Source: Thermococcus sibiricus MM 739 | GTDB lineage: Archaea > Methanobacteriota_B > Thermococci > Thermococcales > Thermococcaceae | Assembly: GCF_000022545.1 (NCBI RefSeq) | Contig: NC_012883.1 | Span: forward strand, 186,001-250,000 | Direction: 5' to 3' | Length of the DNA: 64,000 nt | Shown: positions 1 through 64,000 of the stretch, in pieces | Numbering within the stretch: position 1 is the stretch's first letter | Layout of the letters: every line of letters starts with the position of its first letter | Notes under the pieces: model-generated | Database searches by the model: none | What the model was told of the DNA's origin: nothing | What the model saw: only the letters and a program-made list of their open reading frames with translations | Translations under genes and position numbers: made by a program

Positions 1-159
1 AATGATTGCACTTTTATCACTTCTGTCTTTGGCGATTATAAATAATTTATCCCCTTCTTCATCATAGTTTACTTCCTCTATTACAAAGGGTACTATGGGA
101 AAACCATTCTCTTTCCTTATTCTATTGATTCTTTCTGCTAGTTCCTCTTTGGCAAACAT
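1..159 (-). CDS. Hypothetical protein, 3' part outside the window
   Basis: The N-terminal 53 residues are visible, starting at the ATG at 159-157 and running off the left edge. The sequence is charged and soluble-looking, with an amphipathic start (FAKEELAERINRIRKENGF) followed by a probable beta hairpin. There is no signal peptide or membrane segment. Its ATG overlaps the TAA of the upstream small gene by one base (TAATG), so the two are translationally coupled and probably function together. I do not recognise the family. Confidence 0.75.
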   Translation of the reverse strand, partial: MFAKEELAERINRIRKENGFPIVPFVIEEVNYDEEGDKLFIIAKDRSDKSAII

Positions 160-434
160 TAACTCACCCGATAAGCTTTTGCACACTCGTAAATTTCTTG
201 AGCGATTTTTAAGGCCTCTTCTTTATTGTCTGTTTCTTTTACTATTATTTTTCCACTTGGGAATATGCTGATATCATATGCTTTTCTCACAAGAGCTAGA
301 AACCTTGTTACTCTTTTTATTTGATACCCTCTCTCAGCTAGGCATTCACACACTTCTTCTAGATCAAGATCAAATTTCTCTTGAGGGGTGATGTTTATGG
401 CCTTCATGCTTGTGCATGGTTTTGCAACTAACAT
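159..434 (-). CDS. Small protein resembling a single TBP-type repeat
   Basis: This 91-residue protein has no signal peptide. Residues 20-85 follow the order of one TATA-binding-protein half: FDLDLEEV, a turn, a hydrophobic strand, then the phrase ISIFPSGKIIVK and an alanine-rich helix. Archaeal TBP repeats have LLFSSGKIV in the same place. The phenylalanines TBP uses to kink DNA are not clearly conserved. The start at 434 has GGTGG about 5 bases upstream; an internal Met at residue 10 is the alternative. The gene overlaps the next one by one base. The TBP-like fold is inferred from pattern only. Confidence 0.7.
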   Translation of the reverse strand: MLVAKPCTSMKAINITPQEKFDLDLEEVCECLAERGYQIKRVTRFLALVRKAYDISIFPSGKIIVKETDNKEEALKIAQEIYECAKAYRVS

Positions 435-452
435 AGAACCACCAGTAGGAAT

Positions 453-474
453 TTTATGAGCGTGGGTTCATAAA
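453..474. promoter_or_regulatory. Inverted repeat at the promoter of the TBP-like gene
   Basis: The 7-bp arms TTTATGA (453-459) and TCATAAA (468-474) are separated by 8 bases. On the minus strand the right arm supplies a TATA-like TTTATGAA about 35 bases before the start at 434. It may be a regulator site or simply the promoter. Confidence 0.3.
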
Positions 475-506
475 TTTAATTGAAGAAAAGACAAATCCAA
501 AAAAAC

Positions 507-1091
507 TCATCTTTTCCATAATGCGATCCCTAAAACTAGGAGTGCCAAAAGACCTCCTAGAGGGAGAATAATTTTTGTTAAATCTTTATCTGTGTTTGTG
601 GCAATATCTTGAACAGTTTTTTGGTCTTCGAGGTCTTGAAGGATAAAGCTTATTTGCACTTCACCTGCGGGCATTGTTATCTTGTTTCCGTGTATTTCAA
701 GGGGTGAGTCACTCATATCCACCAAATCTGCTTCTTCAGGTAAGATTACGTCTACTGGAGCTTCTGATTTTAATGAAAGAGTCCAAATAAGGCCTTCTTT
801 GTTCATTAGATCTGGAGTGGAGTATATTATTTTTACTATTTGAGAGTTTTGAACAGTTATTGTGATCTCGTTTCCGTTTATGGAATATTCTAGAGGGTTA
901 CCATTTTCATCTATAACAAAGATGTCCTCGTAATGATCCCCGAGCAGGGATGATGTAACTTGAGTTGTATAGTCGTCCACAGGCATTTCAATTTCCACAG
1001 TTGCATAGCCATCTCCATAGGGTGTAATGGTTATGCTCTGGGCATTCACAAGAGGGATGAAAAGTAAAAGGGCAAGTAGAGTTCTCTTCAT
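507..1091 (-). CDS. Secreted membrane-anchored beta-rich protein
   Basis: The 194-residue protein has an N-terminal signal peptide (MKRTLLALLLFIPLVNAQS) and a C-terminal hydrophobic anchor (LPLGGLLALLVLGIALWKR), so it should sit outside the cell tethered to the membrane. The middle is rich in alternating beta-strand patterns with several Asp/Asn turns. The start at 1091 is preceded by GGAGGTG. It lies 30 bp behind the coiled-coil gene and is probably its operon partner. The overall plan resembles the C-terminal part of the frameshifted secreted protein at 35049-36483. Function unknown. Confidence 0.8.
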   Translation of the reverse strand: MKRTLLALLLFIPLVNAQSITITPYGDGYATVEIEMPVDDYTTQVTSSLLGDHYEDIFVIDENGNPLEYSINGNEITITVQNSQIVKIIYSTPDLMNKEGLIWTLSLKSEAPVDVILPEEADLVDMSDSPLEIHGNKITMPAGEVQISFILQDLEDQKTVQDIATNTDKDLTKIILPLGGLLALLVLGIALWKR

Positions 1092-1121
1092 TCATTTCAC
1101 CTCCGCAAAAATTTAGAGAAA

Positions 1122-2324
1122 TCAAGCATGCCGTAGGATAAACTCGTCGACCTTGTGGAGCATGTCTAAGGCTATTGCAAAATGCATCTTAGCTTCAGCG
1201 GGTTTTCTGTTTTTAAGGAGTTCGATTCCAAGTCTTATTTCTTGTATGGATGTTTTGAGCTGAAGTTCTGCTCTCCTGGTGTCTACTCCCCTTCTTCCAA
1301 GTTCTCTTAACTCCCTTGAATCTTTCTGGATTCTTATTGTCATCTCTCTGAGGAATCCTTTTAAGTCTCCCAATCTCTCTTGGACTTCTCTTTCATGGAA
1401 CTTCTTCTGAAGGAAGGCCATTGCCCGATGGAATTCTTTTATTGTCTCTGTATTCTCTCTCATAACTTGAAGAGCCTCATCGTATTTCCCTTCATCTGCA
1501 AGGGCCTTAACTTCACTATAAATCTCCTTAAATGCTTCGAGTCTTTCCTGGAGCTCATGAGCGTCGTAACCCTTTTCTTCTGCCATTTCAACGACTTTCT
1601 CTGCTGTTTCTATCCCTCTTGCACCTTTCTCTAGGAATTCATTTACTATTTTGTCTGCATTTGCTTCTACAAGCTCCTTTCTGATTCTTCTAAGTTCTTC
1701 ATCTAAGGCAGCTTTCTTTTCTCTGGCGATTTCAAGATCTTCCCTAGCTTTTTCAAGATCTTTAGCTTTTATGTCTTCCAGCACAGCCTTATATGCATCT
1801 TTAGTCTCTTGTAAGAGCGTCGTTGTATTTCCCACGTCAATTCCCTGTCTCTGGGCAATTTCTATTGTCTTTTCGGCCATTCTGAAGTAGCCTTCCATTC
1901 TCTTTATCTCTTCCGGAAGCCTTTCCTTAAGCTCTTCCTTCCCTCTCTCGAAGCTCTTTAGCACTTCTCTGTAGTGGTGCATTGCAGTGAGGCCGTTTAT
2001 TATTGTGTTGTAATAGTCGTCGCTTTCATATGCATTCGTGGCAACTTCTTTATATTGTTCCGCTAACTGGTAGTGTCTCATGATACTTGAGTTCTCAGGA
2101 AGATTTACATTATTGATTAACTTTGTTGTTATGTTGCTCAATCTTTCAAGGGCAACGACAATTTGATTGGCTATCTTTTCCTCTTGAGTTATATTTTGTA
2201 TCTCTGGTGGCAGGTATTCTGTTTCATTTTCTATAGTGGCATTTTCATCTGCTAGGCTCAAACCTGCAGGGATTATGCTCCCCACCAAGAGAGCCATTAA
2301 CAACCAAACCTTCAACCACTTCAT
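1122..2324 (-). CDS. Secreted coiled-coil protein
   Basis: The 400-residue protein starts with a signal peptide (KWLKVWLLMALLVGSIIPAGLSLA) followed by a short Asn/Glu-rich stretch with N-glycosylation sequons. Residues from about 80 to the end are almost entirely charged helix with heptad-like spacing, typical of long coiled coils. There is no obvious C-terminal anchor. I chose the ATG at 2324 because GGTGATGGAC lies directly before it; ATG and GTG codons further upstream fall inside the ribosome-binding site. It is first in a two-gene operon with the anchored protein downstream. An envelope scaffolding role is only a guess. Confidence 0.8.
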   Translation of the reverse strand: MKWLKVWLLMALLVGSIIPAGLSLADENATIENETEYLPPEIQNITQEEKIANQIVVALERLSNITTKLINNVNLPENSSIMRHYQLAEQYKEVATNAYESDDYYNTIINGLTAMHHYREVLKSFERGKEELKERLPEEIKRMEGYFRMAEKTIEIAQRQGIDVGNTTTLLQETKDAYKAVLEDIKAKDLEKAREDLEIAREKKAALDEELRRIRKELVEANADKIVNEFLEKGARGIETAEKVVEMAEEKGYDAHELQERLEAFKEIYSEVKALADEGKYDEALQVMRENTETIKEFHRAMAFLQKKFHEREVQERLGDLKGFLREMTIRIQKDSRELRELGRRGVDTRRAELQLKTSIQEIRLGIELLKNRKPAEAKMHFAIALDMLHKVDEFILRHA

Positions 2325-2378
2325 GTCCATCACCATTCTTAACTAGGCTTTTTAGTTATTTTAGGAACTCGGTGAAAA

Positions 2379-2397
2379 GAACGTTTCGGAACGTTTC
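2379..2397. promoter_or_regulatory. Tandem GAACGTTTC repeat upstream of the secreted-protein operon
   Basis: Two perfect 9-bp copies of GAACGTTTC (2379-2387 and 2389-2397) lie 10 bp apart, one helical turn, about 55 bp before the start at 2324. The stretch 2325-2564 holds no gene. It also carries a TATA-like TGTATAAACC on the minus strand near 2490 and T-rich segments suited to terminating the cysteine desulfurase transcript. Confidence 0.35.
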
Positions 2398-2564
2398 ATT
2401 TTTATTTTAAGCTCTTTTTAGTAGGTTTTATGGGATTAAATTCTACATGATAGGGCAAAATGTCGCTATGAACGATGAGAAACGGTTTATACAAAATAAC
2501 TTTTTCAGGGCTTTTTAGAATAAGTATAAATTTTCGAAATTAAAGACAATAAGAAAAGAAGGAC

Positions 2565-3761
2565 TCATCTCAAACTCTTCACAAGCTCTTCCATAACCCC
2601 AAGGAATGTCTCAACTTCTTCAAGACTGTTGTATACGTGGAACGATGCTCTCACAGTTCCATTTATACCCAGTTTTTTCATTACTGGCAATGCACAGTGG
2701 TGACCGCTTCTCACCATAATTTTATGCTCGTCCAATACAGCAGCAACATCGTGTGGATGCAGTGGTGGAACGTTAAAGCTCACAACTCCAGCATGTTTCT
2801 TTAAGTCTCTTGGCCCATACCACGGCACCTCAAGCTCCGTTAGTCCCTCAGTTGTTCTCTTTACAAGCTTATGTTCTTGCTTTTCGATTTTGTCTATGCC
2901 TATTTTTTCAATATATTTTATTCCCGCCGCAAGGCCTATTGTTCCGCCGATGTTTGGTGTTCCAGCTTCAAACCGCTCTGGTGGCTCTGTGAGCTTGTAG
3001 TCGTATAAGTCAACGTCTTCAATGGTTCCTCCGCCGATTAATGGGGGCTCAAACACATCGAAGAACTCCTCCCTTATATAAAGCACGCCTATTCCCGTTG
3101 GTCCCATTGGGCCTTTGTGACCTGAGAATGCCAAGAAGTCTGCATGAAGTTTGTTCACGTCTACTTCCATATGTCCAACACTTTGAGCTGCATCCACCAC
3201 AAATATTGCCCCTTCATCTTTTGCCATCTTTCCAAGTTCTTCAACTTCATGAATAACTCCGAGAGCATTAGAAACGTGTTGAACCGCCACAATTTTTGCC
3301 CTTTTGGTCTTCTTTTCTGCATCTGCTAAATCCAAATTACCTTCGTTGTCTCCTTCAATTATCTCCAGTTTGAGGTCTAGTTTTTTGGCCAATCTCTGCC
3401 ATGGGAGCAAATCGGAGTGGTGCTCGTAAGGAGTTGTGACTATCTTATCACCCTTTTTTAACACTCCTTCAAGTCCTAAAGCAGCCAAGTTAAGACTCTC
3501 ACTCGTATTTTTTGTAAAAATTATCTCTTCAAATTTTGCTCCAATAAACTTGGCTGTGATTTCTCTTGATTTTTCGTATTCATGAGTTGCCTTTTGAGAA
3601 AGTCTATGCACTCCACGATGGACATTGGCTCTGTATTTTAAATAGTACTCATCCATAGCTTCAACAACTGGCTTAGGAGTTAGAGAAGTCGCAGTGTTGT
3701 CAAAATATATAACCTCCTGGGTTAAAGGGATATCTTTTCGGACGTCCTCTGGTATCTTCAT
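2565..3761 (-). CDS. SufS-like cysteine desulfurase
   Basis: This 398-residue fold-type I PLP enzyme should release sulfur from cysteine to give alanine and a protein persulfide, for Fe-S clusters or thiolated tRNA. The PLP lysine is in SGHKGPMGPTG, the aspartate motif is VDAAQSVGH, and the persulfide cysteine is in RSGHHCALP, which matches group II (SufS/CsdA). I placed the start at 3761 because GGTGGT lies 4 bases before that ATG; an in-frame upstream ATG at 3815 has no such site. It is a single gene with no Suf partner here and is divergent from the RibU-like gene. Confidence 0.92.
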   Translation of the reverse strand: MKIPEDVRKDIPLTQEVIYFDNTATSLTPKPVVEAMDEYYLKYRANVHRGVHRLSQKATHEYEKSREITAKFIGAKFEEIIFTKNTSESLNLAALGLEGVLKKGDKIVTTPYEHHSDLLPWQRLAKKLDLKLEIIEGDNEGNLDLADAEKKTKRAKIVAVQHVSNALGVIHEVEELGKMAKDEGAIFVVDAAQSVGHMEVDVNKLHADFLAFSGHKGPMGPTGIGVLYIREEFFDVFEPPLIGGGTIEDVDLYDYKLTEPPERFEAGTPNIGGTIGLAAGIKYIEKIGIDKIEKQEHKLVKRTTEGLTELEVPWYGPRDLKKHAGVVSFNVPPLHPHDVAAVLDEHKIMVRSGHHCALPVMKKLGINGTVRASFHVYNSLEEVETFLGVMEELVKSLR

Positions 3762-3832
3762 ATGAACCACCATGAGAATTAACTTCGTAGAACATATAAA
3801 GGCTTTGCTTCCCATCTTTGTCCTTTCAAATA

Positions 3833-3873
3833 TTCCAATTATGGAACAAAATTTTATAAATATTGGAACAAAA
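3833..3873 (+). promoter_or_regulatory. Promoter with GGAACAAAA direct repeats flanking the TATA box
   Basis: GGAACAAAA occurs at 3843-3851 and 3865-3873, exactly 22 bp apart (two helical turns), on either side of the TATA box TTTATAAAT (3853-3861). A reversed half site (TTCC at 3833-3836) precedes them. The arrangement looks like cooperative repressor binding controlling the S-component gene that starts at 3891. Confidence 0.45.
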
Positions 3874-3890
3874 AATCCTGTGGTGGTAAA

Positions 3891-4475
3891 ATGAAAGCAA
3901 GAGAGATAGCTCTGATAGGGTTGCTGTTAAGTTTATCACTTGTTCTTGAAGTCTCTCCACTTAAAGTTCCAACCCAGTGGGGAATGAGCATTGACTTGGT
4001 GGCTGTTCCGATGGTAATTATTTACGTTATCATGGGATTCTGGAGCAGTGTAACAGCTTTAATTTTGCTCTTTGTGGGGTTAAGTTTGGTATCGTCTGCT
4101 TCTTGGCTTGGGGCTAGTATGAAATTCTTTGCAACTTTGAGTTTAGTGTTAGGTCTTGAACTAGCTAAGAGGATAACAAAATTCGATTTTAAGAATTTCA
4201 ATGAGAAAAAGTTTGTGATCTTTGTAGTGCTCGCATATAGTATGGGCATTGCAATCAGAATTCCAGTCATGGTTATTATGAACTACTACTATGCTATACC
4301 TCTCTGGCTTGGTATTCCAAAAGAGCAGGTGATTCCAACTATTGAAGAGTGGTTCCATATTCCATTCTGGCTGGTAATAGGCATTCCAAATGCTATTCAA
4401 AGTGCTGTGGATGTTTTAGTGGGAGTTTTAGTCTCTTTACCGGTTATTAGGGCACTACCGCACATCCTTGAGTGA
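3891..4475 (+). CDS. ECF transporter S component, RibU-like
   Basis: The 194-residue integral membrane protein has about six hydrophobic segments. The N-terminal KAREIALIGLLLSLSLVLE is typical of energy-coupling-factor substrate-binding subunits. The later stretch IRIPVMVIMNYYYAIPLW matches the R..VM...NY...P pattern of RibU riboflavin-binding subunits, and the last helix is preceded by IPNAIQSAVD. I therefore favour riboflavin, but the substrate is inferred. No ECF ATPase or T subunit lies nearby, so it would use a shared module. The ribosome-binding site is GGTGGT. The 3' end overlaps the convergent gene by 21 bp. Confidence 0.8.
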   Translation: MKAREIALIGLLLSLSLVLEVSPLKVPTQWGMSIDLVAVPMVIIYVIMGFWSSVTALILLFVGLSLVSSASWLGASMKFFATLSLVLGLELAKRITKFDFKNFNEKKFVIFVVLAYSMGIAIRIPVMVIMNYYYAIPLWLGIPKEQVIPTIEEWFHIPFWLVIGIPNAIQSAVDVLVGVLVSLPVIRALPHILE

Positions 4476-5570
4476 CTTTTTCCATCTTTCTGCATATCCT
4501 TTAAAAATTTCATTTTTTGTTTTCTCATAGAGCCATTCTAGGAGCTGAATGTGGAGTTCATGGTATTTTCTCATTGCCTTTCCGTGGATATTTGAATACA
4601 AACTCCATCCCTCTTTATCAAAATCTGGAAGAGCTTTTGCGACGGAGATTGTTCCGTTATCAAATAATTCTTTGGCATAGGGATCCTTTGTGACTTCCCA
4701 GTAGTAGTAGAGGCCCTGTAATGCTATTATATGACCGTTCAGGACCAGCTCATTTGAGTTGTAACCATATTCTAGTATCCAAAGTCCATAGGGAGATTCT
4801 ACAACAAATCCTCCCTCTTTGTATGGGATTTGGAAAGAGTTTAGGAGTAGTTTTGCGGTTTTTAAGTACGTTTCGTTTTTTGTTATTTGATATGCTTTTG
4901 CGTATAATCCCGCACCCATTCCTTGAGCATAACCTGAAACCCAAGGGATGGAAGAATTCTCGAAATGGAAATAATTAAGGAACAGAGCATATTCGACCTC
5001 ATTTTTCTTCTTGACAACTATGACCTCTTTCAGTTCGTCTAAGATCCTAAGGACCTCCTTTGTATCTCCGTTTTTAAAGTATATATCGGCCCAGTGAAGG
5101 GCACTCACTGGATAAAGCACAAGACCCCTAAAATTGTAATGAACAAAGGGAATAGAGGTGTTAAGATCTCCTTTAGCAAAGAAGACCTTCTCATAGGGGC
5201 TTTTATTCCCAAATGTCATGGGATAAAAGCTCTTTAAAGGAGAGATGTACTTGGAGTAGTATTCATCATTGGCCCTTAAAGTTAAGTAGAGTATTTTTAT
5301 CTGTTCTCTACTTATGCTCTCTTCTCCTTTCCAAACCTTTGCAAAGATTTTTGTGGGATAAGATGATTCTATACTTGAAAATAGGAAAAGGACATTCGTG
5401 GTGCTTAGGAATTTAAGAAAATTATTTAAAACAACTCTTTCGTTCTCATTCAGAATGTCTTCTACATCTTTCGATTTTTCTAGTATGGTTCTCTTTGAAA
5501 GTTCAAAGCTTCCAAAATATGAAGTCATTAAAAGAAGGAAGATCAAGAGCAGAGAGTAGATTTTCTTCAT
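4455..5570 (-). CDS. Secreted D-glucuronyl C5-epimerase-like protein, copy 2
   Basis: The 371-residue protein has an N-terminal hydrophobic leader (KKIYSLLLIFLLLMTSYFGS). From about residue 150 it has the helical C5-epimerase C-terminal domain: IPWVSGYAQGMGAGLY, NELVLNGHIIALQGLYYYW, then YHELHIQLLEWLY. In animals this fold epimerises glucuronate in heparan sulfate; the archaeal substrate is unknown. The ATG at 5570 is chosen because GGGTGA overlaps the stop of the upstream paralog 5 bp away. It shares long tracts of identical DNA with that paralog, suggesting gene conversion. Confidence 0.85.
   Translation of the reverse strand: MKKIYSLLLIFLLLMTSYFGSFELSKRTILEKSKDVEDILNENERVVLNNFLKFLSTTNVLFLFSSIESSYPTKIFAKVWKGEESISREQIKILYLTLRANDEYYSKYISPLKSFYPMTFGNKSPYEKVFFAKGDLNTSIPFVHYNFRGLVLYPVSALHWADIYFKNGDTKEVLRILDELKEVIVVKKKNEVEYALFLNYFHFENSSIPWVSGYAQGMGAGLYAKAYQITKNETYLKTAKLLLNSFQIPYKEGGFVVESPYGLWILEYGYNSNELVLNGHIIALQGLYYYWEVTKDPYAKELFDNGTISVAKALPDFDKEGWSLYSNIHGKAMRKYHELHIQLLEWLYEKTKNEIFKGYAERWKKSLKDVR
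4687..5108 (-). repeat. Repeat block, matches 5829-6250
   Basis: Within the two epimerase-like genes, identical tracts occur at a constant offset of 1142 bp: 4687-4763 (77 bp), 4840-4994 (155 bp) and 5077-5108 (32 bp). The intervening stretches are clearly diverged. Identity at synonymous positions suggests recent conversion rather than selection alone. Confidence 0.85.
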
Positions 5571-5575
5571 TGGAT

Positions 5576-7114
5576 TCACCCGAGATCTTCGGGTGGTAAT
5601 CCCCTGTAGATAAGGTAGTTGTTCCATTTTCTTGCATAATTGAAGAAATATTCATCGCCAGTAACATCATATAGCCATTTTAAGAGCTGGATATGGAGTC
5701 TATGGTAGAATTCACTTGCATCCCCGTGAATGTTTGAATACTTGCTCCATGAGTTGGTGTCAAAAATTGGGAGTGTTTTTTTCGTGCTCTCAACACCAGC
5801 TTGAAAGAGTTGCCATGCTTTTTCATCTTTTGTGACTTCCCAGTAGTAGTAGAGGCCCTGTAATGCTATTATATGACCGTTCAGGACCAGCTCATTTGAG
5901 TTGTAGTTGTATTCAAGATACCATGGGCCGTATTTTGTATTTGAAACAAATCCATTCTCTTTCAAAGATAAATCAAAGGAATTTAGGAGTAGTTTTGCGG
6001 TTTTTAAGTACGTTTCGTTTTTTGTTATTTGATATGCTTTTGCGTATAATCCCGCACCCATTCCTTGAGCATAACCTGAAACCCAAGGGATGGAAGAATT
6101 CTCGAAATGGAAATAATTAAGGAACAGAGCATATTCCTCGCTGTTGTAGTTTCCGAAATACATGAATTCTTGGAGATTATTTAGAAATTGTAATGCTATT
6201 TCATAATTTCCTCGTTTGAAGTATATATCGGCCCAGTGAAGGGCACTCACAGGATAATAACTTAAACCCCTACCTCTATAATATAAGAAAGGCAGTGAGG
6301 TATTAAGATCACCCTTAATTTTTATGGGGGAATAATAGGGGGTATTTTCAGAAAATATCACTACGGAAAAGTCTTTCTGAGGGGATGGATATTTGGAATA
6401 ATATTCGTTATTGGCTTTTAAAGTTAAATTAAATGCCTTTATATCAAGCATGCTGAGACCTTTCCACTTTGCGAGTTCTCCAAAGGCCCTTATCGCATAG
6501 AAAGAATCTCTATATGAACGAAGATATGTGATGTTGCCTGTTTTGGAATATTTGCTTAGGAATTCTTCTCTAATTTTTTTATTTATTTTGAGTTCTTCTT
6601 TGATTTTGTTTGGTACCTCTCCGTATACTTTTCGGATTTCTTTTACTAGGACCTCTTCGGAGACCATAAATACTTCATCCGGAATTTTTTCCCCTATTAT
6701 ACCGGACTTCTCAGTTTCAGGTTTAATTCTAAGAGTTTCATCTTCGTAGTACAGTTCTAGTGTTATCAGTATTCTCTCTCCATATGGAAATTTAAGGTTA
6801 ATCAGGTCTCTAGCACTCACTTTCTTTCCATACCAGTCCTTACCATTGGCATTTACAACAAATGTTACTTCTACTTCTCCATTATTCTCACTAACATATC
6901 CAACAAAATTTGGTTTGTTGAAGTCGTTTATAGTCTTGTTTCCAATTTTTACCTGAATCTCTGAAAGTTCAAAAGCAGCGCTTTTTTCATCTATTTGGAC
7001 ATAGATCTCGACTTTGGAGCCTGTAGGGGAGGATGAAATAGAATCTTCAACTGTGATACATCCAAGTGAAAGACTCACCAAAATAAGAACTCCTATTGTT
7101 TTAATTAACTTCAT
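5576..7114 (-). CDS. C5-epimerase-like lipoprotein, copy 1
   Basis: The 512-residue protein has a lipoprotein signal with lipobox LSLGC (Cys about residue 19), so it is probably lipid-anchored outside the cell. Residues 25-130 form a beta-rich domain not present in the shorter copy. From about 210 it has the C5-epimerase C-terminal helical domain with SGYAQGMGAGLYAKAYQ, NELVLNGHIIALQG and YHRLHIQLLKWLY. Copy 2 follows after 5 bp, so the pair is one operon. A role in trimming or modifying uronate-containing exopolysaccharide or glycan is plausible but unproven. The start has GTGAGGAGAT directly upstream. Confidence 0.85.
   Translation of the reverse strand: MKLIKTIGVLILVSLSLGCITVEDSISSSPTGSKVEIYVQIDEKSAAFELSEIQVKIGNKTINDFNKPNFVGYVSENNGEVEVTFVVNANGKDWYGKKVSARDLINLKFPYGERILITLELYYEDETLRIKPETEKSGIIGEKIPDEVFMVSEEVLVKEIRKVYGEVPNKIKEELKINKKIREEFLSKYSKTGNITYLRSYRDSFYAIRAFGELAKWKGLSMLDIKAFNLTLKANNEYYSKYPSPQKDFSVVIFSENTPYYSPIKIKGDLNTSLPFLYYRGRGLSYYPVSALHWADIYFKRGNYEIALQFLNNLQEFMYFGNYNSEEYALFLNYFHFENSSIPWVSGYAQGMGAGLYAKAYQITKNETYLKTAKLLLNSFDLSLKENGFVSNTKYGPWYLEYNYNSNELVLNGHIIALQGLYYYWEVTKDEKAWQLFQAGVESTKKTLPIFDTNSWSKYSNIHGDASEFYHRLHIQLLKWLYDVTGDEYFFNYARKWNNYLIYRGLPPEDLG
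5829..6250 (-). repeat. Repeat block, matches 4687-5108
   Basis: This is the partner of the block in the downstream gene: identical tracts at 5829-5905, 5982-6136 and 6219-6250, separated by diverged sequence of the same length. Confidence 0.85.
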
Positions 7115-7147
7115 ATCTCCTCACAATAGTTTAAAAGAAGAGGAGAA

Positions 7148-7174
7148 TATAAATTTTTCCGGCAAAAATTTATA
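7148..7174. promoter_or_regulatory. Perfect 11-bp inverted repeat in the divergent promoter
   Basis: The arms TATAAATTTTT (7148-7158) and AAAAATTTATA (7164-7174) are separated by CCGGC. Each arm carries a TATA box, so the element can serve both the lipoprotein gene (start 7114) and the ThiR-like gene (start 7209). The symmetry and position fit an operator for the adjacent HTH regulator. A second plus-strand TATA candidate lies at 7179-7190. Confidence 0.55.
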
Positions 7175-7208
7175 ACTGAGTTTTAAAAATAAATATTTGG
7201 TGATTAAT

Positions 7209-8105
7209 GTGAAAACCCCCTGTGAGTTTTGGGCGGAAGAAGTGATGCCAAATTTAAGGGCCGATATAGCCCGTATTTTGTATTCTAAAGGATTAACTCA
7301 GGCAAAAATAGCAGAACATTTGGGTATCACACAAGCGATGGTTAGCAAATATCTAACTGGAAAATATAAACGGCTTGGGGGAGATCTTAGTAAGGAAATT
7401 CAAATAGTTGCCCAAGAGGTGGCCAGCCTTATTCTTTATGGTGCAAAAAAAGAGGATATAATACGGTTTTTGAACAAGAGGTTCTTTGAAATGCTCAGAA
7501 GTGGGATTTTATGTAAGGGTTATTTAGAGTATATTGAAAGTGATGATGAATCGCTTTGCAGTGACCTCTTTAGTGGAGAACCATCTCGTACACAAATTCT
7601 GGAAGAGTTGAATTTAGCTTTAGGAGGACTCCTTAGAAATAAAGGGTTTCTAAAGCTTATCCCGGAGATTAGAAGTAACTTTGCCTATTCTCTTCCGGAT
7701 CCAAAAGAAAAGGAGGACGTAGCAGCTGTTCCAGGGAGAATAACTCATGTAAAAGATAAAGCTTATGCATTACCTCCAGAATTTGGGGCTAGCGAACACA
7801 TGGCAGGAGTTTTAATAGCACTCTCTAATGTATTTCCCGGTATCAGGAGCGTCTTGAATATAAAATACGACGAGAATATATTTAGAGCCCTGAAAAAAGC
7901 CGGTTTCAAATTCGGAGTTATAGAAAAAAGTGAAAGAAGTGAAGATGAAACTGTCAGGCTTATTGTAGAGGAATTTAAAAAGAAAGGCTCATTAGATGCC
8001 GTTGTTGACAGAGGAGGTTTTGGAATAGAGCCTTGTGTATATATATTCGGAAAAAACCCAATAGAGGTCGTTGAAAAAGTCAAAAGGTTGGAGAGCTTTC
8101 TATGA
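7209..8105 (+). CDS. HTH-ThiN regulator, ThiR-like
   Basis: The 298-residue protein has an N-terminal helix-turn-helix (LTQAKIAEHLGITQAMVSKYL, about residues 29-50) and a C-terminal ThiN domain (about 135-295; SNFAYSLPDPKEKEDVAAVPGRI, then PPEFGASEHMA). ThiN is the thiamine-phosphate synthase domain of many archaea. As an HTH fusion without ThiD it is known as the thiamine regulator ThiR, with ThiN sensing the ligand. I chose the GTG at 7209 because GGTGATT precedes it by about 4 bases and the family typically starts near a Pro-Cys-Glu; TTG 7197 lies in the ribosome-binding site. It overlaps the next gene by ATGA. Confidence 0.85.
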   Translation: MKTPCEFWAEEVMPNLRADIARILYSKGLTQAKIAEHLGITQAMVSKYLTGKYKRLGGDLSKEIQIVAQEVASLILYGAKKEDIIRFLNKRFFEMLRSGILCKGYLEYIESDDESLCSDLFSGEPSRTQILEELNLALGGLLRNKGFLKLIPEIRSNFAYSLPDPKEKEDVAAVPGRITHVKDKAYALPPEFGASEHMAGVLIALSNVFPGIRSVLNIKYDENIFRALKKAGFKFGVIEKSERSEDETVRLIVEEFKKKGSLDAVVDRGGFGIEPCVYIFGKNPIEVVEKVKRLESFL

Positions 8106-8401
8106 GGAAGATAACTCTTTTATATCTCATGCTCTTGACTTATGCGAATCTTTCTCCAAAGGTGCCCTCTGCAGGAGTGGCCGGAGGAGACAAAATTGTT
8201 CATTTTTTGGAATTCCTCATTCTTGGCCTTGTAAGTAGAGATAAATCATACATGATTTTTCCTGTAATCTTTGAGAGCTTACAACTTTTTGTTCCAGGAA
8301 GAAGTTTCTCATTTCTTGATATGGGCGCAAATCTAATAGGGTTTGGTGTTGGATACCTTCTCTGGAGGTGGTGGAATGAAAGTGCTGACAGAAGAGCTTA
8401 G
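8102..8401 (+). CDS. VanZ-like small membrane protein
   Basis: The 99-residue membrane protein carries the VanZ pattern: DKIVHFLEFLILGL, then an acidic FESLQLFVPGRSFSFLDMGANLIGFGVGYLL. VanZ-family proteins have no settled general function. It overlaps the regulator upstream by 4 bp and the YjbQ gene downstream by 26 bp, so all three are one transcript. Its place in a thiamine-linked operon is unexpected and could mean membrane-linked transport or simple co-transcription. Confidence 0.8.
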   Translation: MRKITLLYLMLLTYANLSPKVPSAGVAGGDKIVHFLEFLILGLVSRDKSYMIFPVIFESLQLFVPGRSFSFLDMGANLIGFGVGYLLWRWWNESADRRA

Positions 8402-8789
8402 GTTTTCTACAAGGGGAGAAATTGACTTAGTTGATATAACGAGGGATATAGAAGAGATCGTGGAAAAAAGTGAAATAAAAAATGGGCAGGTTTTGGTATT
8501 TGTACCTGGTGCCACTGGAGCAATAGTCACAATAGAACATGAGAATGACCTTTTAGAAGATTTTAAAAGAGTTCTAAGGGAACTCGTGCCGAAAGGGGCA
8601 GGATACAAACATGATATTATTGATAACAATGCTCATTCTCATCTCAGGGCTAGCCTTTTGGGCTCTTCGCTTGTACTCCCAATTGTTGATGGGAAAGTTG
8701 TTAGAGGCTTATGGCAGCAGATATTCTTTGTGGAACTTGATGTAAGGCCGAGGAGGAGAAGATTAGTAGTGCAAATAATGGGTGATTAG
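8376..8789 (+). CDS. YjbQ / UPF0047 family protein
   Basis: The 137-residue protein contains the family signatures: VFVPGATGAIVTIEHEND, HDIIDNNAHSHLRASLLGSS and LWQQIFFVELDVRPRRR. Bacterial YjbQ can supply weak thiamine-phosphate synthase activity in genetic tests. Lying in an operon with a ThiN-domain regulator strengthens a link to thiamine. The start at 8376 has GGAGGTGG directly upstream, although the reading frame stays open further 5'. The 3' end overlaps the convergent MBL gene by 4 bp. Confidence 0.85.
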   Translation: MKVLTEELRFSTRGEIDLVDITRDIEEIVEKSEIKNGQVLVFVPGATGAIVTIEHENDLLEDFKRVLRELVPKGAGYKHDIIDNNAHSHLRASLLGSSLVLPIVDGKVVRGLWQQIFFVELDVRPRRRRLVVQIMGD

Positions 8790-9541
8790 ATTCTCAGGAC
8801 CATAAAGTCTCTCCCAACCATCCCGTTTTCTCCAACTTTCTCTTCTAATTCCTCTTGAGTGTAGTTTGAGTGACTTATGTGGACAAAAAGGGTTTTATTT
8901 GCTTCCACCTTCTGGGCAAATTTGATGGCATCTTCGACTCCGAGATGGGTTTTGGGAATTGAGTACTTATGGGTCATTTCAGAAACCAGAAGGTCCGCTC
9001 CTCGGATTTCCTCTAATAGTTCATGATTTCTTAAGATTTCCGGCCCAGTGTCCCCTGTTATAACAATTCTCTTTCCTTTTACTTCTAAAATAAATCCTCC
9101 TGCTACATCACCTGGCTGATGAACTACGGGAAATTGTTTTACTTTAAATTTTCCGAAATCATACCACCTATTGAACTCAAGTGAGACATACTCCCATTCC
9201 CTGATCCCTAGGAACGTCTCCTGTAAATGTTTTGCAAGGTCAAGGATCTTCTTATGAGAATAGAAGCGCACCTTTTTGAATACCTGCAACTCGGGAAGCC
9301 CGCCTATATGGTCAAAGTGAGGATGAGTTATAAAAACATTCTCGATTCGTTCGTTTAGATAACTCATGTGATAATATAAATCCGGAGAAGGATCTATTAA
9401 GGCATTTATCTGAGGGATATACATAGAGAATCGTGTTCTTCTGTATTGAGGAAACCTTCTTGCTCTTGAACAGTTTTCACACTCACACAATGCTTTAGGT
9501 GTTCCACTGTAGGACCCGGAACCGAGTAGAATGACTCTCAT
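8786..9541 (-). CDS. PhnP-like metallo-beta-lactamase-fold phosphodiesterase
   Basis: The 251-residue MBL hydrolase has the metal motif THPHFDHIGG, later TGDTGPE and VHISHSN. Near the N-terminus is the cysteine cluster ALCECENCSRA, as in the structural zinc site of PhnP-type cyclic phosphodiesterases, so that assignment is preferred over a glyoxalase or RNase Z. The ATG at 9541 gives the canonical start MRVILLGSGSYSGTP. It overlaps the protease gene upstream by 4 bp (ATGA), so the two are coupled. The physiological substrate is unknown; no phosphonate genes are nearby. Confidence 0.85.
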   Translation of the reverse strand: MRVILLGSGSYSGTPKALCECENCSRARRFPQYRRTRFSMYIPQINALIDPSPDLYYHMSYLNERIENVFITHPHFDHIGGLPELQVFKKVRFYSHKKILDLAKHLQETFLGIREWEYVSLEFNRWYDFGKFKVKQFPVVHQPGDVAGGFILEVKGKRIVITGDTGPEILRNHELLEEIRGADLLVSEMTHKYSIPKTHLGVEDAIKFAQKVEANKTLFVHISHSNYTQEELEEKVGENGMVGRDFMVLRI

Positions 9542-10200
9542 TTTCTTCCCTCCAGAATTTCCTTCCATATGGGATTATTGTGAACTATTATCCACCATTC
9601 TTTAAGCTCTCTTCTTTTTCTCTTCCAGTCTGGATGGAATTTCTCAACTAACTTCCAGAATCTTTTAGAGTGATTCATTTCTACGAGGTGGGCAACTTCA
9701 TGGCTCACCAGGTAATCTATGAGTTGCGGTGGTAAAGCAAGCATTGCTAAATTGAAATTCAAGTTTCCTTTTGGGGAGCAGCTTCCCCATCGTGTTTTTT
9801 GCTTTCTAATAAAGACTTTATTGACATTTACATTCAACTTTTTCGTTTTTTCTTGGATTAAGGGGGTTATTATCTCTCTAAGTCTTACTCTAAGTGTTGA
9901 TTCTAATTTTTTGTTGTGAGGGAGTTTTATCATGTTATCATTAACCTTAAACTTCTCTCCAGACCCAGTATTGTAGAATCTCCCAAGATAAGGGAATCCT
10001 GAAAGCTGCTTGGCCTTTTCAATAGCTTCAATTTTAGTTATAATCCATTTCTCTTTTGCCCGTAAAAAAGGCTCAACTCTTCTTGTTGGAGAAACAATCT
10101 CCAGTTTTCCACTAGGGGTCACGTAAATTCTCATGTACCTTACCTTTCTTACACTGACCTCATACTGTATTCTTCTTCCACTGAGTTCTATCTCTGGCAT
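9538..10200 (-). CDS. YgjP-like metallopeptidase (DUF45)
   Basis: The 220-residue protein has the zincin motif YLVSHEVAHLVEMNHSKRFW (HExxH plus a downstream His), preceded by TRWGSCSPKGNLNFN, the hallmark of the YgjP/DUF45 family. It has no signal peptide and is probably cytoplasmic. The frame is translationally coupled to the PhnP-like gene. Substrate is unknown; some bacterial relatives lie beside restriction systems, which is not the case here. Confidence 0.88.
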   Translation of the reverse strand: MPEIELSGRRIQYEVSVRKVRYMRIYVTPSGKLEIVSPTRRVEPFLRAKEKWIITKIEAIEKAKQLSGFPYLGRFYNTGSGEKFKVNDNMIKLPHNKKLESTLRVRLREIITPLIQEKTKKLNVNVNKVFIRKQKTRWGSCSPKGNLNFNLAMLALPPQLIDYLVSHEVAHLVEMNHSKRFWKLVEKFHPDWKRKRRELKEWWIIVHNNPIWKEILEGRK

Positions 10201-10285
10201 ATCAAATATTTAGCATTGAATGTTTAAGTGCTTTTTTAAGAAAATGATTTAATATTTGAATCAATGAAACTTATTGGGAAATAAC

Positions 10286-10357
10286 ATGAGAAAGATGCTC
10301 TATGTGATCCTGCTGGTTGGATTTTTTGCAGTTCTTGCATTGAGTATTTTCTCCTAA
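10286..10357 (+). CDS. Possible 23-residue membrane peptide
   Basis: The reading frame from ATG 10286 to TAA 10355-10357 encodes MRKMLYVILLVGFFAVLALSIFS. This is a basic start followed by one hydrophobic helix, as in known single-span microproteins. It lies alone in the 188-bp gap between divergent genes. The ribosome-binding site is weak (TTGGGAA). Chance occurrence cannot be excluded. Confidence 0.35.
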   Translation: MRKMLYVILLVGFFAVLALSIFS

Positions 10358-10388
10358 ATTTTGAGTTAAGAAAGAAGAGGTAGATATT

Positions 10389-11438
10389 ATGGCACTTTCA
10401 TTTAGACCGATCTGGTTTGATTCAATGGGAGCTAAGAGCTCTTGCGTATTAGTTAAAACTCCTGATATTTCTGTAATAATAGATCCGGGAATTGCAATTA
10501 TGCAGCCAAGCTTTCCAGCATCAGAGGAGAAAAAGATTGAATGGTTAATTGAGGGAGAAAAAGCAATAAAAAATGCCAGTAAGGAAGCTGATGTCCTTGT
10601 GATATCTCATTATCACTATGATCATTACTTCCCCGGTGACTTGGAAGTTTACAGGGGAAAGAGGCTTTTAGCCAAAAACCCGAATGAATACATAAACGAT
10701 TCTCAGAGGAAGCGAGCAGATTATTTCTATTCAAACCTCTGCAGATACTTTGGAGGCTTAAAGCTGGAAGACCTCTGGAGAGAGAGGGAAGCAAAGAAAT
10801 ACTCAAACCTCATGGATAAATTACCAATAGCCGTTTCAAAGGACTTTGGAGAGTACAATACACGGAGGAAGCAGCTCCTTGAGAAAGGGTTAAAATGGTT
10901 TGAAAACAGGGCAGATATGTGGAACCGAAGTCCTAAAATTCCAGAGGTGAAGTTTGAGGATGTTGAAGTTCATTTTGCTGACGGAAGGGAATTCCAGTTT
11001 GGAGATACAAAGATAAGATTTACAGGCCCCATGTTCCATGGAATTGAGTTTTCAAGGGTGGGATGGGTTATTTCAACTGTGATTGAATATGAAGATGAGA
11101 AGCTCATCCATTCAAGTGATTTAAACGGCCCCATAATAGAGGACTATGCAGAGTGGATAATCAAAGAAAATCCCAACATTCTCATTTTGGATGGCCCTAT
11201 GACCTATATGCTCGGCTACCTTCTTAACAAGATCAATTTAAGAAGAGCTGTTGAGAACGCAGTGAAAATTGTAAGGAAAATTGATGCAGAAATTATTATC
11301 TATGATCACCATTTGCCAAGAGAGCGTCACTTCAAAGAACACACGAAGAAAGTTTGGGAAACTGCAGAAAGACTTGATAAAAACCTTCTAACTGCTGCTG
11401 AATTTTTGGGAATGAAACCAAAAGTTTTGGAGATTTGA
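10389..11438 (+). CDS. UPF0282 family MBL-fold hydrolase
   Basis: The 349-residue protein belongs to the archaeal UPF0282 family. It opens with RPIWFDSMGAKSSCVLVKTPD, has the metal-binding ISHYHYDHYFPGD, then GPMFHGIEFSRVG, HSSDLNGP and IYDHHLPR. The fold is metallo-beta-lactamase but the helical insert after the first motif is long. The substrate has not been established. GAGGTAGATATT serves as ribosome-binding site. The next gene, also MBL-fold, follows after about 50 bp, so a shared transcript is possible. Confidence 0.9.
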   Translation: MALSFRPIWFDSMGAKSSCVLVKTPDISVIIDPGIAIMQPSFPASEEKKIEWLIEGEKAIKNASKEADVLVISHYHYDHYFPGDLEVYRGKRLLAKNPNEYINDSQRKRADYFYSNLCRYFGGLKLEDLWREREAKKYSNLMDKLPIAVSKDFGEYNTRRKQLLEKGLKWFENRADMWNRSPKIPEVKFEDVEVHFADGREFQFGDTKIRFTGPMFHGIEFSRVGWVISTVIEYEDEKLIHSSDLNGPIIEDYAEWIIKENPNILILDGPMTYMLGYLLNKINLRRAVENAVKIVRKIDAEIIIYDHHLPRERHFKEHTKKVWETAERLDKNLLTAAEFLGMKPKVLEI

Positions 11439-11488
11439 CATTTAGGATATAGTTTTAACTCTTTAATTAAATTTTATTGGTGGTGGTG

Positions 11489-12377
11489 ATGGTGAACATT
11501 GGGGAAGCTGATAAGCTGAGAATCTATACTCTAGCTGAGGACTATGCTGGGTATAATAGCCCATTTTTGGCTCAACATGGAGTTTCCTTTTTGATTGAAG
11601 TAGGATTTGATGGAAATAAACGAAGAATACTCTTTGATACAGCATCCTACGCTGAGCCCATTCTTTTCAACATGGAAATTTTGGGAATTGACCCAAAAAC
11701 AGTGGACATGATAATACTTTCACACAGTCACTTTGACCATACAGGCGGTTTACTGGGCATCATGAAGAAAATAAATAAAGAAATTCCTATACTCGCTCAT
11801 CCCAATATTTTTAAAGTAAGTTTTGCCATGGAACCGGAGTTCATGTACGCAGGAATACCCCCATTAAGAGGAGGCTCAAAAGAGGAAATTGAAAAACTTG
11901 GTGGTGTTTGGATTCTGAGCAGAGATATTATAAAGTTAATGCCGGGTGTTTTTACACTTGGAGAAATAACAAAAGAAGAGAAAGTCGAGTTTGAGAGAAG
12001 TACTACAATAAGCCTTTATAAGCTTGAAAATGGGAAAATACGGTCGGATGATATCGAGGATGAAATAGGGCTTGCAATAAACACTAAGAAAGGTTTAGTG
12101 GTCATTGGAGGATGTGCCCATCCCGGCATTATCAGCATGGTAAAAAAAAGCTGTAGAACTGAGTGAAATTACCAAGGTGCATGCTGTTATAGGTGGATTC
12201 CATTTAATAGAGGCAGATAATGAAAGAATTCAGAAAACTGTAGAAGCACTTAAAGAATTAGGGGTTAAGAGGGTTTTCGTCGGACATTGTACAGGGCTTG
12301 AAGCCGAGGCACTGTTTGCAAGGGAATTCGGGAAGAACTTTGAAAAACTCCACTCTGGAAAAGTCATAGAAATCTAG
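11489..12377 (+). pseudogene. COG1237-type MBL-fold hydrolase, single-base frameshift
   Basis: The 5' part encodes SHSHFDHTGGL and GGCAHPG, then stops early (TGA at 12164-12166). The remainder continues in another frame with VIGGFHL and VGHCTGLEAEA, which are the expected next motifs. Removing one A from the A8 run at 12142-12149 joins them into one protein of about 295 residues (VKKAVELSEITKVHAVIGG). The family includes the archaeal ribofuranosylaminobenzene 5'-phosphate-dihydropterin enzyme of methanopterin synthesis and others of unknown role. The start at 11489 is uncertain because GGTGGTGGTGATGGTG offers several starts. It may be sequencing error, slippage or decay. Confidence 0.85.
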
Positions 12378-12482
12378 AAGTCTTAAAACTTCAGCTTTTC
12401 TCTTTTAAGAATGCTATAATATGTAGTCTCTTAAATTTCAAGATCACAAAAAATTGAAAAGGAAATTAACAGGGGAGTATTC

Positions 12483-12902
12483 TCACTTTGCAGGAAATGC
12501 ACCGAGTTGTTGAAGCATACTAAGTAGATCATAACCCCACCACATTTCTGCAATTTTGTCTCCTTCAAAGCGATAAATAGAGGTTCCTTCAATAGTTACC
12601 TGCTTTCCAGTTGGAGGGATCTTACCACCCATCATCTCGCCTTTTTGAGTTCCAGTAACTTTCCATCGTTTTACAATTTCGTCGCCTTCAGTAATAGTAT
12701 CTTCAATAGTTACATGAAAATCAGGGAACGTCTTGTGGTTGAAGAGTACCCATTCTTTAAATTTCTCAAGATTTGTAACATCTGGATTAGCAGGGTCATG
12801 ATTTACGAAGTTTTGGGCATAAAACTCATCTAATGTATTTACATTTCCCTTGTTCCAGACTTCATCCACTATCTGCTGTATAATCCTTTCTTTCTCTGTC
12901 AT
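12483..12902 (-). CDS. SnoaL-like polyketide cyclase-fold protein
   Basis: The 139-residue protein matches the SnoaL/ester-cyclase family: FYAQNFVNHDP, FKEWVLFNHKTFPDFHVTIED, TGTQKGEMMG and GTSIYRFEGDKIAEMWWGYD. These alpha+beta-barrel proteins are common in bacteria, acting as cyclases, hydrolases or ligand binders, and are rare in hyperthermophilic archaea, so horizontal acquisition is likely. It stands alone with its own promoter and a perfect palindrome upstream. GGAGGTATAGAAG provides the ribosome-binding site. The real substrate cannot be told. Confidence 0.85.
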   Translation of the reverse strand: MTEKERIIQQIVDEVWNKGNVNTLDEFYAQNFVNHDPANPDVTNLEKFKEWVLFNHKTFPDFHVTIEDTITEGDEIVKRWKVTGTQKGEMMGGKIPPTGKQVTIEGTSIYRFEGDKIAEMWWGYDLLSMLQQLGAFPAK

Positions 12903-12938
12903 TCTTCTATACCTCCTTTTTATTCTATTTATGCATTT

Positions 12939-12954
12939 TATAGTTTAAACTATA
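12939..12954. promoter_or_regulatory. Perfect 16-bp palindrome in the SnoaL promoter
   Basis: TATAGTTTAAACTATA is fully self-complementary and lies 37-52 bp before the start at 12902. It overlaps TATA-like sequence on the minus strand, so a bound repressor would block TBP. Confidence 0.45.
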
Positions 12955-13029
12955 TAAGAATTGGTATTATGTAAAAATAACGTAACATCTAAGTTTACAA
13001 AAGAAAAATAAAAGCTTTAAAATAGAATT

Positions 13030-13737
13030 TCATTTCAAAATTATTCTTGCGTCAACTATGACTGCGCCCTCGCCTTCGGGGTAAACGAAGATTGGGTTCA
13101 AGTCCATTTCTTTAATGTAATCTTTTAGATCATCAATTAATTGTGAAACTTTCAGCATCATGTCTACAATTGCCTTCATGTCCGCTGGTGCCTCCCCTCT
13201 TGCTCCGGCTAAAATTGGGTAACCTTTAATGCTTTTTATCATTGCCCAAGCGTCTTTCTCTTCAATCGGGATTATTCTGAATGTAACGTCCTTGAGAATT
13301 TCAACAAAAATTCCACCGAGACCAAACATGAGTGCGTGCCCGAATTGTGGGTCTTCGGTAACACCAATGATTATTTCCCTTCCGGGTTTGAGCATTGGGG
13401 CTATTAAGACACCGAGAATTTCTGCATCTGGCTTGTATTTTCTTGCGTTCTCGTGGATTTCTTCCCACTTTTGTTTAAGTTCTTCGTCGTTCTTTATTTT
13501 CAGCATGACGACTTTCGCGTCACTCTTGTGAAGGATTTGGGGTGACATTAGCTTCATAACCACTGGATAACCTATTTCGTTAGCGTACTTTATGGCTTCG
13601 TCCAAATTTTTTGCTAGTTTCTCCTCTGGAAGGGGCAAGTCATAAGCTTTTAAAACCTGTTTTGCCTCGTATTCAACTAAAGCCTTCCTACCTTGAGTCA
13701 AAACCTCTTTAATTATCTTTAATGCTTCTTCCTTCAT
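13030..13737 (-). CDS. acdB: ADP-forming acetyl-CoA synthetase, beta subunit
   Basis: The 235-residue ATP-grasp subunit works with the alpha chain to convert acetyl-CoA (or another acyl-CoA), ADP and phosphate into acid, CoA and ATP, the main ATP-forming step from acyl-CoA in peptide- and sugar-fermenting Thermococcales. Visible features are YPVVMKLMSPQILHKSDA, the glycine-rich MFGLGGIFVEILKDVTFR and MDLNPIFVYPEG. Its length agrees with the separate beta subunits of this order. It lies 36 bp after acdA, following a strong hairpin. Which isoform (acyl specificity) cannot be told from sequence by eye. Confidence 0.92.
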   Translation of the reverse strand: MKEEALKIIKEVLTQGRKALVEYEAKQVLKAYDLPLPEEKLAKNLDEAIKYANEIGYPVVMKLMSPQILHKSDAKVVMLKIKNDEELKQKWEEIHENARKYKPDAEILGVLIAPMLKPGREIIIGVTEDPQFGHALMFGLGGIFVEILKDVTFRIIPIEEKDAWAMIKSIKGYPILAGARGEAPADMKAIVDMMLKVSQLIDDLKDYIKEMDLNPIFVYPEGEGAVIVDARIILK

Positions 13738-13758
13738 ACTATTCCCCCCATAATAAGG

Positions 13759-13786
13759 AAATAAGGAGTCAGATTACTCCTTATTT
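13759..13786 (-). other. Intercistronic stem-loop between acdA and acdB
   Basis: The perfect 11-bp arms AAATAAGGAGT (13759-13769) and ACTCCTTATTT (13776-13786) surround a 6-base loop. The stem includes the last codons and stop of acdA and ends about 20 bases before acdB. It could set the subunit ratio, guide mRNA processing or protect an mRNA end. It has no U-tract of terminator type after it. Confidence 0.6.
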
Positions 13787-15195
13787 AATTTTTCCAAATA
13801 CTTTGCATATTGGACAAGTCCAGCCATTGCCCTGACTCCTCTCTCGGGCGTGGAGTATACTGGAACTCCCTTATTTTCAAGCATTTTTGCATAATATTCG
13901 GTCTTTTTACCACCCATTGCAACTGCTACTATTGGTTTCTCACTCTTCTTTGCGTATTCTGCTAGGATTTCTATGATCTCCTCTTCGTTTAACAATGGTA
14001 CTTGGAAGAGGACTATTATAACTATTGCGTCTACGTTGGGATCGTTCACAAAGGCCTCAATAGCGTATTTGTATCTCTGAGCGTCTGTATCTCCAACTAC
14101 ATCAGTTGGATTGCCAGCTACGGCGTGTGGTGGGAAGTGTTCCTTTAAATATTTAATTATCTCCTCACTAAGTTCGGCCATTTTGAGTCCAAATTTTGCC
14201 ACAGCATCACTTGCCATAACTCCAGCTCCGCCACCATCAGTAATGATTCCAATTCTGTCTCCTTTTGGAAGTTTGCACTTTGCGAAGGCCTTTGCGACGT
14301 CGAACATATGCTCAAAGTCCTCTGCCCTTAATATTCCAGTTTGTTTGAAAACAGCATCGTATATTATATCGGCACCGGCCAATGATCCAGTGTGGGAGGA
14401 CGCTGCTTTAGCTCCATACTCAGTTTTTCCACTTTTTAGAGCTATGACGGGTTTTACTTTTGTTATTCTCTTTGCAGCCTCAATGAATTTTCTCCCCTCT
14501 TTCACTCCTTCTATGTAAAGAGTAACGGCCTTTATACTCTCATCGTAGATGAAGTAATCCATTAAATCTGCATCGTCAACATCAAGTTTGTTACCATAAC
14601 TTACCATCTTTCCAATCCCTATGCCTGCTCCTGCTGCCCAGTCAAGCATTGCTGCAGCAAAGGCTCCGCTTTGAGTGACAAATGCTATTGAACCACTTTT
14701 TGGTCTGTCCATTTTTTCGTCTGGGAGAAACACCGTATCTACTCCAGTGTCTGGAACGTATACTCCAACACAGTTTGGTCCTATGATCCTTATTCCATTT
14801 TCTTTTGCTATTTTGAGGATTTCTTCTTCCATTTTCCTTCCTTCTTCTCCAAGTTCCCCAAAACCGCCTGTAATGATTATCACAGACTTTATTCCCTTTT
14901 CGGCAATTTCTTTCATGGTTTGTGGGACAAATGGAGCTGGTATGGAGATTACTGCCAAATCTGTATCTTCTGGGAGCTCTTTCACACCTTTGTAAACCTT
15001 ATATCCCTCTATCTCGTCTAGTTTGGGGTTCACTGGATAGATGCTTCCCTTAAAAATTCCTTGCTCCTTATTTTTCTTGAAATTCTCAAAAATCACGTTT
15101 CCAACTTTTCCTTTTTTGTTCGTTGCACCAATAATGGCAACAGCCTTGGGTTCGAAAAAAGGCCTGAGTTCATCGATAATTTTTGGACGGTTCAT
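13774..15195 (-). CDS. acdA: ADP-forming acetyl-CoA synthetase, alpha subunit
   Basis: The 473-residue subunit has the CoA-binding Rossmann domain (FFEPKAVAIIGATNKKGKVG), succinyl-CoA-synthetase-like domains (GPNCVGVY, FVTQSGAFAAAMLDW) and the catalytic-histidine loop SSHTGSLAGAD at about residues 265-275. It should form the acyl-phosphate intermediate and pass it via phosphohistidine to the beta subunit. In some Thermococcales the alpha and beta genes are unlinked; here they are adjacent in the order alpha-beta. The start has GGTGGTACC just upstream. Confidence 0.93.
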   Translation of the reverse strand: MNRPKIIDELRPFFEPKAVAIIGATNKKGKVGNVIFENFKKNKEQGIFKGSIYPVNPKLDEIEGYKVYKGVKELPEDTDLAVISIPAPFVPQTMKEIAEKGIKSVIIITGGFGELGEEGRKMEEEILKIAKENGIRIIGPNCVGVYVPDTGVDTVFLPDEKMDRPKSGSIAFVTQSGAFAAAMLDWAAGAGIGIGKMVSYGNKLDVDDADLMDYFIYDESIKAVTLYIEGVKEGRKFIEAAKRITKVKPVIALKSGKTEYGAKAASSHTGSLAGADIIYDAVFKQTGILRAEDFEHMFDVAKAFAKCKLPKGDRIGIITDGGGAGVMASDAVAKFGLKMAELSEEIIKYLKEHFPPHAVAGNPTDVVGDTDAQRYKYAIEAFVNDPNVDAIVIIVLFQVPLLNEEEIIEILAEYAKKSEKPIVAVAMGGKKTEYYAKMLENKGVPVYSTPERGVRAMAGLVQYAKYLEKLNKE

Positions 15196-15327
15196 GGTAC
15201 CACCTCAAAATTTTATGAATAAATTTCCAGTTGAACTTTATCTTTTTCTGTATAAAAGTTTTATGTGAGTAAAATAAGCTCTTTGATGAATAAATAGGAA
15301 CATTACTGCGCTAGAATTGGAAAAATA

Positions 15328-16095
15328 TCAAACGCCTCTTGTCATTTTGTTTAAGAATTCAAGGCTTTTTAAAATGTCTTCAAAGGTTTTCACTTCTAAT
15401 GACATAGGAATATTCCTAAGTTGATTTATTAGGGTTTTCCAAGGTATGTTACCCTCCCCAAGGGCTAGATGGGAGTCATTTGCGCCATGATTATCACTTA
15501 GGTGTGCATAAATAATTCTATCTTCTAAAAGCTCAATAAACCTATCAAACTGAGCATTAACGGTATTTAAATGCCCGATATCAAAAGTAACCAATATCTC
15601 CGTTCCATCTACCAATTCTTTAATACGTTCCGGTGTTTGGCCATCGAGAATAGGGTATGATGGCATATTCTCCAGAGCCACTGTTATTCCAATTTTTTGG
15701 GAAATTTTACTAATTTCTTCTAATGATCGTTTTTGAACTTTTTCGTAGGCCTTTGGAAAACGGCTACTTAAAGGCGAATAATGACCAGGATGGATAACTA
15801 CAAGTGCAGAACCCATCTCATGTGCAATTTCAAAGGTTTCAAAGAGGAGTTCTAGTGAGATCCTCCTAATTTTCTCGTTTAGGGAGCCCATGTTTACATC
15901 ACTGAAGGGAGCATGGATAATATTCTTTAACTTGGCCTCTTCCAGAAAATCCATTTGTATTTTGTAATTATGCCGGTTTAGTGTGTGATATCCTTCGTTC
16001 ACTATTTCTATAAAATCGATTTTAAGTTGGCTTATTTTATGAAGGGCAAGAGTGAGGCTTTTGTTGTATAATGCTTGTGTTGAGACTCCTATCAC
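15328..16095 (-). CDS. Xylose isomerase-like TIM-barrel protein
   Basis: The 255-residue protein is of the sugar phosphate isomerase/epimerase / AP endonuclease 2 superfamily. Metal-ligand candidates occur in IHAPFSD, VIHPGHYSP, ALENMPSYP, TFDIGHLNT and YAHLSDNHGANDSHLALGEG, the usual order of His, Glu and Asp ligands. I prefer the GTG at 16095 (MIGVSTQ), because the upstream GTG at 16104 lies inside the ribosome-binding site. The substrate (sugar, inositol or damaged DNA) is not decided by sequence. There are no clear sugar-operon neighbours. Confidence 0.82.
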   Translation of the reverse strand: MIGVSTQALYNKSLTLALHKISQLKIDFIEIVNEGYHTLNRHNYKIQMDFLEEAKLKNIIHAPFSDVNMGSLNEKIRRISLELLFETFEIAHEMGSALVVIHPGHYSPLSSRFPKAYEKVQKRSLEEISKISQKIGITVALENMPSYPILDGQTPERIKELVDGTEILVTFDIGHLNTVNAQFDRFIELLEDRIIYAHLSDNHGANDSHLALGEGNIPWKTLINQLRNIPMSLEVKTFEDILKSLEFLNKMTRGV

Positions 16096-16138
16096 TTTTT
16101 TCACCTGGAAGAATAAAAAGAGAGAGTATAAAAAGATA

Positions 16139-16807
16139 TCAGTCTCCAGATTTAGGCAAAAATGGAATTAGCCAGTCTAAAAAGCTGTCTATGCTTCTTG
16201 TTTGTATATATAAGGTGCCGCTTCCATAAAATTCAGCAACAAGACCTTCTCCACCGAATATTGTGCTCTTAAGTCCACCTACTCTTTTTACTCTAAAATC
16301 AAGTCCTTCTGTGAAGGCTACTAAGTGGCCCGTATCTATGATAAATCTTTCGTTCCTCAGTTCTTTTTTATAAATTCCTCCAAAACTTGAAAGAAACACT
16401 GTACCTTCTCCACTTAATTTTAAAAGGAATAGGCCTTCTCTTGAGAAGAATGTCTTTGCACCACCAAATTTTGTGTTTATTTCAATAGTTTCTGAGCTTG
16501 CCAAAAATGCACCACTTTGAGCATACAATGTTCCCCTAATCTCTAATGCCTCTATATCTCCCATGTAAGCAGGTGCAAGGCCAATATTTCCTTTTCCTTC
16601 TTCGGCTCTAAAAGTATTTATGAAAATGCTCTCTCCACCAAGCATCGAACGTTTTAGGGCTTTAAAGACCCCTCCGGTTTTTGTTTCTATTTTTATGGTA
16701 GGGCTCATATGTACCATTGCACCGGGTTCAGCTTTAATGGCCTCTCCTTCTTCAAGCTCCACTTCAACCAAGCTAAAACTAGGTCGTTGAATAATTTCGT
16801 ATCTCAT
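16139..16807 (-). CDS. AIM24 / TIGR00266 family protein
   Basis: The 222-residue beta-rich protein has the AIM24 pattern EGEAIKAEPGAMVHMSPTIKIETKTGG, then GGESIFINTF, GLAPAYMGDIEAL and a late GLVAEFYGSGTLYIQTRS. The yeast namesake affects mitochondrial inner-membrane organisation; the prokaryotic role is unknown. It has no signal peptide or membrane segment. It precedes the TIM-barrel gene by about 43 bp in the same direction, which is loose linkage. Confidence 0.85.
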   Translation of the reverse strand: MRYEIIQRPSFSLVEVELEEGEAIKAEPGAMVHMSPTIKIETKTGGVFKALKRSMLGGESIFINTFRAEEGKGNIGLAPAYMGDIEALEIRGTLYAQSGAFLASSETIEINTKFGGAKTFFSREGLFLLKLSGEGTVFLSSFGGIYKKELRNERFIIDTGHLVAFTEGLDFRVKRVGGLKSTIFGGEGLVAEFYGSGTLYIQTRSIDSFLDWLIPFLPKSGD

Positions 16808-16857
16808 TCATAACACCAAGAATAGGTGTGATTTGAAGTATATAAACTTTATTTGCT

Positions 16858-17559
16858 TTATTTTATATCTTCTTTTTTTATAAGGTTGTTATTGTATGGA
16901 CAAAGATCCTGAAAGAAGCATTCGTGACATTTTGGTCCTATTGGCTTGCAAATACGTTTTCCATGATCTACCATTGCGTGATTTATATATATCCACAAGT
17001 CCTCCGGGATCAACTTTTTTAAATACTCCTCAACTTTCTCTGGTGCAACCGTTGGGGGAGCTAAGCCTAAGCGTTTGCTTATTCTGTTTACGTGGGTATC
17101 AACAGGGATAGTTTGTTTTCCAAATCCGTAAGCTAAGACAATGTTTGCACACTTTCTTCCGATTCCTGGAAGTTTCATAAGTTCCTCAATTTTATTCGGA
17201 ACTCTCCCACGATATTCTCTCAAAATTATCTGGGAAGTTCGGACTATCCATTCCCCTTTGGTTTTCCATAGGCCAACACCATTGTTTCTTAAAAACTCTT
17301 GCATTTCTTCTACAGGTGCATTGGCAATGTTTTCAATATTCTTGTATTTTTTGAAGAGCATCTTCCCTACCTTGTTTGTAACCTCATCTCTCATTCTTTG
17401 CGAGATTATACAGTAAATGAGTGTTTTATAGGGATCTCCAGTTAGGAGTTTTTCTCTTTGATAGTGGTTTATCAGGCGTTTCACTATCTCTTTGGCTCTC
17501 CTTTTCTTCTCTTCCCAGTTTTCTTCAAAGGTGAATGAGTGTGAGTTTTTTGCCGCCAT
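16858..17559 (-). CDS. nth: Endonuclease III
   Basis: The 233-residue DNA glycosylase/AP lyase removes oxidised pyrimidines in base-excision repair. The helix-hairpin-helix is LPGIGRKCANIVL, where the lysine is the lyase nucleophile. The catalytic Asp is in VDTHVNR. A [4Fe-4S] cluster loop with spacing C-x6-C-x2-C-x5-C is present (ICKPIGPKCHECFFQDLCP). The start at 17559 has GGTGATCC upstream and overlaps the preceding gene by 35 bp, an unusually long overlap for this order. Confidence 0.94.
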   Translation of the reverse strand: MAAKNSHSFTFEENWEEKKRRAKEIVKRLINHYQREKLLTGDPYKTLIYCIISQRMRDEVTNKVGKMLFKKYKNIENIANAPVEEMQEFLRNNGVGLWKTKGEWIVRTSQIILREYRGRVPNKIEELMKLPGIGRKCANIVLAYGFGKQTIPVDTHVNRISKRLGLAPPTVAPEKVEEYLKKLIPEDLWIYINHAMVDHGKRICKPIGPKCHECFFQDLCPYNNNLIKKEDIK

Positions 17560-17959
17560 TATGGATCACCGCTATAATTCCATTTGAGGCCTTGGCCTTT
17601 TTGAGATTGTCGAACTTTTGGTTAAAAATCTTGTGCCCTTTTTGGTTTAAAATCAGAACTTCATTTTCAAGAAGTATCACGATCCATTTTTCAGAGAAAA
17701 GCACGTCTCTAATCTCTTTTTCAAAATCCAATGTTAGACTAAATATCTCCTCCTCAGTAAGCTCTATTTTCGTGTCCTTGTTTACCCTTATGAGTTTTGG
17801 TTCACTGTATATTACCTTAAATTGAAGGGCTTTTCCTAAAAGGTCTATCTCTACAGTATCTCCTTCTTTAACTTCTTTTCCTATAAGTTTTGCTCTTATG
17901 ACCTCTATAAAATCAGGTGTTAAAGGAGCATCAAAAATCGGCTTTAATACAACTTTCAT
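17525..17959 (-). CDS. Hypothetical protein with CDC48 N-domain-like stretch
   Basis: This 144-residue protein begins MKVVLKPIFDAPLTPDFIEV. Residues 25-65 (KEGDTVEIDLLGKALQFKVI, SEPKLIRVNKDTKIEL) resemble the second N-terminal subdomain of CDC48/VAT AAA ATPases. The C-terminal half looks like repeated short beta strands. There is no ATPase domain. The start at 17959 is chosen by the family-like beginning; the frame is open upstream but that runs into the promoter of the divergent padR gene. It overlaps nth by 35 bp, suggesting co-expression. Function unknown. Confidence 0.72.
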   Translation of the reverse strand: MKVVLKPIFDAPLTPDFIEVIRAKLIGKEVKEGDTVEIDLLGKALQFKVIYSEPKLIRVNKDTKIELTEEEIFSLTLDFEKEIRDVLFSEKWIVILLENEVLILNQKGHKIFNQKFDNLKKAKASNGIIAVIHNGGKKLTLIHL

Positions 17960-18028
17960 GAATTTCCACCCACTCAATATACTCACTGAATTATAATAAG
18001 GGTTTTGAACCACAAACTTTATAATCGA

Positions 18029-18046
18029 ATATATCTTTTGATATAT
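18029..18046. promoter_or_regulatory. Inverted repeat operator candidate before padR
   Basis: ATATATC (18029-18035) and GATATAT (18040-18046) form a perfect 7-bp inverted repeat with a TTTT spacer. It lies just downstream of a TATA-like TTTATAAT (near 18019-18025) and 13 bp before the padR start, the position expected for an autorepressor. Confidence 0.5.
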
Positions 18047-18058
18047 CTGGTGAGATAT

Positions 18059-18514
18059 ATGGAAAGACCAAAGTATAAAGGCCATCTTAAGCTCCTTATC
18101 CTTTATCTGCTAAAGGAAAAGCCACAACATGGGTATGGAATAATGTATGAGCTTGAAACTAGATATGGCATCCCAACTCCAAGTCCGGGGGCCATATATC
18201 CTATTTTATCAGGTTTAAAAAGAAATGGCCTGATTAGAGTAGCTGGGAAAGGTAAAAGAGAGAAGAAACTCTATCAAATAACAGATAGAGGGAAGGAATA
18301 TCTTGATGAACATAAAAATGAGCTTTTTGAAGTTATCAGGATGATAGAATCCTTTAAGGAATTTAGAAGTCTTGGAGGGAATGAGCTCAAAGAAGCAATT
18401 AAGGAAGTTTTTATGGCCATTCCATCACTTACAGAGGAACAAAAAAAAGCACTTTCAGATGAGATTGAAGAATTTACGAGGAAAATTAGACTAATAATCT
18501 TAGGGGGGAAGTGA
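18059..18514 (+). CDS. PadR-family transcriptional regulator
   Basis: The 151-residue winged-helix protein contains LLLLYLLKEKPQHGYGIMYEL-type PadR helices, PTPSPGAIYPILSGLKRNGLI (recognition helix) and KKLYQITDRGKEYLDEH (wing), followed by a C-terminal helical dimerisation region. PadR proteins often repress drug exporters and respond to their substrates. The start at 18059 is preceded by GGTGAGATAT. It is the first gene of an operon with a DrrAB-type ABC exporter, one base apart, so it most likely controls this exporter and itself through the inverted repeat upstream. Confidence 0.92.
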   Translation: MERPKYKGHLKLLILYLLKEKPQHGYGIMYELETRYGIPTPSPGAIYPILSGLKRNGLIRVAGKGKREKKLYQITDRGKEYLDEHKNELFEVIRMIESFKEFRSLGGNELKEAIKEVFMAIPSLTEEQKKALSDEIEEFTRKIRLIILGGK

Positions 18515-18515
18515 A

Positions 18516-19496
18516 ATGTATGCTATTGAAGTTGAAAATTTGGTAAAGAAATATGGAGATTTTGAAGCTGTTAAAGGTATCTCATTCAAAGTAAATAAGG
18601 GAGAGATATTTGCATTTTTGGGTCCCAATGGGGCGGGTAAGACTACTACTGTTCATGTACTTACCACTCTCCTTAGATTAACCTCTGGAAAAGCCATTGT
18701 AGCAGGACACGATGTTGTAAAGGAACCAATGGAGGTTAGGAAAAAGATTGGCATTGTATTTCAGGATCCTAGCTTGGATAGAGAGTTGACGGCTTATGAG
18801 AACATGTATATTCATGGAAGAATTTACGGTTTAACTGGAAATAAATTGGAAGAAAAGATAGAAAGGCTCCTTAAATTTGTTGAATTGTGGGAGTTCAAAG
18901 ATAAACCTGTAAAGATGTTCAGTGGAGGCATGCAGAGGAGACTCGAAATAGCACGTTCACTTCTTCATGAGCCAGAAATTCTTTTCTTGGATGAACCTAC
19001 AATAGGTCTTGATCCTCAAACAAGAGCTCACATCTGGGATTACATTAAAGCAATGAAAGAAGAACACAATATGACGATTTTCTTGACAACACATTATATG
19101 GATGAGGCCGAACAGCTAGCAGACAGAATTGCTATAATTGATCATGGTAAGATAATTGCAGAAGGAACGGCCAATGAGTTGAAAAAATTGGTTGGTAATG
19201 ATGTAGTTTATCTTAAACTTGAAGCTCTGGAAGAAGTTAAATGCTTAAAAGCGGAGTTTATTAAGGGTTGTAAAATTTTATCTGACGGAAAGGTGCAATT
19301 AGAAGTGGAAAATGCTGCAGAAGCTCTCCCAAAGCTCTTTACTTTGGTCCAGCACTTAGGAGTTAAAATTCTTGAGGTTACCTATCACAGGCCTACGCTT
19401 AATGATGTTTTCCTACACTTAACTGGGAGAGAGATAAGAGAAGAAAGTGGAGAAAATGCATTCAAGAGAATGGCTCGTATGAGGATGAGAAGGTGA
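18516..19496 (+). CDS. DrrA-type ABC exporter ATPase
   Basis: The 326-residue ATPase has Walker A GPNGAGKTTT, signature FSGGMQRRLEIA, Walker B EILFLDEPTIGLD and switch His in TTHYMDEAEQ. The 100-residue C-terminal extension including RPTLNDVFLHLTGRE is typical of DrrA/CcmA-like drug or lipid exporters. It would energise the permease encoded next. It sits between padR and the permease with stop/start overlap. Confidence 0.93.
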   Translation: MYAIEVENLVKKYGDFEAVKGISFKVNKGEIFAFLGPNGAGKTTTVHVLTTLLRLTSGKAIVAGHDVVKEPMEVRKKIGIVFQDPSLDRELTAYENMYIHGRIYGLTGNKLEEKIERLLKFVELWEFKDKPVKMFSGGMQRRLEIARSLLHEPEILFLDEPTIGLDPQTRAHIWDYIKAMKEEHNMTIFLTTHYMDEAEQLADRIAIIDHGKIIAEGTANELKKLVGNDVVYLKLEALEEVKCLKAEFIKGCKILSDGKVQLEVENAAEALPKLFTLVQHLGVKILEVTYHRPTLNDVFLHLTGREIREESGENAFKRMARMRMRR

Positions 19497-19501
19497 TGAA
19501 A

Positions 19502-20272
19502 ATGAGGGCGTTTATCACTATGATTTACAGGCAGACAAAGCGTTTTTTTAGAGCACGGTCGAGGGTAGTAGGAATGATAATAAATCCTCTGATCTGGTTA
19601 GTGTTTTTTGGTCTTGGGTGGAGTAAAGTTTTCAACAATCCTATGGCTAGAACTATATTTGGAGGGGTTGATTATCTCACTTTCCTAGCACCGGGTATAT
19701 TTGCTATGACCATATTCAATCAGAGTTTCGTGAGTGGTGTAAGCGTTATATGGGACAAGCAATTTGGCTTTTTAAAGGAGGTTCTGGTAGCACCAGCTTC
19801 AAGGAAAGAAACTATTCTAGGGAGATTAGCGGGAGATTCACTCCTCACAACAGTCCAAGGCCTTATAATACTCCTATTGACGTTCCTATTGGCAGAAAAT
19901 CTTAAAATTTCCGGAATAATCCCTGCCCTTTTAATAGGCTTTCTGTTAGCTATAGCATTCTCTGGATTTGGAACAAGTCTGGCCCTTAAAATGGAAAGTA
20001 TGGAAGGATTTCAGATGATAATGATGGTCCTAATGTTGCCACTCACGTTCCTCAGCGGGGCCATATATCCAATAGAAGCTATGCCAAGCTGGATGAAGGC
20101 TTTGGCTTATATAAACCCGCTAACCTATGCGGTGGACGGAGCTCGCTATTATCTCGTAGGAGCAAATGTTACCAAGTTTTCCATAACAATCGATTGGGCA
20201 GTGTTGAGTCTCCTTGCAGTTGTATTAGTCAGTCTTGCCATGGTGGAATTTGAAAAAGCAACTATTGATTGA
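19502..20272 (+). CDS. DrrB-type ABC-2 exporter permease
   Basis: The 256-residue protein has about six hydrophobic segments and the ABC-2 permease features: a cytoplasmic start RQTKRFFRARSRVVGMIINPLIW, the middle GFLKEVLVAPASRKETILGR, and late YPIEAMPSWMKALAYINPLTYAVDGAR. With the ATPase it should export a hydrophobic drug or lipid. The ATG at 19502 is chosen since GGTGAT lies 4-5 bases before it; GTG 19493 and ATG 19496 overlap the site. Its 3' end overlaps convergent pgk by 11 bp. Confidence 0.9.
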   Translation: MRAFITMIYRQTKRFFRARSRVVGMIINPLIWLVFFGLGWSKVFNNPMARTIFGGVDYLTFLAPGIFAMTIFNQSFVSGVSVIWDKQFGFLKEVLVAPASRKETILGRLAGDSLLTTVQGLIILLLTFLLAENLKISGIIPALLIGFLLAIAFSGFGTSLALKMESMEGFQMIMMVLMLPLTFLSGAIYPIEAMPSWMKALAYINPLTYAVDGARYYLVGANVTKFSITIDWAVLSLLAVVLVSLAMVEFEKATID

Positions 20273-21503
20273 GCTCTTTTTTATTTTTGAATTTTTCGTA
20301 ACTTATTTTCAAGGCCTGTAATACTGGAAGCGATTGTCCAGCAAAAAATGTCAACATAGCTCCTCCGCCCGTGCTTATATGAGAAATTCCTTTTATATTG
20401 TATTGATATATGCTGGCTATACTATGCCCTCCTCCAACTATAGAAAATGCTTTGCTCTCTCCTATTGCTTTAAATACTTCTACTGTACCTTTAGCAAATT
20501 CTTCAATCTCAAAAACTCCCATTGGACCGTTGGCTACTATTATACTTGCTTCTTTTAGGATCTCGCTATACTTTTCTATTGTTCTGCTCCCAATGTCCAA
20601 AATTGGCCTTTCATCAAATATCCATTGTTTGTCACTTAGCAGGTCTATTTCTACTCTCTCTCCTTTGTATTCAACAGCAAAATCTACGGGGGTTCTTATA
20701 TACGGATAAAATTCATTTAAAATAATTTCTGCTCGATCTACAAGTTTTATTAATCCCTTTTCATCTAGAAAACTGATATTGGCATCTCCTAGGTCAAAAC
20801 CTTTAGCGAGGGTGAATACGTGTCCAACTAAACCTCCAGTTAAAATTAAATCTGCCTTCTCATTTCTTAAAACATTCTCTGCAACGTTTAAGGAATCTTC
20901 TACCTTGGCACCTCCAAGTACGTAGATTTTAGGTCTTTCTAAGCTTTCATAGGCCCTTGTTAAGGCTTTTATTTCTTTTTCCATTAGAAAACCGGGGATC
21001 ATGGGCCTTATTCTTGCAAATCCAACTAATGAAGGTTGAGAGCGGTGAGCAGCAGCGAACGCCTCGTTTACAACATAGTCAATTAAGGGAGATAATTTTC
21101 TAACAAAATGGGTTCTCTCGCAATATTCCAGCGGATTTTGTTTTGTTTCTTCTGCTGCAAACCTAAGGTTTTCGAGCATTAAAACTTCACTGGGCTTTAG
21201 GGCCTTTATGGCGTCTCTTGCACATTTTCCAAAAATGTCATCCACGTATTTTACTTTCACACCCAGGAGAGAACTCAAAATTTCAGCATGTTGCTCTGTG
21301 GTCAAATAATCCTCCTCATAGGGTTTGCTTTGGTGAGTACCAATTACCACTTTTGCTTTATGCTCTAGCAGATATCGTATGGTATGCAGCACGGCTCTAA
21401 ATCTGGCATCACTGATGATCTTCCCATCTTTTACAGGGGAATTAAGGTCTGCTCTGAGAAAAATGACCTTATCATGGTAATTGAAGTCTGATAGCCTGAA
21501 CAT
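20262..21503 (-). CDS. pgk: Phosphoglycerate kinase
   Basis: The 413-residue enzyme interconverts 1,3-bisphosphoglycerate + ADP and 3-phosphoglycerate + ATP. Signature LRADLNSPVKDGKI starts the N-domain, followed by GTHQSKPY, GGAKVEDSLN, ANGPMGVFE and GGGHSIAS in the nucleotide domain. In Thermococcales, glycolytic flux largely uses GAP:ferredoxin oxidoreductase, so PGK serves mainly gluconeogenesis. GGTGAGATC precedes the start. I saw no clear glycolytic motif upstream; a bidirectional TATA-like TTATATAA sits near 21572. Confidence 0.95.
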   Translation of the reverse strand: MFRLSDFNYHDKVIFLRADLNSPVKDGKIISDARFRAVLHTIRYLLEHKAKVVIGTHQSKPYEEDYLTTEQHAEILSSLLGVKVKYVDDIFGKCARDAIKALKPSEVLMLENLRFAAEETKQNPLEYCERTHFVRKLSPLIDYVVNEAFAAAHRSQPSLVGFARIRPMIPGFLMEKEIKALTRAYESLERPKIYVLGGAKVEDSLNVAENVLRNEKADLILTGGLVGHVFTLAKGFDLGDANISFLDEKGLIKLVDRAEIILNEFYPYIRTPVDFAVEYKGERVEIDLLSDKQWIFDERPILDIGSRTIEKYSEILKEASIIVANGPMGVFEIEEFAKGTVEVFKAIGESKAFSIVGGGHSIASIYQYNIKGISHISTGGGAMLTFFAGQSLPVLQALKISYEKFKNKKELNQ

Positions 21504-21703
21504 GATCTCACCTGATTTTTGTAAATTTTGAGAAGTTAAAAGGTTATTCTAAACACTTATGGTGGTAATTGTTATATAAAGGCTTTGTGCTTCAGATGGG
21601 GGAAGGTGATTAGCTAAGATATGAGCGAATTGCATGCCAAAAGGAATTTATATTATAACTACCTAACTTTTGTTAACTGTGGAGAATAATCGGATGTGGT
21701 ATC

Positions 21704-23857
21704 ATGAAGTGGAGTTTAGAAATTTTACAAGAGGCCTCTCGGGAAATTCTAGTTGAAGCTTTGATAAATTTACTTGATAAAATGGGATTTAACAATGTAG
21801 AAAAAATTGAGAACCCAAAAGAGTGGGGTGTAGAAATCTTGGCCCTCAGGGATGATCCCATTGCAGGGTTTGAGAAATATGTAGTGAAGATCAAGCATGA
21901 AGCTTTAGCCTCTTCTCAGGATATTGAATCATTTGGCGAGGCAATAATGAGATCTAAGGCGGATAAAGGGATTTTTCTGGCAATACACGGGTTCACTAAA
22001 GATGCAAAACTGCTTGTGGGGAAAGAGTACAAGGGGAGGATGATTACGTGGGATGGTGAAAAGTTTATTGAAGAATTAAATGCGAGGGAAGTGCCAGTAA
22101 GTAAAGAGTTACTCGAAAAAATTGAGAGAAAAAGAGAGCAGGAAAAACTAGAAGAGAGACGTAAAGGAGCTTTGAAGGTAATCAAATTAGATGTTCCTCT
22201 TTTGTATCCTTTTTCTGCTGACAAAATCTTTGATCAAATAGTCTCTTTACTCGAAAGGGAGTATAAGATAAAAAAAGAGGACATTTTTTTGAAGAAGTTA
22301 ACTTTAGAGGTTTTGGCAGCATATATCTTTTCTTGGTCCTCTCAGATGGATGAGAACATGAAAGATAAGGCTTTAGTCCCATCTAGAGATGAGATATTCC
22401 CCTTTGTGAGTAAGAATGGTGAATTGGAGAAAAGACTCTCTAAAGCACTTCTGGAGAGTGGTTCTGCCATTAAGGCAAGTGAGGTAAGGGTTGTTGAATC
22501 ACTAACACCAAGTGAGGCAGTCTTACTTGTTAAATCAAAACTTGCAGAGGATCTAAAAGTCTCTCAAAGTAGCATCATACTGCATTCCCGGAAAAAGGTA
22601 TATATCCCTCAAAAAGCGATGCTGGATTTGCAAGTTGGAGCAAATTTCGCAAAGGGAAGAGTGGATCTCAAGAGCAAAGAAGCTACTCTTAAAATAGAGC
22701 CTCTTCCCAAAGAGAAACTAATTGAGATTGCCAGAGAAGAATGTAGAAACTTACTTGGTGAGGATCTTGAGGATATCTCACTTAACATAAAGGATAATAT
22801 TGCTATAATAAATGGTCAGGTTAGCAGGTTCCTTTTTGGGGCAGCTGTTCATATATACAGCGGGAGAGTTTTAAAGAGAAAATCAAAGATGAGGAAAGAA
22901 GCAATCCTTTCTGAGGTTTCTGATAGATATCCTGGAGGAAAAGTCATTTCTTTCACTGAAAAAGAGGATAAAGCAATAATTGACGTATTAACTCCAGAAG
23001 GTATTGTGGTTTTGGAATTTAATTTAGAAAATGGAGAGTATAATATTAAGGTCGAACTCTTACATCCGTACAATCTTGCAAAAACTGGAAAAGACCTTAT
23101 TGAAAGCAATTTTGATATAAAACATCTTAAGCTTGGTGACTTTAAGGTTATTAACCACAGGAATATAGAGTTACTTCTAGAAAGCGAGGATGGGAAAGTT
23201 CTGTTAAAAGCCGATGGTAAAAGTGGGGATATCATGGATTATTTTGTCGAGATTAGTCCAAAAAAAGCCAGAAAAATAATCTTGGAAAAATACTCTGGAT
23301 GGCGAATAAAGAAAATAGAAGAGTTAAAAGATAATTATAAAGCAGAATTAGAGAATGACAGACTCCTATTGAGAATTTCTCTTAGTAAAGATGGAAAGAT
23401 ACTAGAAGAGACTGATAAGCATCTAAAAGAGGAAGTTGCAAGAGAAATTGCAGAAAAATTCTTGGATGGGAAGGGCATAAGTGCGGAAATTAAAGAAATA
23501 AAGCTTGATGCCAACTGGCAGGTTAGGTTTGCAGGTGAGGAAAGAGTTGGGGAGATTCTCATAGAAAAGATCTCTGGAAAAGTTTTAAAGAGTGAAATTT
23601 TCCTGACGGAAACTGTGATTGAGGAGATGTATCAAAAACACGTACTGGAGAAGTTTAATGATAAAAATCTGAAAACAGAAACTATAATAGTTCACAAAGA
23701 AAAGGGATATGCAACTATAAAACTCTCTGGGGATGAGGCTTTTTATTATGCAAAACTTGATCTAAGAACAGGAAAATTACTGGAGGAAGATACAGTACCC
23801 AACAAGGGTTTAATAGCAAAAATAAAGAAATTGCAATTGGATGCAAAATATAAATAG
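21704..23857 (+). CDS. Mrr-like nuclease-fold protein with PepSY-like repeats
   Basis: The 717-residue protein has no signal peptide. Residues 1-130 look like an Mrr-type restriction-endonuclease fold: a helix, GVEILALRDD, FEKYVVKIKHEA and SKADKGIFLAI. The usual Asp is Glu and the QxK motif is KIK, so cleavage activity is uncertain. A charged linker follows. Residues 334-700 contain about five units of 55-65 residues, each a helix then strands ending in phrases such as HIYSGRVLK, SKDGKILEE, KISGKVLKS and LRTGKLLEE, much like PepSY domains, which normally lie outside the cell. It is a single gene with TATA near 21650, convergent with the next gene. Confidence 0.72.
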   Translation: MKWSLEILQEASREILVEALINLLDKMGFNNVEKIENPKEWGVEILALRDDPIAGFEKYVVKIKHEALASSQDIESFGEAIMRSKADKGIFLAIHGFTKDAKLLVGKEYKGRMITWDGEKFIEELNAREVPVSKELLEKIERKREQEKLEERRKGALKVIKLDVPLLYPFSADKIFDQIVSLLEREYKIKKEDIFLKKLTLEVLAAYIFSWSSQMDENMKDKALVPSRDEIFPFVSKNGELEKRLSKALLESGSAIKASEVRVVESLTPSEAVLLVKSKLAEDLKVSQSSIILHSRKKVYIPQKAMLDLQVGANFAKGRVDLKSKEATLKIEPLPKEKLIEIAREECRNLLGEDLEDISLNIKDNIAIINGQVSRFLFGAAVHIYSGRVLKRKSKMRKEAILSEVSDRYPGGKVISFTEKEDKAIIDVLTPEGIVVLEFNLENGEYNIKVELLHPYNLAKTGKDLIESNFDIKHLKLGDFKVINHRNIELLLESEDGKVLLKADGKSGDIMDYFVEISPKKARKIILEKYSGWRIKKIEELKDNYKAELENDRLLLRISLSKDGKILEETDKHLKEEVAREIAEKFLDGKGISAEIKEIKLDANWQVRFAGEERVGEILIEKISGKVLKSEIFLTETVIEEMYQKHVLEKFNDKNLKTETIIVHKEKGYATIKLSGDEAFYYAKLDLRTGKLLEEDTVPNKGLIAKIKKLQLDAKYK

Positions 23858-23861
23858 GTGA

Positions 23862-24473
23862 TCAAGTCATTAAAAGGCTCTCAATGAGCTTTATGGCCTC
23901 TACTATTTTTGTTTCTGGAACTTCTTCCTCCGGTAATTCTAGATTAATCACGAGTCTCTCCTCTTGTTCTCCCTCATCTAGGCCGTATACTTCAAGTTCT
24001 TCGATATCCACATCTTCGAAAAAATTCTCTATTTCTGGCCCTATGACTTTTTTGTCATTCCCGTAAACTTCCACTCTTATTAGGTCATCTTTGGATGAGG
24101 TCATAACTGCTATTTCATAATCTCCAATTTTCTTTGTGAATTTTATTATATTTCCATACCCTAAAACTTCTTCATTAAAACCAAGTTTTTTCATAACACT
24201 TCTCATTCTCTCAATCTTAGCTTTTATCCTGTTTAACAGTCTATCTCTCAATTTATAACTCTCTTCCAAGGCTCTTTTTATGCCTTCACTCGCCTTTTCA
24301 ACCTCTCCTTCCCATATTCCAATCAGTTTTATACCAGAAGAAGTTGGCCGGAGTTCGATCTTCAAATTTTCTATATCAAAATCCTTTAAATCTTCGATTT
24401 TAAGCTCGCTAATACTGAGGATATCAAATTCAATTCGAACTAGATTCCCAAAGGCTTTTCCTCTAAATTTCAA
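23862..24473 (-). CDS. Hypothetical protein
   Basis: This 203-residue, soluble, charged protein opens with MKFRGKAFGNLVRIEFDI. A central helix around residues 60-95 (EKASEGIKRALEESYKLRDRLLNRIKAK) separates two beta-rich parts, and the C-terminus is acidic with a final helix. I do not recognise the family. It is convergent with the Mrr/PepSY-like gene with a gap of only 4 bp. On the minus strand a TATA-like TTTTTAAA lies near 24509 before a C-rich leader. Confidence 0.65.
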   Translation of the reverse strand: MKFRGKAFGNLVRIEFDILSISELKIEDLKDFDIENLKIELRPTSSGIKLIGIWEGEVEKASEGIKRALEESYKLRDRLLNRIKAKIERMRSVMKKLGFNEEVLGYGNIIKFTKKIGDYEIAVMTSSKDDLIRVEVYGNDKKVIGPEIENFFEDVDIEELEVYGLDEGEQEERLVINLELPEEEVPETKIVEAIKLIESLLMT

Positions 24474-24556
24474 AGGGCATCACCCTAAGAAGGGGAGGGG
24501 GAGGGGGTTTAAAAACCCTTCTATAATAGAAGAAAAAGAGTACAAAAATAAAGAAT

Positions 24557-26614
24557 TCATTTCTTCTTCCTGTGGGCTATTAGGGGCAATAATGCAAGAC
24601 TTATAATTGCTGCAGGCCCACATGTACCTCCAGACGTTGTTGTGGAGGATGAAGTAGGAGTTTCTGTTGTTGGAGAAGTTGTTTCCGGTGAGGTTGTTGA
24701 AGGGCTGGAAGTAGTTGATGAGGATGTTGGACTTTCAGTTGTACTTGGAGTTGTGGAAGTTTCTATTTCTCCAACGGTCATTTCGGAAGTCGCTTTGTTT
24801 CCATAGAAGTCTATTGCCACAGCTCTTATTACATATCCATCTGCATCTACTCCTGGAATCTCAGCCATAAAGTACTCTGCCTGTCCTCCACTGGTTTGAA
24901 CTGCTGGATATTTCGTAACAACCCCATTTGCTTCAATTTCTACATAAATATCTTTGACTCCTAAGTTGTCTTTTAGGCTGATAAAGACTTTAAATGGTTT
25001 TCCTTTTGTGGGCTTGGATGGTGTAATGTAGGGGATATCTATTTGGGGCTTCTCTGTGTCTTTCCCTTTGCTTATAACGAGTTGGGATATTCCTTTGGGC
25101 ACAGTGATTTCAAAGAGTTCATATGTTTTGTCTCCTATTTTTCTCTCTCCAAGAAGTTTGTATGTCACGTTTGTTACACTTGCGTCAACTTGAGCCCCAT
25201 CTGGGATTTCAATGGCAAATTTTCCACTTTCTTCTCCCAACAAGTTAATGAATTTTACCGCACTGCCGAAATCAGTTGCCCATCTAGTGATAATAAACTC
25301 CTGCGGGACTGGTAAGGAGATAAAGTCGTTGAAGAGACTTCCAAACATCTTTTCCACTTCGGGGAGTTTAACATTTCCGTTCTCGTCTATCTCTACTACA
25401 TTGGATCCGTACCATGTTGGACTGTAGTTTGGTTTTGATGGTGGATTGGGTTCTTTGTCTGGGGCTCCTGTTGTGGTTAAGGTAACGAACCAATGCTCAT
25501 TTCCGTTTTTATCAACATAAACATGGAGCTTGTCGTGGTGTATATGTCCACTCATGATTAGTTTGATGTTGTACTTCTCCACATCCTGAAGGAACCTTCT
25601 TGCTATATCTAAGAATTCCTGGTTTCTTCCGAACCAGTAAAAGCTACCGTATTGTATCATCTCTTCCCAAGATTTGTCGTCAAAGGCCGTTCCCTCGATG
25701 TATCCTCCAATCCATCCTTCTGATCCAGAATACCAATATGGATGGTGAACAAGTACTATTGGGATTTTATCAGGGTGTTCCTCAAGAATGTTTTCCATCC
25801 ATTCGAGCTGTTGCATAGAGGGGTGGGCTTCATCTCCATGAGAATCGAGAGCTATAATGAGGAACTTCCCTATGGTAATGTAATAGTCAGTTGGTCCTAT
25901 TAGTTTGGGATAGTAGTTTGGCGGATCATCGTGGTTTCCTTTCACAATTATCGTTGGCCTTCCTGCTGCGGTTGTAGTGGAGATTATATCGAATAACATT
26001 TTATACGCCTTGCTGTCTCCAGCGGTATCAACAACGTCTCCAGTGGTTATTATGACATTAACTCTGTCATCCATACTCCAGTAAGTATAAGCACTATCTG
26101 TGGCAACATAGCTGTGAAGCGGAATTATCATGCCTCCGTCACATAGTTTTTGTATTTTCTGTATGCTTCCTTGGAAATATTCTCTGCATACGTAACCAAA
26201 TTTGGCTCCACTTATGACGTGAGTATCACTTAAATGTGCAATCCTAAGTACCTGGGGGTATTCTTTGAGAACCCACACACCGTTGGGGATGATAATCTCT
26301 CCTTTACTTGACTTAACTTGAAGGAAATAGACATCTGGAACAACATTTTCTGGAATTTTTACCTTTAATGTAGCACCCTTCTCGATGATATCTAGCTCAT
26401 ATGGGCCATTCAAAACAGAGACTATTGAGAGAGAGGCTATGTCTACCTCATCCTGTGGTTGTATCTCCACAATCTCTCCTGGAAGTGCTACCACAGGAGC
26501 TCCGGGCATTGGATACTTCAAAACGTCTCCTGGAAGGGCTTCTGCACTTACTTGGTCTACATTAATTAAAGACAGGGTTAGAAGAATTAACAAGGAAGCA
26601 ACTATTCTTCTCAT
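24557..26614 (-). CDS. Secreted metallophosphoesterase with CGP-CTERM tail
   Basis: The 685-residue surface protein has a signal peptide (residues 1-25) and calcineurin-type phosphoesterase motifs in order: LSDTHVI, TTGDVVDTAG, VKGNHDDPP, LVHHPYW and SGHIHHDKLHVY (about 125-380). Beta-rich domains follow, one Ig-like around residues 540-620. The tail is a Ser/Thr-rich linker, then CGP, a hydrophobic helix and RKKK: the CGP-CTERM sorting signal of Thermococcaceae. The enzyme may hydrolyse phosphate esters or nucleotides outside the cell. It has its own promoter. Confidence 0.9.
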   Translation of the reverse strand: MRRIVASLLILLTLSLINVDQVSAEALPGDVLKYPMPGAPVVALPGEIVEIQPQDEVDIASLSIVSVLNGPYELDIIEKGATLKVKIPENVVPDVYFLQVKSSKGEIIIPNGVWVLKEYPQVLRIAHLSDTHVISGAKFGYVCREYFQGSIQKIQKLCDGGMIIPLHSYVATDSAYTYWSMDDRVNVIITTGDVVDTAGDSKAYKMLFDIISTTTAAGRPTIIVKGNHDDPPNYYPKLIGPTDYYITIGKFLIIALDSHGDEAHPSMQQLEWMENILEEHPDKIPIVLVHHPYWYSGSEGWIGGYIEGTAFDDKSWEEMIQYGSFYWFGRNQEFLDIARRFLQDVEKYNIKLIMSGHIHHDKLHVYVDKNGNEHWFVTLTTTGAPDKEPNPPSKPNYSPTWYGSNVVEIDENGNVKLPEVEKMFGSLFNDFISLPVPQEFIITRWATDFGSAVKFINLLGEESGKFAIEIPDGAQVDASVTNVTYKLLGERKIGDKTYELFEITVPKGISQLVISKGKDTEKPQIDIPYITPSKPTKGKPFKVFISLKDNLGVKDIYVEIEANGVVTKYPAVQTSGGQAEYFMAEIPGVDADGYVIRAVAIDFYGNKATSEMTVGEIETSTTPSTTESPTSSSTTSSPSTTSPETTSPTTETPTSSSTTTSGGTCGPAAIISLALLPLIAHRKKK

Positions 26615-26670
26615 GACATCACCAAAATAATAGCGATATTAAACATTAAAAAATTGTTGTTTGAAATAAT

Positions 26671-27273
26671 TCAAGGATTCCATCTTAAAGCTGCTGTAGC
26701 AAACCCCATAATCTTTTCTGCAAGCTCATTTTTGCCTCCAAGTCGTTTGTAGGTTCTATATCCAACCCATATCTTTGAATATATATTTTGAGCTTCCTTC
26801 ACGTGTAGTTTTCTTGTTGCCACATACAGTCTAGTGAGGTTTATTGCCATCTCAAGAAGGTAAAAATCTGCTCTACTGAGAGGGGGATTAGATATTGGGA
26901 ACACCTCGATTCTTGAAGGGGTTAATGAGCATCTTAGGATTCGAGCTTCTCCAAGACTGTCTTTTATCAAGTCCTCTTGGAATTCTATTTTTCCCTCTAT
27001 GTTAGGCAAGTTCTTTATTTTCTTTAAAGGAATTGTTTTGGAATCTTCCCACTCTAATTCACAGGGCAAGTTAAGAGCAGTTCTTACTAATATATCCACA
27101 TCCCAAGTTATATGCAGCACGCCATAAGGGTGTTCTTTTATATCTTTGGCACTTTTTCCTTCAAATAGCTTAAAATAGAACTTGCTTCCTTTTTTAACGA
27201 CACCTACTGGGGTGACATTGGATTTTGTGAGTAAAAGAAGTTCATACACTTTGCCTTCTTCAAACATTTCCAT
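26671..27273 (-). CDS. DUF447 family protein
   Basis: The 200-residue protein has the DUF447 arrangement: an N-terminal split-barrel like flavin-binding proteins (VYELLLLTKSNVTPVGVVKKG, KLFEGKSAKDIKEHPYGVLHIT) and a C-terminal helical part (ADFYLLEMAINLTRLYVATRKL). DUF447 proteins are widespread in archaea and some lie near methanopterin-related genes; their function is unsettled. GGAGGTTTTAGA precedes the start. It follows the ABC operon by 27 bp and may be read from the same transcript. Confidence 0.82.
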   Translation of the reverse strand: MEMFEEGKVYELLLLTKSNVTPVGVVKKGSKFYFKLFEGKSAKDIKEHPYGVLHITWDVDILVRTALNLPCELEWEDSKTIPLKKIKNLPNIEGKIEFQEDLIKDSLGEARILRCSLTPSRIEVFPISNPPLSRADFYLLEMAINLTRLYVATRKLHVKEAQNIYSKIWVGYRTYKRLGGKNELAEKIMGFATAALRWNP

Positions 27274-27300
27274 TCTAAAACCTCCAATAAAAAGAGGAAA

Positions 27301-28362
27301 CTAGAGAGTCTTGGGAAGTACGAGGATGTCTTCTCTCTCTATGTAGAAAGTGACATCTCCCTGGGGTCTTAGGCCGATGACGTCCCTATCGTTTATTGTC
27401 CTAGATATTATTCTCATCTCTCCAAATAGTCCAACGACCTCTATGAAAAAGCCATAGTACTCTATTAAGTCCACTTTTCCAGTTATTGAAACAGCGTTTT
27501 CAATGGGGTGCAAGCTGATACGTTCAGGCCTTATGACCACCACAACTTTATCGTTCTCTCCGGTATAAGTTAGGCCATCGAGCTTGAATCCTTCAAACCG
27601 CACTGTTACTTTGTCCCCATCTCTTTCCACAACTTCCGCTGGGATTACGTTGGTCTTACCCATAAAAGAAGCAACAAATTCTGTTTTTGGCTGTTCATAT
27701 ATCTCTTTTGGAGTTCCTACCTGCTCTATTTGACCTATATTCATTACTGCGATTCTATCACTTATTGCCATAGCCTCTTCTTGATCGTGGGTAACATAGA
27801 TAACCGTGATTCCGAGTTCTCGTTGTATCCTTCTTATTTCGGACCTCATTTCAAGTCTAAGTTTTGCATCCAAATTTGAGAGAGGCTCATCTAAGAGTAA
27901 AAGTTTAGGTTCAACTACGAGGGCCCTTGCTATTGCTACTCTTTGCTGTTGGCCTCCACTCAGCTGGGTTGGATATCTATCCTCATAACCTTGGAGCTTA
28001 ACCAGTTCAAGTGCCCATTTTACTTTTCTGTCAATCTCTTGCTTTGGAAGTTTTTTTACTTTTAGACCATAAGCCACGTTGTCATAAACGGTCATATGGG
28101 GCCATAGAGCATAGTTTTGGAAAACTAGCACTGCTCCTCTTTCACTTGAACTTTTATACGTCACATCGTCGTCATCGAAATATAAATGTCCACTATCAGC
28201 AAAGTCTAGGCCAGCTATGATTCTTAAGGTGGTTGATTTCCCACACCCACTTGGACCAAGGAGAGTGAAAAGTTCTCCATCTTTTACGTGTAGATTAATG
28301 CCTTTTAACGCTACAGTCTCCCCAAATGTTTTTACTATATTCTCAAGTTTAACCTCGACCAT
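27301..28362 (-). CDS. ABC importer ATPase, PotA/FbpC type
   Basis: The 353-residue ATPase has Walker A GPSGCGKST, signature LSGGQQQRVAIA, Walker B LLLLDEPLSNLD and switch VTHDQEEAM. A C-terminal TOBE-like region (residues 240-350; KTNVIPAEVVERDG, VVVIRPERISL) is typical of ferric iron, spermidine, thiamine or molybdate importers. It follows the permease after 9 bp in an SBP-permease-ATPase operon. The substrate is not decided by the ATPase. Confidence 0.93.
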   Translation of the reverse strand: MVEVKLENIVKTFGETVALKGINLHVKDGELFTLLGPSGCGKSTTLRIIAGLDFADSGHLYFDDDDVTYKSSSERGAVLVFQNYALWPHMTVYDNVAYGLKVKKLPKQEIDRKVKWALELVKLQGYEDRYPTQLSGGQQQRVAIARALVVEPKLLLLDEPLSNLDAKLRLEMRSEIRRIQRELGITVIYVTHDQEEAMAISDRIAVMNIGQIEQVGTPKEIYEQPKTEFVASFMGKTNVIPAEVVERDGDKVTVRFEGFKLDGLTYTGENDKVVVVIRPERISLHPIENAVSITGKVDLIEYYGFFIEVVGLFGEMRIISRTINDRDVIGLRPQGDVTFYIEREDILVLPKTL

Positions 28363-28371
28363 TTTCTCACC

Positions 28372-30216
28372 TCATGTTAATCCAATGAATGAATATCTTT
28401 GTTTTGTGATAACATTAACAACCACGATTGCAGTTATCTGCACAACTATTAATAAAACTCCCAATGCTGCCGCAAGGTTTATACTACCTGCCGCTGACAT
28501 TAGGACTTCTTTCATAAATGCTGTTATTGGGGCCTGTTCCATGTTTATTGAACCCAATGTTATCCCTACGCTTGTTTCACTCATGGAATAAACAAAACTA
28601 AGCATGCTCCCACCAAAGACGTTTAGGGAAATTAGAGGCATTAGTATTCCAGTGATAGTTCTCCATCTTGAAGCACCTAGGTTTATCGATGATTCTTCAA
28701 GGGATATATGAACCTGTTGCAAGCCGGCATAGACGGATCTAGCCGCAAATGGTAACCTTCTTATGGAATAAGCAAGTATCAAGACCAAAGCAGGATTAAA
28801 CCCGTAGAGGGATGTTGGGTTTAGCGGCGAGTTCTCTGGAGTAATTACCGAGAAGAAGTAGAAGTATCCCATTGCCACAACTATTCCTGGTACTGCAATT
28901 GGGAGTATCACGATACTTTCTAGTACTGGACTTAAGGCTCCTTTGAATCTACTACTGGCATAAGAGGAGGTTATTGACAAGATAACTATTAGAATCACTG
29001 CAGCTCCTGAATAGGTTAAGCTGTTCACGATGAATCTTCTCACATCGGGATTTAGGATCATCTCTTTTATGTAATCTATGGTGAATCCTTGGGGCAGCAC
29101 TGTAGTAGTCCATCTTTCTGAGAAGGCAAGCATAATAACGCCTAGCTGTGGAAAAATTGTGATTAGTAAAGCAGGTAGGAGAACTAAGTAAATTAAAAGA
29201 GCTTGCCATGTTTTTGGATCACTTACTCTTGGTTTCCACCTTCCACCCTTGCTAAGCATTGCATATTGCCTTAGGCTTACGTATTTTCTAATCCCGAGGA
29301 ATGCTATTATGGCCAGTGTGAGCATTATTATTGAAAGGGCAGCTATTTCTGGACTTCTCTCTCCTAGGCCGTAGATGAATTTGCTAAATATCTGGTATGA
29401 CATAAGTTTTTTAGCTAATGGATCAGCGTGGAAGACTACTGGAGCCGCTAGATCCTCAAGACTGAATATGAATACCAAAGTAGCACCTGCGGCGATTCCT
29501 GGCAGGGCCAGTGGGAAAGTGACGGTTCTGAAGAGTCGGAAACTCTTGCTTCCTAAGTTTTCTGCTTGTTCTTCTAAAGTTGGATCGATATTGATGAAGC
29601 TTGCATAGGCATTTAAATAAACTATTGGGTAATATGCCATTGATTGGGCCAGTACAACTCCGGCTAATCCATCTATTTTAATTCTAAAGGGAAGTAAGTG
29701 AAGAACTTCATGGAAGATATAGTTTATTAGCCCAAACTCACTGAACATTTGTTTTATAACATATGCGTTCACAAAGGGGGTTACTAAAAGGGGAATAAAA
29801 AGGGCAATCCTGAACAGGTTTTTCCCTTTAAAATTATATCTTGCCATTACAAAGGCAAATACAGTTCCTAAGATTGCAGTAAAGAGTGTTACTAATGCCG
29901 CAACAACAAGGGAATTAAGAACAACCCCAAAATCTACACCCCTGATTAAATACAAACTCTCACCAGTTGAAGTTGTTAATTTTTGAGCAAAATCCCCATG
30001 TGGGGGGAATTGGATATAATAAGAATCCATCAATATGCTTTTGAACCAATGAAAAGAGATGTTTCCATCATATGTAAATGCAATTAACAACATGGAAATC
30101 ACAGGCACTATCAAAAACATCACTAAGTATAGTAATGGAAAAAGATAAGAAAAGGCGATAAGGGGCTCAAAAAGAGGAGTCCCAAAGACTCTTTCCCACC
30201 ATTTGCTAACCTTCAT
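28372..30216 (-). CDS. ABC importer permease, two fused halves
   Basis: The 614-residue protein contains two permease domains in one chain, each with the EAA loop contacting the ATPase: EEQAENLGSKSFRLFRTVTF (about residue 235) and LEESSINLGASRWRTITGIL (about residue 530). Such fused permeases occur in FbpB/ThiP-type importers. The start at 30216 is chosen because GGAGGTG lies directly upstream and it overlaps the binding-protein stop by ATGA. The frame is open 54 bases further but without a better site. Confidence 0.92.
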   Translation of the reverse strand: MKVSKWWERVFGTPLFEPLIAFSYLFPLLYLVMFLIVPVISMLLIAFTYDGNISFHWFKSILMDSYYIQFPPHGDFAQKLTTSTGESLYLIRGVDFGVVLNSLVVAALVTLFTAILGTVFAFVMARYNFKGKNLFRIALFIPLLVTPFVNAYVIKQMFSEFGLINYIFHEVLHLLPFRIKIDGLAGVVLAQSMAYYPIVYLNAYASFINIDPTLEEQAENLGSKSFRLFRTVTFPLALPGIAAGATLVFIFSLEDLAAPVVFHADPLAKKLMSYQIFSKFIYGLGERSPEIAALSIIMLTLAIIAFLGIRKYVSLRQYAMLSKGGRWKPRVSDPKTWQALLIYLVLLPALLITIFPQLGVIMLAFSERWTTTVLPQGFTIDYIKEMILNPDVRRFIVNSLTYSGAAVILIVILSITSSYASSRFKGALSPVLESIVILPIAVPGIVVAMGYFYFFSVITPENSPLNPTSLYGFNPALVLILAYSIRRLPFAARSVYAGLQQVHISLEESSINLGASRWRTITGILMPLISLNVFGGSMLSFVYSMSETSVGITLGSINMEQAPITAFMKEVLMSAAGSINLAAALGVLLIVVQITAIVVVNVITKQRYSFIGLT

Positions 30217-31682
30217 CCTTGCACCTCCGCGAGGACACTTTGGTATTTTTGTCTTGCAGCATCTCTCCATATCTGCATTAAGGTATCTCTAAATGCAGGA
30301 TCTTCAAGTTTGTCATTTATCTTCTTTGCATACTCTATTGTTAATGTAACCGTATTTCCAGTATCTGGATCTTTAAACCTGACTGGTTCTAAAAGTTTTG
30401 CTTTGAGTTCATTGTACTTGCTTTCGCTTATTTTTCCTTCTTTGTATGCTTTTACAAGGGCTGTCCAAGCCCTGTGGAGCTCTTGATTTGCATCCACAAG
30501 TGTCGCTTTGAAGTAAAACTGCATAGCGTTTGCAGTCACTAAGGCTTCATTGTCATCGAAGTCTATACCTTGTGTCTTAAGTGCACTCTCATAGGCCTTC
30601 TTTAAATCAGGTCTATTCTGGCCTTCGGGGGTATTAAAGACATCGGGATTAACAGGGAGTCTATTTATTTGTTCATCTAACCATATCCTTTGCCCTTCAG
30701 TAAGGACCCAGTAAATAAATGCTTGAGCAGCTTCTTTGTGTTGTGACTTGACGAGAACGGCTATGGGGTCACCATTTATTATACTCTGTCCTTTTGGAAT
30801 GATATATTCACAGGAGGGATTGCTTTTCATTGCAATGTATCCGTAAAAGTCGATTGTGTTTCCAACACCTATGTCCCCGCCAATTACGGCCTCTCTAACA
30901 GCATCACTAGCATCATAGATTTTTGAGTTAGCGGCAATTAGGGTGAGTATCTTCCATCCTTCGTCCCATCCAAAAGCTTGAAGGATTATCTGATAAATCC
31001 TCGTGTTTGAAGTGCTTCTCGTTGGGTCAGCAATTCCCACTTGAGGCGGATCCATTGCGAAGGTCTCGCTAGCAAGGTCCTCCCATCTCTGAGGAACTGG
31101 GAGATTCCATCTTTTGAGAACATCATGATTTACAGTGAACCCAAAGGATGACAATGCAGCAGCTATCCAGTAAATCTTTCCATCGTCACCTTTCCTTATC
31201 ATTGGCATTCCAGCAATTGTTTCTTGGATTTGGTTCCCAATTAGGCCCAGAACTTTTTGGTCTTCTATGGGTACTAGGTAATTGTTCCTGAAGAGACTAT
31301 CAAATAGTGTTGGACCTCCCCCCCATCCCACATCGGCTCCTTTTTCTATGTAAGATGGCCAAAGGGATTCTGGGATTGGTATAAACCTTATATCTTTGAT
31401 ATTGTATTGTTTTGCTATATCACTTTGAAGAAATGCCTTTTTTGCTATTGTTTGGATTGTAACATCATGTCGTGTAAGAACAACTAAAGTTATTGGGCCT
31501 GTAGGAGTTGGGGAGGATGTAGAAGAGGTAGTTTGAGTGGAGGACTGTGTAGAAGTCGTTGTAGGCTCTGTTTCACTGGAAGTGGTAGATGGTGTGGAAG
31601 TAGATTCTCCACCAATGCATCCGGTGGCTAACACGCTTCCAATTAAAAGGAAAAGGATTATGAAACCATTTATTTTTTTCAT
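30213..31682 (-). CDS. ABC importer substrate-binding lipoprotein
   Basis: The 489-residue lipoprotein has lipobox LATGC (Cys about 22) and a Ser/Thr-rich linker at 27-60, then a periplasmic-binding-protein type II fold (VGWGGGPTLFDSLF, FGFTVNHDVLKRWNLPVPQRWEDL). This resembles iron- and thiamine-type binding proteins, but the C-terminal region is longer. The protein sits outside the membrane to deliver ligand to the fused permease. It has a promoter of its own, TTTAAAAAA near 31715 on the minus strand, and ribosome-binding site CAGGTGAGAAG. The ligand cannot be read by eye. Confidence 0.9.
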   Translation of the reverse strand: MKKINGFIILFLLIGSVLATGCIGGESTSTPSTTSSETEPTTTSTQSSTQTTSSTSSPTPTGPITLVVLTRHDVTIQTIAKKAFLQSDIAKQYNIKDIRFIPIPESLWPSYIEKGADVGWGGGPTLFDSLFRNNYLVPIEDQKVLGLIGNQIQETIAGMPMIRKGDDGKIYWIAAALSSFGFTVNHDVLKRWNLPVPQRWEDLASETFAMDPPQVGIADPTRSTSNTRIYQIILQAFGWDEGWKILTLIAANSKIYDASDAVREAVIGGDIGVGNTIDFYGYIAMKSNPSCEYIIPKGQSIINGDPIAVLVKSQHKEAAQAFIYWVLTEGQRIWLDEQINRLPVNPDVFNTPEGQNRPDLKKAYESALKTQGIDFDDNEALVTANAMQFYFKATLVDANQELHRAWTALVKAYKEGKISESKYNELKAKLLEPVRFKDPDTGNTVTLTIEYAKKINDKLEDPAFRDTLMQIWRDAARQKYQSVLAEVQG

Positions 31683-31740
31683 ATCTTCTCACCTGTCTAA
31701 TGCTTCTTAGTCGGTTTTTTAAATTTTACCAAAAAATAAT

Positions 31741-31759
31741 AAAACTAGACAAAACTAGA
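31741..31759. promoter_or_regulatory. AAAACTAGA direct repeat upstream of the ABC operon
   Basis: AAAACTAGA occurs twice (31741-31749 and 31751-31759) with a 10-bp period. It lies about 15-30 bp upstream of the presumed BRE/TATA of the binding-protein gene, a position used by archaeal activators. It also follows the stop of the CGP-CTERM gene. Confidence 0.3.
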
Positions 31760-31770
31760 AAATTTTTTCA

Positions 31771-32913
31771 TCATTTCTTTCTCTTTAGAAGTAATGGTAT
31801 TAAAGCCAAGCCTATCAAGGCTGCTGGACCACAAATTCCTCCTTGGACGGTTTCTGTAGTTGTTTCAGTTTTAGTTTCGGTTACAGTTTCGGTTTTGGTT
31901 TCAGTCTTTGTAATCGTCTCAGTAACTGTAACAGTGATCGTTTCCTTGGACACCTGTTTTAATGCCCAATTAATCATATTTGTTACGAAGGTAGGTCCGT
32001 CAAGGTCGATACCATAGTATTTGGGTGACCAGGTGGGCTCATAGTCTCCATATGGGCTCTCAGCGCTGACAATTAGAACACTTTGTTTTCCATTATCAAA
32101 TTTGATAATCTTTGCTGCTAAAAATGTGAATACTCCAGTATCTCCTGCCATATAAGCATTTGCGGGAGGCTCATTTGCTTCAGATATTTGAGCGTCTGGA
32201 GAGGTTTTTACTATCCTATAAACATTTTCTGGAACGTTTCCGTCAATTAGTGGTTGCCACTCACCGTTCTCATTAACCCATGCTACTACACCTGGTCCGT
32301 GATATAAAACTTTTCCTCCATACTTGAAACCGTTAGTTATCATTTCTTTATCAGGAGTCTCGTCGTCTGGCTGTACAAGTCCAATAACTCTATAAGGTTG
32401 GCCAGCGTTGCTAACAGGGTCTTGAATCTGACATTGATCAAGCCTAAGTTCTGAACCAAGCTGCTCAAGAACAGAGTTAACGATATCTATAGCGTTGACT
32501 CCACTGGATCCATAGTCACTATCTCCAGCAATCCAGAGAACTTTTCCCCCTTGGTTGAACCAGTTTACTATAGCTTGAATTTCATCTGGCTGGAATGGAC
32601 TTGTGGGTTGTCCTAGGATTAACATATCAACGTTTGCAAGGGCATCGGAAGTTATTTTCTCTCCAAGGTGGGTTATCCCAAGAATATCTGCTGCTAAGGG
32701 GTCTCCAAAGTATCCCCATTGGACGTTTGTGATGGTTTTAACAATTCCGTGTGCGAGGGTTTTATTAGTCCCATATTCGAGAACGTCTTCTGCCAAGTAT
32801 TTCTCGTTTTCTCCATGTCCTAAATCAACTGCAACTGTCGTTGCGCTGGCGAAAGCCGCCCCAAAAAGACCAAATAAAACAAAAACCGAAATTAATATTG
32901 AAAGCTTTTTCAT
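31771..32913 (-). CDS. CGP-CTERM surface protein with GATase-like domain
   Basis: The 380-residue protein has a signal peptide (KKLSILISVFVLFGLFGAAFAS). Its Rossmann-like body contains VDMLILGQPTSPFQPDEIQAIVNWFNQGGKVLWIAG, recalling class I glutamine amidotransferase/ThuA or DUF4350 folds without an evident catalytic triad. A Thr/Glu-rich linker leads to CGPAALIGLALIPLLLKRKK, the CGP-CTERM signal. It lies 88 bp before the ABC importer in the same direction, so it may help capture or process the imported ligand. The start at 32913 has GGTGAACACC upstream. Confidence 0.85.
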   Translation of the reverse strand: MKKLSILISVFVLFGLFGAAFASATTVAVDLGHGENEKYLAEDVLEYGTNKTLAHGIVKTITNVQWGYFGDPLAADILGITHLGEKITSDALANVDMLILGQPTSPFQPDEIQAIVNWFNQGGKVLWIAGDSDYGSSGVNAIDIVNSVLEQLGSELRLDQCQIQDPVSNAGQPYRVIGLVQPDDETPDKEMITNGFKYGGKVLYHGPGVVAWVNENGEWQPLIDGNVPENVYRIVKTSPDAQISEANEPPANAYMAGDTGVFTFLAAKIIKFDNGKQSVLIVSAESPYGDYEPTWSPKYYGIDLDGPTFVTNMINWALKQVSKETITVTVTETITKTETKTETVTETKTETTTETVQGGICGPAALIGLALIPLLLKRKK

Positions 32914-33048
32914 GGTGTTCACCAGAGAATTCTATAGAACTTGAAAGTTATAAAATTTTTGACTTGCAGACACTTTTGTTCATTAATGTTCTTCATTGAG
33001 AAAAATACTTAAAAGACTCATGGTATAGTGGAATAAAGGTGGTGCATA

Positions 33049-34176
33049 ATGGATATTGAGAAAAAAATAGAGCTTGTCTCTAGAAAACCAACTGAAGAAG
33101 TGCTTACTGTGGACAATTTGAAGGATCTTTTAGAAATGGGAATGCCCTTACAGCATTATATAGGGTTTGAGATAAGCGGTTACATTCATCTTGGCACCGG
33201 TTTGATGGCGGGAGCTAAAATAGCTGATTTTCAAAAAGCAGGAATTAAGACAAGGGTGTTTCTAGCTGATTGGCATTCATGGATAAATGACAAGCTTGGT
33301 GGAGATTTGGAGGTTATCCAGAAAGTAGCTTTAGGTTACTTCAAAGAGGGTATGAAACAGAGCATTAAAGTCATGGGAGGAGACCCGGAAAAAGTGGAAT
33401 TTGTTCTAGCTAGTGAGATTTTAGAGAGAGGAGATTATTGGAGGACTATTATTGATATTTCAAAGAACGTTACTCTTGCAAGGATGATGCGGTCTATAAC
33501 GATCATGGGAAGACAAATGGGAGAAGCGATAGACTTTGCAAAGCTTATATATCCAGCCATGCAGGTTGCTGATATTTTCTATCAGGGAGTTAACATTGCA
33601 CATGCCGGAATGGATCAAAGAAAAGCCCATGTTATTGCCAGAGAAGTTGCGGAGAAGTTGAAATACCATCCACTTGTGTGGGATGGAAAAAAAGTTAAAC
33701 CTATTGCTGTGCATCACCATCTCCTTTTGGGCCTTCAAGAGCCCCCAAAGTGGCCGATTGAGGGTGAAGAGGAGTTTAAGGAAATAAAGGCCCAAATGAA
33801 GATGAGTAAAAGTAAGCCTTATTCGGCAGTATTTATCCACGACACCCCAGAGGAAATAAAGCAAAAGCTTAGGAAAGCCTTCTGTCCGGCAGGAGAAGTT
33901 AACTACAACCCGGTACTTGATTGGGCTGAACATATAATCTTTAGGGAAGAACCAACAGAGTTTACAATTCACAGGCCAGCCAAGTTCGGAGGAGATGTAA
34001 CCTACACCACTTTTGAAGAGCTCAAAAGAGACTTTGCAGAAGGGAAGCTTCATCCACTTGATCTAAAGAATGCAGTTGCAGAATACTTGGTAGAACTCCT
34101 CAAACCCGTTAGGGAGTACTTCGAAAAGCACCCAGAGCCTTTGGAGCTCATGAAAAGCGTGCAGATAACGAGATGA
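33049..34176 (+). CDS. tyrS: Tyrosyl-tRNA synthetase
   Basis: The 375-residue class I synthetase charges tRNA-Tyr. The HIGH-type motif is HLGTG in SGYIHLGTGLMAG, and the KMSKS loop is KMSKSKP in full. Other catalytic residues appear in YPAMQVADIFY and AHAGMDQRKAHV, as in archaeal/eukaryotic TyrRS. Length matches archaeal enzymes lacking an S4 domain. GGTGGTGCATA is the ribosome-binding site, and TATA-like ACTTAAAAG lies about 40 bp upstream. It is convergent with a tRNA gene, with a bidirectional terminator-like palindrome between. Confidence 0.96.
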   Translation: MDIEKKIELVSRKPTEEVLTVDNLKDLLEMGMPLQHYIGFEISGYIHLGTGLMAGAKIADFQKAGIKTRVFLADWHSWINDKLGGDLEVIQKVALGYFKEGMKQSIKVMGGDPEKVEFVLASEILERGDYWRTIIDISKNVTLARMMRSITIMGRQMGEAIDFAKLIYPAMQVADIFYQGVNIAHAGMDQRKAHVIAREVAEKLKYHPLVWDGKKVKPIAVHHHLLLGLQEPPKWPIEGEEEFKEIKAQMKMSKSKPYSAVFIHDTPEEIKQKLRKAFCPAGEVNYNPVLDWAEHIIFREEPTEFTIHRPAKFGGDVTYTTFEELKRDFAEGKLHPLDLKNAVAEYLVELLKPVREYFEKHPEPLELMKSVQITR

Positions 34177-34179
34177 CTC

Positions 34180-34206
34180 TTTTTCTCATTTTAAATTTTG
34201 AGAAAA
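34180..34206. terminator. Bidirectional terminator-like inverted repeat
   Basis: TTTTCTCA (34181-34188) and TGAGAAAA (34199-34206) form an inverted repeat around an A/T loop, between the tyrS stop and the tRNA 3' end. Each strand shows a T-run, suiting archaeal oligo-T termination in both directions. Confidence 0.55.
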
Positions 34207-34211
34207 TTTCT

Positions 34212-34299
34212 TGGTGCGGGGGGCGGGATTTGAACCCGCGAACCCCTACGGGACGGGACCCTGAATCCCGCGCCTTTGACCAGGCTCGGCAACCCCCGC
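34212..34299 (-). tRNA. tRNA-Leu(CAG)
   Basis: The 88-base type II tRNA begins GCGGGGG and pairs with CCCCCGC before discriminator A. The anticodon stem CGGGA/TCCCG encloses loop TTCAGGG with anticodon CAG for leucine CUG codons. A long variable arm with CCC/GGG pairing is present, and the T-loop is TTCAAAT. The terminal CCA is encoded. No intron is seen. Confidence 0.95.
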
Positions 34300-34323
34300 G
34301 TGTTAGTAAATGAGTCTTGTTGG

Positions 34324-34334
34324 GCTTTTAAATC
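34324..34334 (-). promoter_or_regulatory. TATA box of tRNA-Leu
   Basis: ATTTAAAAGCC on the minus strand lies 25-35 bases before the tRNA 5' end, the usual archaeal TATA distance. Confidence 0.6.
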
Positions 34335-34358
34335 TTTCTCATATGAAGAAGAGAAAGA

Positions 34359-35000
34359 TTATTCGAGCCATATCTCTATTCTCTGAGCTCCTTTGCCTAT
34401 ACTTGAGCGTTTGAGTTTCTTTAAATGGCCAATCTCTTTAATGTCCTTTACGTGAGTTCCTCCACAGGGTAGGATTTCAAAGTCTCTAATCTGAGTGAGT
34501 CTTTTCTTTCCTTCCCACCAAACTTTAACCTCTCCACCCTCATCCACATATCTGTTAAATAACTCGATTATCTTCTCTTTGTGCTGGTTAATGTTCTCAG
34601 GGTACCTTATGTCATAACGTCCCTTTTCTGGATTCATGCCGCTCCCATGTGGTTCCCATGTTCCTTTTCCAAGAACTTCATATAGGATGTGATCTAAGAG
34701 ATGCATTGCAGTGTGAATTCTCATTAACTTGTATCTTCTATCCCAGTCGAGTTTGAGCTCCACCTCATCCCCTACCCTAAACATTTCTGGGTTTTCTACA
34801 ACATGCCAGATGTTTTCTTCCTCGTCTTTGTAAACATCTAAAACCTTAACTCCATTTATAGTGCCAGTGTCGTGGGGTTGGCCTCCTCCAGTTGGGTAGA
34901 AGATTGTCTGGTTTAAAAGGAGGGCGTTTTCTTTAATTTGGAGGACTTTTGCAGTCGCTTCTTTTAAATAGGGGTCTTCATAGTAAAGTTCCTTCGTCAT
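34359..35000 (-). CDS. alaX: Alanyl-tRNA editing protein AlaX
   Basis: The 213-residue trans-editing enzyme hydrolyses mischarged Ser- or Gly-tRNA-Ala. Zinc motifs are HTAMHLLDH (HxxxH) and CGGTHV (CxxxH). The N-terminal barrel has FYPTGGGQPHDTG. The length fits the medium AlaX-M type of Pyrococcus. The start at 35000 has GGTGGTACTT before it. It follows the tRNA-Leu gene in the same direction. Confidence 0.94.
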   Translation of the reverse strand: MTKELYYEDPYLKEATAKVLQIKENALLLNQTIFYPTGGGQPHDTGTINGVKVLDVYKDEEENIWHVVENPEMFRVGDEVELKLDWDRRYKLMRIHTAMHLLDHILYEVLGKGTWEPHGSGMNPEKGRYDIRYPENINQHKEKIIELFNRYVDEGGEVKVWWEGKKRLTQIRDFEILPCGGTHVKDIKEIGHLKKLKRSSIGKGAQRIEIWLE

Positions 35001-35048
35001 AAGTACCACCTAAAAGAAATTAGAAAAAGAGGTTAAAAAATTGTCTAT

Positions 35049-36483
35049 CTACCTTCTTTTCAGCATGAATACAGCCAGTCCAATGAGAATAATCGCCCCA
35101 CCTATTCCTGCTATTTGCGTGTTGGTAAGATTTAGGCCTTCACTCTTTCCTGGTAGTGTATAACGAATGTATGCACGAGTAACATTTCCTAAAAGTGCCT
35201 GAATGTCTTCAAATGGCGCTCCATATCTCACGAATACATTTGCAGTAATTATGATTTTGTTTCCATCTACTAAAGTCGTCAGTATATATTTATTCCCTTT
35301 TATTTCATTGCTTGTATTTTGTGGAATGTCTATGATGGTGGCTGTTGAGGGCAGAATAAACTCTATTTTTAAGCTTTGATTAATGGCATTTTGGGCCCTA
35401 TATCCTAGCTGGGATGGATTTAGAAGGGTCGGATCGAAGGAGTATTGGTATGTTCCATTTACTAGTTTTGTGAAGTTTTTCAGGATGTAATTTGCCTCTA
35501 TTGTTAATGGTCCTTCCTTTTTCCAGACCTAAAATGGTTGCATTAGCATTCTCGACTTGAATACCCTGCGCAACCATTCCTTGGAGGTAGTTTTGGAGTA
35601 TCATGTTTGTTACATTTTGGACTCCCAATAGGTTTATTTGGAGTTTCATAAGCTCTATCTGATCCTTTGGTTCAAAATATGTTTCTCTAACTAGAAGATT
35701 AGTTGTTCCATCCTCTGAAATCTCTGCTTTTAAGTATTGTTCTGTTTTTACAGGTTGATATGATTCTTCTCCTTTGTATGGTGTTTTATAGTGAATGTAG
35801 AATGCACTATATTCACCAAAAAGAGCTTTAAAACCCTCGGGAGAGAGGTTCTCTTCTAAATACAAGTCAGAAGTGATAGTTATTGTATTCCCCTCGACCT
35901 TTGAGCGTACATAGAATTTACTTTGGTTGAATTCTCTTGTGTAGGCTTGTGGATAGTCAACAAGTTCTGCCCCTTCAGGTAGTTCAATTATAAACATATT
36001 GTGTAACTCCATCTTTTGAGGTAATCCGGTATCTGGAATTGGCATTGTTCCATATCCTCTTGTAGGATCCACTATTACCTCCCAGTAATCATTGTAAGAG
36101 TAATATTTGGCAAAGCTCCGAGCATAAGCTGTGAAGACTACGGTAAAGTTGTCTTCTTTAATGCTTGCTAATTTAAAAGTTTGATTCTCTGTTTTAATGC
36201 CCGCATTAGCGAGGCTTGCAATGTAATTATCAAGTTGTTCTTTTTCGAATTTTGCTATTGCCTCCTCATCACTGAGGTTGGTTTGGTTCAATATACTGGC
36301 TATCTCTTGGTTTATTATATCCTTAGGACCTAATATTGAGGTTTTCACAGTTATTTGAGCATCTCCATTCTGCAATATCTTGATCTTAAGTGTGAATTCT
36401 TCTTTATAATAATCCGCAGCCTCTGCATGAACGAGAGAGAGACCCAAAAGTAGAATTATTAAAATACTTACTGCCTTTCTCAT
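35049..36483 (-). pseudogene. Secreted membrane-anchored protein, single-base frameshift
   Basis: The gene would encode about 477 residues: signal peptide (RKAVSILIILLLGLSLVHAEA), a long beta-rich extracellular region with many Asn sequons, and a C-terminal anchor (GIGGAIILIGLAVFMLKRR). The frame breaks in the run of five T at 35518-35522 (A in the sense strand). Dropping one base joins ATILGLEKEGPLTIEANYIL to the C-terminal part; as read, the product ends at 35398. An internal repeat-like pairing of domain halves is visible. It may be real decay or a homopolymer error. Function unknown; ATG 36483 has GGGGGATAGTG upstream. Confidence 0.8.
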
Positions 36484-36612
36484 CACTATCCCCCGATTTT
36501 TATTCTAAAAAATCAGATGGTGGGTTAGTATTTAACTCTATCTATTCAAAAAGTGGTCTCTTCTTTACCCTAAAGGGTGGAACATTCAAAGGAAAAAAGT
36601 AAGAAGAGAAGG

Positions 36613-37889
36613 TCACCATCTGCTCTCGTCGAGTTCTCCCTCAGTTTTTGTAACAATTGTAGTTCCAACCAAGTCGCCAGTGACGTTAACCATTGTCCTA
36701 CCCATGTCCAAGATGGCGTCAATCCCAAGAATCATTGCATAAGCTAATGCGACGGCAGTTCCGGGTTCTAATGATAACCCTACACTTTCTAAAACCATTG
36801 CTAGCATTATTGCTCCAGCTCCTGGAACACCAGCAGTTCCAATTGAAGCCAAGACTGCTGTAAGAACTATTACTAACTGTTGACTGAATGGTAGGGGTTG
36901 TCCAATTGCAAAAGCTATGAACATTGCACAAACACCCTGGTATAAGGCTGTTCCATCCATGTTGATTGTTGCTCCTAATGGGAGTGTGAAGGAGTAAATG
37001 CTCCTTGGCACACCCATGTTCTCTTCAGCAACTCTCATTGTTACTGGTAAAGTACCGCTTGAGCTTCTTGTAACGAAAGCCGTAATCATGGCGTCTTTGG
37101 CTTTGTTAAGGAACTTGATTAAGTCCAAGCCAAAGAATTTTAGGAGGATTCCATAAACTAGCGCTATTTGTATTATTAAGCCCAAGTATACTGCAAGGGT
37201 TACTTCAGCGAGAGGCCCAACAACTTTTACTCCTTGGGTTGCCATGATGTATGCTATTAATGCAAATACACCTATCGGAGCGTACTGCATGACTCCTCTA
37301 ACAATCTTGTACATTGCCTCAGCAAGACCGTCAAAGGCGTTGTAGAGTGTTGTTGCTGAGTTCTTGATTCTTTCATTTTCACTGGTCATGAGGTAACTTA
37401 GTGCTATTCCCAATACAATGGCGAAGAATATTGTTGGGAGAACTGCACCACTTGATAATGCTCCAAATGGGTTTGTAGGTACTATGTTCAGGAGAGTATC
37501 CACAAGGGATGGGGCTGTTGCTTCTATAGCTTTACCTTCGCCCGTGCCGAGTTCAAGTCCAAGACCAGGCTTGAAGAGGTTGGCCATTATGAGTCCTATG
37601 AACACTGCAAAGGCTGATGTTATTAGGTAGTAGATCACTATCTTTACACCTACCCTTCCAAGTCTTGCTGGACTTATGCTTGCAGCACCCACGACCAACG
37701 AAGCCAGGACTATTGGCATCACTAACATCTTCAAGAGTCTAACAAAAAGATCTCCAAGGGGTTTTATTGCAGTAGCTGCTCCGGGATGGCCGATGGCCCC
37801 CACTATCAATCCATAGACTGCACCCAAAACCAACCCAATAAATATCTTCCTCAAAATGGGTATTCTAAATAGCTTTTCAAGAGCCCCAT
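36613..37889 (-). CDS. GltPh-like aspartate/glutamate:Na+ symporter
   Basis: The transporter is close to the structurally known Pyrococcus GltPh and Thermococcus GltTk. Re-entrant loops [10 protein letters not shown] (HP1) and [13 protein letters not shown] (HP2), the NMDGT motif and DMGRTMVN are all intact, the last with the Arg that marks aspartate preference. The most natural start, ATG 37889, gives [11 protein letters not shown], just like GltPh, but this runs into a stop after a T4 run (37853-37856 plus-strand A). One more T joins [11 protein letters not shown] in frame. The frame as read begins at GTG 37899, inside the ribosome-binding site. Confidence 0.93.
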
Positions 37890-37957
37890 AAGGGCTCACC
37901 TCCTTGTATCGCTGTTACATTTCAGATTTATGCGGGGAATATTTGTACATTAAGGTA

Positions 37958-37970
37958 TATAACTTTTTCC
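37958..37970 (-). promoter_or_regulatory. TATA box of the aspartate transporter
   Basis: AAGTTATATACC on the minus strand lies about 70-80 bases before ATG 37889, with GGAGGTGAGC directly before the start, leaving a leader of about 45 bases. Confidence 0.5.
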
Positions 37971-37996
37971 AAAAATCGGGAAAAAAGGAGAAAATG

Positions 37997-38743
37997 TTAT
38001 TCAAACCTCAATGATACATCTCCGTAGAGAATTTTTTCTTTCTTTCCATCCTCAAGTTCAAGGATCAAAGCACCAAATTCGTCAATATCTAAAGCCTTTC
38101 CAGTTAGGGTTTTGTCTTCTGTTATTAGTTTTACCTTTCTTCTTAAAATAGCATTTTCTCTCCATTTCTGGAGGATAAGAGCATCTTTCCCTGCCAAAAA
38201 TTCTCTATACCAATGTTCTAGGCGTTCTACAAGAATCTTAAAAACTTCTATAATGGGTATCTCCACTCCTAATACCTCTCTTAACGAGGTGGAAGTACTC
38301 ACGAGCTCTTGGGGTAAGGAATTGTTAACATTCATACCGATGCCTAGAACGATGTAGTAAACCTCTTTCTCGGAGAAACTTCCTTCTACTAGGATTCCAC
38401 ATATTTTCTTTTCATTAACAAGTACATCATTAGGCCATTTTATTTTTCCTTCAATTCCAAGCTGTTCAAGGGTTTCAACTACTGCTAGGGCTCCAAGAAA
38501 AACGAGTTTTATCATATGTTCTGGGGTGGTATTTGGCTTTAGAATAACACTCATCCAAAGTCCCCCTTGAGGGGAGGCCCATGCTCTAAATTTTCTTCCA
38601 TATCCAGTCTCTTGGACATCTGCCACTATTACTGTGCCCTCTTCTTCATGAGCAGCAATTCTCTTTGCGTATTCGTTAGTTGAGTCTATTTTCTTGAAGT
38701 AGATAATCTTTTTACCGATCAGCTGTGTGTTAAGTTCCAACAT
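37997..38743 (-). CDS. birA: Biotin-protein ligase
   Basis: The 248-residue ligase activates biotin as biotinyl-AMP and attaches it to a carrier lysine. The biotin-binding loop is GYGRKFRAWASPQGGLWMSVIL. Later IKWPNDVLVNEKKICGILVEG holds the catalytic lysine, and a small C-terminal domain follows. No N-terminal HTH is present, so it is a mono-functional ligase. The start at 38743 follows GGTGAAAATC. The likely substrate is the carrier domain of the carboxyltransferase encoded 1 kb away (39831-41603), on the other side of fba. Confidence 0.94.
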   Translation of the reverse strand: MLELNTQLIGKKIIYFKKIDSTNEYAKRIAAHEEEGTVIVADVQETGYGRKFRAWASPQGGLWMSVILKPNTTPEHMIKLVFLGALAVVETLEQLGIEGKIKWPNDVLVNEKKICGILVEGSFSEKEVYYIVLGIGMNVNNSLPQELVSTSTSLREVLGVEIPIIEVFKILVERLEHWYREFLAGKDALILQKWRENAILRRKVKLITEDKTLTGKALDIDEFGALILELEDGKKEKILYGDVSLRFE

Positions 38744-38818
38744 GATTTTCACCGGAAATATTTGGTGTTAAAGAGCTATTTAAGTTAACGATAAGGTTTA
38801 AATTCTAAAAAGGTAATG

Positions 38819-38835
38819 TATCACTAGAGGTGATT
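38819..38835 (+). promoter_or_regulatory. Thermococcales glycolytic motif before fba
   Basis: TATCAC-TAGAG-GTGATT matches the TATCAC-N5-GTGATA motif bound by Tgr/TrmBL1 with one mismatch. It is downstream of a TATA box (TTTAAAT near 38797), the repression-type location, and its right half overlaps the ribosome-binding site. Confidence 0.6.
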
Positions 38836-38838
38836 AGC

Positions 38839-39687
38839 ATGGAATCTTACAACAATATTGGGATAAAGAGGAGACTAAGGAGATTCTTTAGAGGAGATGG
38901 AAGGGCCTTGATTTTTGCAATGGATCATGGATTTGAACATGGTCCAACAGATTTTGAAGAGACTTGGGAGCACATTAATCCAAGTGTTATTATTAGAAAG
39001 GTTGCACGGGCAGGGATTGATGGCGTTATGATGCTTCCAGGAATAGCTAGGATTGCTGGAAACGAGCTTATTGGGAAAGAGGTAGGGCTGATGGTAAAGC
39101 TTACTAGCAAGACCGAACTTAGGCCAAAAGAGGAGTGGCTCATGCAAGATCAACTTGGTTTTGTAGAGGACGCAATTAAGCTTGGTGCTGATGCTGTGGC
39201 GGCAACAGTTTATTGGGGAAGTCCGTATGAGGGAGCTATGATGAGGCAGTTTGCGGAGATAGCCAGTTATGCTCATGATTTGGGGTATCCTGTTGTTCAA
39301 TTTGCATATCCAAGAGGCCCCTACATTAATGAAAAGTACGGAAAAAAGGAAGATTATCGAGTGGTGATGTATGGAGCAAGGGCCGCTGCAGAGATTGGAG
39401 CAGACATGATTAAAACTTATTGGACAGGTTCGAGAGAAACATTTGCCAAAGTTATTGATGCTGCGTCCGGTGTTCCAGTTCTCTTAAGTGGAGGCGCAAA
39501 GACTGACAACCCCTTGGACTTCTTAAAGCTTGTCTGGGAAGTCATTGAAGCTGGAGGAAGTGGAGCTGTTGTAGGTAGAAATATTTTCCAAAGAAAGAAC
39601 CCAGAGACATTTATAAAGGCCCTTTTGAGGGTTATACATAAAAATGAAGAGCCTGAAGAGGCAGCTAAAGCTGAAGGCCTGGTTTGA
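38839..39687 (+). CDS. fba: Archaeal class I fructose-bisphosphate aldolase
   Basis: The 282-residue DhnA-type aldolase cleaves fructose 1,6-bisphosphate to triose phosphates. It has [13 protein letters not shown] near the start, the Schiff-base lysine in [14 protein letters not shown] and the phosphate-binding [11 protein letters not shown] and [13 protein letters not shown]. The length matches characterised Pyrococcus and Thermoproteus enzymes. ATG 38839 has GGTGATTAGC; the two upstream in-frame codons fall in that site. A glycolytic motif overlaps the leader, so sugar control is expected. Confidence 0.95.
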
Positions 39688-39830
39688 TGTACATATTTTA
39701 TTTTCTGGCTGCAATGTATAATCACGTTCATAATTTTTCTTTTTTGGGCCTTGGTGGCCAATATAATCTTAATTTGCTAAAGACAAGGGTTATAAAGGTC
39801 AATTTTAAATGGGACTTGAGGTGAGTGAGG

Positions 39831-41603
39831 ATGGTTAGGATAATAGATACTACTCTTAGAGATGCTCATCAATCGCTTATTGCAACAAGGCTCTCAACAA
39901 GCGATATGCTCCCAATAGCCGAGAAGATGGACGAGATTGGCTTTTACTCTATGGAAGTCTGGGGAGGGGCAACTTTCGATGCCGCCCTACGCTTTTTGAG
40001 AGAAGATCCTTGGGAGAGACTAAGAGTCTTAAGAGAGCACATAAGGAAAACAAAGTTTCAGATGTTGCTTAGAGGACAGAATGTTGTGGGATATAAGCAT
40101 TACCCAGACGATGTTGTGGAAAAGTTTGTTGAGCTTGCGCACAAAAATGGAATTGATATTTTTAGGGTCTTTGACGCCTTGAACGACGTTAGAAACATGG
40201 AAAAAGCAATTAAAAAAGCCAAAGAAGTTGGAGCAGAGGTTCAGGGAGCAATAAGTTATACTACTGGAAAGATCTTCACGTTGGAGTATTACCTTCAGAA
40301 AGTTGATGAACTTATTGAGCTTGACGTTGATTACATAACAATTAAGGACATGGCCGCCCTTTTGGATCCTCAGACGGCTTATGAACTTGTGAAAGAGATT
40401 AAAAACCGCTATGGAGTAAAAGTTAACGTTCATACCCATGCGACGAGTGGGTTAGCTTCGGCAACCTACTTGAAAGCCGTTGAGGCTGGAGCAGATTATA
40501 TAGACACGGCTATTTACCCACTTGCTAATGGGACCGCTCAGCCTGCAATCCAGAGCATTTATTACTCTCTGAGAGAAGAGGATAAGCCCAAGATTGACAT
40601 GAAGTTAATCTTTGAAATATCCAGATACCTAAGGAAGCTCTTAGACGAAAAATACGAGCACTTACTGAACAAGAGAGCACTCCATGGCGACCCGAACGTT
40701 TTGATTCATCAAATTCCAGGCGGAATGTACTCCAACTTAATAAAACAATTGAGCGAGCTTAAAGCCTTGGACAAACTCGATGAAGTTCTTGAAGAAGTTC
40801 CTAAGGTCAGGGAGGATCTCGGCTACCCACCGTTAGTTACACCCACATCCCAGATAGTTGGAACTCAAGCGGTTTTTAATGTTCTGTTTGGTAGGTATAA
40901 GATGATAACTGAGGAAACGAAGAATTACGTTAAGGGTCTTTACGGAAGGCCTCCAGCTCCAATAAAGGAGGAAATCAAGAAGCTTATTCTTGGTGATGAG
41001 GAATCTATAAGCGTTAGACCAGCAGATTTGCTTGAACCCATGCTTGAGAAAGCGAGAAAAGAACTTGAGGAAAAGGGCTACCTTGAGAGGGAGGAAGACG
41101 TGGTAACTTACTGCCTCTTCCCACAGGTGGCTTTGGAGTTCTTTGAACTTAGAAAGCAAGGAAAATTAAGGCCAGTTGAAGAAAAACCCAAAGGGAAGGT
41201 AATAAAGGTTTATGTGGGTGGAAGAGAGTATGAGGTTGGCGTTGAAGGAGTAAAGCTTGAGGCTTTGGCAATGCCGAGTTATGCTCCTTCAGAAGTTTCA
41301 ACTCAACCTGTGAGTGCTCCTTCTGCTCCGGTATCGACTCCTTCAGCTCCTGTTGAAGTTCCCACAGCACCGGCACCAACTGCCGCTGGTGAGAATGTTG
41401 TCACTGCTCCGATGCCTGGAAAGATTTTGCGTGTTTTAGTTCGAGAGGGTGATCAAGTTAAGGTTGGCCAGGGGTTGCTTGTTTTGGAAGCCATGAAAAT
41501 GGAGAATGAAATCCCCTCACCAAAAGATGGTGTTGTGAAGAAAATACTAGTGAAGGAAGGCGACACAGTCGACACCGGACAAACACTAATAGAACTCACT
41601 TAG
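39831..41603 (+). CDS. Biotin carboxyltransferase/oxaloacetate decarboxylase alpha-type protein
   Basis: The 590-residue protein has an N-terminal HMGL-like TIM barrel with DTTLRDAHQS, a carboxybiotin lysine in IKDMAALLD, and metal-ligand HTHATSG. A conserved PYC_OADA domain follows, then a Pro/Ala/Ser linker (about 475-525) and a C-terminal biotinyl domain with EAMKMENEI. It is therefore the alpha subunit of oxaloacetate decarboxylase or the carboxyltransferase half of pyruvate carboxylase. No biotin carboxylase or membrane beta subunit lies nearby, so the choice is open. The start at 39831 has GGTGAGTGAGG; TATA-like TTATAAAGG lies near 39791. Confidence 0.92.
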   Translation: MVRIIDTTLRDAHQSLIATRLSTSDMLPIAEKMDEIGFYSMEVWGGATFDAALRFLREDPWERLRVLREHIRKTKFQMLLRGQNVVGYKHYPDDVVEKFVELAHKNGIDIFRVFDALNDVRNMEKAIKKAKEVGAEVQGAISYTTGKIFTLEYYLQKVDELIELDVDYITIKDMAALLDPQTAYELVKEIKNRYGVKVNVHTHATSGLASATYLKAVEAGADYIDTAIYPLANGTAQPAIQSIYYSLREEDKPKIDMKLIFEISRYLRKLLDEKYEHLLNKRALHGDPNVLIHQIPGGMYSNLIKQLSELKALDKLDEVLEEVPKVREDLGYPPLVTPTSQIVGTQAVFNVLFGRYKMITEETKNYVKGLYGRPPAPIKEEIKKLILGDEESISVRPADLLEPMLEKARKELEEKGYLEREEDVVTYCLFPQVALEFFELRKQGKLRPVEEKPKGKVIKVYVGGREYEVGVEGVKLEALAMPSYAPSEVSTQPVSAPSAPVSTPSAPVEVPTAPAPTAAGENVVTAPMPGKILRVLVREGDQVKVGQGLLVLEAMKMENEIPSPKDGVVKKILVKEGDTVDTGQTLIELT

Positions 41604-41682
41604 AGCCTCGGCTTGTCTTTTCTAAATTTTCATTTTTGATTTTTTTGCCCTAAATTGTAAGGAAATTTGGCTGTTTTCGTCC

Positions 41683-41708
41683 ATTTTTTGGTAAATTTAT
41701 CAAAAAAT
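41683..41708. promoter_or_regulatory. 26-bp near-perfect palindrome upstream of cstA
   Basis: The arms ATTTTTTG (41683-41690) and CAAAAAAT (41701-41708) flank GTAAATTTAT, itself symmetric except for one base pair. It lies about 20 bp upstream of a TATA box (ACATATATAC near 41727) and about 75 bp before cstA, as expected for an activator or a repressor of this cluster. Confidence 0.5.
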
Positions 41709-41784
41709 ACTCTAAATTTCCGAAAGACATATATACTACATATACATAAACCTATGATGAATTTCCACAAGGGAGGTGCTTTGG

Positions 41785-43518
41785 ATGAACTCAGCAGTTA
41801 TTATATTGGCGGCTGCAATTATATATGTGGCCATGTATTTTACTTATGGAAAAGCTCTCCAGAACAAAGTCGTCAAAGCCGATCCCAACAGACCAACCCC
41901 TGCACACAAGCTCTATGATGGTGTTGATTACGTTCCAGCGCACCCGGTAGTTCTCTATGGTCATCACTTCGCCTCAATAGCTGGAGCTGGACCTATTACG
42001 GGGCCAGCAATAGCAATGGCGTGGGGATGGTTGCCGTCCTTGCTATGGGTATGGTTTGGAAACGTATTCATTGGGGCAGTGCATGACTATCTGGCTTTGA
42101 TGGCATCAGTAAGGTATGATGGTAAATCTATACAGTGGATTGCTGGAAAAATAATGAGCAAAAGGACGGGGGTTGCTTTTGAAGTTTACATTTGGTTCAC
42201 TCTCCTACTTGTAGTGGCGGCGTTCGTAGCAGTTGTAGCAAGATTGGTAGTCCTGACTCCGGAAGCTGCAACAGCAACGCTGTTGTTCCTTCTAGTGGCA
42301 ATTATTCTAGGCTGGCTGATGTATAAGATGAACGTAAACTTCTATGTTGCAACTATCATAGGGCTAATACTCCTTGTTGTGGCAGTATGGATTGGCTTTA
42401 AGAACCCACTGATCTTTGTTCAAGGTCAAACAGTCGATGGAAGCCCCGAGTATCTTCAGGCATACCACTACTGGAATATTATATTAATGATCTACATTAT
42501 TGTGGCAGCTTCACTGCCAGTATGGATACTTCTTCAGCCCAGAGACTACCTTAACGCCTACATTCTCTGGTTTGGACTCTTAATTGGAGGCATAGCGTTC
42601 ATAGCACTTGCAAAGCCATTTGAAGCCCCAGGATTTACAACGTTCTCAGCAAACGTTGTTGTTGTTGGGCAGCCATCGCCATTCTGGCCTACAGTTCCGC
42701 TGGTGATTGCATGTGGTGCTCTAAGCGGTTTCCACTCCTTAGTTAGTTCAGGAACATCATCGAAACAGCTTGATAAAGAGATCCACGGTCTGTTAGTGGG
42801 TTATGGAGGAATGTTCACTGAGGGATTCCTCTCAACAATAGTCATTACCGCCATAGCTGTCTACGGTGTTAAGCTGACCGGGCTGAGCGTTGCTGAGTGG
42901 GGAACCCAATACATCACCAAGGGAGGTCTTGGAACCTTCATTGGAGGTTATGCTCAAGGACTTGCTGATATGTATGGAATAGACGTTACACTAGGAAAGA
43001 CGTTTGCAACCCTTTGGGTTTCAGCCTTTGCATTGACATCTCTCGACACAGCTACAAGGCTTGGAAGATTTGCATGGCAGGAAGTCTTTGGAATGGTTGT
43101 TGATACGAGCCAAGGAATCTGGAAGAGCCTAACAAACAAGTGGGTTGCCTCAATAATAATTGCAGTGCTTGGAACTTGGATGGCATGGGGAGCCAGTTAT
43201 AAAGTTCTCTGGCCAGCATTTGCCGGTATGAATCAGCTTTTAGCATCAATAGCTATGTTGACAGCAGCTCTATGGGCTTACAAGATACAGAAAGCTGGAA
43301 TATGGAGTTACGCCGTCTTAATTCCAGCTCTCTTCCTGTGGATAACAGTTACGGCAGGTCTCATATGGTACATAGCGGTAGTTCCGCTCAAAGGAAGCAC
43401 ATTAATAGCTGTTAAGGGCTCTCTTATAGTGGGTCTATTGCTTAACTTCCTCTTAGCTTATGACTTCTACCTTGCATGGAAGAGACCTGCCGAGGAATAC
43501 GAAGCGGCTCCGGCGTGA
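41785..43518 (+). CDS. cstA: CstA family transporter
   Basis: The 577-residue membrane protein has many hydrophobic helices and the CstA signatures HHFASIAGAGPITGPAIAM, VHDYLALMASVRYDGKS, GFHSLVSSGTSSKQ and LDTATRLGRFAWQE. In E. coli CstA and its relative BtsT import pyruvate or peptides under carbon limitation. The small YbdD/DUF466 partner seen in bacteria is missing; two unrelated small genes follow instead. The start at 41785 has GGGAGGTGC. A palindrome and TATA box upstream suggest regulation. Confidence 0.93.
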   Translation: MNSAVIILAAAIIYVAMYFTYGKALQNKVVKADPNRPTPAHKLYDGVDYVPAHPVVLYGHHFASIAGAGPITGPAIAMAWGWLPSLLWVWFGNVFIGAVHDYLALMASVRYDGKSIQWIAGKIMSKRTGVAFEVYIWFTLLLVVAAFVAVVARLVVLTPEAATATLLFLLVAIILGWLMYKMNVNFYVATIIGLILLVVAVWIGFKNPLIFVQGQTVDGSPEYLQAYHYWNIILMIYIIVAASLPVWILLQPRDYLNAYILWFGLLIGGIAFIALAKPFEAPGFTTFSANVVVVGQPSPFWPTVPLVIACGALSGFHSLVSSGTSSKQLDKEIHGLLVGYGGMFTEGFLSTIVITAIAVYGVKLTGLSVAEWGTQYITKGGLGTFIGGYAQGLADMYGIDVTLGKTFATLWVSAFALTSLDTATRLGRFAWQEVFGMVVDTSQGIWKSLTNKWVASIIIAVLGTWMAWGASYKVLWPAFAGMNQLLASIAMLTAALWAYKIQKAGIWSYAVLIPALFLWITVTAGLIWYIAVVPLKGSTLIAVKGSLIVGLLLNFLLAYDFYLAWKRPAEEYEAAPA

Positions 43519-43563
43519 AACTCCTTTCCATTCTAAATTTTTTAATTTTGTTGAGGTGATTCA

Positions 43564-43851
43564 ATGAAAACCTTCTTAAGGAGGATTCTCTACTGGGTTT
43601 CCATACCCATTCGGGCTTTATGGGGATTCAATAAGGGATTTAAGCTTTATTATCTTAGGGGTCTCCAATGGGAGGAAGAAGAACTTGAGAATGTATTTGC
43701 ACTTCTTCTGCTTGGGAGTTATGTAAGACTCCCAAACCCTCCTGTTGATATTAGCTATAGGCTTCTTCCGTACATGCTCAGGGAGATGTATATTATGCAG
43801 GAAAAATCCCTCAATCCATTGACAATGAAAACGGGGTGGTTAAATGTTTGA
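43564..43851 (+). CDS. Small protein A of the cstA cluster
   Basis: The 95-residue protein is a paralog of the next one: shared core EELENVFALLLLGSYVRLPNPP, then R.LPYMLREMYIMQ. The N-terminus is basic and amphipathic (RRILYWVSIPIRALWGFNKGFK). The hydrophobic core is short for a full membrane span, but it could sit at the membrane. It lies 45 bp after cstA and overlaps the next gene by 8 bp. I do not recognise a named family. Confidence 0.78.
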   Translation: MKTFLRRILYWVSIPIRALWGFNKGFKLYYLRGLQWEEEELENVFALLLLGSYVRLPNPPVDISYRLLPYMLREMYIMQEKSLNPLTMKTGWLNV

Positions 43852-44113
43852 AAATCTAAAAGCATTTTTTAGAGGATTTTTTAGTTCATTTAAGGCACGT
43901 TCTACGGAATATCTCGAGTTTGAGGAGAGAGAGCTTGAAAATGTGTTTGCACTCATACTTATGGGGTCGTTTGTGGGGATACCATCTCCTCCAACGACCC
44001 TTGTTATGAGAATAATGCCACATATGGTAAGGGAGATCTATGTAATGCAGAGAAGAGCAGGAGAAATGGATGATATATTTGGAGAGCTGGCAGGAATGTT
44101 TGAAATAACATGA
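43844..44113 (+). CDS. Small protein B of the cstA cluster
   Basis: The 89-residue paralog of protein A has core ERELENVFALILMGSFVGIPSPP and MRIMPHMVREIYVMQR, then an acidic C-terminus (EMDDIFGELAGMF). It is positioned between protein A and the Get3-like gene with an 8-bp overlap on one side and a 10-bp gap on the other, so translation is tightly linked. It may be an adaptor or a client of the ATPase. No named family recognised. Confidence 0.78.
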   Translation: MFENLKAFFRGFFSSFKARSTEYLEFEERELENVFALILMGSFVGIPSPPTTLVMRIMPHMVREIYVMQRRAGEMDDIFGELAGMFEIT

Positions 44114-44123
44114 GGTGATAACA

Positions 44124-45116
44124 GTGAAAGAGTACCTTATTCCAAAGGAAGGATTTAGGGTTTTATTCTTCATAGGAAAAGGAGGAGTAGGAAAAACCAC
44201 CAGTTCTGCTGCAGTATCAGCTGCCCTTTCTAAGAGAGGTTACAAGACACTGATAGTTTCAATAGATCCGGCTCATAATTTGGGTGATGTATTTGAAGTT
44301 AAGCTAAATGATAAGCCGAAACAGATAGCCGAGAGCCTCTATGCAATGGAACTTGACATGGAAAAGCTCATTAAAACCTATTTGAAGCATCTTGAGGAGA
44401 ATCTCAAGCACATGTACCGATACTTGACTGTAATAAACCTTGAAAAGTATTTTGAGGTGCTCAGCTTTTCTCCCGGTATAGAAGAGTATGCCACCCTTGA
44501 GGCGATCAGGGAGATACTGCAAAAAGGAGATGAATGGGACGTCATAATCTTTGATACTCCTCCAACTGGACTAACGTTGAGGGTCATGGCACTGCCTCAT
44601 ATTGCTCTGATATGGGTAAATAAACTTATTGAAGTGAGGAGAAAAATTCTTGATAAAAGGAGGACCATTGAGAATATACAGGGAGAAAGGAAATTCATGG
44701 TAGACGGGGAGGAATATGAGCTGCCAAGCAGAGAAAGAGAGGATCCGGTTATGAAAGAGCTTCTTGCATACAAAGAGGAAATCGAATTTGTGAGAGATAT
44801 TATAACAAATAGGGATAGGACAAGTGTAGTAGCTGTGATGAACGCTGAGATGCTACCCCTCTACGAGACGGAAAGGGCACATGAAAGTTTGAAGAAATTC
44901 AAAATCCCCTTTAACCTCGTGGTGGTTAACAAAATCATAGAGTTTGAAGAGGAAGTCTCAAAGATAAAAGTGAGGATGGATACTCAGAAAAAGGTTTTGG
45001 GGGAAATACACAAGAAATTCAGGGATGTGGATATAGTGAAAGTCCCAATGTTTGAAGAAGAGCCAAGAGGTTTAAAGTGGCTTGAAAGGATTGGAGGTTT
45101 AATAATTGGAGATTGA
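44124..45116 (+). CDS. Get3/ArsA-like ATPase
   Basis: The 330-residue SIMIBI ATPase has deviant Walker A GKGGVGKTTSS, switch I DPAHNLGDVF and switch II FDTPPTGLTLRVMALP, ending in VPMFEEEPRGLKWLERIGG as in ArsA/Get3. It has no cysteine at all, so the CxxC zinc dimer of Get3 and the arsenite-binding Cys triad of ArsA are absent. The helical client-binding region (KLIEVRRKILDKRRTIENIQ) is present. The start GTG 44124 follows GGTGATAAC. It overlaps the MIP18-like gene by 11 bp. Confidence 0.88.
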   Translation: MKEYLIPKEGFRVLFFIGKGGVGKTTSSAAVSAALSKRGYKTLIVSIDPAHNLGDVFEVKLNDKPKQIAESLYAMELDMEKLIKTYLKHLEENLKHMYRYLTVINLEKYFEVLSFSPGIEEYATLEAIREILQKGDEWDVIIFDTPPTGLTLRVMALPHIALIWVNKLIEVRRKILDKRRTIENIQGERKFMVDGEEYELPSREREDPVMKELLAYKEEIEFVRDIITNRDRTSVVAVMNAEMLPLYETERAHESLKKFKIPFNLVVVNKIIEFEEEVSKIKVRMDTQKKVLGEIHKKFRDVDIVKVPMFEEEPRGLKWLERIGGLIIGD

Positions 45117-45396
45117 GGAGATTTATCAGGAGTTAAAAAAGGTTAAAGAGCCCATAAGCGGAGAGGACATAGTTAGTTTGGGAATTGTAAGTCTGATTAG
45201 AAAAGAAGATAACAAGGTGATAATCTTCCTTGGATTGGCTAGAAGGACTCCGAGACATCCATTTGAGATGGCTGTTAATTGGGCCGTTCATGCCAGAATA
45301 GTTAAAGATGTAGTAAAGGTTTTAGAAGGAAAAGTTAACTTTGAGATAGTTGATGATATGACCTTTCAAAAATATTATCCAATAGAGGAGGTTTAA
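45106..45396 (+). CDS. MIP18/DUF59-like protein lacking cysteine
   Basis: The 96-residue protein follows the DUF59 pattern: EIYQELKKVKEPISGEDIVSLGIV, EDNKVIIFLGLARRTP, then a helix DVVKVLEGKVNFEIVD. The cysteine used for Fe-S handling in MIP18-type proteins is missing; the site reads RRTPRHP. TTG at 45106 is chosen since GGAGGT lies 8 bases before it, overlapping the ATPase stop. Neighbourhood suggests it works with the ATPase rather than as an independent Fe-S factor. Confidence 0.78.
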   Translation: MEIEEIYQELKKVKEPISGEDIVSLGIVSLIRKEDNKVIIFLGLARRTPRHPFEMAVNWAVHARIVKDVVKVLEGKVNFEIVDDMTFQKYYPIEEV

Positions 45397-45398
45397 TA

Positions 45399-46055
45399 AT
45401 GAAGATTACACCAGAATTATTGCTTTTGATTATGTTGTTAGGAGCTCTTGCAACTTTACAGTTTTACAGAGGACGAAAACTGAATTTGACTATAATGGAC
45501 TACTATTTGAGAACTATAGAGGACATAGTGAAGCCAAAGGATAAAGATTACGTTTGGGTTGGAGGGTACGTTGGCTTTAGAGCATTTTACAAAGTCAACG
45601 AAGGTAACATTGATAAATTTGAATACACTTTAACCCTTTTGCCGAGACAGAGTATCCTCTACTTTCCGATTTCAAAGATTATAAACAGGCATGACAAAAT
45701 ATACTTTATTTTGAAACCATACTCAAGAATAAGGCGTGAGGCACATTTAATACAGAGAGGATACTATCGCTTTAAACCAAAAATTGAGGATGAGGAGCTT
45801 TTACAGAGGGAAATAGTTGAAATCAATGGAAAGCAGTATGAGGCTCTCTTCGAAAAGAAGCGTGATGTAGAATTATTGAAGGAATTTCTCCAAGGGTTTT
45901 CAAGAATTGAGAACGTTAAACACATTTCAATTACTCCAAAAACCAACGTCGTTTACGTGTTCATGAAACCAGAAATTGAAACCATAAAGCAGGATGTGGA
46001 ACATATGGTTCGCTTTGTAAATGATAAACTAAAGGAGAGTCCATTTGAACGCTAA
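45399..46055 (+). CDS. Membrane-anchored hypothetical protein
   Basis: The 218-residue protein has one N-terminal hydrophobic segment (PELLLLIMLLGALATLQFY) followed by a basic, beta-rich soluble part (YVWVGGYVGFRAFYKV, LPRQSILYFPISKI). It starts 2 bp after the MIP18-like gene and is therefore in the same operon. The soluble portion should be cytoplasmic or external depending on topology. I do not recognise the family. Confidence 0.75.
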   Translation: MKITPELLLLIMLLGALATLQFYRGRKLNLTIMDYYLRTIEDIVKPKDKDYVWVGGYVGFRAFYKVNEGNIDKFEYTLTLLPRQSILYFPISKIINRHDKIYFILKPYSRIRREAHLIQRGYYRFKPKIEDEELLQREIVEINGKQYEALFEKKRDVELLKEFLQGFSRIENVKHISITPKTNVVYVFMKPEIETIKQDVEHMVRFVNDKLKESPFER

Positions 46056-46095
46056 CATGCAAAATTTAATAAATTTCTTTCTCTATTCTTAGTTC

Positions 46096-47028
46096 ATGAT
46101 AGAGAAACTCTTCAGGCTTGGGTACTCAAAAGAGTTTGCAGAGAGGTATTTTGATCTCTGGGGAGAGAGAGCAGTGAGGATAGCAGAAGCTATGGAAAGG
46201 CCATTGCCCCGGTGCTTTCGGGTTAACACTCTTAGGACTGAAATATCTACTATCACTAAAATCATGAACAAAAAGGGTTTTCAGTTTAAACGCATTTCTT
46301 GGGCAAGAGAGGGGTTTTGTTTAACACGTGAACCTTTTTCGATCACATCAACTCCAGAATATCTGGGGGGATTAATCTATATCCAAGAGGCCTCTTCAAT
46401 GTATCCACCAGTAGCTCTTGAGCCAAAGCCCGGAGAAATTATAGCGGATATGGCTGCAGCTCCGGGAGGGAAGACATCTTATATGGCCCAACTAATGAAA
46501 AACAAGGGAGTAATATATGCCTTTGATGTGGGGAGAGATCGACTAAAAGAGACCAGACTTAATCTTTCAAGACTTGGGGTGACAAATACCATCCTCATTC
46601 ATAAAAGTTCTCTGTACATGGGAGAACTTGGCATAGAGTTTGATAAAATTCTTTTGGATGCTCCATGTACTGGTAGTGGCACAATCCATAAAAATCCAGA
46701 GAGAAAAGCAGATAGAACAATTGAAGATGTTAAATTCTGTCAAAACCTGCAAATGCAAATGATCAAGGTTGCATTAGAGAATCTAAAGGTGGGAGGAGTG
46801 TTAGTGTATTCTACCTGTTCATTGGAACCAGAGGAGAATGAATTTGTAATTCAATGGGCGCTTGATAACTTTGATATTGCACTTTTACCCCTTAGATTTG
46901 GGGAACCGGCCTTGACTTCTCCATTTGATATAGAGCTTAGTTCTGAACTCGCTAAAGCAAGACGATTTTATCCGGATGAACATAATACTAGTGGGTTTTT
47001 TGTGGCAAAGATACAGAAAAAATTCTAA
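46096..47028 (+). CDS. RNA (cytosine-5)-methyltransferase, Nop2/Sun type
   Basis: The 310-residue enzyme methylates cytosine C5 in tRNA or rRNA using SAM. The SAM-binding motif is ADMAAAPGGKTSYMAQL. The two catalytic cysteines are in LLDAPCTGSGTIHKNP and VYSTCSLEPEENE. An N-terminal domain with RCFRVNTLR is typical of the family. No PUA domain is seen. The RNA target is not decided. A short A/T-rich gap of 40 bp precedes it. Confidence 0.93.
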   Translation: MIEKLFRLGYSKEFAERYFDLWGERAVRIAEAMERPLPRCFRVNTLRTEISTITKIMNKKGFQFKRISWAREGFCLTREPFSITSTPEYLGGLIYIQEASSMYPPVALEPKPGEIIADMAAAPGGKTSYMAQLMKNKGVIYAFDVGRDRLKETRLNLSRLGVTNTILIHKSSLYMGELGIEFDKILLDAPCTGSGTIHKNPERKADRTIEDVKFCQNLQMQMIKVALENLKVGGVLVYSTCSLEPEENEFVIQWALDNFDIALLPLRFGEPALTSPFDIELSSELAKARRFYPDEHNTSGFFVAKIQKKF

Positions 47029-47085
47029 AATAGAAAGAAAAACATTTAATAACACGTTAATAACAATAATCTTAGGTGAATACCA

Positions 47086-47724
47086 ATGAAGTTAAAGTTA
47101 AGGGAGTTTTTAAATGATATTCGTGAGGGAGAGAGAATATTCATTGAGTATGAATCCACGACTCACCCGGAACTTTTTCTTGATGGATTGGTGAAATGGA
47201 GCAATGAAGAGGGGATACCAATCTTAATCATTGACATGTTGGATATATTTCATCTCTTTGTCCAGCAGCTTAGATTTTTAGGATATAAAACTCATCATTT
47301 GGAAAATCTCTGTGTTATTAAAGGAGGAGGCAGGGTCGAATTTGGGAAGGTAATTGGAAGAGTTAGGATAATGGAAGAGTTTTATGTACAACTTAAAGAG
47401 TATACTGATGCAGTAAGGTTATTCTTTGAAAAAGCCAAATCTGATAAGGCCGTTATTGTGTTTTTGGGCACGGAAAAGTTCTTGTACTCCTTCCAAGAAT
47501 CTTCCTATAGGGTCGAGGAGTATTTTGAGAAAATTGTAAGAAGCCCATTGTTTGAAGGAAACATGATCTTTGTTTTTGCTCTAAAGGGTCTTATGGGTGC
47601 TCAAGTCAGGGCTCTATGGTATGAGAGCTCCACAAGAGTTCTTGAGATTAATGGTAGAGGAGACAGATTTTTTATTAAAAAAGCACCTAAACTTGATCAT
47701 TTGGATGGGGTGATAGAATTATGA
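47086..47724 (+). CDS. DUF257 family protein, copy 1
   Basis: The 212-residue protein belongs to a family nearly confined to Thermococcales. It has the RecA-like order of strands (GERIFIEYESTTHPELFLDGLVKW, IPILIIDMLDIF, DKAVIVFLGTEKFLY) but no Walker A loop. It overlaps the second copy by 4 bp (ATGA). Function unknown; the tandem suggests a heterodimer or redundancy. Confidence 0.8.
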   Translation: MKLKLREFLNDIREGERIFIEYESTTHPELFLDGLVKWSNEEGIPILIIDMLDIFHLFVQQLRFLGYKTHHLENLCVIKGGGRVEFGKVIGRVRIMEEFYVQLKEYTDAVRLFFEKAKSDKAVIVFLGTEKFLYSFQESSYRVEEYFEKIVRSPLFEGNMIFVFALKGLMGAQVRALWYESSTRVLEINGRGDRFFIKKAPKLDHLDGVIEL

Positions 47725-48401
47725 CTTCCACAGTGGAGGAGGAAATCTTGGAATATGCAAAGTCAGTGATGTGGAAAGAAGGAATTGTCATAGAATATTC
47801 TTCTAGTGAGCCCATTCATTTAATTTTTAAATGGCTGGTAGGAATTTCTGAGAAAATTACTGATAATATACTTGTCTTGGATGTTTTAGATATTTTATCA
47901 ATGTTGAAATTAAATCTTGATATTGCTGGCAAGGATACATCTTTCACACATGAGCTTGATGTAATAAAAATAGGGGGGAACATAAAGCTTGGCAAGATGA
48001 TAGGTTATTTGGACCCCCACCAAGATATTACAGTATATGCCTCTAGATATTCTAAAATTCTTCGGGAATACTATGAAACCCACAAAAATATAGTGTACTT
48101 CATCTTTGGAATTGAAAGGCTTGTACATCTCCAGGAAAGGGAAGAGGTATTTGAATTATATGCTACAAATTACACACGCTATGTTTTTGGTGATGAAGAG
48201 AGGGTAGGAATTTATTTCATAAACAGGGATATAGCGACAAAGGCATTGCTCTTGCAATTAGAAGAGGCAGCTTCTAGAGTGCTGGAGGTTATCCATGAAG
48301 AAGGAACATTAAAAATTAAAATTAGGAAGTCTCCACGTTTGGAGGATTATGGAAAGGAATTTAAGATCCCTCTTGAGGATCTTTGTCATTTAAAATTTTA
48401 G
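47721..48401 (+). CDS. DUF257 family protein, copy 2
   Basis: The 226-residue paralog of the preceding protein keeps IVIEYSSSEPIHLIFKWLV, NILVLDVLDILSML and IVYFIFGIERLVHL. Sequence similarity is modest, so duplication is old. It overlaps the upstream gene by 4 bp and the convergent gene at 48361 by 41 bp. Confidence 0.8.
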   Translation: MTSTVEEEILEYAKSVMWKEGIVIEYSSSEPIHLIFKWLVGISEKITDNILVLDVLDILSMLKLNLDIAGKDTSFTHELDVIKIGGNIKLGKMIGYLDPHQDITVYASRYSKILREYYETHKNIVYFIFGIERLVHLQEREEVFELYATNYTRYVFGDEERVGIYFINRDIATKALLLQLEEAASRVLEVIHEEGTLKIKIRKSPRLEDYGKEFKIPLEDLCHLKF

Positions 48402-49359
48402 TTTCAATTTCATTGAGCACTTTTCTAGTTTCTTCACTTAATAAACTTTCAAGCTCTTCTCGAGCTGCTTTGGCAAGCTCAAATTTTGATTGGTATTCCT
48501 TTGATACCTCTACCCAAGGAATCTTTTTTCCTTCTACAAAGACGTCGATATCGGCAAACCTTTGGTATCCTTTGTATTCTAGACCTTTAAGAAGAAACTT
48601 TATTCTAAGTGGATCTTCCCATGTTATGAGTTTTATTTTGTAGACTCTAATTCTCATGAAAGGCCTTGGATAGTCCCAGTCCCATCCTTCACTCACAACG
48701 TATCCCAAGTCAAGGTCTTCAAGCACAAGAAGTACTCTTTCTATATTTTCGTCATACCTCTTTTCGTTATCGTATATTCTTATGGTTATTTCTTGCCATC
48801 CTTCAGGGAGCAGCTTAAAGAGTAGAATTGGTAAGTCCGTTCTAAGAGTTCTATAAACTTCTATAAAGTTCTTTTTGATTAAGAAGGACCCTTTTATGTC
48901 CTTTATATTAACATGGTCAACAAGTTTTTTGTCCGTCACAATGAGTAATGTATCTTTCTCCTCTCCTTCATTCACTCCCCGTGCGAAGCTGGTCTCTATT
49001 GCCCCATATCTTTGAGGTACTATCTCTGCAGTTTTTTCCGCTTCTTTTGGAACTCGAAGAAGTATTATTTGGGGCCCAAGGTTAGCTCTTTCAAAAGGGG
49101 CCTTTGCATTCAAAAGTTCTTTTAACACGCTGTCACTTCTCATCTCTATCAAAAAAGCCCCTCTCCTTAAGTCTAAAATGGTTTTCCATTCCTCTGATGG
49201 AGTTACAAAAACAATAGTATTTAGTTCCCCGCTTTTGTTCCAAGCCTCATCAACCGAAGTCTTTGAGACACTGAATAGATTGCCAATGAACTTCTCTCCT
49301 TCTTCAATATTCGAAGTTCTCAAAAAGAGCATCGACGGCCCAAAACGCATTAACCTCAT
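48361..49359 (-). CDS. Hypothetical protein
   Basis: The 332-residue soluble protein begins MRLMRFGPSMLFLRTSN. The N-terminal half has alternating hydrophobic strands, a middle acidic segment, and the last 90 residues form charged helix (FELAKAAREELESLLSEETRK). It starts with a one-base overlap (TAATG) with the phosphoesterase upstream, so they are one operon. It is convergent with the DUF257 pair, overlapping by 41 bp. I do not recognise the family. Confidence 0.72.
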   Translation of the reverse strand: MRLMRFGPSMLFLRTSNIEEGEKFIGNLFSVSKTSVDEAWNKSGELNTIVFVTPSEEWKTILDLRRGAFLIEMRSDSVLKELLNAKAPFERANLGPQIILLRVPKEAEKTAEIVPQRYGAIETSFARGVNEGEEKDTLLIVTDKKLVDHVNIKDIKGSFLIKKNFIEVYRTLRTDLPILLFKLLPEGWQEITIRIYDNEKRYDENIERVLLVLEDLDLGYVVSEGWDWDYPRPFMRIRVYKIKLITWEDPLRIKFLLKGLEYKGYQRFADIDVFVEGKKIPWVEVSKEYQSKFELAKAAREELESLLSEETRKVLNEIETKILNDKDPQEGS

Positions 49360-49949
49360 TATAACCCCCTCATCACTTTATAACCTCTTTCAAAATTTGT
49401 TCCATCTGGGTATTTGACCTTGATAACACGTTTGCTGTATGGGAGAATGAAATTAATGTTTAGGACTCCATTTAGGCCTTTCTCGATAACTTTAAAGTTA
49501 TGACCATATAATGCAAAATCAATGGGTTCGTTATCTTTTAATTCATAAGGTTCGTGAGCCAAAGCCAGTCTAATTCCCTCTATGTCTATGATATCCCTAG
49601 GCTTTACTATTTTTGCCTTTTTAGAAAATTTTCTGAGTATTTTTGGGTCATCTTCATTTCCAGGCACTATATATACTGTGGCATTAGAGTTTTCTAGGAT
49701 ATCTAAAAGTTTTTGAACTCTCTTTTTATATCTCTCTTTAAGTTCGGGTCGTCTTTCGAGTTTTATATTATCTACAAGATCTCCGGTATGAATTATGTAC
49801 GCTGGTCTACTCTTTTCTATTAAGTTTAGAATGAATGGGTATATGTTATCCGGTGTATCACTTATGTGCATGATCTTTGGTTCTGAAGTTTCGAGTAATG
49901 CCTCTGGGAGTCCCCTCCTCCGTAGAAAGCTCGGTAAATTAAGTTTCAT
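49359..49949 (-). CDS. YfcE-like metallophosphoesterase with altered metal motif
   Basis: The 196-residue protein has the calcineurin-fold order: HISDTPDN, HTGDLVDN, VPGNEDDP, LAHEPYEL and YGHNFK. In typical enzymes these read DxH, GDxxD, GNxD/GNHD, H and GHxH. Here the first histidine is Thr-Pro and the last loop lacks the second His, so metal binding and catalysis may be changed. It is translationally coupled to the hypothetical gene downstream and divergent from the saccharopine dehydrogenase-like gene. Confidence 0.8.
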   Translation of the reverse strand: MKLNLPSFLRRRGLPEALLETSEPKIMHISDTPDNIYPFILNLIEKSRPAYIIHTGDLVDNIKLERRPELKERYKKRVQKLLDILENSNATVYIVPGNEDDPKILRKFSKKAKIVKPRDIIDIEGIRLALAHEPYELKDNEPIDFALYGHNFKVIEKGLNGVLNINFILPYSKRVIKVKYPDGTNFERGYKVMRGL

Positions 49950-50012
49950 CTTAGATTATTTTCACGATAACATTTTATATAGGTTTCTTCCAACAAAGGG
50001 AGGTGATCTATA

Positions 50013-51741
<1,729 letters not shown>

Positions 51742-51811
51742 AACTTTCTTCAAAAATTTTTTAAATGCTTAAAATAAACCACATCAAGAACGTTTGCGGG
51801 AGGTAAGGAAA

Positions 51812-52228
51812 ATGGGAGATAAAACTAGAGTTCAGGTTAGTAAGCTTAAACCTGGAAGATACATCCTTATTGACGACGAACCATGTAGAATAGCTAACAT
51901 TACTGTTTCATCCCCTGGGAAGCACGGTTCAGCAAAAGCAAGAATTGAAGCTGTTGGAATATTTGATGGTAAGGTCAGGAGCATTGTGAAGCCAACAAGT
52001 GCTGAAGTTGATGTTCCAATTATTGACAAGAAGACAGGACAGATTATAGCTATCACTCCTGATACTGTCCAGCTCATGGACATGGAAACTTACGATCTCT
52101 TTGATGTTCCAATAGCTACAGGGGTTAATGAGGAGATCAAAGATAAGCTTAAAGAAGGAATTAACGTCGAGTACTGGGAGACTCTTGGAAGAATAAAGAT
52201 CATGAAGCTTAAGGGAGAAAGCAGTTGA
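51812..52228 (+). CDS. Translation factor aIF5A
   Basis: The 138-residue factor helps ribosomes at difficult peptide bonds. The hypusination loop is [11 protein letters not shown], with the first Lys modified from spermidine by deoxyhypusine synthase. The C-terminal OB fold is intact ([22 protein letters not shown]). ATG 51812 follows GGGAGGTAAGG; the TATA-like TTAAAATAA lies about 40 bp upstream. A run of nine T directly after the stop serves as terminator. Confidence 0.96.
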
Positions 52229-52237
52229 TTTTTTTTT
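52229..52237 (+). terminator. Oligo-T terminator after aIF5A
   Basis: Nine consecutive T follow the stop codon directly, matching the intrinsic archaeal termination signal. No strong hairpin precedes it. Confidence 0.55.
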
Positions 52238-52298
52238 CTTGGGTTTATTTTTCCAAAACTTTTTAACTCACTTATTAGACCTCTCTTCGGTGAGGGAA

Positions 52299-53156
52299 AT
52301 GGAGTTTCTTTATACATATGAAAGTTTAAAACTTGAATTCCCGATGAGTGATGTAGAGGATGGAGATTTTGTTATATTGGGGATTCCTTTTGATGGAACG
52401 ACTTCCTACAAGCCCGGAACGAGGTTTGGGCCTACGTTAATAAGACAGGCCACGCTCAATTTGGAAAGCTATATCTTGGATTATGATGTTGACCTTGCAG
52501 AGGTAAGGATAGCCGATGTTGGTGATTTAGCGATAGTTGCGGGCAATCCACTTGAAACCATAAAGAGGGGTGTTGGAACTGTAGAAGAAATCAAGAAGAT
52601 AAATCCCAACGCCATGCCCGTGGTATTAGGTGGCGAGCACTCTATGACCTATGCACCTGTGAAAGCTTTAAATCCAAAGAGCTATGTTGTTTTTGATGCT
52701 CACCTTGATTTAAGGGAGAGCTATGAAGAAAATCCGTGGAATCATGCATGTGTTGCAAGAAGAATTTCAGAACTTGGTATAAAGGTCACTGAGTTTGGAA
52801 TAAGGAGTGGCACTAAAGAAGAGGTGGAATACGCGAGAGAGAATGATATTCCATGGGTTCATGCCAGAGATTACAGTATCACCAATTTCAAGGAGATTGT
52901 GAAAAAACTCCCAGAACCAATATACATATCAATAGATGTAGATGTCTTTGATCTTTCAATGGTGCCTTCTACAGGGACTCCTGAAGCAGGTGGTTTAGGA
53001 TTTTGGGAAGTTATAGAGGCTTTGGAGTGGCTTGTAGAGCATAAAAGAGTCATTGGCTTTGATATAATGGAAGTGGCCGGAATGGAGCTTGGAGATGTCA
53101 CGGCCTTAACTGCTGCAAAGCTTCTCTTTTACATGATTGGAATGCTCTCAAAATGA
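52299..53156 (+). CDS. Agmatinase-family ureohydrolase
   Basis: The 285-residue binuclear manganese ureohydrolase has GGEHSMTY, DAHLDLRESYEENPWNHACV and SIDVDVFDLSMVPSTGTPEAGG. Agmatinases make putrescine; in Thermococcus kodakarensis the homologous enzyme is known to act on N1-aminopropylagmatine to give spermidine, so that reaction is favoured. ATG 52299 is chosen with GGTGAGGGAA. It lies after aIF5A, whose hypusine needs spermidine. Confidence 0.92.
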   Translation: MEFLYTYESLKLEFPMSDVEDGDFVILGIPFDGTTSYKPGTRFGPTLIRQATLNLESYILDYDVDLAEVRIADVGDLAIVAGNPLETIKRGVGTVEEIKKINPNAMPVVLGGEHSMTYAPVKALNPKSYVVFDAHLDLRESYEENPWNHACVARRISELGIKVTEFGIRSGTKEEVEYARENDIPWVHARDYSITNFKEIVKKLPEPIYISIDVDVFDLSMVPSTGTPEAGGLGFWEVIEALEWLVEHKRVIGFDIMEVAGMELGDVTALTAAKLLFYMIGMLSK

Positions 53157-53166
53157 TCACTATTAT

Positions 53167-53209
53167 TGCGGGCTGGAAGCCTCGTCGTTCAGAGCGGGAG
53201 GAGGTTAGT
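53167..53209. repeat. Possible IS200/IS605 right-end remnant
   Basis: Between the two convergent stops lies GCGGGCTGGAAGCC, then a decayed inverted repeat ending GAGCGGGAGGAGG. This wording recurs at the right ends of archaeal IS200/IS605 elements, where the TnpB guide RNA ends. Only the end is present, with no transposase. It may be a solo relic or coincidence. Confidence 0.3.
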
Positions 53210-54923
53210 CTTCTATATACATTTCTCTTATTGCTCGATAATAGGCTTTATAGATGTCTCTCTTTGTTACAACTCCAATGAGTCTTTTGCTCTCAGGACT
53301 TTCAACAATAGGAAGAAGATTTTGATCGTATTTCATCAATTTTTCAAATGCATCATGGGCAGTTTCAGTTGGATATCCAAGAGCATATTCCTTACGAAGG
53401 AATCTTCCAACAGGTAGGGCTTTTATTCTTTGAGAACGATTTAAAAAGTCTTTTACACCAACAACACCCAATACTTCCATATTCTCATCAACTACTGGAA
53501 AACAATCGTGGCCGGTTTTTCCAACCATCTCTTCAACGTAATTTAAGGTATTCCACTTGTATACAAACACGGGATTTATTGTCATAATTTCTTTTACTGG
53601 GATAGTTTCTAAGACAACTGGACGACCAGTCTTTATGTGGATACCCTTCCGCTCAAGCTTTAGAGTATATACAGAGGAACCTTTTAGGATGAATCTTGCT
53701 GTTAAAAAGCTCGTCGTTGCTGAGGTTATTACTCCCGGGAGGAGGGTGTATCCCTTTGTGATCTCTGCCACCATGAGTATTTGGTTTATAGGGGCCTGAA
53801 TCAGGCCACTAAAGAATGCTGCCATTCCAGCTAAAGCATAAACAGCTGGATTGATACCAATGTTTGGGAAAAGGAGATTTAGGATAGTTCCATATGCGGT
53901 TCCAAGTAATGCACCAATGTAAAGACTTGGAGCAAATATACCTCCACTATGTCCAGAAGAAATCATTATGGATGTTGCTAGCATTTTTCCAATTCCAAGA
54001 AGAATAAGTAGGGTAAGTGGTAATAACCCGGCAATAGCAAGCTCCATTCCTTCATAACCAACACCTAGTATCCCATAATTGGGAAAGAACATTCCAATGA
54101 AACCAACACTTAATCCTCCAAGGAGGAGTTTTATCCATAAGGGTGTTTTCACATTTTCAAATATATCGGTAAGCCAAAATAGGAACTTTGCCCAATAAGC
54201 AGCTAGGATTCCAAATATTAAGCCCATAAAGAACAGAAAGAGGAGTTCAATATGTGCATGGACAATTTGAAGGGGGATATTGACTTCAAAAGCTTCTCCC
54301 AAAAGCAAAAGGGTTACAGTATTCCCAATTACAGCTGAGAGAAATATTGGAACTAGATTTATTGAAAAGATTCCCATATAAACGACTTCAAGAGCAAAAA
54401 TTGCTCCAGCAAAGGGTGTGTTGAATGTTCCTGCTATTCCAGCAGCTAATCCACAAGTAGTTAGAAGTTTCTTCATTTCTGGAGAGAGATTAAAGTACTG
54501 GGATAGTTCTGAAGCTAGAGAAGCTCCAATAAAACCGATGGGCCCTTCCCTTCCAACGCTTCCTCCACTTCCAATGGTGATTGAAGTTGCCAATGTTTTC
54601 AAAAGTGCTAGAATTCCTTTTATCTCACCTTTTTTGAATATTACGGCCTCTATAACTTCTGGTATCCCGTTTCCCTTTAATTCTGGATATTTTTTAATTA
54701 TCGGGGCCACCATGATACTTCCTATTGCTGGGAGGAGAATGTATCCAAGGTTATATCCGTTGTAATATATCGATATATGGGGTAGTAAAACTTCAAAAAA
54801 TAATCCCCTCATGAGAGAAATTAGTTTTCTAAAGATGACTGCCCCGAATCCTCCTACTATTCCAATAATAAGGGAAAGCAGAAGAACTGTTGTCCACTTT
54901 TTTATGTATTCCCCTACTTTCAT
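53205..54923 (-). CDS. ClC chloride channel/exchanger with CBS pair
   Basis: The 572-residue membrane protein has the ClC selectivity motifs GNGIPEVIEAV, GSVGREGPIGF (with gating Glu) and GGIFAPSLYIGALLG. About 130 C-terminal residues form two CBS domains, likely sensing adenine nucleotides. It should move chloride, perhaps coupled to protons. ATG 54923 lacks a good ribosome-binding site, and a TATA box (TTATAATA, minus strand near 54950) lies about 28 bp upstream, so the mRNA may be leaderless. An inverted repeat sits between. Confidence 0.93.
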   Translation of the reverse strand: MKVGEYIKKWTTVLLLSLIIGIVGGFGAVIFRKLISLMRGLFFEVLLPHISIYYNGYNLGYILLPAIGSIMVAPIIKKYPELKGNGIPEVIEAVIFKKGEIKGILALLKTLATSITIGSGGSVGREGPIGFIGASLASELSQYFNLSPEMKKLLTTCGLAAGIAGTFNTPFAGAIFALEVVYMGIFSINLVPIFLSAVIGNTVTLLLLGEAFEVNIPLQIVHAHIELLFLFFMGLIFGILAAYWAKFLFWLTDIFENVKTPLWIKLLLGGLSVGFIGMFFPNYGILGVGYEGMELAIAGLLPLTLLILLGIGKMLATSIMISSGHSGGIFAPSLYIGALLGTAYGTILNLLFPNIGINPAVYALAGMAAFFSGLIQAPINQILMVAEITKGYTLLPGVITSATTSFLTARFILKGSSVYTLKLERKGIHIKTGRPVVLETIPVKEIMTINPVFVYKWNTLNYVEEMVGKTGHDCFPVVDENMEVLGVVGVKDFLNRSQRIKALPVGRFLRKEYALGYPTETAHDAFEKLMKYDQNLLPIVESPESKRLIGVVTKRDIYKAYYRAIREMYIED

Positions 54924-54924
54924 C

Positions 54925-54946
54925 AACTTCGAGTAGGCTTGAAGTT
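54925..54946. promoter_or_regulatory. Inverted repeat between TATA and start of clc gene
   Basis: AACTTC (54925-54930) and GAAGTT (54941-54946) with a 10-base spacer sit exactly where transcription would start. This is a plausible repressor site. Confidence 0.35.
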
Positions 54947-55006
54947 ATTATAAATGTTAAAGAAACCAAAGGTGAATATATTAAGGTTAAAAAGGATCAC
55001 AAAAGA

Positions 55007-56380
55007 TCAAGCTTTCAATACTTCATCCAGCAGTTTTAAACCTATATTAAGGTACTCTTTGGCCCTTTTCTCGCTTTTTGCCTCTGCGAAGATTCTTATT
55101 ATTGGTTCAGTTCCACTCGCTCTTATAAGAACCCATCCATCTTCAAAGAGAATCTTTGTCCCATCCGTTGTGTCGATTTTTAATCCCTCTTTCTCCGCGA
55201 TCTCTGCCACTTTTGCCACTATTGCTTTTCTATCACCTTCTATGTGCTTCTTGGTCTTTACTTGGTAGAATTTTGGAAGTTCTTCTATGAGTTCGCTGAA
55301 TTTCTTTCCTCTTTTTGCAAAGATCTCGACTATTTTTGCGACTGTCATGGCACCATCTCTACCTAAGACGTGGTCTGGGAAAATAACTCCTCCGTTTTCT
55401 TCTCCTCCTACAAGTCCATTGTGTTCAAGCAAAGCTCTGGAAACTATCAAGTCTCCTACTTTCGTTTTCAGAACTTTCCCTCCATACATCTTGGCAAGCT
55501 CATCAATTATATGGGATGTCGCTATTGTAGTTACAACCAATCCTCCTTTGTTTTCTTCTAGCATTGCCTTTACTACAAGAGCGAAAGTCTTGTCACCCTG
55601 TATAAAATTTCCATTTTCGTCTATGAATACTGATCTATCGGCATCACCATCTTGGGCAACTCCAAAATCAGCTTTAAGGCTTTTGACTATTTTCATAAAA
55701 CCTTGTAAGTTTTCTTCATTTGGTTCTGGGTTTCTTGCGGGGAAGTGACCATCTGGTTGAGCATTTACGCTGACTACTTTGCATCCGAGCTCCCTTAAAA
55801 GGTATGGTAACACTAATGAGCCAGCACCATTTGAAGTGTCCACAACAACAAAGGGGTTTCTTTTCTTTATTGCTTCAACATCTACCTTAGCCTTTATCGT
55901 GTCTATGTAGGGCCTTATTATATCTCTCTCCACCAACTGGCCTATCTCGTTCCATTTTGCTTTATAAAATTCTTTTTTGAAGAAAAGCTCCTCAACAATG
56001 GCTTCTCTTTCCTTTTTGAGACCAAGACCATTTGGTTCAAGGAGTTTTATTCCATTGTATTCTGGGGGGTTATGGGATGCTGTTATCACGGCCCCCCCAT
56101 CAGTCCCAAAATATTTGCACGCGAACTGGATGGCTGGGGTTGGGGCCACCTCGACATCTATTACATTGACTCCAACACTTAAAAGACCGCTTATCAATGC
56201 ATTTTTTAACATTTCTCCGCTAACTCTTGTATCCCTACCTATAACCACCCAGAGCTCTTTGTCTGGCTGCTCTCTTTTAAGCAGTGTTCCAAAGGCCATT
56301 CCTATTTTAAGTGCAAATTCAGGAGTTATCTTTTCGTTTGCAATCCCTCTAACACCAAATGTTCCGAATATTCTGCCCAT
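55007..56380 (-). CDS. Phosphomannomutase/phosphoglucomutase family
   Basis: The 457-residue alpha-D-phosphohexomutase has the phosphoserine loop TASHNPPEYNG, metal loop DGDADRS, sugar loop GGEENGG and phosphate loop RASGTEPIIR. In this operon it converts mannose 6-phosphate to mannose 1-phosphate for GDP-mannose. Some archaeal homologs act on glucosamine or glucose phosphate. ATG 56380 has GGGGTGAGAAA before it. It is last in the mannosylglycerate operon, 63 bp after manC. Confidence 0.92.
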   Translation of the reverse strand: MGRIFGTFGVRGIANEKITPEFALKIGMAFGTLLKREQPDKELWVVIGRDTRVSGEMLKNALISGLLSVGVNVIDVEVAPTPAIQFACKYFGTDGGAVITASHNPPEYNGIKLLEPNGLGLKKEREAIVEELFFKKEFYKAKWNEIGQLVERDIIRPYIDTIKAKVDVEAIKKRNPFVVVDTSNGAGSLVLPYLLRELGCKVVSVNAQPDGHFPARNPEPNEENLQGFMKIVKSLKADFGVAQDGDADRSVFIDENGNFIQGDKTFALVVKAMLEENKGGLVVTTIATSHIIDELAKMYGGKVLKTKVGDLIVSRALLEHNGLVGGEENGGVIFPDHVLGRDGAMTVAKIVEIFAKRGKKFSELIEELPKFYQVKTKKHIEGDRKAIVAKVAEIAEKEGLKIDTTDGTKILFEDGWVLIRASGTEPIIRIFAEAKSEKRAKEYLNIGLKLLDEVLKA

Positions 56381-56443
56381 TTTCTCACCCCGTATAAGCA
56401 CTTTTATTGGCTCCGAGATAATTGCCTATCGGTTTTTCCATTT

Positions 56444-57826
56444 TTAATCTCTCCCAAAGTCATCTTGGAAACGTTCAATGTCGTCTTCTCCTAAATATTC
56501 ACCTATCTGAGTTTCTATGACTTCGAGAGTTACTTTTCCTGGATTTTCAAGTCTGTGGATGACTCCTGCTGGAATAAACGTACTCTCCCCAGGCCTTAAA
56601 AGAAGTTCTTTATCTCCAATTTTTACCTTTGCAGTACCCCTAACTACAACCCAATGTTCGGAGCGGTGGTAATGTCTTTGCACAGAAAGCCTCATGCCGG
56701 GAAGTACCGTTAAGCGTTTTATCTTGTATCTTTCCCCTTCTTCTAGTACTGTATAGGATCCCCAAGGCCGATAGGCAGTTCTGTGGACTAATGCTCTTTC
56801 ATCATGTTTTTCAATTAATTTTTTGTAAACTTCTTTGACCTTTTGAGTTTCACCTTTTTTAGCTACAAGAAGTGCATCTCCGGTATCTATTATTACTAAA
56901 TCTTCTACACCAACTGTAGCTGTTAATCTTTCTGTTATTACCAAATTATTTTTTGAGTCAATGTTTATGTGATCTCCTTTAAATCCGCTTATTCGGATGG
57001 CGTTTCCACTCTCATCTTTTTCAAAGGCCTCATAAAGGGCATCAAAGCTTCCTAAATCATTCCAATATATGTTTAAGGGTACTATTGCCGCTTTATCTGT
57101 TTTTTCCATCACGCCATAATCTACAGAGACTTCAGGAACTTTTTCATAGGCTTTTTCTACGTCTTCTGCTTCTTCAAATGCCTGATAAACCTCAGGGTTC
57201 ACTCGTTTTACTTCCTCAATAAAAAGTCTACTGTCAAATAAAAACATTCCACTGTTCCAATAATACCCGTTTTCTACGTATCTCTTTGCAGTTTCGTAAT
57301 CTGGTTTTTCTTTAAATTCATCTACCTTATAACCACCTTCAAGCCTCTCTCCAGGTTTTATGTATCCGTATCCTGTGTGAGGCCTCGTAGGTTTAATCCC
57401 AAACGTGATAAAATAATTGGTAGCAAGTTTTTTAGCCTTTTCAAAAGCTTTTATGTAGTCTTCGTTAACTTTTATGAGATGATCAGAGGGCAAAACTGCG
57501 ACTTTTGATTTTCCATAGTTCTCCTCTATAATTTTCATTCCCCAGTAAATAGCAGGTAACGTGTTTTTCCCCACTGGTTCTAGAAGGATGTTCTCCTTGG
57601 GGACATCTATGCCAAGTTCATTTAAATCATCTAGAACTCTAAAATTGTACTCCCTGTTTGTAACGATGAATATCTCTTTGGGGTTTGAAAACTTTAGTGC
57701 CCTCTCCATTGTTTTTTGAAAAAGTGAAGTATTGTCAAAAATTCTTATGAATTGTTTTGGCATTAATTTTCTACTCAATGGCCAGAGACGAGTACCTTTT
57801 CCTCCAGCGAGGATTAGGGTTTTCAT
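56444..57826 (-). CDS. manC: Mannose-1-phosphate guanylyltransferase/mannose-6-phosphate isomerase
   Basis: The 460-residue bifunctional enzyme has the nucleotidyltransferase start LAGGKGTRLWPLSRKLMPKQF, GYGYIKPG and ENGYYWNSGMFLF. Its C-terminal cupin isomerase domain has RPWGSYTVLEEGE, RLSVQRHYHRSEHWVVVRG and FIPAGVIHRLENP. It isomerises fructose 6-phosphate to mannose 6-phosphate and makes GDP-mannose. It overlaps mpgP by 4 bp in an operon conserved in Pyrococcus. Confidence 0.94.
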   Translation of the reverse strand: MKTLILAGGKGTRLWPLSRKLMPKQFIRIFDNTSLFQKTMERALKFSNPKEIFIVTNREYNFRVLDDLNELGIDVPKENILLEPVGKNTLPAIYWGMKIIEENYGKSKVAVLPSDHLIKVNEDYIKAFEKAKKLATNYFITFGIKPTRPHTGYGYIKPGERLEGGYKVDEFKEKPDYETAKRYVENGYYWNSGMFLFDSRLFIEEVKRVNPEVYQAFEEAEDVEKAYEKVPEVSVDYGVMEKTDKAAIVPLNIYWNDLGSFDALYEAFEKDESGNAIRISGFKGDHINIDSKNNLVITERLTATVGVEDLVIIDTGDALLVAKKGETQKVKEVYKKLIEKHDERALVHRTAYRPWGSYTVLEEGERYKIKRLTVLPGMRLSVQRHYHRSEHWVVVRGTAKVKIGDKELLLRPGESTFIPAGVIHRLENPGKVTLEVIETQIGEYLGEDDIERFQDDFGRD

Positions 57827-58554
57827 CTTATCACCTCTATTAATTCACTTATTTTCTTTATATTTTTAGCTCTATTATAAGAGAGCCCAATTGCAAAAGG
57901 ATTATCAACAACTTCTAACATAGGAATATCGTTTTCTCCATCTCCTACGGCGTAACTTTCGACCTTTTCTAGTTTAGAGTACAAATTCAGGAGAACTCTA
58001 GTCGCTTTTCCTTTATCTGTGGGCCCCGTTACAGTGTAAAATCGGCTTCCCTTTGAGACTTTAAGGCCATTTTTCTTAAGTTTTTCTTCGAATCCGGATT
58101 TGTTCCACTTAAATAGAGTTTCTGAGTATTCTCGTTGTGTAGCCAGTTTTGCAAGACGTCTTGGAAGGTCTGTGAATCTCACGATTTCCTCGATGCTTGA
58201 GTTTCCATAGTATTTCAAACCAAATTCGGTGCTTATTTTATCAAGAATCCTTTTTATAATTTCATACGGTGTTCCAAGTTCAATGATCTTGTAATCCTGT
58301 GTTCCCCGAGTGAAAGGAAATTCGAAAGGAAAATAATTTTTTGGAATGTAAACAGCACTTCCATTTTCAACAATGAAGGGGTCCTTTACTTCCAGAGTGC
58401 TTCGGTAGTATTCTTGCTCAAGTCTTGTTTTTGAGGAGTTAAAGATTATTTTGAACCCTCTTTCTTTTAGAAAATTCACTGTCTCTTTTGCAGGTTCTGG
58501 GGAATAATCATCTCCAATCAGTGTCTTGTCTAGGTCGAGGAAAATAACTTTCAT
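57823..58554 (-). CDS. mpgP: Mannosyl-3-phosphoglycerate phosphatase
   Basis: The 243-residue HAD hydrolase (Cof/MPGP type) has [19 protein letters not shown] at its N-terminus, FNSSKTR, a cap domain, and [20 protein letters not shown]. It removes phosphate from mannosyl-3-phosphoglycerate to give mannosylglycerate. It overlaps mpgS by 4 bp and manC by 4 bp. Confidence 0.94.
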
Positions 58555-59735
58555 AAATCAAACCTCATTAGAGTCTCTTGATGGGTCTCTAATGTTTTCA
58601 TCCACTTCTTGATGTCTATGTCTTTTATGGGTTTCATAACCATTGGTTTTGGTGGCTCTTCATTCTCTTTTATTATTCCATGCATTCTGAGGTCTTCAAG
58701 AATGCTATTTTTCAACCTTTTTGAGGTAAGTTTTGAGTGGTATATGGTGGTTAGTGAAAGCAAAGCCATTTCTTTTACATGTTCTTGGCCTTTGTCTTCA
58801 TGGAAATGTGGATTTAGAGTTTCTAGTTGGAAGATCTCTATTCCTTGATCGAAGACATCTTGAGCCTCCTCTGCGTTTTCCCACGTACCGAAACGTTCCA
58901 AGAGGTAAACTATTTCATAAGGTTCTATTGAATACCCGGTTGAGAAAGGTAGAATTTCTGCAAGTTTCATTGTCATGGCATGTTCTCCTGCATTTCCGGT
59001 TACCATTATATTGGTTTCAAACGTGGTTTTTTCACTTATGAGTTGATTAAGGTAGCGGTTAGTTATTTCGCTTACTCGCCCCCACTTTTTAAAGTACAGC
59101 GTTCCTTTACTAACTTTTGGTTTATGCCTCCAGTGGAGTCTGACCATAGTATATTCGCTTTCACTCATAAGGAATCCAGCTGCATAATCTTTTACATACT
59201 CATTAACGGCTCCAGGGATATAATTATCAGCATCAACAAATCCAACGTATTTTGCTCCTATGGCTTTTGCAAGTAATATTCCCACAATCATTCCTTCGCC
59301 CTTTCCACTTCTCACGAGACCTTTTTCATCCAGAATATCGTTGTATCCAGCTTCTTTAAACGCTTCTGCTAATCCGGGGTCTTTTTGATGAATCATAATA
59401 ACTTTGGAATGTGTTAGATTACAGAAGTGTTTTACCAGATCAACTTCTTGTTTAAATCTGTTGGGCCCTTTTCGTTTGCTATTCGAAACAATTATAATTG
59501 GTGATTTGTGAGGGATAGCTTTGAGGACACCATCCACTAAATGAAGTTTTTCATTTTTCATAGGGACTACTGTTGTCATCTCTCCGATTGTTTTGTAAAT
59601 ATCCTCTCTTGGGATATTCTGTACTGTGAACATCGGGACATCTTCAGTTTCAGTATCCATTTTGATGACTTTCTGCAGTTCATAAATTTTTACAGCTCCA
59701 AAGATTTCCTTATAAACAGGAGCTTCTAAGAGCAT
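58551..59735 (-). CDS. mpgS: Mannosyl-3-phosphoglycerate synthase
   Basis: The 394-residue GT55 glycosyltransferase transfers mannose from GDP-mannose to 3-phosphoglycerate. It has [54 protein letters not shown] (metal-binding DADN) and [13 protein letters not shown]. The start follows GGAGGTGGTAAT. It heads the operon mpgS-mpgP-manC-pmm, which makes the heat and salt protectant mannosylglycerate. Confidence 0.95.
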
Positions 59736-59805
59736 ATTACCACCTCCAAAGTGAGTAAAGCAGGTAGAAAGATCAAAACATCTGCTTAATACTTCTTATA
59801 TTTCT

Positions 59806-59820
59806 CCATATATAACTTTT
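59806..59820 (-). promoter_or_regulatory. TATA box of the mannosylglycerate operon
   Basis: AAAAGTTATATATGG on the minus strand lies 71-85 bp before mpgS, leaving a leader of about 45 bases. It separates the operon from glucokinase upstream. Confidence 0.55.
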
Positions 59821-59846
59821 ACCCTAAGTTAGAAAAATAGAGAGGG

Positions 59847-61253
<1,407 letters not shown>

Positions 61254-61254
61254 T

Positions 61255-61271
61255 TATCACCTTCAGTGTTA
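61255..61271 (-). promoter_or_regulatory. Thermococcales glycolytic motif before glucokinase
   Basis: TATCAC-CTTCA-GTGTTA matches TATCAC-N5-GTGATA with one mismatch. It sits 5-21 bp before the start, downstream of the presumed TATA region, the arrangement through which Tgr/TrmBL1 represses glycolytic genes. Confidence 0.5.
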
Positions 61272-61337
61272 GTATGCATTCAAAATTAATAAACATTAGC
61301 TAAGATAAACTTCAAAAGCTTTTACCTTAAACTATGG

Positions 61338-62204
61338 ATGATGATAATCAAAGGGATTGGATTGGACTCTTCATCAAAAATTGCTTTTCAAAGCCATGCC
61401 CACAGCGATCATTTTGTTAGTGCTGATATTATAATCTCAACAAGGCCTACAAAGTTCCTCAGCCACCTCAAGAAAGCCGGGTTTTACAAAACCTACAGTT
61501 TTGAGCGGAGTTTTTACGTTGGTGACTACAAGGCAAAACTTTATCCTGCGGGCCATATGCTGGGTTCTGCCCAGCTCTATATTAAGTTTGATGAATTTTC
61601 ACTCCTTTACACTGGAGATGTGAAGTGGTTCAAACTTAGAACAGCTGAAAAGAGTGAATTCAGAAAAGCAGATGTCTTGATTATTGAAGCCACCTATGGA
61701 CTTCCCATGTATAACTTTCCGACTCCAAAAGAGGCAGAGAAGAAGCTTATAGCTTTTGTAGAGGAAGTTTTAGATAGAAAAAAAGTTCCAACTTTATACG
61801 CAAATCAAATGGGGAAGGCTCAAGAACTACTTAAAATTCTGGATATTCATGGTTATTCTGCCAGAGTTTCAAACGGCATACGGAAAGTTGCTAAAGTGTA
61901 TGAAAAATTTGGTGTGAAATTCAACAATATTGAAGAAGATGGTGAGGTTGTAGTAAGAGGATTTAAAACCAAAAAACCATTCGATGCGATCCATCCCTCG
62001 GAACTGTTTGTATCCGGATTTGGCAATTTAAAATTAAGCAACCATGCAGACTTTTGGGAGCTTGTAAAGATAATTGAAAAAGTGAGCCCTGAAAAAATCT
62101 ACACTCGATATGGTCATGCTAGGGAATTTGCCCAAATTTTAGGAGGTCTTGGATATGATGCCCGGCCTTTAGAAGAAGTTTTATTTTTTGGTGAATTGAT
62201 TTAA
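61338..62204 (+). CDS. MBL-fold exonuclease-like protein
   Basis: The 288-residue protein has SHAHSDHFVS, PAGHMLGSAQ, YTGDVKWFK, EATYGLP and a late SNHADFWEL and YGHAREFAQ, the order found in RNA/DNA-processing MBL proteins (beta-CASP relatives, COG1236). It is too short for a complete beta-CASP domain, so activity is uncertain. Two in-frame ATG codons (61338, 61341) without a good ribosome-binding site suggest a leaderless mRNA. It is divergent from glucokinase and convergent with gcvH. Confidence 0.85.
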   Translation: MMIIKGIGLDSSSKIAFQSHAHSDHFVSADIIISTRPTKFLSHLKKAGFYKTYSFERSFYVGDYKAKLYPAGHMLGSAQLYIKFDEFSLLYTGDVKWFKLRTAEKSEFRKADVLIIEATYGLPMYNFPTPKEAEKKLIAFVEEVLDRKKVPTLYANQMGKAQELLKILDIHGYSARVSNGIRKVAKVYEKFGVKFNNIEEDGEVVVRGFKTKKPFDAIHPSELFVSGFGNLKLSNHADFWELVKIIEKVSPEKIYTRYGHAREFAQILGGLGYDARPLEEVLFFGELI

Positions 62205-62215
62205 AGAGAAGAAAA

Positions 62216-62620
62216 TCAGAGGGATTCTAAATACTCGGCGTACTTTTCGGCAGTCATGAGATCTTTTAATTCCTCCTCAAGATTGCTTGGTTTTATTTTG
62301 GCAATCCATGCATCATAAGGATCTTCGTTGATCTTTTCTGGAGCTTCTTCGAGTTCTTCATTAACTTCAATGACTTCACCACTTACTGGAGCATAGACCT
62401 CACTTACAGCTTTTACGCTCTCTACTTCACAGAGAACGTCACCCTTTGACACTTCTTTTCCGACTTCTGGGAGTTCAACATAAGCCAAGTCTCCAAGTTC
62501 CTTTTGGGCATAGTCACTTATTCCTACCAAAACTGTTCCATCTTCCATAATTTGGGCCCATTCATGGTCCTTAGTGTAGTAGAGCCCTTCTTTAACTTTA
62601 GATTCTCCGGCCTCAATCAT
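62216..62620 (-). CDS. gcvH: Glycine cleavage system H protein
   Basis: The 134-residue lipoyl carrier shuttles the aminomethyl group in glycine cleavage. The lipoylated lysine is in EVESVKAVSEVYAP, preceded by YYTKDHEWAQ and followed by NEDPYDAWIAKIKP. ATG 62620 has GGTGATTGTT upstream; the TATA-like ATTTAAATG lies about 38 bp further. No gcvT, P or L gene is nearby. Immediately upstream lies a transposon relic. Confidence 0.95.
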   Translation of the reverse strand: MIEAGESKVKEGLYYTKDHEWAQIMEDGTVLVGISDYAQKELGDLAYVELPEVGKEVSKGDVLCEVESVKAVSEVYAPVSGEVIEVNEELEEAPEKINEDPYDAWIAKIKPSNLEEELKDLMTAEKYAEYLESL

Positions 62621-62679
62621 AACAATCACCATGACATTTTATAGCTGAGAAACATTTAAATCTTTCTCTATCAAGAAAA

Positions 62680-62826
62680 GTTTCAATAGGAACCCTTATT
62701 AATGCTGATTTGAATGGTGCTTTTAATATTTTGAGGAAATTGGTCGGCAATTTCCCCATTAGTGTGATAGTCAGTAGTGGTAGCATGACCCGGCCAGTAA
62801 GGCGAGACTTTCAAAAAGAAAGGTAG
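62680..62826 (+). pseudogene. TnpB 3' relic (IS200/IS605 family)
   Basis: The frame ending at TAG 62824-62826 reads LINADLNGAFNILRK, the conserved C-terminal region of TnpB that carries the last RuvC aspartate, then a tail with RPVRR as in archaeal TnpB proteins. Everything upstream of it, including the zinc ribbon and main catalytic domain, is missing. The 358-bp stretch 62633-62991 holds only this relic and the MarR fragment. Confidence 0.7.
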
Positions 62827-63011
62827 AAAGTATTTCATCAAGATCGCTGGGGGGATGGATAGAATTAAAAGATGAAATTAATTATTTAGACAAAGACATG
62901 GAAGTAATCATATTTCAGAATTTCTCTGAGGAAGAGAAAATAAGTTTCCAAAGCTACTTCAAAAAATTTTCCAAAATCTGGGGGATAGAGGATGAGTCAA
63001 AAAGTTACTAA
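62784..63011 (+). pseudogene. Possible 3' fragment of a MarR-like regulator
   Basis: An open frame of 75 codons without a proper start reads KRKVESISSRSLGGWIELKD then FQNFSEEEKISFQSYFKKFSKIW. The last segment resembles the C-terminal dimerisation helices of MarR proteins (SEEE..F...L.KF). The DNA-binding half is absent. It overlaps the start of the MATE exporter by 20 bp, as regulator-exporter pairs often do, and lies directly behind the TnpB relic, so insertion may have removed its 5' half. Confidence 0.45.
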
Positions 63012-64000
63012 AGGTGTTCAAATGTTACTGGGAGAGCCTAAGAGGGCAGTGATTAAACTTTCCCTTCCCATGATGGTAGGGATGTTAGTTCAATCTCTCT
63101 ACAATCTAGTCGATGGCATCTGGGTAGCAGGTTTAGGTTCTAATGCATTGGTTGCTATTGGTTTGTTCTTTCCAATATTTATGGGTTTAATAGCTCTTGC
63201 ATCTGGATTGGGAGTAGGAGCAAGCTCAGCCATTTCCCGTAGGATAGGGGCCCAGAATAAGAAGGGTGCGGATAATGTTGCAGATCATGCAGTAATAACA
63301 GGCTTATTCTTAGGAGTCCTATTATCAGTGCTTTTGTTTCCTGTAATTGAGACCATATTTGTAGAGATGGGAGCAACCCAAGAAATTGTTGAATTGGCGG
63401 TTAAATATTCAAGGATTTTGATACTTGGGGCATCCGTGATAGTATTTAATAACGTAGCAAATGGAATCCTTAGAGGGGAAGGGGATACAAAAAGATCCAT
63501 GTATGCAATGGTTCTTGGTTCCGGATTAAATATAATACTGGATCCCATCTTCATTTACACTTTGGGACTGGGAGTGGTTGGGGCAGCATATGCTACTTTG
63601 CTTTCGATGATAATAACCTCAGGATTCTTGATCTTTTGGTTGTTTTTTAAAAGAGATACTTATGTGGATATAACGCTTAAAGATTTTGACCCCAACAGAG
63701 AAATTTTTATAGATATTCTCAGAGTGGGCCTCCCTTCTGCCTTGGCCCAGCTAGCAATGTCTTTTGCAATGTTTTTCATAAATACCATAATTATTAGAAT
63801 TGGTAGTAGTGATGCAGTGGCAATATTCACAAGTGCTTGGAGAATTATAATGCTGGGAACAGTCCCACTTTTAGGAATGGCTACCGCAACAACTGCTATT
63901 GTAGGGGCATCATATGGAGCTAAGGATATTGAAAAACTTGAAATTGCATATCTCTACGCTATAAAATTAGGATTTTTGGTTGAACTCTTAGTTACTATGT
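62992..64000 (+). CDS. MATE family efflux transporter, 3' part outside the window
   Basis: The first 336 residues are visible. The start ATG 62992 is preceded by GGGGGATAGAGG. MATE features include SLPMMVGMLVQSLYNLVDGIW, GVGASSAISRRIGAQNK, RGEGDTKRSMYAMVLG and NIILDPIFIYTLGLGVVGAAYATLLS. It should export cationic drugs or metabolites in exchange for Na+ or H+. The truncated MarR-like frame upstream may once have controlled it. No internal stop is present to the end of the window. Confidence 0.9.
   Translation, partial: MSQKVTKGVQMLLGEPKRAVIKLSLPMMVGMLVQSLYNLVDGIWVAGLGSNALVAIGLFFPIFMGLIALASGLGVGASSAISRRIGAQNKKGADNVADHAVITGLFLGVLLSVLLFPVIETIFVEMGATQEIVELAVKYSRILILGASVIVFNNVANGILRGEGDTKRSMYAMVLGSGLNIILDPIFIYTLGLGVVGAAYATLLSMIITSGFLIFWLFFKRDTYVDITLKDFDPNREIFIDILRVGLPSALAQLAMSFAMFFINTIIIRIGSSDAVAIFTSAWRIIMLGTVPLLGMATATTAIVGASYGAKDIEKLEIAYLYAIKLGFLVELLVTM

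Follow-up and report, generated by a model that had tools for sequence, protein, structure and literature searches.

The ThiR-like regulator encoded near the start of the 64,000-nucleotide stretch of the Thermococcus sibiricus MM 739 genome analysed here (the window) probably acts through a short dyad, TTTATAACTGAGTTTTAAA at positions 7169-7187, repressing its own gene and the thiamine-salvage operon, with the conspicuous 27-bp palindrome that this dyad overlaps being two core promoters; from sequence comparison we put the probability of this reading at about 0.85. The likely operator thus moves from a striking local palindrome to a short conserved dyad, which would provide a family-wide set of predicted sites, at thiR, cytX, tenA, thiM, thi4 and thiC, for direct binding tests. 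The elements of the locus are as follows.

7148..7174, no strand: 27-bp inverted repeat with perfect 11-bp arms around CCGGC, read as two outward BRE/TATA elements
7148..7158, minus strand: left arm, plausibly the BRE/TATA element of the divergent C5-epimerase-like gene (minus strand reads AAAAATTTATA; basis: the sequence and the missing arm in genome G074)
7164..7174, plus strand: right arm, plausibly the BRE/TATA element of thiR, with TTTATA at 7169-7174
7169..7187, plus strand: probable ThiR operator TTTATAACTGAGTTTTAAA, a dyad centred at 7178 with 8 of 9 pairs complementary and the core AACTGAGTT at 7174-7182
7209..8105, plus strand: thiR, 298 aa, N-terminal HTH (PF01381) and C-terminal ThiN (PF10120) by Pfam
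5576..7114, minus strand: divergent C5-epimerase-like gene (PF06662), with the left arm as its putative promoter and a signal- or lipoprotein-like N-terminus by eye
4455..5627, minus strand: second C5-epimerase-like paralogue (PF06662), next downstream on that strand
3891..4475, plus strand: ECF S-component-like membrane protein, below curated cut-offs

The regulator and its neighbours

A sequence-only reading of this locus had called the protein beside the palindrome a ThiR-like HTH-ThiN regulator, and Pfam profiles bear this out: the HTH domain matches PF01381 (E 2.4e-05, 24.7 bits against a cut-off of 23) and residues 134-292 match the ThiN family PF10120 (E 1.7e-49), with no match of the protein to a kinase family. 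The solved structures 2php and 2pb9 are related to the thiR product by sequence, and its most likely start is GTG 7209, since close homologues begin there (MKTPC or VKTPC). The joining of a ThiN domain to an HTH suggests a thiamine phosphate-sensing repressor.

The divergent gene at 5576..7114 is sugar-epimerase-like, its Pfam match being to the D-glucuronyl C5-epimerase C-terminus, and has no visible thiamine link. Over about 50 residues (ALFLNYFHFENSSIPWVSGYAQGMG...) it is identical to its paralogue (4455-7114 together), and their antisense ORFs are nearly identical too; elsewhere the two have diverged, a pattern that hints at recent gene conversion between them. The gene for the ECF S-component-like protein lies directly upstream of thiR in G074, and in T. 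sibiricus the C5-epimerase pair intervenes; no AACYNRGTT core (the conserved centre of the short dyad) occurs near its start, the three cores of the window standing at 7174, 24179 and 39152, with the full dyad only at 7169-7187.

Two probable back-to-back promoters in the inverted repeat

The palindrome is exactly as the sequence-only reading had described it, with arms TATAAATTTTT (7148-7158) and AAAAATTTATA (7164-7174) around CCGGC (7159-7163). Taken alone it is only mildly unusual: two perfect inverted repeats in the window have arms of 11 bp or more and loops no longer than 12, where 20 sequences simulated under a first-order Markov model held 0.3 on average, six of them containing one. 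The second such repeat, at 13759-13786 (AAATAAGGAGT / ACTCCTTATTT, loop of 6), sits where a short gap separates two ORFs on the minus strand, which have ATP-grasp and succinyl-CoA-ligase-like domains.

The suggestion that each arm contains a TATA box of one of two divergent promoters agrees well with what the arms look like, and it is plausible that each is a BRE/TATA element read outward. By coordinates, the end of TTTATA lies 34 bp from GTG 7209 on one side and 33 bp from ATG 7114 on the other, so that each BRE/TATA-like element stands a few tens of base pairs before a start codon, and each of the 11 thiR upstream regions read from the same genus contains TTTATAA. To what extent two such elements would resemble each other was gauged on 38 promoter-like 11-mers from the 60 called genes of the window: among their 703 pairs, 26% agree at 8 or more of the 11 bases and 0.4% at all 11, where the 26% figure leans high and the likeness is partly built in, the 11-mers having been picked by their fit to the TATA consensus AAANNTTTATA. 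A near-palindrome is therefore to be expected fairly often where two promoters of this kind abut.

The alternative, put forward in the sequence-only reading, is that the 27-bp palindrome is itself the operator of the ThiR-like protein, such that one bound dimer shuts both promoters. A perfect dyad between the two genes does invite this idea, as does its partial retention in the genus: with the loop fixed at 5, the number of pairs kept in 11 same-genus upstream regions is 11 in G000 and G082, 10 in G081, 9 in G075, G077, G078 and G080, 8 in G076, G079 and G084, and 4 in G074, which leaves eight relatives having the divergent gene with 8-10 of the 11 pairs at the same spacing. Such retention counts in favour of some constraint, for which two promoters need only the letters of their BRE/TATA elements. 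Exact arms beside thiR are confined to the closest relatives, 3 of the 12 same-genus genomes with a ThiR gene (G000, G082 and G083, the last known through the pattern search alone, with the exact arms next to a thiR fragment), and at up to two mismatches the palindrome was found beside thiR in no other genus among the 94 genomes searched. In G074 the left arm has gone along with the divergent gene, which is absent from the locus (no C5-epimerase match in the 1.5 kb upstream of thiR), and TTTATAACTTGGTTTTAAA is kept.

Against an operator role of the palindrome stands its lack of copies. Across the whole genome (1,845,800 bp, one contig), 7148-7174 is the sole match at up to three mismatches and the one place where both arms fall within 12 bp, so that neither search yields a degenerate copy, be it at the thiamine operon or elsewhere; the genome has 16 copies of a single arm AAAAATTTATA and 13 of the reversed word, and the exact arm is thus not a commonly repeated element. 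A search that left the 5-bp centre free and allowed the arms up to two mismatches gave 30 places in 28 of the 94 genomes, against 2 for the reversed control; three of these are the thiR locus itself (G000, G082, G083), and none of the remaining 27 is at thiR. The 12 outside places that we read comprise nine of a tRNA-promoter type, one thermosome promoter region, one place in G064 and one in G077. A string like AATAAATTTTTCGCGGAAAGATTTATA accounts for 20 of the 30 places (18 identical), and eight of the nine fetched precede a tRNA-Ser(CGA) gene, the ninth (L220) being a promoter without a called tRNA; these loci (L215-L222, L224) show a conserved tRNA-Ser(CGA) promoter of genus g4 in which AATAAATTTTTCGCGGAAAGATTTATA forms a near-palindrome of the same form. 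Five further places hold one string, and the one fetched (L223) precedes a thermosome gene. In G064 the exact arms occur away from thiR, in what by eye is a short intergenic place near a DNA-methyltransferase-like ORF.

The sequence-only reading had proposed looking for the palindrome at thiamine genes. None was found there in the T. sibiricus genome at up to three mismatches, which is the sequence outcome that this reading had itself named as counting against it. One copy at a thiamine gene does exist elsewhere: in G077 a two-mismatch version lies between thiC on the minus strand and a pdxS-like gene on the plus strand (L226:1533-1559). This copy favours an operator, yet it also reads as two outward-facing TATA boxes placed back to back, and among 51 thiC upstream regions only G077 reaches 20 of the 22 arm letters, followed by G053 with 18 and the rest with 16 or fewer. 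Immediately ahead of thiC, the same G077 gap also has ATAACCTGGTGATAA, which differs from the short core by one base. With no copy at the thiamine operon and exact conservation limited to the closest relatives, we consider it quite improbable that the palindrome is the ThiR operator.

It is more improbable still that the palindrome serves another regulator, one controlling the C5-epimerase-like gene. The divergent layout and a dyad partly kept in the genus would fit such a role; against it, the palindrome has no second copy in the genome, and in G088 (genus g5), where the C5-epimerase-like gene is likewise divergent and near thiR, the two TATA boxes are by eye wider apart and no palindrome occurs at up to two mismatches. 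Most likely, then, the 27-bp palindrome consists of a pair of core promoters set back to back, which by coincidence have the same sequence in a small clade, and it serves as a warning that archaeal TATA boxes standing back to back can mimic operators.

A short dyad at thiR and other thiamine genes

That this intergenic gap contains a ThiR operator is probably correct all the same, in the form of the short dyad at 7169-7187, which overlaps the right arm of the palindrome, starting inside the TATA box and running toward the start site. By eye, ATAACC-N-GGTTTTA is common to the thiR upstream regions, where it overlaps or follows the TATA box. Of 87 thiR orthologues, 61 have the strict core AACYNRGTT within 150 bp upstream; 200 shuffles gave a mean of 1.72 and a maximum of 6, and the reversed motif occurred at 4 of the 87. 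The regulator has a match in 93 genomes (none in G085), from which G010, G016, G049, G059, G083 and G091 were left out because theirs was truncated or weak; four loci from a separate contig scan for orthologues are likewise outside the counts. By genus the core is found in 10 of 11 regions in g1, 3 of 3 in g2, 0 of 8 in g3, which is probably Pyrococcus, 43 of 58 in g4, 4 of 6 in g5 and 1 of 1 in g6. The 26 regions lacking it thus include all eight of g3, where by eye thiR closely follows another gene, and close variants of the core were seen by eye in G079, G086, G092 and G064.

Conservation extends beyond the core, which was itself imposed by the search: counting only letters outside it, A stands at -6 in all 61 thiR sites and at +7 in 51 of them, and T at -5 in 60, at +5 in 54 and at +6 in all 61. 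The bases flanking the centre (C..G in 38, T..A in 10, T..G in 8 and C..A in 5) tend to covary, with a Fisher p of 0.0007 that is overstated by the relatedness and non-independence of the sequences. In 22 of the 58 g4 regions, by an uncontrolled count, a TTTAA box is also followed immediately by a similar dyad.

In T. sibiricus itself, TATAACYNRGTTTTA has one exact occurrence, at thiR, and five at one mismatch. One of these, TATAACTTGGTTTTT, an imperfect dyad, ends 56 bp before the start codon of cytX and heads the operon cytX-tenA-thiM-thiE-thiW-thiDN; a second TATA-like box follows it, so that at cytX the promoter could be downstream of the site. We took the other four (L095-L098) to be chance matches, three lying inside ORFs and one preceding a small ORF, HTH-like by eye, and then a methyltransferase-like ORF. 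At up to two mismatches the 15-mer gives 93 matches on both strands, below the 134 of the reversed control, and we make no claim at that level. Two targets named in the sequence-only reading, thiC and thi4, are absent from this genome: no thiC was found, and there is no full-length Thi4, the 12 partial matches to the Thi4 model (about 33-68 profile positions) being taken as Rossmann-type look-alikes.

Other genomes provide these and further targets. The exact 14-mer ATAACYNRGTTTTA is found 108 times in the 94 genomes and its reversed control 13 times. Of the 108 matches 51 are at thiR and 57 elsewhere; the surroundings of all 57 were inspected, and 11 of them precede thiamine operons led by cytX, tenA or thiM (G002, G004, G005, G007, G010, G011, G074, G076, G077, G079 and G084). 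For the other 46, the adjoining proteins match none of ten query proteins from the T. sibiricus genome. Eight of them, all in g4, place the 14-mer 116-125 bases before an Lrp/AsnC-like gene (L135, L138, L144, L150, L151, L158, L159 and L169; one Pfam-checked), which may mean either that these genes share a genuine target or that a chance match has been conserved.

Among 20 thiDN stretches that we picked from a larger number, thi4 is preceded by AACTNAGTT in 10 of the 11 g4 thi4-thiDN stretches, and in the loci measured this sequence ends 34 bp from the thi4 ATG (Thi4 was translated in three loci and confirmed by Pfam in one). The core precedes cytX in 3 of 4 g5 and 2 of 3 g1 stretches, is lacking in the promoters of both g3 stretches (G012, G006), and occurs five more times elsewhere within the stretches. 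Upstream of thiC, for which 51 regions were read from the 62 genomes with a match, it is found in 32, against a shuffle mean of 1.13, a maximum of 4 in 200 shuffles and 0 of 51 for the reversed motif (g1 3 of 8, g2 1 of 2, g3 1 of 6, g4 26 of 31, g5 0 of 3, g6 1 of 1), and missing from 19. In g4, thi4 and thiC are often divergent, with one AAAACTNAGTTTT dyad between two TATA-like boxes (L189-L199, L227-L256); the thi4 and thiC counts are not independent, because the same dyad then stands between both starts (compare L195 with G014).

These data bear directly on another account of 7169-7187, namely that it is merely an extended TATA or initiation sequence. The overlap of the dyad with the TATA box in this genus speaks for it; the persistence of the core in g4, where the TATA-like box (TTTAA) sits further upstream, its recurrence at cytX, tenA, thiM, thi4 and thiC, and the 108 matches against 13 make it quite improbable.

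On the preferred reading, a ThiR dimer with thiamine phosphate bound by its ThiN domain would sit on 7169-7187 and block TBP, TFB or RNA polymerase, giving autorepression of thiR, and through the near-copy at cytX ThiR would also repress the thiamine-salvage operon cytX-tenA-thiM-thiE-thiW-thiDN. The manner of the block may differ between genera: in this genus the site overlaps the thiR TATA box and binding would obstruct TBP/TFB, and in g4, where it lies between the TATA-like box and the start codon, binding would obstruct the polymerase.

At the T. sibiricus thiR locus the conserved element lies on the regulator's side only. In other genomes, the proposal that one site controls two divergent promoters seems true of the short dyad where it stands between thi4 and thiC. 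At the T. sibiricus locus a different coupling can be imagined, in which the two TATA boxes are so close that only one start complex can form at a time and ThiR bound at 7169-7187 diverts transcription to the C5-epimerase-like gene; we hold this to be improbable, and if true it would tie vitamin status to a surface-sugar enzyme in a small clade.

Comparison with known promoters and ThiR systems

Pyrococcus furiosus belongs to the same order of archaea as T. sibiricus. The archaeal ThiR family of HTH-ThiN regulators was reportedly described in 2017 by Rodionov et al. (J Bacteriol 199:e00743-16), and Hwang et al. (J Bacteriol 199:e00810-16) are said to have treated the same family in that year.

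Like the archaeal BRE/TATA core promoter, both arms of the palindrome match AAANNTTTATA; the difference is that the palindrome pairs two identical elements back to back, 5 bp apart. Like archaeal ThiR regulators, T. sibiricus ThiR has an N-terminal HTH, a C-terminal ThiN domain and predicted sites before thiamine genes, and the short dyad supplies a palindromic site shared by thiamine genes, here at thiR and cytX and also in relatives.

In a published account, ThiR (PF0601) of P. furiosus is a predicted regulator of thiamin transport, with Rodionov et al. 2017 cited for the thiamine operon (PMC10746257). The assignment of ThiR to thiamin transport and the thiamine operon there parallels what we propose for T. 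sibiricus; the difference is that the T. sibiricus site also stands before thiR, where the eight g3 genomes lack the strict core. With a ThiR regulon already predicted in Pyrococcus, the 27-bp palindrome is no new element and the T. sibiricus site extends a known kind.
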